From a bacterium (GTDB taxonomy: Bacteria > SM23-31 > JAUVVT01): a stretch of DNA of 13,045 nt. A program made the position numbers and the translations under genes. Shown piece by piece: positions 1 through 13,045 of this stretch. The notes below the pieces were generated by a model, which was given only the letters and a program-made list of their open reading frames with translations, was not told the origin of the DNA and made no database searches. The stretch is from the NCBI GenBank assembly GCA_030616165.1, contig JAUWXV010000092.1:1-13045 (forward strand), given 5' to 3'. How positions within the stretch are numbered: the first letter of the stretch is position 1; each line of letters starts with the position of its first letter.

Positions 1-683
1 CGCCTTTCTAAAGCTATTATATTTGCTCTCACAACATCCTCAACAAATACAAAATCCCTTGTTTGTTTCCCGTCTCCAAATATTACTGCCCTTTCACCTT
101 TAATCATTTTATCAGCAAATATAGCCACAACCCCTGCTTCTCCATAAGGATTCTGTCGTGGACCATAAACATTGGCATATCTTAAAGCAATATATTCCAA
201 CCCATAAGATTCATGAAAATAATGGAGAAACTTTTCGCCTGTGAGTTTGCTTATTCCATATGGCGAATCGGGATTTGTAGAATGTGTTTCATCTGCAGGA
301 TAATATTCCTGCTCACCATATATTGCTCCCCCTGATGAGGCGAAAATAAAATATCTTACACCATTTTTTACACAGCAATTTAATATATTTATTGTTCCAA
401 TGATATTAATCTGCACATCAAATACTGGCTCTTCAACCGACACCCGAATATTCATCTGAGCCGCATGATGAGATACCACATCATATCTTCTCGCTTTGAA
501 TATCTCCTCTATTTTTTTATCGTTTATATCAATTTTAAAAAATCTTGCTTTTTTATTAACATTATTCATACTCCCAGTAGAAAGATTATCGATAATATCA
601 ACTTCATACCCTTTTTCAATATATTTATCCACTATATTTGAACCTATAAAACCTGCTCCGCCGGTTACAAGTATTCTTTTCAT
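1..683 (-). CDS. galE: NAD-dependent sugar-nucleotide epimerase (UDP-glucose 4-epimerase-like), C-terminus cut by window edge
   Basis: This is an extended short-chain dehydrogenase/reductase of the NAD-dependent epimerase/dehydratase family. It probably interconverts UDP-glucose and UDP-galactose (or the N-acetyl forms) in the cytoplasm for surface polysaccharide. The 227 visible residues start at ATG 683. They show the Rossmann NAD motif GGAGFIGS (8-15), the NAD-pocket segment HHAAQ (72-76), the catalytic serine region SSGGAIYGE (116-124) and the catalytic YxxxK as YGISK (Tyr142, Lys146). LRYANVYGPRQ (167-177) and DGKQTRDFVFVEDV (204-217) are typical of the GalE/WbpP-like branch. Family members are about 310 aa, so roughly the last quarter lies beyond position 1. 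It is co-directional with murQ, 73 bp downstream of it, and may share its transcript. The start has only a weak purine stretch (AGAGAAAG) upstream. The family call is firm; the exact substrate cannot be fixed from sequence. Confidence 0.9.
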   Translation of the reverse strand, partial: MKRILVTGGAGFIGSNIVDKYIEKGYEVDIIDNLSTGSMNNVNKKARFFKIDINDKKIEEIFKARRYDVVSHHAAQMNIRVSVEEPVFDVQINIIGTINILNCCVKNGVRYFIFASSGGAIYGEQEYYPADETHSTNPDSPYGISKLTGEKFLHYFHESYGLEYIALRYANVYGPRQNPYGEAGVVAIFADKMIKGERAVIFGDGKQTRDFVFVEDVVRANIIALER

Positions 684-723
684 ACTACTTTCTCTCTTTT
701 AATAATAAATTTTTTTATAATGT

Positions 724-747
724 AGAGATGCATTACAATGCATCTCT
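724..747. repeat. Perfect small inverted repeat between murQ and the epimerase gene
   Basis: Arms AGAGATGCATT (724-734) and AATGCATCTCT (737-747) are exact reverse complements and can form a hairpin of about 10 bp with a tiny loop. On the plus strand it is followed by a T-rich run (749-757), as in an intrinsic terminator, but no plus-strand gene lies upstream. Read in the murQ direction it starts 9 nt past the stop codon and has no U-tract immediately after it. In that direction it is better seen as an mRNA 3'-end, processing or attenuation hairpin. Confidence 0.5.
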
Positions 748-756
748 GTTGTTTTT

Positions 757-1701
757 TCATTTTTCATTTCTTTGTTCAATTGCTTTTCTAACAAAGCCAT
801 CTGCCTTCTTTAATCTTCTTACTGCTTCTCTTTTCCCAAAATTGCAAAAAATCATTACCAGAGCAATCTTAACGCTTCCACCTGCTTTATTAAGAAACTT
901 TTCTGCTTCATCGTAATTCAAGCCGGTTATCATCATAACTGTCCTTTTAGAGCGCTCCTCTAATTTTATAGAATTCATTTGAAGGTCAACCATCATATTC
1001 TTATAAACCTTTCCCAGTCTTATCATCGCTGCAGTTGTAATCATATTAAGTATCAATTTTTGAGCAGTTCCTGCTTTCATTCTCGTTGAACCCATTATAA
1101 CCTCCGGTCCAACCACAGGACATATTTTCACATCAACATCTAACCTTATTTTTTCACTCGGATTGCAGGCAATATAAATAGTTTTTCCGCCAATATCCTT
1201 CGCCTTTTCAATTGCGCCGATAACAAAAGGGGTTCGCCAGCTTGCTGCAATTCCACATGCTGCATCTCTCTTTGTAAATCCCCTTTTTACAATATCAATC
1301 GCCCCTTTTTCTTTTTTATCTTCAGTTCCTTCTTTTGCACTTACCAACGCAGAATATCCCCCAGCAATTATCCCCTGAATCATATTCGGATCGGTTCCAA
1401 ACGTAGGGGGACATTCGGCTGCATCAAGCACACCCAGCCTCCCGCTCGTCCCTGCCCCTATATAAAAAAGTCTTCCCTTTTTTTCAAATACTTCAACCAC
1501 AATTTCTACAGCCCTTGCTATATTGGGAATCTCCCTCGTAATTATATTTGAAACCTTTTTATCTTCTTCATTAATAACCTTCAGAACCTCCTCAATACTC
1601 ATTAAATCTATATTTTCACTCACAGGATTCTGCATTTCTGTAATTAATGCAGATAGTTCTTCATAAATATCTTTTTTAGATTGGTCTACTTTTTTGACCA
1701 T
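757..1701 (-). CDS. murQ: N-acetylmuramic acid 6-phosphate etherase
   Basis: MurQ cleaves the lactyl ether of MurNAc-6-phosphate to give GlcNAc-6-phosphate and D-lactate, a cytoplasmic step in peptidoglycan recovery. The 314-aa product (family about 300) has one SIS sugar-phosphate fold. It carries TEMQNPVSENID near the N-terminus (21-32) and the phosphate-binding loop GAGTSGRLG (82-90). DAAECPPTFG (93-102) supplies Glu96, and EGTEDKK (124-130) supplies Glu127; these match in position the two catalytic glutamates described for E. coli MurQ. GSTRMKAGTAQK (204-215) is the signature C-terminal substrate loop. The conserved SGRTP segment reads SWRTP here (Trp155 for Gly). No MurP transporter or anhydro-MurNAc kinase is visible nearby. 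ATG 1701 is preferred because the conserved N-terminus begins soon after it, although no Shine-Dalgarno is seen. The epimerase gene follows in the same direction. Confidence 0.95.
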   Translation of the reverse strand: MVKKVDQSKKDIYEELSALITEMQNPVSENIDLMSIEEVLKVINEEDKKVSNIITREIPNIARAVEIVVEVFEKKGRLFYIGAGTSGRLGVLDAAECPPTFGTDPNMIQGIIAGGYSALVSAKEGTEDKKEKGAIDIVKRGFTKRDAACGIAASWRTPFVIGAIEKAKDIGGKTIYIACNPSEKIRLDVDVKICPVVGPEVIMGSTRMKAGTAQKLILNMITTAAMIRLGKVYKNMMVDLQMNSIKLEERSKRTVMMITGLNYDEAEKFLNKAGGSVKIALVMIFCNFGKREAVRRLKKADGFVRKAIEQRNEK

Positions 1702-1810
1702 AATTTATTTTATTAATTTTAAAATATTTTATAATATCTGAATCCTGGTAAACTTTTATTTCTTGTTAAATTCTCTACTTTTTCATGCCACTTCGTTTCT
1801 TTTGAAAACT

Positions 1811-1911
1811 CGCTTTCTTTGAAAAGAAATAAGCTCCGCTACAGCGGATCCACCCTGTCGGAAAAGAAACATTTAATTTATCTCGAATAATCGGGATGTT
1901 TAAATTTACTC
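1811..1911. repeat. Dispersed repeat, copy 1 (AAAGAAAC / TCGGGATG type)
   Basis: It begins with the palindromic TTTCTTTGAAAAGAAA and then holds a small palindrome, TCCGCTACAGCGGA (1835-1848). It ends in AAAAGAAAC followed by a degenerate palindrome, TCTCGAATAATCGGGA (1881-1896), and TGTTTAAAT. The end portion matches 7352-7395 nearly base for base; the 1835-1848 palindrome is absent from that copy. This is a non-coding interspersed repeat of unknown function. Confidence 0.55.
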
Positions 1912-2044
1912 TTCAGTGAGAAAATATGATGTATGAAATATATTTAGCAAATTATTCGAAATTTATCGGAATCTCGTTATAATATATTAAAAAAATATCT
2001 AATTATAAATAATTTTTTTACAATCCACCTTATTTACACAAGAA

Positions 2045-2122
2045 GTCATTCCTGTGAAAACAGAAATCCATATGTTGTTTAGCTCCTAAATATTACTGGA
2101 TTCCCACCTTCGTGGGAATGAC
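2045..2122. repeat. 78-bp inverted-repeat element with two nested hairpins (REP/MITE-like)
   Basis: Two 26-nt arms, 2045-2070 and 2097-2122, are imperfect reverse complements sharing GTCATTCC at the outer ends and ATCCA at the inner ends. They flank a 26-nt centre. Each arm also folds on itself: CTGT-GAAA-ACAG in the left arm and CCCAC-CTTC-GTGGG in the right. The right arm contains ATTCCC, 8 nt, GGGAAT (2100-2119), the pattern of the Neisseria dRS3 repeat; this is a resemblance only. There is no coding content. Confidence 0.6.
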
Positions 2123-2452
2123 AAACTAACCTCATATCGCTGGGAGGAGAGGAGCAAGGCGATAATCTCAGCTTGAAGATCTCGGTATCATCCACGTTTA
2201 TAATAACGAAAATAAATTTACTAAATCTCAGTAATTTAAACTACTAATATATATTTTTAACTATTAAGTCAAATACTTAATTTATATCTTAATAATTCCT
2301 TCTCTTTTATAGAATAAAGAACTCATTATAATGAAAATAAATAGGTAATTATTCTATAAAAAGTCACCGCAACTTCTGGTTAATCGATTATATCCAAAAA
2401 TATAAATTAATACTTGCCTTTTAACTTTTCCATAATTATTTTTAAAATAAAA

Positions 2453-2458
2453 TATACT
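2453..2458 (+). promoter_or_regulatory. Possible -10 box placing transcription start at the start codon
   Basis: TATACT (2453-2458) ends 7 nt before ATG 2466. If it is a sigma-70-type -10 box, transcription would begin at or next to the A of the start codon, giving a leaderless mRNA. This agrees with the lack of any Shine-Dalgarno before this gene. No good -35 hexamer sits 16-18 nt upstream, and the surroundings are so AT-rich that chance matches are likely. Confidence 0.3.
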
Positions 2459-2465
2459 ATAAGAA

Positions 2466-3977
2466 ATGAACACTATTTCCCGGAAAAAATTTCACGACTA
2501 CTTTTCAAATCCACTAATTGAAAATCTTCTAACATCGACAGTCAAAACAATTATAGATATGGCTGATGCTGACAAAGGGATATTTTTTTTCTATAATTCA
2601 TTAGAAGATAGTTATGAACTTCTCTTCTCAGTTGATAAGGACGGAACTTACAAATATTATGGCACTCAATTTGACGACAAAACATTAAAATTTTTATTTC
2701 AATCAAAATCCTATATGAACATAGATTCAGAAGATAAATATCAGGAACATTTCGGTAAAATATCTTCCCTTTTCGGTAAAAAATTTTCAAGTTCTATCCT
2801 TTCAGAGATAAAACATAATGAACACAAACTTGGATTCATAGAAATTTTAAGGGTCAAACCTTCCAAAAAATTTACTGAAACCGAACTTCAAATTGTGAAA
2901 AAATTGACAAATTTCGCCGAATTGACGATAAAAGGGAGCTTACTTCCAAGTTTTCAAAAATTTAATGAAATAGACAAAACAGAAATAAAATTAGACCAGA
3001 TAAACATAGTCACAGGCAAAAGCCCCAGATTTCACGAAATCCTTAAAAACATTTCAAAAGTCGCAAAAACTTCGTCAACAGTTTTATTGATGGGAGAAAG
3101 TGGAACAGGAAAAGAGGTTCTCGCAAAAATCATACATAAAAATTCCGACCGAGCCGATAAACCATTTGTCAGAATAAATTGTGCAGCAATTCCAGAAAAT
3201 CTCCTGGAGAGCGAACTTTTCGGTTATGAAAAGGGAGCATTTACCGGAGCAGTCTCAAAAAAGGCAGGAAAATTCGAACTTGCTGATAAGGGAACAGCAT
3301 TTCTTGACGAAATCAGCGAAATGTCCCTTAATCTTCAGGCAAAACTTCTGAACTTTATTCAAGAAAAAGAATTAGAAAGGATTGGTGGATTAAAAACCAT
3401 CAAGGTCGATGTGAGGATCATTGCCGCTACCAATATAAACCTCGAAAAGGCTACCGAACAAAATCAGTTTCGAGAAGACCTTTATTACAGGCTAAATGTA
3501 TTCCCAATTTACCTGCCTCCTTTAAGAGAAAGAACCGAAGACATTCCTTTATTCATAGAATATTTTATAGATAAATATAATGAAGAACTCGGGAAAAATG
3601 TGACAGGTATTTCCGACGAGGCACTATTCTTAATGAAGAACTATGATTGGCCTGGAAATATCAGAGAACTCGGCAACATAATTGAAAGGGCGATGGTTAT
3701 CGGCTCAAGTAATATAATAATACCTAATGACCTCCCACATGAAATTTTTGGCATATTAGGAAAGATGCGCAAGAAGGATAAAGAATTTAGATTTAGAGAA
3801 GGTGTTTCATCTTTATGGGAAGTCGAAAAAGGTATTATCGAAAGGGCTCTGCGAGAATCTAACGACAACCAATCTCTTGCAGCAAAAAAATTAGGCATCA
3901 CGAGAAACCATCTTCGATATAGAATAAAAAAATGGAATATATCAATCAAAAATAAAGAAAAAACAGCCGGGTCATAA
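2466..3977 (+). CDS. Sigma-54-dependent transcriptional activator (GAF - AAA+ - Fis HTH)
   Basis: This is a bacterial enhancer-binding protein that uses ATP hydrolysis to open sigma-54 RNA polymerase promoters. The 503 residues divide into an N-terminal GAF-like sensor (about 15-160), a central AAA+ domain (about 180-425) and a C-terminal Fis-type helix-turn-helix (about 455-490, with [20 protein letters not shown]). Visible motifs are Walker A GESGTGKE (210-217), the sigma-54-contacting loop GAFTGA (257-262), Walker B FLDE (279-282), sensor I AATN (320-323), [14 protein letters not shown] (335-348) and sensor II GNIREL (397-402). All are intact, so it should be active. There is no receiver domain; the GAF domain probably binds a small ligand or takes part in protein contact. 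Its stop lies 2 bp before the methyltransferase gene, so the two are likely co-translated. I found no sigma-54 promoter (-24/-12) in the window, so the targets are unknown. No Shine-Dalgarno precedes the start. Confidence 0.93.
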
Positions 3978-3979
3978 AT

Positions 3980-4690
3980 ATGAAAAGAATAAATTTTTCA
4001 GTATTTTTTTTGGTTTTATTATTTTTATTTCCTTCCCAAAACGAGGAATACTTCACCCAACTCCGTAAGCAGATGGTAGAAAGACAACTGAAAAGAAGGG
4101 ATATCACAGACCCAAAAGTTCTTGATGTAATGGGAAAAGTCAAAAGGCATCTTTTTGTCAGTGAAAACTTAATGGGAGAAGCTTATGCTGACTTTCCTCT
4201 TCCAATAGGTGAAGGGCAGACAATCTCTCAGCCTTATATTGTAGCCCTTATGACCCAGCTTCTCAATGTCAAACCAGGTGAAAAAGTCCTGGAAATTGGA
4301 ACAGGCTCAGGATACCAGGCAGCGGTACTCGCTGAATTGACCGATTCAGTTTTCACTATTGAAATAAAAGAAAAACTTGCGGTTAGTGTAGAAAAAAGGC
4401 TGAAAAATTTAGGATACCACAATATAAAAGCGAAATACGATGACGGATATTATGGATGGGAAGAATATGCCCCATTTGATGCGGTTATCATTACTGCCGC
4501 AGCCAATCATATCCCGCCTCTTCTTGTCAAACAGCTCAAAGAAGAAGGAAGATTGCTCCTCCCACTCGGAAGCACAAGATACTGGCAGACACTTACTATG
4601 GGGACAAAAATAAGTGGCGAACTGAAAAATATAAGGCACTATACTGATGTGATTTTCGTCCCTATGACCGGAGAAATTCAGAAAAGATGA
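3980..4690 (+). CDS. pcm: Protein-L-isoaspartate O-methyltransferase with an N-terminal export signal
   Basis: This is a SAM-dependent enzyme that methylates L-isoaspartyl residues in aged proteins to start their repair. The core (about 32-232) shows [12 protein letters not shown] (78-89) with the PCMT-specific TISQPY, SAM motif I as LEIGTGSGY (104-112), [14 protein letters not shown] (166-179), GRLLLPLG (190-197) and VIFVPMTG (224-231). Before the core lies a basic start (MKR) plus a run of hydrophobic residues (4-18) that looks like a Sec signal peptide. It has no lipobox cysteine. The product is 236 aa, against about 210 for cytoplasmic Pcm. An internal ATG at 4073 (Met32) would give a conventional cytoplasmic enzyme, but it has no Shine-Dalgarno. 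ATG 3980 lies 2 bp after the preceding stop, favouring translational coupling to the activator gene. If exported, the source of SAM in the periplasm is unexplained. The family call is certain; the location is inferred. Confidence 0.93.
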
Positions 4691-4699
4691 TAAAGGGGA

Positions 4700-4757
4700 T
4701 TCATGAAAATACTCTTTTGAAAAATTATCGATATTTTTTCAAAAAGTATTATATGAA
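4700..4757. repeat. Long AT-rich interrupted palindrome after pcm
   Basis: The inner 43 nt (4708-4750) form a near-perfect palindrome centred on TATCGATA. It has arms TTTTGAAAAA and TTTTTCAAAA, and outer AATACT paired with AGTATT, with one bulge. Pairing continues outward with TTCAT (4700-4704) and ATGAA (4753-4757). It begins 9 nt after the pcm stop and precedes the phosphatase gene. It may end or stabilise the pcm transcript, although no U-tract follows, or it may be a protein-binding or cruciform site. Confidence 0.6.
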
Positions 4758-4772
4758 GCAGATAATTTCGAT

Positions 4773-4778
4773 TATAAT
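4773..4778 (+). promoter_or_regulatory. Possible -10 box for the ferritin-like/PP2C gene
   Basis: A consensus TATAAT lies 38 nt before ATG 4817 and just downstream of the long palindrome, which would give a leader of about 30 nt. No matching -35 hexamer is evident at 17 nt, where the sequence is TATATG. In such AT-rich DNA the match may be chance. Its position favours separate transcription of this gene. Confidence 0.35.
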
Positions 4779-4816
4779 TCATAAATTTAGTATTAATAAT
4801 TAACCAAACTCTAAAA

Positions 4817-5821
4817 ATGCAAAAAAATATTAAAAAAATTTTAGAAATATTGAGATATGCCATTAAGGAGGAAACAGAAGCATTTATGGATTATTACAAT
4901 GGAAGCAAAAATGTTGATATTCCAGAAATAAAAGGAATTTTACTTTATCTGGCTGAAGAAGAAAGAAAACACAAAATCCTTTTACTGAACGAATTAAATA
5001 ATTTAAAAAATTATGGCTTAAATGGTATTAAAGTAATATCAAAAATAAAAAAACATGAAATAAGATTCAGAATTCCAAAAAACTATATATTAAAAACTCT
5101 GCAAACGATACAAGAAATTGATTTATCAGGGATTTCTCTGCCAGCGGAGATTGTTGGTGGTGATTATTTGGACACATTCTCAATCAAAGATGAGAAAAAT
5201 GGTATATGTAAATTAGGGATAATTCTTTACGATGCTATGGGACATGGGCTTTCTGCTACATATATTAAATCTGTAACCAGAGCAATCTTCCAGAAATTCA
5301 GAGAGGATTTTTACAATAATAAAAATATCAAAATATTTAATCCTTATAAAATTGTTACAGAAATTAACAGAGAAATTACAAGAAAGTGTCAAAAAGAGGG
5401 TTCTTTTGTTACGCTGTTTTACTGTGTAATTGACTCAGAGAAGAGAGAACTTTCTTATACATCTGCCGGGCATGAACCACCGATTTACATCAGGAAAAAT
5501 ATTGATTCAGCAGAACAATTAACAACAACTCAGTTACTGTTAGGATTCAACGAAAATATAAAATATACAGAAAATAAGATAAAGATAAACCCTGGAGACA
5601 TATTTGTCTTATTTACAGACGGGATTATTGAAGCAAAAGATTCTAATGGGGATATGTTCGGAAGAGAAAAAATAGTCAAAACGGTAATGAAACACAGGAA
5701 TAAATCCTCATCACAGATTCTGGATAAAATAATAGAATCTTTAAAAAATCACGTCGGTAAAAAGTTTGTGAATGATGAAATAAGTCTGCTTGTGGCAAAG
5801 GCAAATTCAAATCAAAAGTAA
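4817..5821 (+). CDS. Ferritin-like half-domain fused to a SpoIIE/RsbU-type PP2C phosphatase
   Basis: Residues about 5-65 form two predicted helices with rubrerythrin-type spacing. In the first, Glu19 is followed by Ala at +3 and Tyr at +7 (EETEAFMDYY). The second carries LAEEERKH, with an ExxH pair at Glu49 and His52. One Glu plus one ExxH is half of a di-iron site, so two chains would have to pair to complete a four-helix bundle. After a linker, residues about 95-328 form a PP2C-type serine/threonine phosphatase of the SpoIIE/RsbU class: VGGDYLD (113-119, Asp116), YDAMGHG (138-144, Asp139), SAGHEPP (216-222), FTDGIIEA (266-273, Asp268) and NDE (319-321, Asp320). The metal-binding aspartates are present, so it should be active. 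Such phosphatases usually dephosphorylate STAS anti-sigma-factor antagonists; no such partner lies in this window. There is no transmembrane segment and no Shine-Dalgarno. The phosphatase call is firm; the di-iron sensing role is inference. Confidence 0.85.
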   Translation: MQKNIKKILEILRYAIKEETEAFMDYYNGSKNVDIPEIKGILLYLAEEERKHKILLLNELNNLKNYGLNGIKVISKIKKHEIRFRIPKNYILKTLQTIQEIDLSGISLPAEIVGGDYLDTFSIKDEKNGICKLGIILYDAMGHGLSATYIKSVTRAIFQKFREDFYNNKNIKIFNPYKIVTEINREITRKCQKEGSFVTLFYCVIDSEKRELSYTSAGHEPPIYIRKNIDSAEQLTTTQLLLGFNENIKYTENKIKINPGDIFVLFTDGIIEAKDSNGDMFGREKIVKTVMKHRNKSSSQILDKIIESLKNHVGKKFVNDEISLLVAKANSNQK

Positions 5822-5932
5822 CCCAATCGGTGTCCTTTCTTAAAAGATTATACAAATAGACTTATTTCTATAGATATTTCCAAGTATTTTTTTTAGTAAC
5901 TGGGTACGTTATGCTGTTTGTTGTATACATTT

Positions 5933-6106
5933 TCAGTGCATTCTTAATTTCTTCTTGATAGCGTGTTTAGTTATATCTAAATTGCAGCTGTGATATTCTT
6001 TACACCATTTCTCACACTTTTCAGCCCACTGTTCTTCTATATACCGTAATTTGCATTCTTCACACAGGAAATATGACTTCTCATTCTTTTTAATCAATTT
6101 GACCAT
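5933..6106 (-). CDS. Small Cys-rich protein, probable metal- or zinc-binding, function unknown
   Basis: This 57-aa soluble protein has Cys15-x2-Cys18, Cys31-x3-Cys35, His39-x-Cys41 and His48, a spacing that suggests a structural zinc or thiol-metal site. I choose ATG 6106 because GGGGAT lies 8 nt upstream. The frame extends to a TTG at 6121, but that codon lies upstream of the Shine-Dalgarno-like sequence. An extended -10 promoter sits about 40 nt upstream. The clustered CEEC...CEKWC...HSC pattern and plausible start signals make a real gene likely. I do not recognise a named family with certainty. It lies near the metal-efflux operon on the same strand but is separated from it by a repeat element, so a link to metal handling is only a guess. 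It converges with the phosphatase gene, with 111 bp between their ends. Confidence 0.7.
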   Translation of the reverse strand: MVKLIKKNEKSYFLCEECKLRYIEEQWAEKCEKWCKEYHSCNLDITKHAIKKKLRMH

Positions 6107-6144
6107 CGTAATTATCCCCAAAATTATGCAAATTTCTCTAAGAC

Positions 6145-6153
6145 TTTATACCA
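6145..6153 (-). promoter_or_regulatory. Extended -10 promoter for the small Cys-rich gene
   Basis: On the minus strand TGGTATAAA (6153 to 6145) gives a TGn extension directly before a TATAAA -10 box. Transcription would start near 6138, leaving a leader of about 32 nt that contains the GGGGAT ribosome-binding site. No clear -35 box is present, which extended -10 promoters can do without. Confidence 0.4.
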
Positions 6154-6326
6154 GCAATTAAATGTAATTTTTAAACTTTATCTTTATATTGAATATATAA
6201 TTACAAAAAAATTGCAATAGAAAAATAAAAATTTATATTTTTCAAGCTTGTATACCTGAATAATGCATAAATATTCACTTTTGTGGTTTATAATTCATAT
6301 AAATACAAACAATTGTGCATATCTCA

Positions 6327-6430
6327 ATTTGTCATGTCGAGTCCCGAGTACTCGGGAAGACATCTCGTCTTTTGAGATTTCTCCACTTCGTCCCCCGAGT
6401 ACTCGGGGGACTTCGGTCGAAATGACAAAT
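6327..6430. repeat. 104-bp MITE-like element with terminal inverted repeats and two perfect palindromes
   Basis: The ends ATTTGTCATGTCGA (6327-6340) and TCGAAATGACAAAT (6417-6430) are reverse complements in 13 of 14 positions. Inside are a 16-bp perfect palindrome, TCCCGAGTACTCGGGA (6342-6357), a small hairpin ATCTC/GAGAT (6362-6378) and a 22-bp perfect palindrome (6390-6411) with the same CGAGTACTCG core. Its GC content is higher than that of its surroundings. It codes for nothing and sits 43 bp past the last gene of the metal operon, where its hairpins could also stop or protect that transcript. Confidence 0.7.
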
Positions 6431-6473
6431 CATCCCACTCTCAAATTTCATGAATAGGTCAAATTAAACAATA

Positions 6474-6893
6474 TTACTTTGTTTTTTCAATTTTCTCTAT
6501 CTGAATAGCATTTAAACTACCCTTCTGCCATAACTTTCCGGAAATTTTAACATCTTCTTCAATAAATTCCATTACTTTTTCATTTGGATTTCCATGTCCC
6601 TCAGGAAAAACAAGATATATTATGTTAGTATCCTTTTCTAATATTCCAAGATTAATCCCATTTTTTGCACACATCTGTGCACATTTCTTATGTTTTTCTC
6701 CTATCATATCCATAGTTATATAGCAATATGGGTCTATAATATGTCCTTCTATAGTAATCTCCTTTCCTTTTGCTGCCTCGGTTTCTTTGTGCTGCATCAT
6801 CATTTCAGTCTTTTTCATCTGCGATAAACCAAATGAAAAAATAAATATCACCCCTAATAATATGAAAATACCAGATAATTTTATTGATTTCAT
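6474..6893 (-). CDS. Secreted Cys/His/Met-containing protein of a metal-efflux operon, function unknown
   Basis: This 139-aa protein has an N-terminal signal (KSIKLSG, then hydrophobic residues 8-23), so it is probably periplasmic. A Met/His-rich linker follows (MKKTEMMMQHK, 26-36), then a compact domain (about 45-136) of mostly beta character. The domain starts EGHIIDPYCY and contains Cys57, His68, Cys71 and Cys75 (HKKCAQMC), a plausible soft-metal or disulfide site. The C-terminal part (VKISGKLWQKGSLNAIQIEKI) resembles small OB-like secreted domains. It is the last gene of the operon, 31 bp after the HMA gene, with AAGGAGAG 7 nt before ATG 6893. Metal binding in the periplasm is inferred from composition and context. 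I cannot name the family. Confidence 0.8.
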   Translation of the reverse strand: MKSIKLSGIFILLGVIFIFSFGLSQMKKTEMMMQHKETEAAKGKEITIEGHIIDPYCYITMDMIGEKHKKCAQMCAKNGINLGILEKDTNIIYLVFPEGHGNPNEKVMEFIEEDVKISGKLWQKGSLNAIQIEKIEKTK

Positions 6894-6924
6894 GTTAAAA
6901 CTCTCCTTAATTTAATTATTGAAT

Positions 6925-7272
6925 CTATTTTTTACCTGCTTTTTTGAGAATTTCCTCTGGATTTGAACAGCAGGGAGACGCCTTCTGATTAAGATTACTT
7001 TTTTCATTCTCTTCACAAAAATGAATAAAACTTCTCTCTAATTTAGTTAAAAAATTATCCTTAATGTTATAACCTATCTCTTTAATTTTCTCCTCGATTG
7101 ATTTCAATTCGGTTTGTGAAAGATTATATATCACTTTGACTTTCCCCTTCTTGTAATCTGCGTTCACCTGTTTTACACCACATATTTTTGAGATTACATC
7201 TTTAATTTTTTGCTCACAACCATCACAAACCATATTATCAACTTCAATTGTTCTTTTTTTAATTGATTCCAT
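6925..7272 (-). CDS. HMA-domain metal-binding protein with a Cys-containing C-terminal tail
   Basis: Residues about 5-72 form a heavy-metal-associated (HMA) ferredoxin-like domain of the CopZ/MerP type. The metal loop is MVCDGC (14-19), where Cys16 and Cys19 bind Cu(I) or another soft metal, and the end IGYNI is typical. CopZ proteins are about 70 aa; this one has 115, with a tail carrying Cys86 (HFCEENE) and a Cys101-Cys102 pair (SPCCSNPEEILKK). There is no signal peptide, so it is probably a cytoplasmic metal chaperone or buffer. AGGAGA lies 11 nt before ATG 7272. It follows cusA by 130 bp, a gap holding a repeat copy, and precedes the secreted Cys protein by 31 bp. The role of the tail is unknown; it could be a second metal site. 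Confidence 0.87.
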   Translation of the reverse strand: MESIKKRTIEVDNMVCDGCEQKIKDVISKICGVKQVNADYKKGKVKVIYNLSQTELKSIEEKIKEIGYNIKDNFLTKLERSFIHFCEENEKSNLNQKASPCCSNPEEILKKAGKK

Positions 7273-7402
7273 TTTTAATATTATCTCCTATTTTTTTAAT
7301 TAAGTTTTACTCTCTTTTACAAATTCCCTTTTTTTTAAAAAAGAAAGTAGACAAAGAAACTTTTCACTTATCCTGAATACTCGGGATGCTTAAATCTCTT
7401 AT
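7273..7402. repeat. Dispersed repeat, copy 2, inside the metal operon (repeat core 7325-7398)
   Basis: The spacer between cusA and the HMA gene contains TTTTTTTTAAAAAAGAAAGTA, then ACAAAGAAACTTTTCAC, then TCCTGAATACTCGGGA (7371-7386) and TGCTTAAAT. This matches copy 1 (1811-1911) apart from a small palindrome missing here. TCCTGAATACTCGGGA differs at two positions from the 16-bp palindrome at 6342-6357. As all other gaps in this operon are 23-41 bp, the 130-bp gap is best explained by insertion of this repeat. Confidence 0.55.
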
Positions 7403-10400
7403 CTATTGCTCAGATATTAACTCACCTTTTTTTATTGCTCTTTTTACGCTCCACTCTTTCCATATAGTATAAATTGCAGGTATCACAATTAGTGTGAGAA
7501 TCGTTGATGAAATCATCCCCCCAACCATTGGAGCGGCTATTCTTTTCATGACCTGTGAACCTGCTCCGTGTCCCCACAATATCGGCAGAAGTCCAGCAAT
7601 TATTGCACTAACAGTCATCATTTTGGGACGAACTCTCTCTACAGAGCCTATAATGACCGATTTATAAATATCCGGTATTCCAAAATTTCGACCCTTTTCC
7701 TTTTTTAAGGCATCATAGGCGTGGTCGAGGTATATTATCATAACGACCCCTGTTTCTGCAGCAACTCCTGCAAGGGCAATAAATCCAACCCAGACTGCTA
7801 CACTAAGATTATAGTTTAGTAAATACATAAACCATATCCCCCCGATTATCGAGAATGGCAGAGAAAGCATAACTATTATCGCTTCTGTGATATTTTTGAA
7901 ATTGAAATACAACAGTAAAAATATTATCATCAGCGTTATAGGAATAACAACTTTCAGCTTTTCTTTTGCTCTCTGCATATATTCATACTGACCACTCCAT
8001 ATAATATGATAACCCGGAGGAAATTCAATTCTCTCTGCAACTATTTTTATTGCCCTTTCAACATAGGTACCAACATCAATATCTTTCAAATCGATATATA
8101 TCCATGCATTTGGTTTTGCATTTTCGCTTTTAATACCCGGCGGCCCTTTTCTAATTTTTATATCTGCAAGTTGAGCCAGTGGAATTTGTTCTCCACGAGG
8201 AGTTGGGACAAGAACACGCCTTAAAGAAGAAATATCATCTCTCAGTTCTCTTCCATATCGGATATTTACAGGATACCTCTCCAGCCCTTCAACAGTTGTT
8301 GTTATGTTCATTCCACCGATAGCACTCATTATCACATCCTGCACATCACCAATTGTCAAACCATAGCGTGCAATCTCGTCTCTGTTAATTTCAAAATCAA
8401 AATAGTTTCCTCCGACTACTCTCTCGGAATAGACGCTCAGCGTTCCAGGTATTTCTCTTATAACTGCTTCAATCTCTTCTCCAATACTTTCCAATACATT
8501 TAAATCAGGCCCCGCTATCTTTATTCCAACAGGAGTTTTGATGCCTGTGCTCAGCATATCAATACGTGTTTTGATAGGCATTGTCCAGGCATTGGTTAAT
8601 CCTGGGAATTGAATAGCATTATTCAATTCCTCAACCAGTTTTTCAGGAGTCATACCAGGGCGCCATTCTTCCTCGGGTTTCAGCATTATTGTTGTTTCTA
8701 TCATACTTAATGGAGCAGGGTCTGTTGCCGTTTCTGCTCTGCCTATTTTTCCGAATACATGGTGAACTTCAGGAAAACTTGCAATTATCGCATCAGTCTG
8801 CTGTAATAATTCTTTTGCCTTTGTAATAGAAATCCCCGGTAACGTTGTAGGCATATAGAGCAAATCTCCTTCATATAAAGGGGGCATAAATTCTGAACCC
8901 AATTGCTTAAACGGAAAATATGTTATCAGCAAAATTATTACTGCAATTAAAATTATAGTCTTCTTAAAACGCAGTACTCCATTTATCATTGGTCTGTAAA
9001 CTTTAATCAGAAACCTATTAACAGGATTTTTTTCTTCAGGCATTATTTTACCTCTAATGAAATATCCCATAAGAATTGGAACAATTGTTATTGACAGCAA
9101 TGAAGCCGCCGCCATAGCAAAGGTCTTTGTAAATGCTAACGGTTTAAAAAGCCTTCCTTCTTGAGCCTCCAATGTAAAAACAGGTATAAAAGAAAGTGTA
9201 ATGATTAATAGCGAATAGAATAATGCTGGCCCAACTTGTTTTGAAGCATCAACAATTATACTCCAATGCTCTTTTTTTCCTCCATCCCTTTCAATATGTT
9301 TATGTGCATTTTCTATCATAACGATTGCAGCATCAACCATCGCTCCGATTGCTATGGCAATTCCGCCAAGTGACATTATATTTGCGTTTACGCCCATTTG
9401 GTTCATTACGATAAAGGATATCAGTATTCCGACAGGCAGTGTAAAAATAGCTACTAATGCACTCCTGAAATGAAGCAGGAACAAAATACATACGAGTGCA
9501 ACAATAGCAATTTCTTCAAGCAGTTTATGACTCAATGTATCTATCGCTCTATAAATTAAAGAAGACCTGTCATAAACAACTTTTATACTAACTCCGGGAG
9601 GCAGTCCTGGTTTAATTTCTTCTAACTTCTTTTTAACATCATTAATGACTTTAAGAGCATTTTCTCCGAATCTCATTATCACAATGCCGCCAACTGCCTC
9701 TCCGATTCCATTATATTCTGCTAATCCTCTTCTTATATCTGGACCAAGATGAACATAACCTATATCTTTAATTTGAATAGGCGTTCCGTTTAAATCAACA
9801 CCAACTGCAATTTTTTTAATATCATCAATCGATTTTATATATCCCAGCCCCCTAACCATATATTCAGTTTCAGCCATTTCCAGCAGTCTTCCACCTACAT
9901 CATTATTACTGCGTCTTATAGCATTCGTAACTTTTGAAAGTGGGATATTATAAGCAAGAAGTTTATTTGGGTCAATATCAACCTGATATTGTTTCACAAA
10001 TCCGCCTATACTTGCTACTTCTGAAACGCCGGGGACGCTTGCCAACTCATATCTGAGATACCAATCCTGTATGCTCCTTAATTGGGCTAAATCATGGTTA
10101 TCGCTTTCAAGTATATATTGAAAAGCCCAGCCAACCCCTGTGGCATCTGGACCAAGAGTTGGTGTGACACCTTTAGGGAGTCGGCTTGAGACATAGTTTA
10201 AATACTCGAGAACCCGACTTCTTGCCCAATACATATCTGTTCCATCCTCAAAAATTACGTAAACAAATGAAAATCCGAAAAATGAATACCCTCTTACCAC
10301 ACTTGAATAAGGAACCGCAAGCATTTGAGTTGTTAAAGGATATGTAATCTGGTCTTCAATTATTTGTGGAGCCTGTCCAGGATATTCTGTGTATATTATT

Positions 10401-10540
10401 ACCTGAACATCACTTAAATCCGGAATTGCATCTAATGGAGTATTCATCATCGAGAAAATTCCCCATCCGATCGCGAATATAGTAAATAAAATCACTATAA
10501 ACCTATTTCTGACAGAAGCTTCTATAATTTTTTCTAACAT
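7403..10540 (-). CDS. cusA: Heavy-metal RND efflux pump, Cu(I)/Ag(I) CusA type
   Basis: This is the inner-membrane proton-driven trimeric pump of a tripartite system exporting copper or silver. It has 1045 residues counted from ATG 10540, normal for CusA/CzcA. Twelve membrane segments are expected: one near 14-34, clusters near 340-500, one near 530-545 and clusters near 865-1025, with two large periplasmic loops. The TM4 segment GGIAIAIGAMVDAAIVMIE carries Asp403 and Glu410, with Glu929 and Lys973 matching the CusA proton relay. Met613 (PLSMIE), Met662 (RIDMLSTG) and Met744 (GGMNITT) fall at or within a residue of the CusA methionine cluster, favouring Cu/Ag over Zn/Co/Cd. A TTG at 10546 directly abuts the Shine-Dalgarno AGGAGA, so ATG 10540, 6 nt away, is the start. 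The gene lies 41-47 bp after cusB. Confidence 0.95.
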   Translation of the reverse strand: MLEKIIEASVRNRFIVILFTIFAIGWGIFSMMNTPLDAIPDLSDVQVIIYTEYPGQAPQIIEDQITYPLTTQMLAVPYSSVVRGYSFFGFSFVYVIFEDGTDMYWARSRVLEYLNYVSSRLPKGVTPTLGPDATGVGWAFQYILESDNHDLAQLRSIQDWYLRYELASVPGVSEVASIGGFVKQYQVDIDPNKLLAYNIPLSKVTNAIRRSNNDVGGRLLEMAETEYMVRGLGYIKSIDDIKKIAVGVDLNGTPIQIKDIGYVHLGPDIRRGLAEYNGIGEAVGGIVIMRFGENALKVINDVKKKLEEIKPGLPPGVSIKVVYDRSSLIYRAIDTLSHKLLEEIAIVALVCILFLLHFRSALVAIFTLPVGILISFIVMNQMGVNANIMSLGGIAIAIGAMVDAAIVMIENAHKHIERDGGKKEHWSIIVDASKQVGPALFYSLLIITLSFIPVFTLEAQEGRLFKPLAFTKTFAMAAASLLSITIVPILMGYFIRGKIMPEEKNPVNRFLIKVYRPMINGVLRFKKTIILIAVIILLITYFPFKQLGSEFMPPLYEGDLLYMPTTLPGISITKAKELLQQTDAIIASFPEVHHVFGKIGRAETATDPAPLSMIETTIMLKPEEEWRPGMTPEKLVEELNNAIQFPGLTNAWTMPIKTRIDMLSTGIKTPVGIKIAGPDLNVLESIGEEIEAVIREIPGTLSVYSERVVGGNYFDFEINRDEIARYGLTIGDVQDVIMSAIGGMNITTTVEGLERYPVNIRYGRELRDDISSLRRVLVPTPRGEQIPLAQLADIKIRKGPPGIKSENAKPNAWIYIDLKDIDVGTYVERAIKIVAERIEFPPGYHIIWSGQYEYMQRAKEKLKVVIPITLMIIFLLLYFNFKNITEAIIVMLSLPFSIIGGIWFMYLLNYNLSVAVWVGFIALAGVAAETGVVMIIYLDHAYDALKKEKGRNFGIPDIYKSVIIGSVERVRPKMMTVSAIIAGLLPILWGHGAGSQVMKRIAAPMVGGMISSTILTLIVIPAIYTIWKEWSVKRAIKKGELISEQ

Positions 10541-10587
10541 ATCCAATCTCCTTTAATCATATTTTCTGATTAATCCATAATTTTTGC

Positions 10588-12048
10588 CTACATATCATGT
10601 CCAGCATGCGGATTCATTTCGCCATTTCCTTCTCCACTGGTTTTAGTTGCTTGTCTTCTTTTTGCAAGCATTTTATTAATTGCGTCTTTTAGCTTGCTTT
10701 CCGAATCTATTAAAAACTGGGACGAAGTGACAATCCTTTCACCTTCCTGCAGACCATTTAATACTTGATAATATCCATCAGCTTCTGCACCTAAATCTAT
10801 ATTTCTTGGTTCGAACCTTCCTTCGCCCAAATCTACAACTACAATATTTCTTTCCCCCGAACGGATTATTGCTTCTGTTGGAACAGCGATTCCGTCCTTT
10901 GTTATTTCAGATTCAATATCAATATTAGCATACATATCGGGTTTTAATATCCAATTGGGATTTGAAAATTCTAATCGAACCTTAATTGTCCTTGTATTTT
11001 TTTCCAGATAAGGATAAATATAAGTTATACGTCCGGTAAATGCTTTTCCGGGATAATATGACAGCGTCATCTTTGCAGTCTGACCGATTTTCATCCACGG
11101 CAGTTCATATTCATATATATCTGCATAAACCCAGATATTGGATATATCAGCAATTTTATAAATATGAATTTGAGACTTGATATATCCACCTTCTAAGACA
11201 TTTTTCTCTAACACAATCCCTTTAACGGGTGAATAAATAGTCATAGTTTTTTTTGTTTCTTTTGTTTTTTCCAGAATATCTATCTGCTCATCTGTTATAT
11301 CCCACAGTTTAAGTCTCCTTTTTGTTGAATTGAGCAGTTCGTTAACTCCTCGTGTAATCTCCGGGAATTTACTCATTTTTAATTTTTCTTTAGACGCCCA
11401 AGCAAGCAGATATTCTTCTTGAGTATTTACCAATTCCGGACTGTAAATATCAATCAAAGGTTGGCCTTTTTCTACAACCTGACCGGGAAAATCAACATAT
11501 AATTTTTCAGCCCATCCTTCAATTTTGGTGTTAATATAGAAAACCTTTGTTTCATCATAATCGATTCGACCGACCGTTCTTATTGACCTTTTTAGTGTAC
11601 GTATTTCAATATCTTCGGTTCTTACCGCCATTTTTTGAATAACTGATGAACTTAATTTCACCACATTTTCTCTTTTTATCTCTTTCTTTACGAGTGTCAT
11701 TCCGCAAATAGGGCATTCACCGGGCTCTTTGGAAACTATGTCCGGATGCATCGGACAGGTATAATATTCACCAGCAATATCAGATGTCTTCCCTTCCGCG
11801 GTCTCCACTTCATCTTCGTATACTGGTACCAAATCCATTCCCATCGGAGATTTGCCAGGCTTATCAGAAATGTAAGTTGGGTCCATCGGTGCTTTCCAGT
11901 ATAAAATTTTACGTCCTTCTTTATGCTGAATAGCAGTAACAGATGTATCTGTATTTTGATTATATTTATTATTTATCCACCAAATGAAACCTGCCGCTTC
12001 AAGAGCTAACAGAATGACAACTACTATTATAATTTTAAAATTTTTCAT
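10588..12048 (-). CDS. cusB: Periplasmic adaptor (membrane fusion protein) of metal RND efflux, CusB type, with two N-terminal metal-binding modules
   Basis: This adaptor links CusA to the outer-membrane channel and can pass metal to the pump. The 486 residues begin with an uncleaved-looking signal/anchor (6-26). Two heavy-metal-binding modules follow: one without cysteine, with PMDP and KSPMGMDLVPVY (54-77), and one with YTCPMHP and CPICGM (97-117; Cys98, Cys112, Cys115). The adaptor core starts near 130, with VGRIDYDE, the biotinyl-lipoyl halves near 170-200 and 270-300, an alpha-helical hairpin (about 205-265), and beta-barrel and membrane-proximal domains to about 445. The C-terminus ends in NPHAGHDM, adding His and Met ligands. 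AGGAGG lies 9 nt before ATG 12048. It is 23 bp after the outer-membrane gene and 39 bp before the cusA ribosome-binding region. Family and role are firm; metal specificity is inferred. Confidence 0.95.
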   Translation of the reverse strand: MKNFKIIIVVVILLALEAAGFIWWINNKYNQNTDTSVTAIQHKEGRKILYWKAPMDPTYISDKPGKSPMGMDLVPVYEDEVETAEGKTSDIAGEYYTCPMHPDIVSKEPGECPICGMTLVKKEIKRENVVKLSSSVIQKMAVRTEDIEIRTLKRSIRTVGRIDYDETKVFYINTKIEGWAEKLYVDFPGQVVEKGQPLIDIYSPELVNTQEEYLLAWASKEKLKMSKFPEITRGVNELLNSTKRRLKLWDITDEQIDILEKTKETKKTMTIYSPVKGIVLEKNVLEGGYIKSQIHIYKIADISNIWVYADIYEYELPWMKIGQTAKMTLSYYPGKAFTGRITYIYPYLEKNTRTIKVRLEFSNPNWILKPDMYANIDIESEITKDGIAVPTEAIIRSGERNIVVVDLGEGRFEPRNIDLGAEADGYYQVLNGLQEGERIVTSSQFLIDSESKLKDAINKMLAKRRQATKTSGEGNGEMNPHAGHDM

Positions 12049-12071
12049 TATAAAATTCCTCCTTTTTAAAA

Positions 12072-13045
12072 TTAAAACAATTTTTCCCCTATAATAAATT
12101 CCAAATCTGCCAAACTTTTTTCATAATTAGTTAATATCCTGTAATATTCTATCTCATAATTGAATAATATCACTTGATTGTCCAGTAAAGTGAGAAAATC
12201 AACCTTATCCACCTGATAACCTGCAATTGCAGATTGAAGAGACTGCGAAGCTTGAGGTATAATCCCTTGTTCCAACAGTTCAAGAAGTTCATTATATTCT
12301 TCAATATTGGATGTCAATTCTCTGATTTTATATTGTATTTCATTTTTCATCCCGATGTAACTTTCACGAACAGCAGTAATCGAATGAGCAGTCTCTTCAA
12401 CCTTTTTACTCTGCTTCCTATTAATAAATATAGGAATACTTAGTGAAAACATGGTCGTAAAAAAATCCCTTCTATCCTCACGTTGGGTATATCCCAAAGA
12501 AACATTTAAGTCTGGATAATAATCTTTTTTAGCGAGTTCATATAGATATTCATTTTTTTCAATTTGATTCTCCATAGCCTTCAACATCGGGCGAGTTTCA
12601 AAAGCAATTTTGTCAAGTTCATCGGACTCTAAATCAAATTGTGACTGTTCAAATTCTGCAAGTTTTACAATTTGTGTTTCAGGTAACCTATTTAAAAGAG
12701 TATTTATTCTTGCAACTAAACTTTTGCGTTTCTGCCTTAGGGTGATTAATTTTTCCATTATCACTGAAAGTTCAACCTGTGCTTTTAAAACATCCTGCTG
12801 AAGCCCTCTGCCAACCTCGTATTTACTACTGACAATCTTAATAAAACTTTCTAAAAGACTTTTATTCTTTTCAGTTATTTCGATTGAATTATCAATTAGA
12901 TATAAATTGTAATAAGCTGTTTTAACTTTTTTTATAATTTCATTTTTTTTATCATAGAATAATTCACCAAAAACTTTTTCATCTTCTTCCGCTACTTTTT
13001 CCTTGAGAGAAGTTTTTCCAGGAAATGGTATCTGCTGCATAAATA
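12072..13045 (-). CDS. Outer-membrane efflux channel (TolC/CusC family), N-terminus beyond the window
   Basis: This is the outer-membrane partner of the CusAB-type pump, forming a trimeric channel. At least 322 residues are visible, rich in long amphipathic helices with TolC-like internal repeats. The first has YEVGRGLQQDVLKAQVELS (74-92 counted from Met 13040) and the second has YQVDKVDFLTLLDNQV. QIPFPGKTSLK near the visible start is the conserved entry to the first helix pair in CusC/CzcC-like proteins, normally preceded by a signal peptide and roughly 80-100 residues. The frame stays open upstream of the ATG at 13040 to the window edge, so that Met is internal, not the start. It is the first visible gene of the operon. 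The promoter and any regulator lie to the right of the window. Confidence 0.9.
   Translation of the reverse strand, partial: FMQQIPFPGKTSLKEKVAEEDEKVFGELFYDKKNEIIKKVKTAYYNLYLIDNSIEITEKNKSLLESFIKIVSSKYEVGRGLQQDVLKAQVELSVIMEKLITLRQKRKSLVARINTLLNRLPETQIVKLAEFEQSQFDLESDELDKIAFETRPMLKAMENQIEKNEYLYELAKKDYYPDLNVSLGYTQREDRRDFFTTMFSLSIPIFINRKQSKKVEETAHSITAVRESYIGMKNEIQYKIRELTSNIEEYNELLELLEQGIIPQASQSLQSAIAGYQVDKVDFLTLLDNQVILFNYEIEYYRILTNYEKSLADLEFIIGEKLF

Follow-up and report, generated by a model that had tools for sequence, protein, structure and literature searches.

A gene at 4817-5821 (+ strand) of the analysed window, i.e., the whole 13,045-nucleotide stretch of contig JAUWXV010000092.1, starts with ATG and encodes a 334-residue protein in which a two-helix half-ferritin hairpin, related to the encapsulated ferritins (EncFtn), is fused to a SpoIIE/RsbU-type PP2C phosphatase domain. 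The reading that we propose as the best one is that of a cytosolic sensor phosphatase, and by analogy with EncFtn we favour, with reasonable though not strong confidence, a dimerisation switch gated by iron or by peroxide/O2 that would control the phosphatase. The features concerned are as follows:

4817..5821, + strand: half-ferritin/SpoIIE-type phosphatase fusion gene (ORF; Pfam; full-length orthologue at 64% identity)
4817..5017, + strand: half-ferritin (EncFtn-like) two-helix hairpin, residues 1-67 (Pfam Rubrerythrin; EncFtn profile and fold matches; models)
5018..5116, + strand: linker, residues 68-100 (structure model; alpha0 motif count)
5117..5806, + strand: SpoIIE/RsbU-type PP2C phosphatase domain, residues 101-330 (Pfam; PDB sequence matches; Foldseek)
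4871..4873, + strand: Glu19 codon, equivalent to the EncFtn di-iron ligand Glu32 (gap-free 5n5e profile alignment; invariant in 34 rows)
4892..4894, + strand: Tyr26 codon, equivalent to EncFtn Tyr39 at the iron site (5n5e alignment; invariance)
4961..4963, + strand: Glu49 codon, equivalent to the EncFtn di-iron ligand Glu62 (5n5e alignment; invariance)
4970..4972, + strand: His52 codon, equivalent to the EncFtn di-iron ligand His65 (5n5e alignment; invariance)
5162..5164, + strand: Asp116 codon, GGD motif, predicted PP2C metal ligand (invariant)
5231..5233, + strand: Asp139 codon, DxMGHG motif, predicted PP2C active site (invariant)
5618..5620, + strand: Asp268 codon, DG motif, predicted PP2C metal ligand (invariant)
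5774..5776, + strand: Asp320 codon, DE motif, DD in ordinary members (invariant)
3980..4690, + strand: PCMT, protein-isoaspartate methyltransferase, 5' of the fusion (context; gene order common to the nearest relative)

The N-terminal domain is, as judged from its sequence, an EncFtn-like half of a di-iron four-helix bundle with a predicted metal site. Pfam assigns residues 10-64 to Rubrerythrin (PF02915) with 32.9 bits for the whole protein and 35.4 bits for the N-terminus alone (cut-off 22.8 bits), and matches the same model in 25 of 29 fusion members. Only positions 1-57 of the 137-position profile are covered, indicating a single half of the two-repeat ferritin bundle; the score is thus that of a member of the Rubrerythrin superfamily, while the chain does not hold both halves of the bundle. 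This half-match bears out the original prediction, which had described the N-terminus as half of a di-iron domain and had named Glu19, Ala22, Tyr26, Glu49 and His52, all of which occupy these positions in the translated ORF. A profile of 34 fusion N-termini aligns without gaps to the P. furiosus encapsulated ferritin 5n5e, in a register that equates E19 with E32, Y26 with Y39, E49 with E62 and H52 with H65, so that two helices carry the E-x6-Y and ExxH motifs in the EncFtn arrangement. The closest NCBIfam models for the N-terminus are those of encapsulin-associated half-ferritins, with scores far below their cut-offs (EncB 28.2 versus 90; ferrit_encaps 27.5 versus 125, for the window protein), and the Pfam EncFtn-like model is likewise missed (18.3 versus 27), which marks the domain as a distant relative that lies outside these curated families. 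AlphaFold models of the full protein contain a two-helix hairpin at residues 2-31 and 36-67 with pLDDT values mostly of 93-97, and identical helices are obtained from the hairpin alone (mean pLDDT 94.5). The best 50 PDB chains in a Foldseek search with the hairpin are nearly all half-ferritins or rubrerythrin relatives (rmsd 0.6-2.4), the E-values being weak because the domain is short. In VIA-align, unrelated helical hairpins score equal to half-ferritins, so that the weight of the assignment lies with ligand register and conservation and not with the fold.

Ten of the 68 N-terminal alignment columns are invariant among the 34 N-termini (A15, E19, Y26, L45, A46, E48, E49, H52, L56 and E59), and all four EncFtn iron-site positions are among them, for which the probability by chance is about 3e-4. 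The invariance of Glu19, Glu49 and His52 is what the original prediction had demanded of homologues if it was to stand, and that of E19, Y26, E49 and H52 also holds in 19 rows of less than 70% identity. Selection bias was checked, since one of the patterns used in the collection search included LAEEERxH. Twenty of the 29 aligned loci also match a phosphatase-only pattern and were thus found independently of the ExxH motif, while five members found by whole-protein profile rather than by this motif retain E19, Y26, E49 and H52 and vary at E47 and R50; both observations counter the search pattern as the source of the invariance. Mean pairwise identity is higher in the N-domain than in the phosphatase (0.56 versus 0.39). 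Most of the surface varies among members, unlike the iron-site residues. Residues 18 and 21, which correspond to the EncFtn entry-site residues Glu31 and Glu34, are not conserved in the fusions.

The C-terminal part carries a SpoIIE domain (PF07228) at residues 133-329, with 149.8 bits against a cut-off of 25 bits, together with the metal-binding aspartates of the SpoIIE/RsbU-type PPM phosphatases. The PP2C aspartates, which the original prediction had described as kept, are D116, D139, D268 and D320; they are invariant across 29 full-length fusion members, and the phosphatase domain is therefore probably active. Sequence matches in the PDB are to RssB, SiaA and SpoIIE, and Foldseek matches are to RssB, the RsbU domain of Rv1364c and SpoIIE. 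The last aspartate motif reads DE in most fusion members and DD in ordinary SpoIIE phosphatases. The two domains are joined by a segment in which AlphaFold places no helix (residues 68-100) and which is disordered at residues 69-78 (pLDDT <50). A simple motif test found an alpha0 IQxxLLP-type motif in none of 29 fusions versus 33 of 37 other SpoIIE domains; the helical alpha0 linker, common among SpoIIE phosphatases and not required for the Pfam domain, is thus lacking here. RsbU-type phosphatases are controlled by dimerisation, and the signal is thought to pass via dimeric crossing alpha-helical linkers (PMC12143880). As the alpha0 motif is absent, standard coiled-coil transmission does not seem directly applicable to the fusion family, whose signalling may be non-canonical, and the family thereby probes the generality of the coiled-coil rule for SpoIIE phosphatases.

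The two-domain layout, for which a search in other genomes had been proposed, recurs in about 35 full-length members from Zixibacteria, Krumholzibacteriota, Latescibacterota, Fermentibacterota/Aegiribacteria, Eisenbacteria, candidate division B38, the lineage of the window and others. About 85,000 species genomes were scanned, which yielded 29 full-length loci (L064-L092, L079 included), and profile searches added further members in other lineages. The nearest relative, from a genome of the same family, is 64% identical over the entire length and keeps PCMT 5' of the fusion in the same order. Among 132 genomes of the phylum Zixibacteria, ten possess an intact fusion, scoring 330-427 bits and aligned from position 1-3, and the remaining SpoIIE matches reach at most 164 bits, with an empty gap between the two sets. 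In a tree built from phosphatase domains, 34 from fusions and 54 from other SpoIIE proteins, a single branch with 100/100 support separates the fusions, whose side of the tree mostly tracks phyla. This pattern is consistent with one ancient fusion followed by many losses, transfer being also possible. One fusion copy (L142/L178, G547; also L094, CP070839) carries GGV at the otherwise invariant GGD, followed by a masked run of N, and may be decayed or reflect a sequence problem.

Genes that recur around the fusion encode two-repeat rubrerythrin-like proteins, Fur-family regulators, ferritin, flavodiiron protein, superoxide reductase, hybrid-cluster protein and peroxiredoxin, as well as rubredoxin-containing proteins (rubrerythrin, rubredoxin and rubredoxin-flavin reductase). 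These identities were verified with Pfam, and the 'rubrerythrin' cluster also holds rubredoxins and rubredoxin-flavin reductases, which are joined to it via the rubredoxin domain. At least one iron/oxygen-defence gene lies within about 5 kb of the fusion at 25 of 37 loci (79 matches in 319 kb), as compared to none of 38 other SpoIIE loci from the same genome set (0 matches in 348 kb), a difference with a Fisher p of 4e-11 that overstates independence, owing to the kinship of the loci and to a choice of gene classes made from the fusion side. The loci with such neighbours span at least six lineages, and at several of them (e.g., L092 and L118) the defence genes come 3' of the fusion in the same orientation, at intervals of a few bases. 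We propose that in most lineages the fusion serves the adjoining oxygen/iron-defence regulon. No oxidative-stress genes are present on the contig or near the locus in the case of the window, its 64% orthologue and the Fermentibacterota loci, and the context thus supports the family rather than the window copy specifically. Accordingly, the input of iron or peroxide/oxygen that the original prediction had suggested finds support in the neighbourhoods of many relatives and none in the locus for which it was made. A role as encapsulin cargo was considered and rejected, as no encapsulin-type gene recurs around the fusion loci and the curated EncFtn cut-offs are missed.

At L039:838-2922 and at L083 (G141) the fusion adjoins an RseC-like protein and a CxxC thioredoxin-like protein, and in this lineage a Fur-family regulator, peroxiredoxin, superoxide reductase and hybrid-cluster protein are encoded no more than 5 kb from the fusion. 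At another locus (L072:6667-7182), a 171-residue protein encoded two genes 3' of the fusion has an N-terminus with a single half-ferritin-like motif, a C-terminus of no recognised type and no Pfam match at 1e-5; it is possibly a second half-ferritin with another partner domain.

According to the proposed mechanism, the hairpin would supply one half of a four-helix bundle of the di-iron type and a second copy the other half, so that Glu19, Glu49 and His52 of each chain, with Tyr26 close by, would together form one symmetric di-iron site as in EncFtn. The dimer, and through it the activity of the PP2C domains, would then respond to how much iron is available or to O2 or H2O2 oxidising the site; the target of these domains would be a phosphoserine/threonine protein, which they dephosphorylate. 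A direct precedent that supports the dimer idea is provided by EncFtn itself: there, two neighbouring chains build a single di-iron site from the equivalent residues and oligomerise in response to Fe2+, with a decamer/monomer ratio that rises from 0.11 without iron to 4.5 with iron; the E32A and E62A variants assemble without iron, while H65A is mostly monomeric (PMC5012862). The Fur, rubrerythrin, superoxide reductase, flavodiiron and ferritin genes near many relatives in turn support an input of iron or of oxygen/peroxide. For this switch we infer metal binding, the dimer, the signal (iron versus O2/peroxide), the direction of switching and the substrate. The known EncFtn dimer is antiparallel (PMC5012862), from which it would follow that the chain ends exit at opposite ends of the bundle. 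The linkers of 30-odd residues would in that case need to reach back, or else the dimer might keep the phosphatases apart and thereby inhibit them. A broader claim, to which we give somewhat less than even weight, is that metal-driven pairing of half-ferritins represents a new signalling class, acting as a switch for the oxygen/iron-defence regulon across several uncultured phyla; loading with iron or oxidant would make or break the di-iron site shared by two phosphatase subunits.

The conservation and context data also bear on other explanations of the hairpin. It could be a dimerisation module only, without any sensing of iron or oxygen, with a partner protein supplying the signal in the way that RsbT acts on RsbU; RsbU is under the control of such a partner and carries a helical domain for dimerisation (PMC12143880). 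The invariance of the four EncFtn iron-site residues on a domain whose surface is mostly variable, and a neighbourhood made up specifically of iron/oxygen-defence genes, make such a role rather unlikely in our view. Another reading takes the hairpin as a ferroxidase/peroxidase mini-enzyme fused to a phosphatase of the same pathway for co-localisation rather than gating; EncFtn, with identical ligands, is indeed a ferroxidase and the neighbours include rubrerythrins and ferritins. Complete ferritins and rubrerythrins are, however, already supplied by the adjoining genes, the fusion lacks a rubredoxin domain of its own, and encapsulin-type genes do not recur nearby, for which reasons this reading appears distinctly unlikely.

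The frequent adjacency of a two-repeat rubrerythrin-like gene, and the single half motif at the N-terminus of the protein encoded near the L072 fusion, would fit a hairpin that heterodimerises with rubrerythrin-like neighbours, so that the phosphatase reads their loading and binds no iron of its own. We hold this to be highly improbable, given that the two-repeat neighbours are complete bundles in need of no partner and that many loci, including the window, have no such neighbour. Finally, helical hairpins resemble many unrelated folds, and the Rubrerythrin match might be a spurious hit to a chance hairpin. While VIA-align alone is insufficient to reject this explanation, it is scarcely credible and already largely refuted: the Pfam score exceeds the cut-off in the window protein, the model is matched in most members, and the gap-free ligand register and the invariance of the ligands speak against it.

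The substrate of the phosphatase is probably a STAS-type antagonist, and a sigma-factor partner switch as its output is only an assumption. No linked anti-sigma kinase, STAS antagonist or sigma factor is encoded in the window, and no partner-switch genes are found among the neighbour families that recur in at least three fusion loci. Genes for an RsbW-like kinase and a STAS protein do occur in other parts of the genome, unlinked to the fusion, and three other SpoIIE phosphatases are possible users of these two proteins.

The fusion combines elements of several known systems. EncFtn (Rru_A0973, PFC_05175) and EncB/EncC are, like its N-domain, two-helix half-ferritins with aligned ligand positions, and they are its top fold matches; EncFtn, however, is a cargo protein of encapsulins and works as an iron-oxidising and iron-storing decamer with an entry site at Glu31/Glu34, while the fusion domain is joined to a phosphatase. 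Phosphatases of the RsbU/RsbP/RsbZ/RssB type share the PP2C output and the catalytic aspartates, and the RsbU type is controlled by a dimerising N-terminal module (PMC12143880), an arrangement comparable to that proposed here. Their known inputs are the RsbU N-domain, PAS, GAF, HAMP and receiver domains, in contrast to the half-ferritin of the fusion with its missing alpha0 motif. The hemerythrin sensors DcrH, Bhr-DGC and Bhr-HD-GYP likewise couple a non-heme di-iron helical bundle to a signalling output, and Bhr-DGC activity varies with redox state (PMC9388753). Hemerythrin nevertheless has a different, His-rich fold that is complete in one chain, as opposed to a half bundle, and its outputs are chemotaxis, c-di-GMP enzymes and an ATPase rather than a PP2C phosphatase; a review of these sensors names no phosphatase output (PMC9388753). 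In the Vibrio vulnificus stressosome, a heme-globin RsbR links O2 sensing to an Rsb-type pathway tied to iron metabolism (PMC9237108); that system is heme-based, senses in RsbR and relays via RsbT, whereas in the fusion the sensor would be part of the phosphatase.

The original prediction regarded a ferritin-like sensor on a SpoIIE phosphatase as unusual, and in agreement with this no report of one was found among 5.39 million open-access papers, nor does a survey of bacterial PP2C phosphatases mention ferritin or rubrerythrin. As far as was found, the fusion therefore joins a known output domain to a sensor type previously undescribed in the literature searched, and the architecture may be listed in domain-architecture databases without study. 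The established roles of ferritin-like bundles are those of enzymes and iron stores; sensing for a signalling phosphatase would, if true, be a new role in which an iron-storage fold has been turned into a sensor. The switch would be a simple one, leading from iron or oxidant to dimer state and from there to phosphatase output, since EncFtn half-bundles assemble with iron. As the iron ligands are kept across several uncultured phyla and oxygen-defence neighbours are frequent, the fusion family may provide lineages that lack a cultured model with a general route of oxygen/iron signalling.

Among the remaining features of the window, the intergenic region between PCMT and the fusion contains an AT-rich near-palindrome (4708-4750) with arms of 15-18 nt, which is not seen 5' of the fusion of the nearest relative. 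A PerR-box scan of the window was unconvincing, with 13 weak matches versus 7.4 expected; the best, at 2326 and 6288, have two mismatches each, and the region directly 5' of the fusion holds no match. PADLOC returned no match, and no fusion relatives were found in viral contigs. A sigma-54 activator gene lies immediately 5' of PCMT, which is followed by the fusion, and 6474-13043 on the - strand is occupied by a heavy-metal efflux cluster:

2466-3977, + strand: sigma-54 activator with AAA and Fis-type HTH domains and an N-terminal stretch without Pfam assignment
6925-7272, - strand: HMA-domain protein (efflux cluster)
7403-10546, - strand: CusA-type RND pump (efflux cluster)
10588-12048, - strand: CusB-type adaptor with heavy-metal-binding domains (efflux cluster)
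12072-13043, - strand: TolC-like outer membrane protein (efflux cluster)
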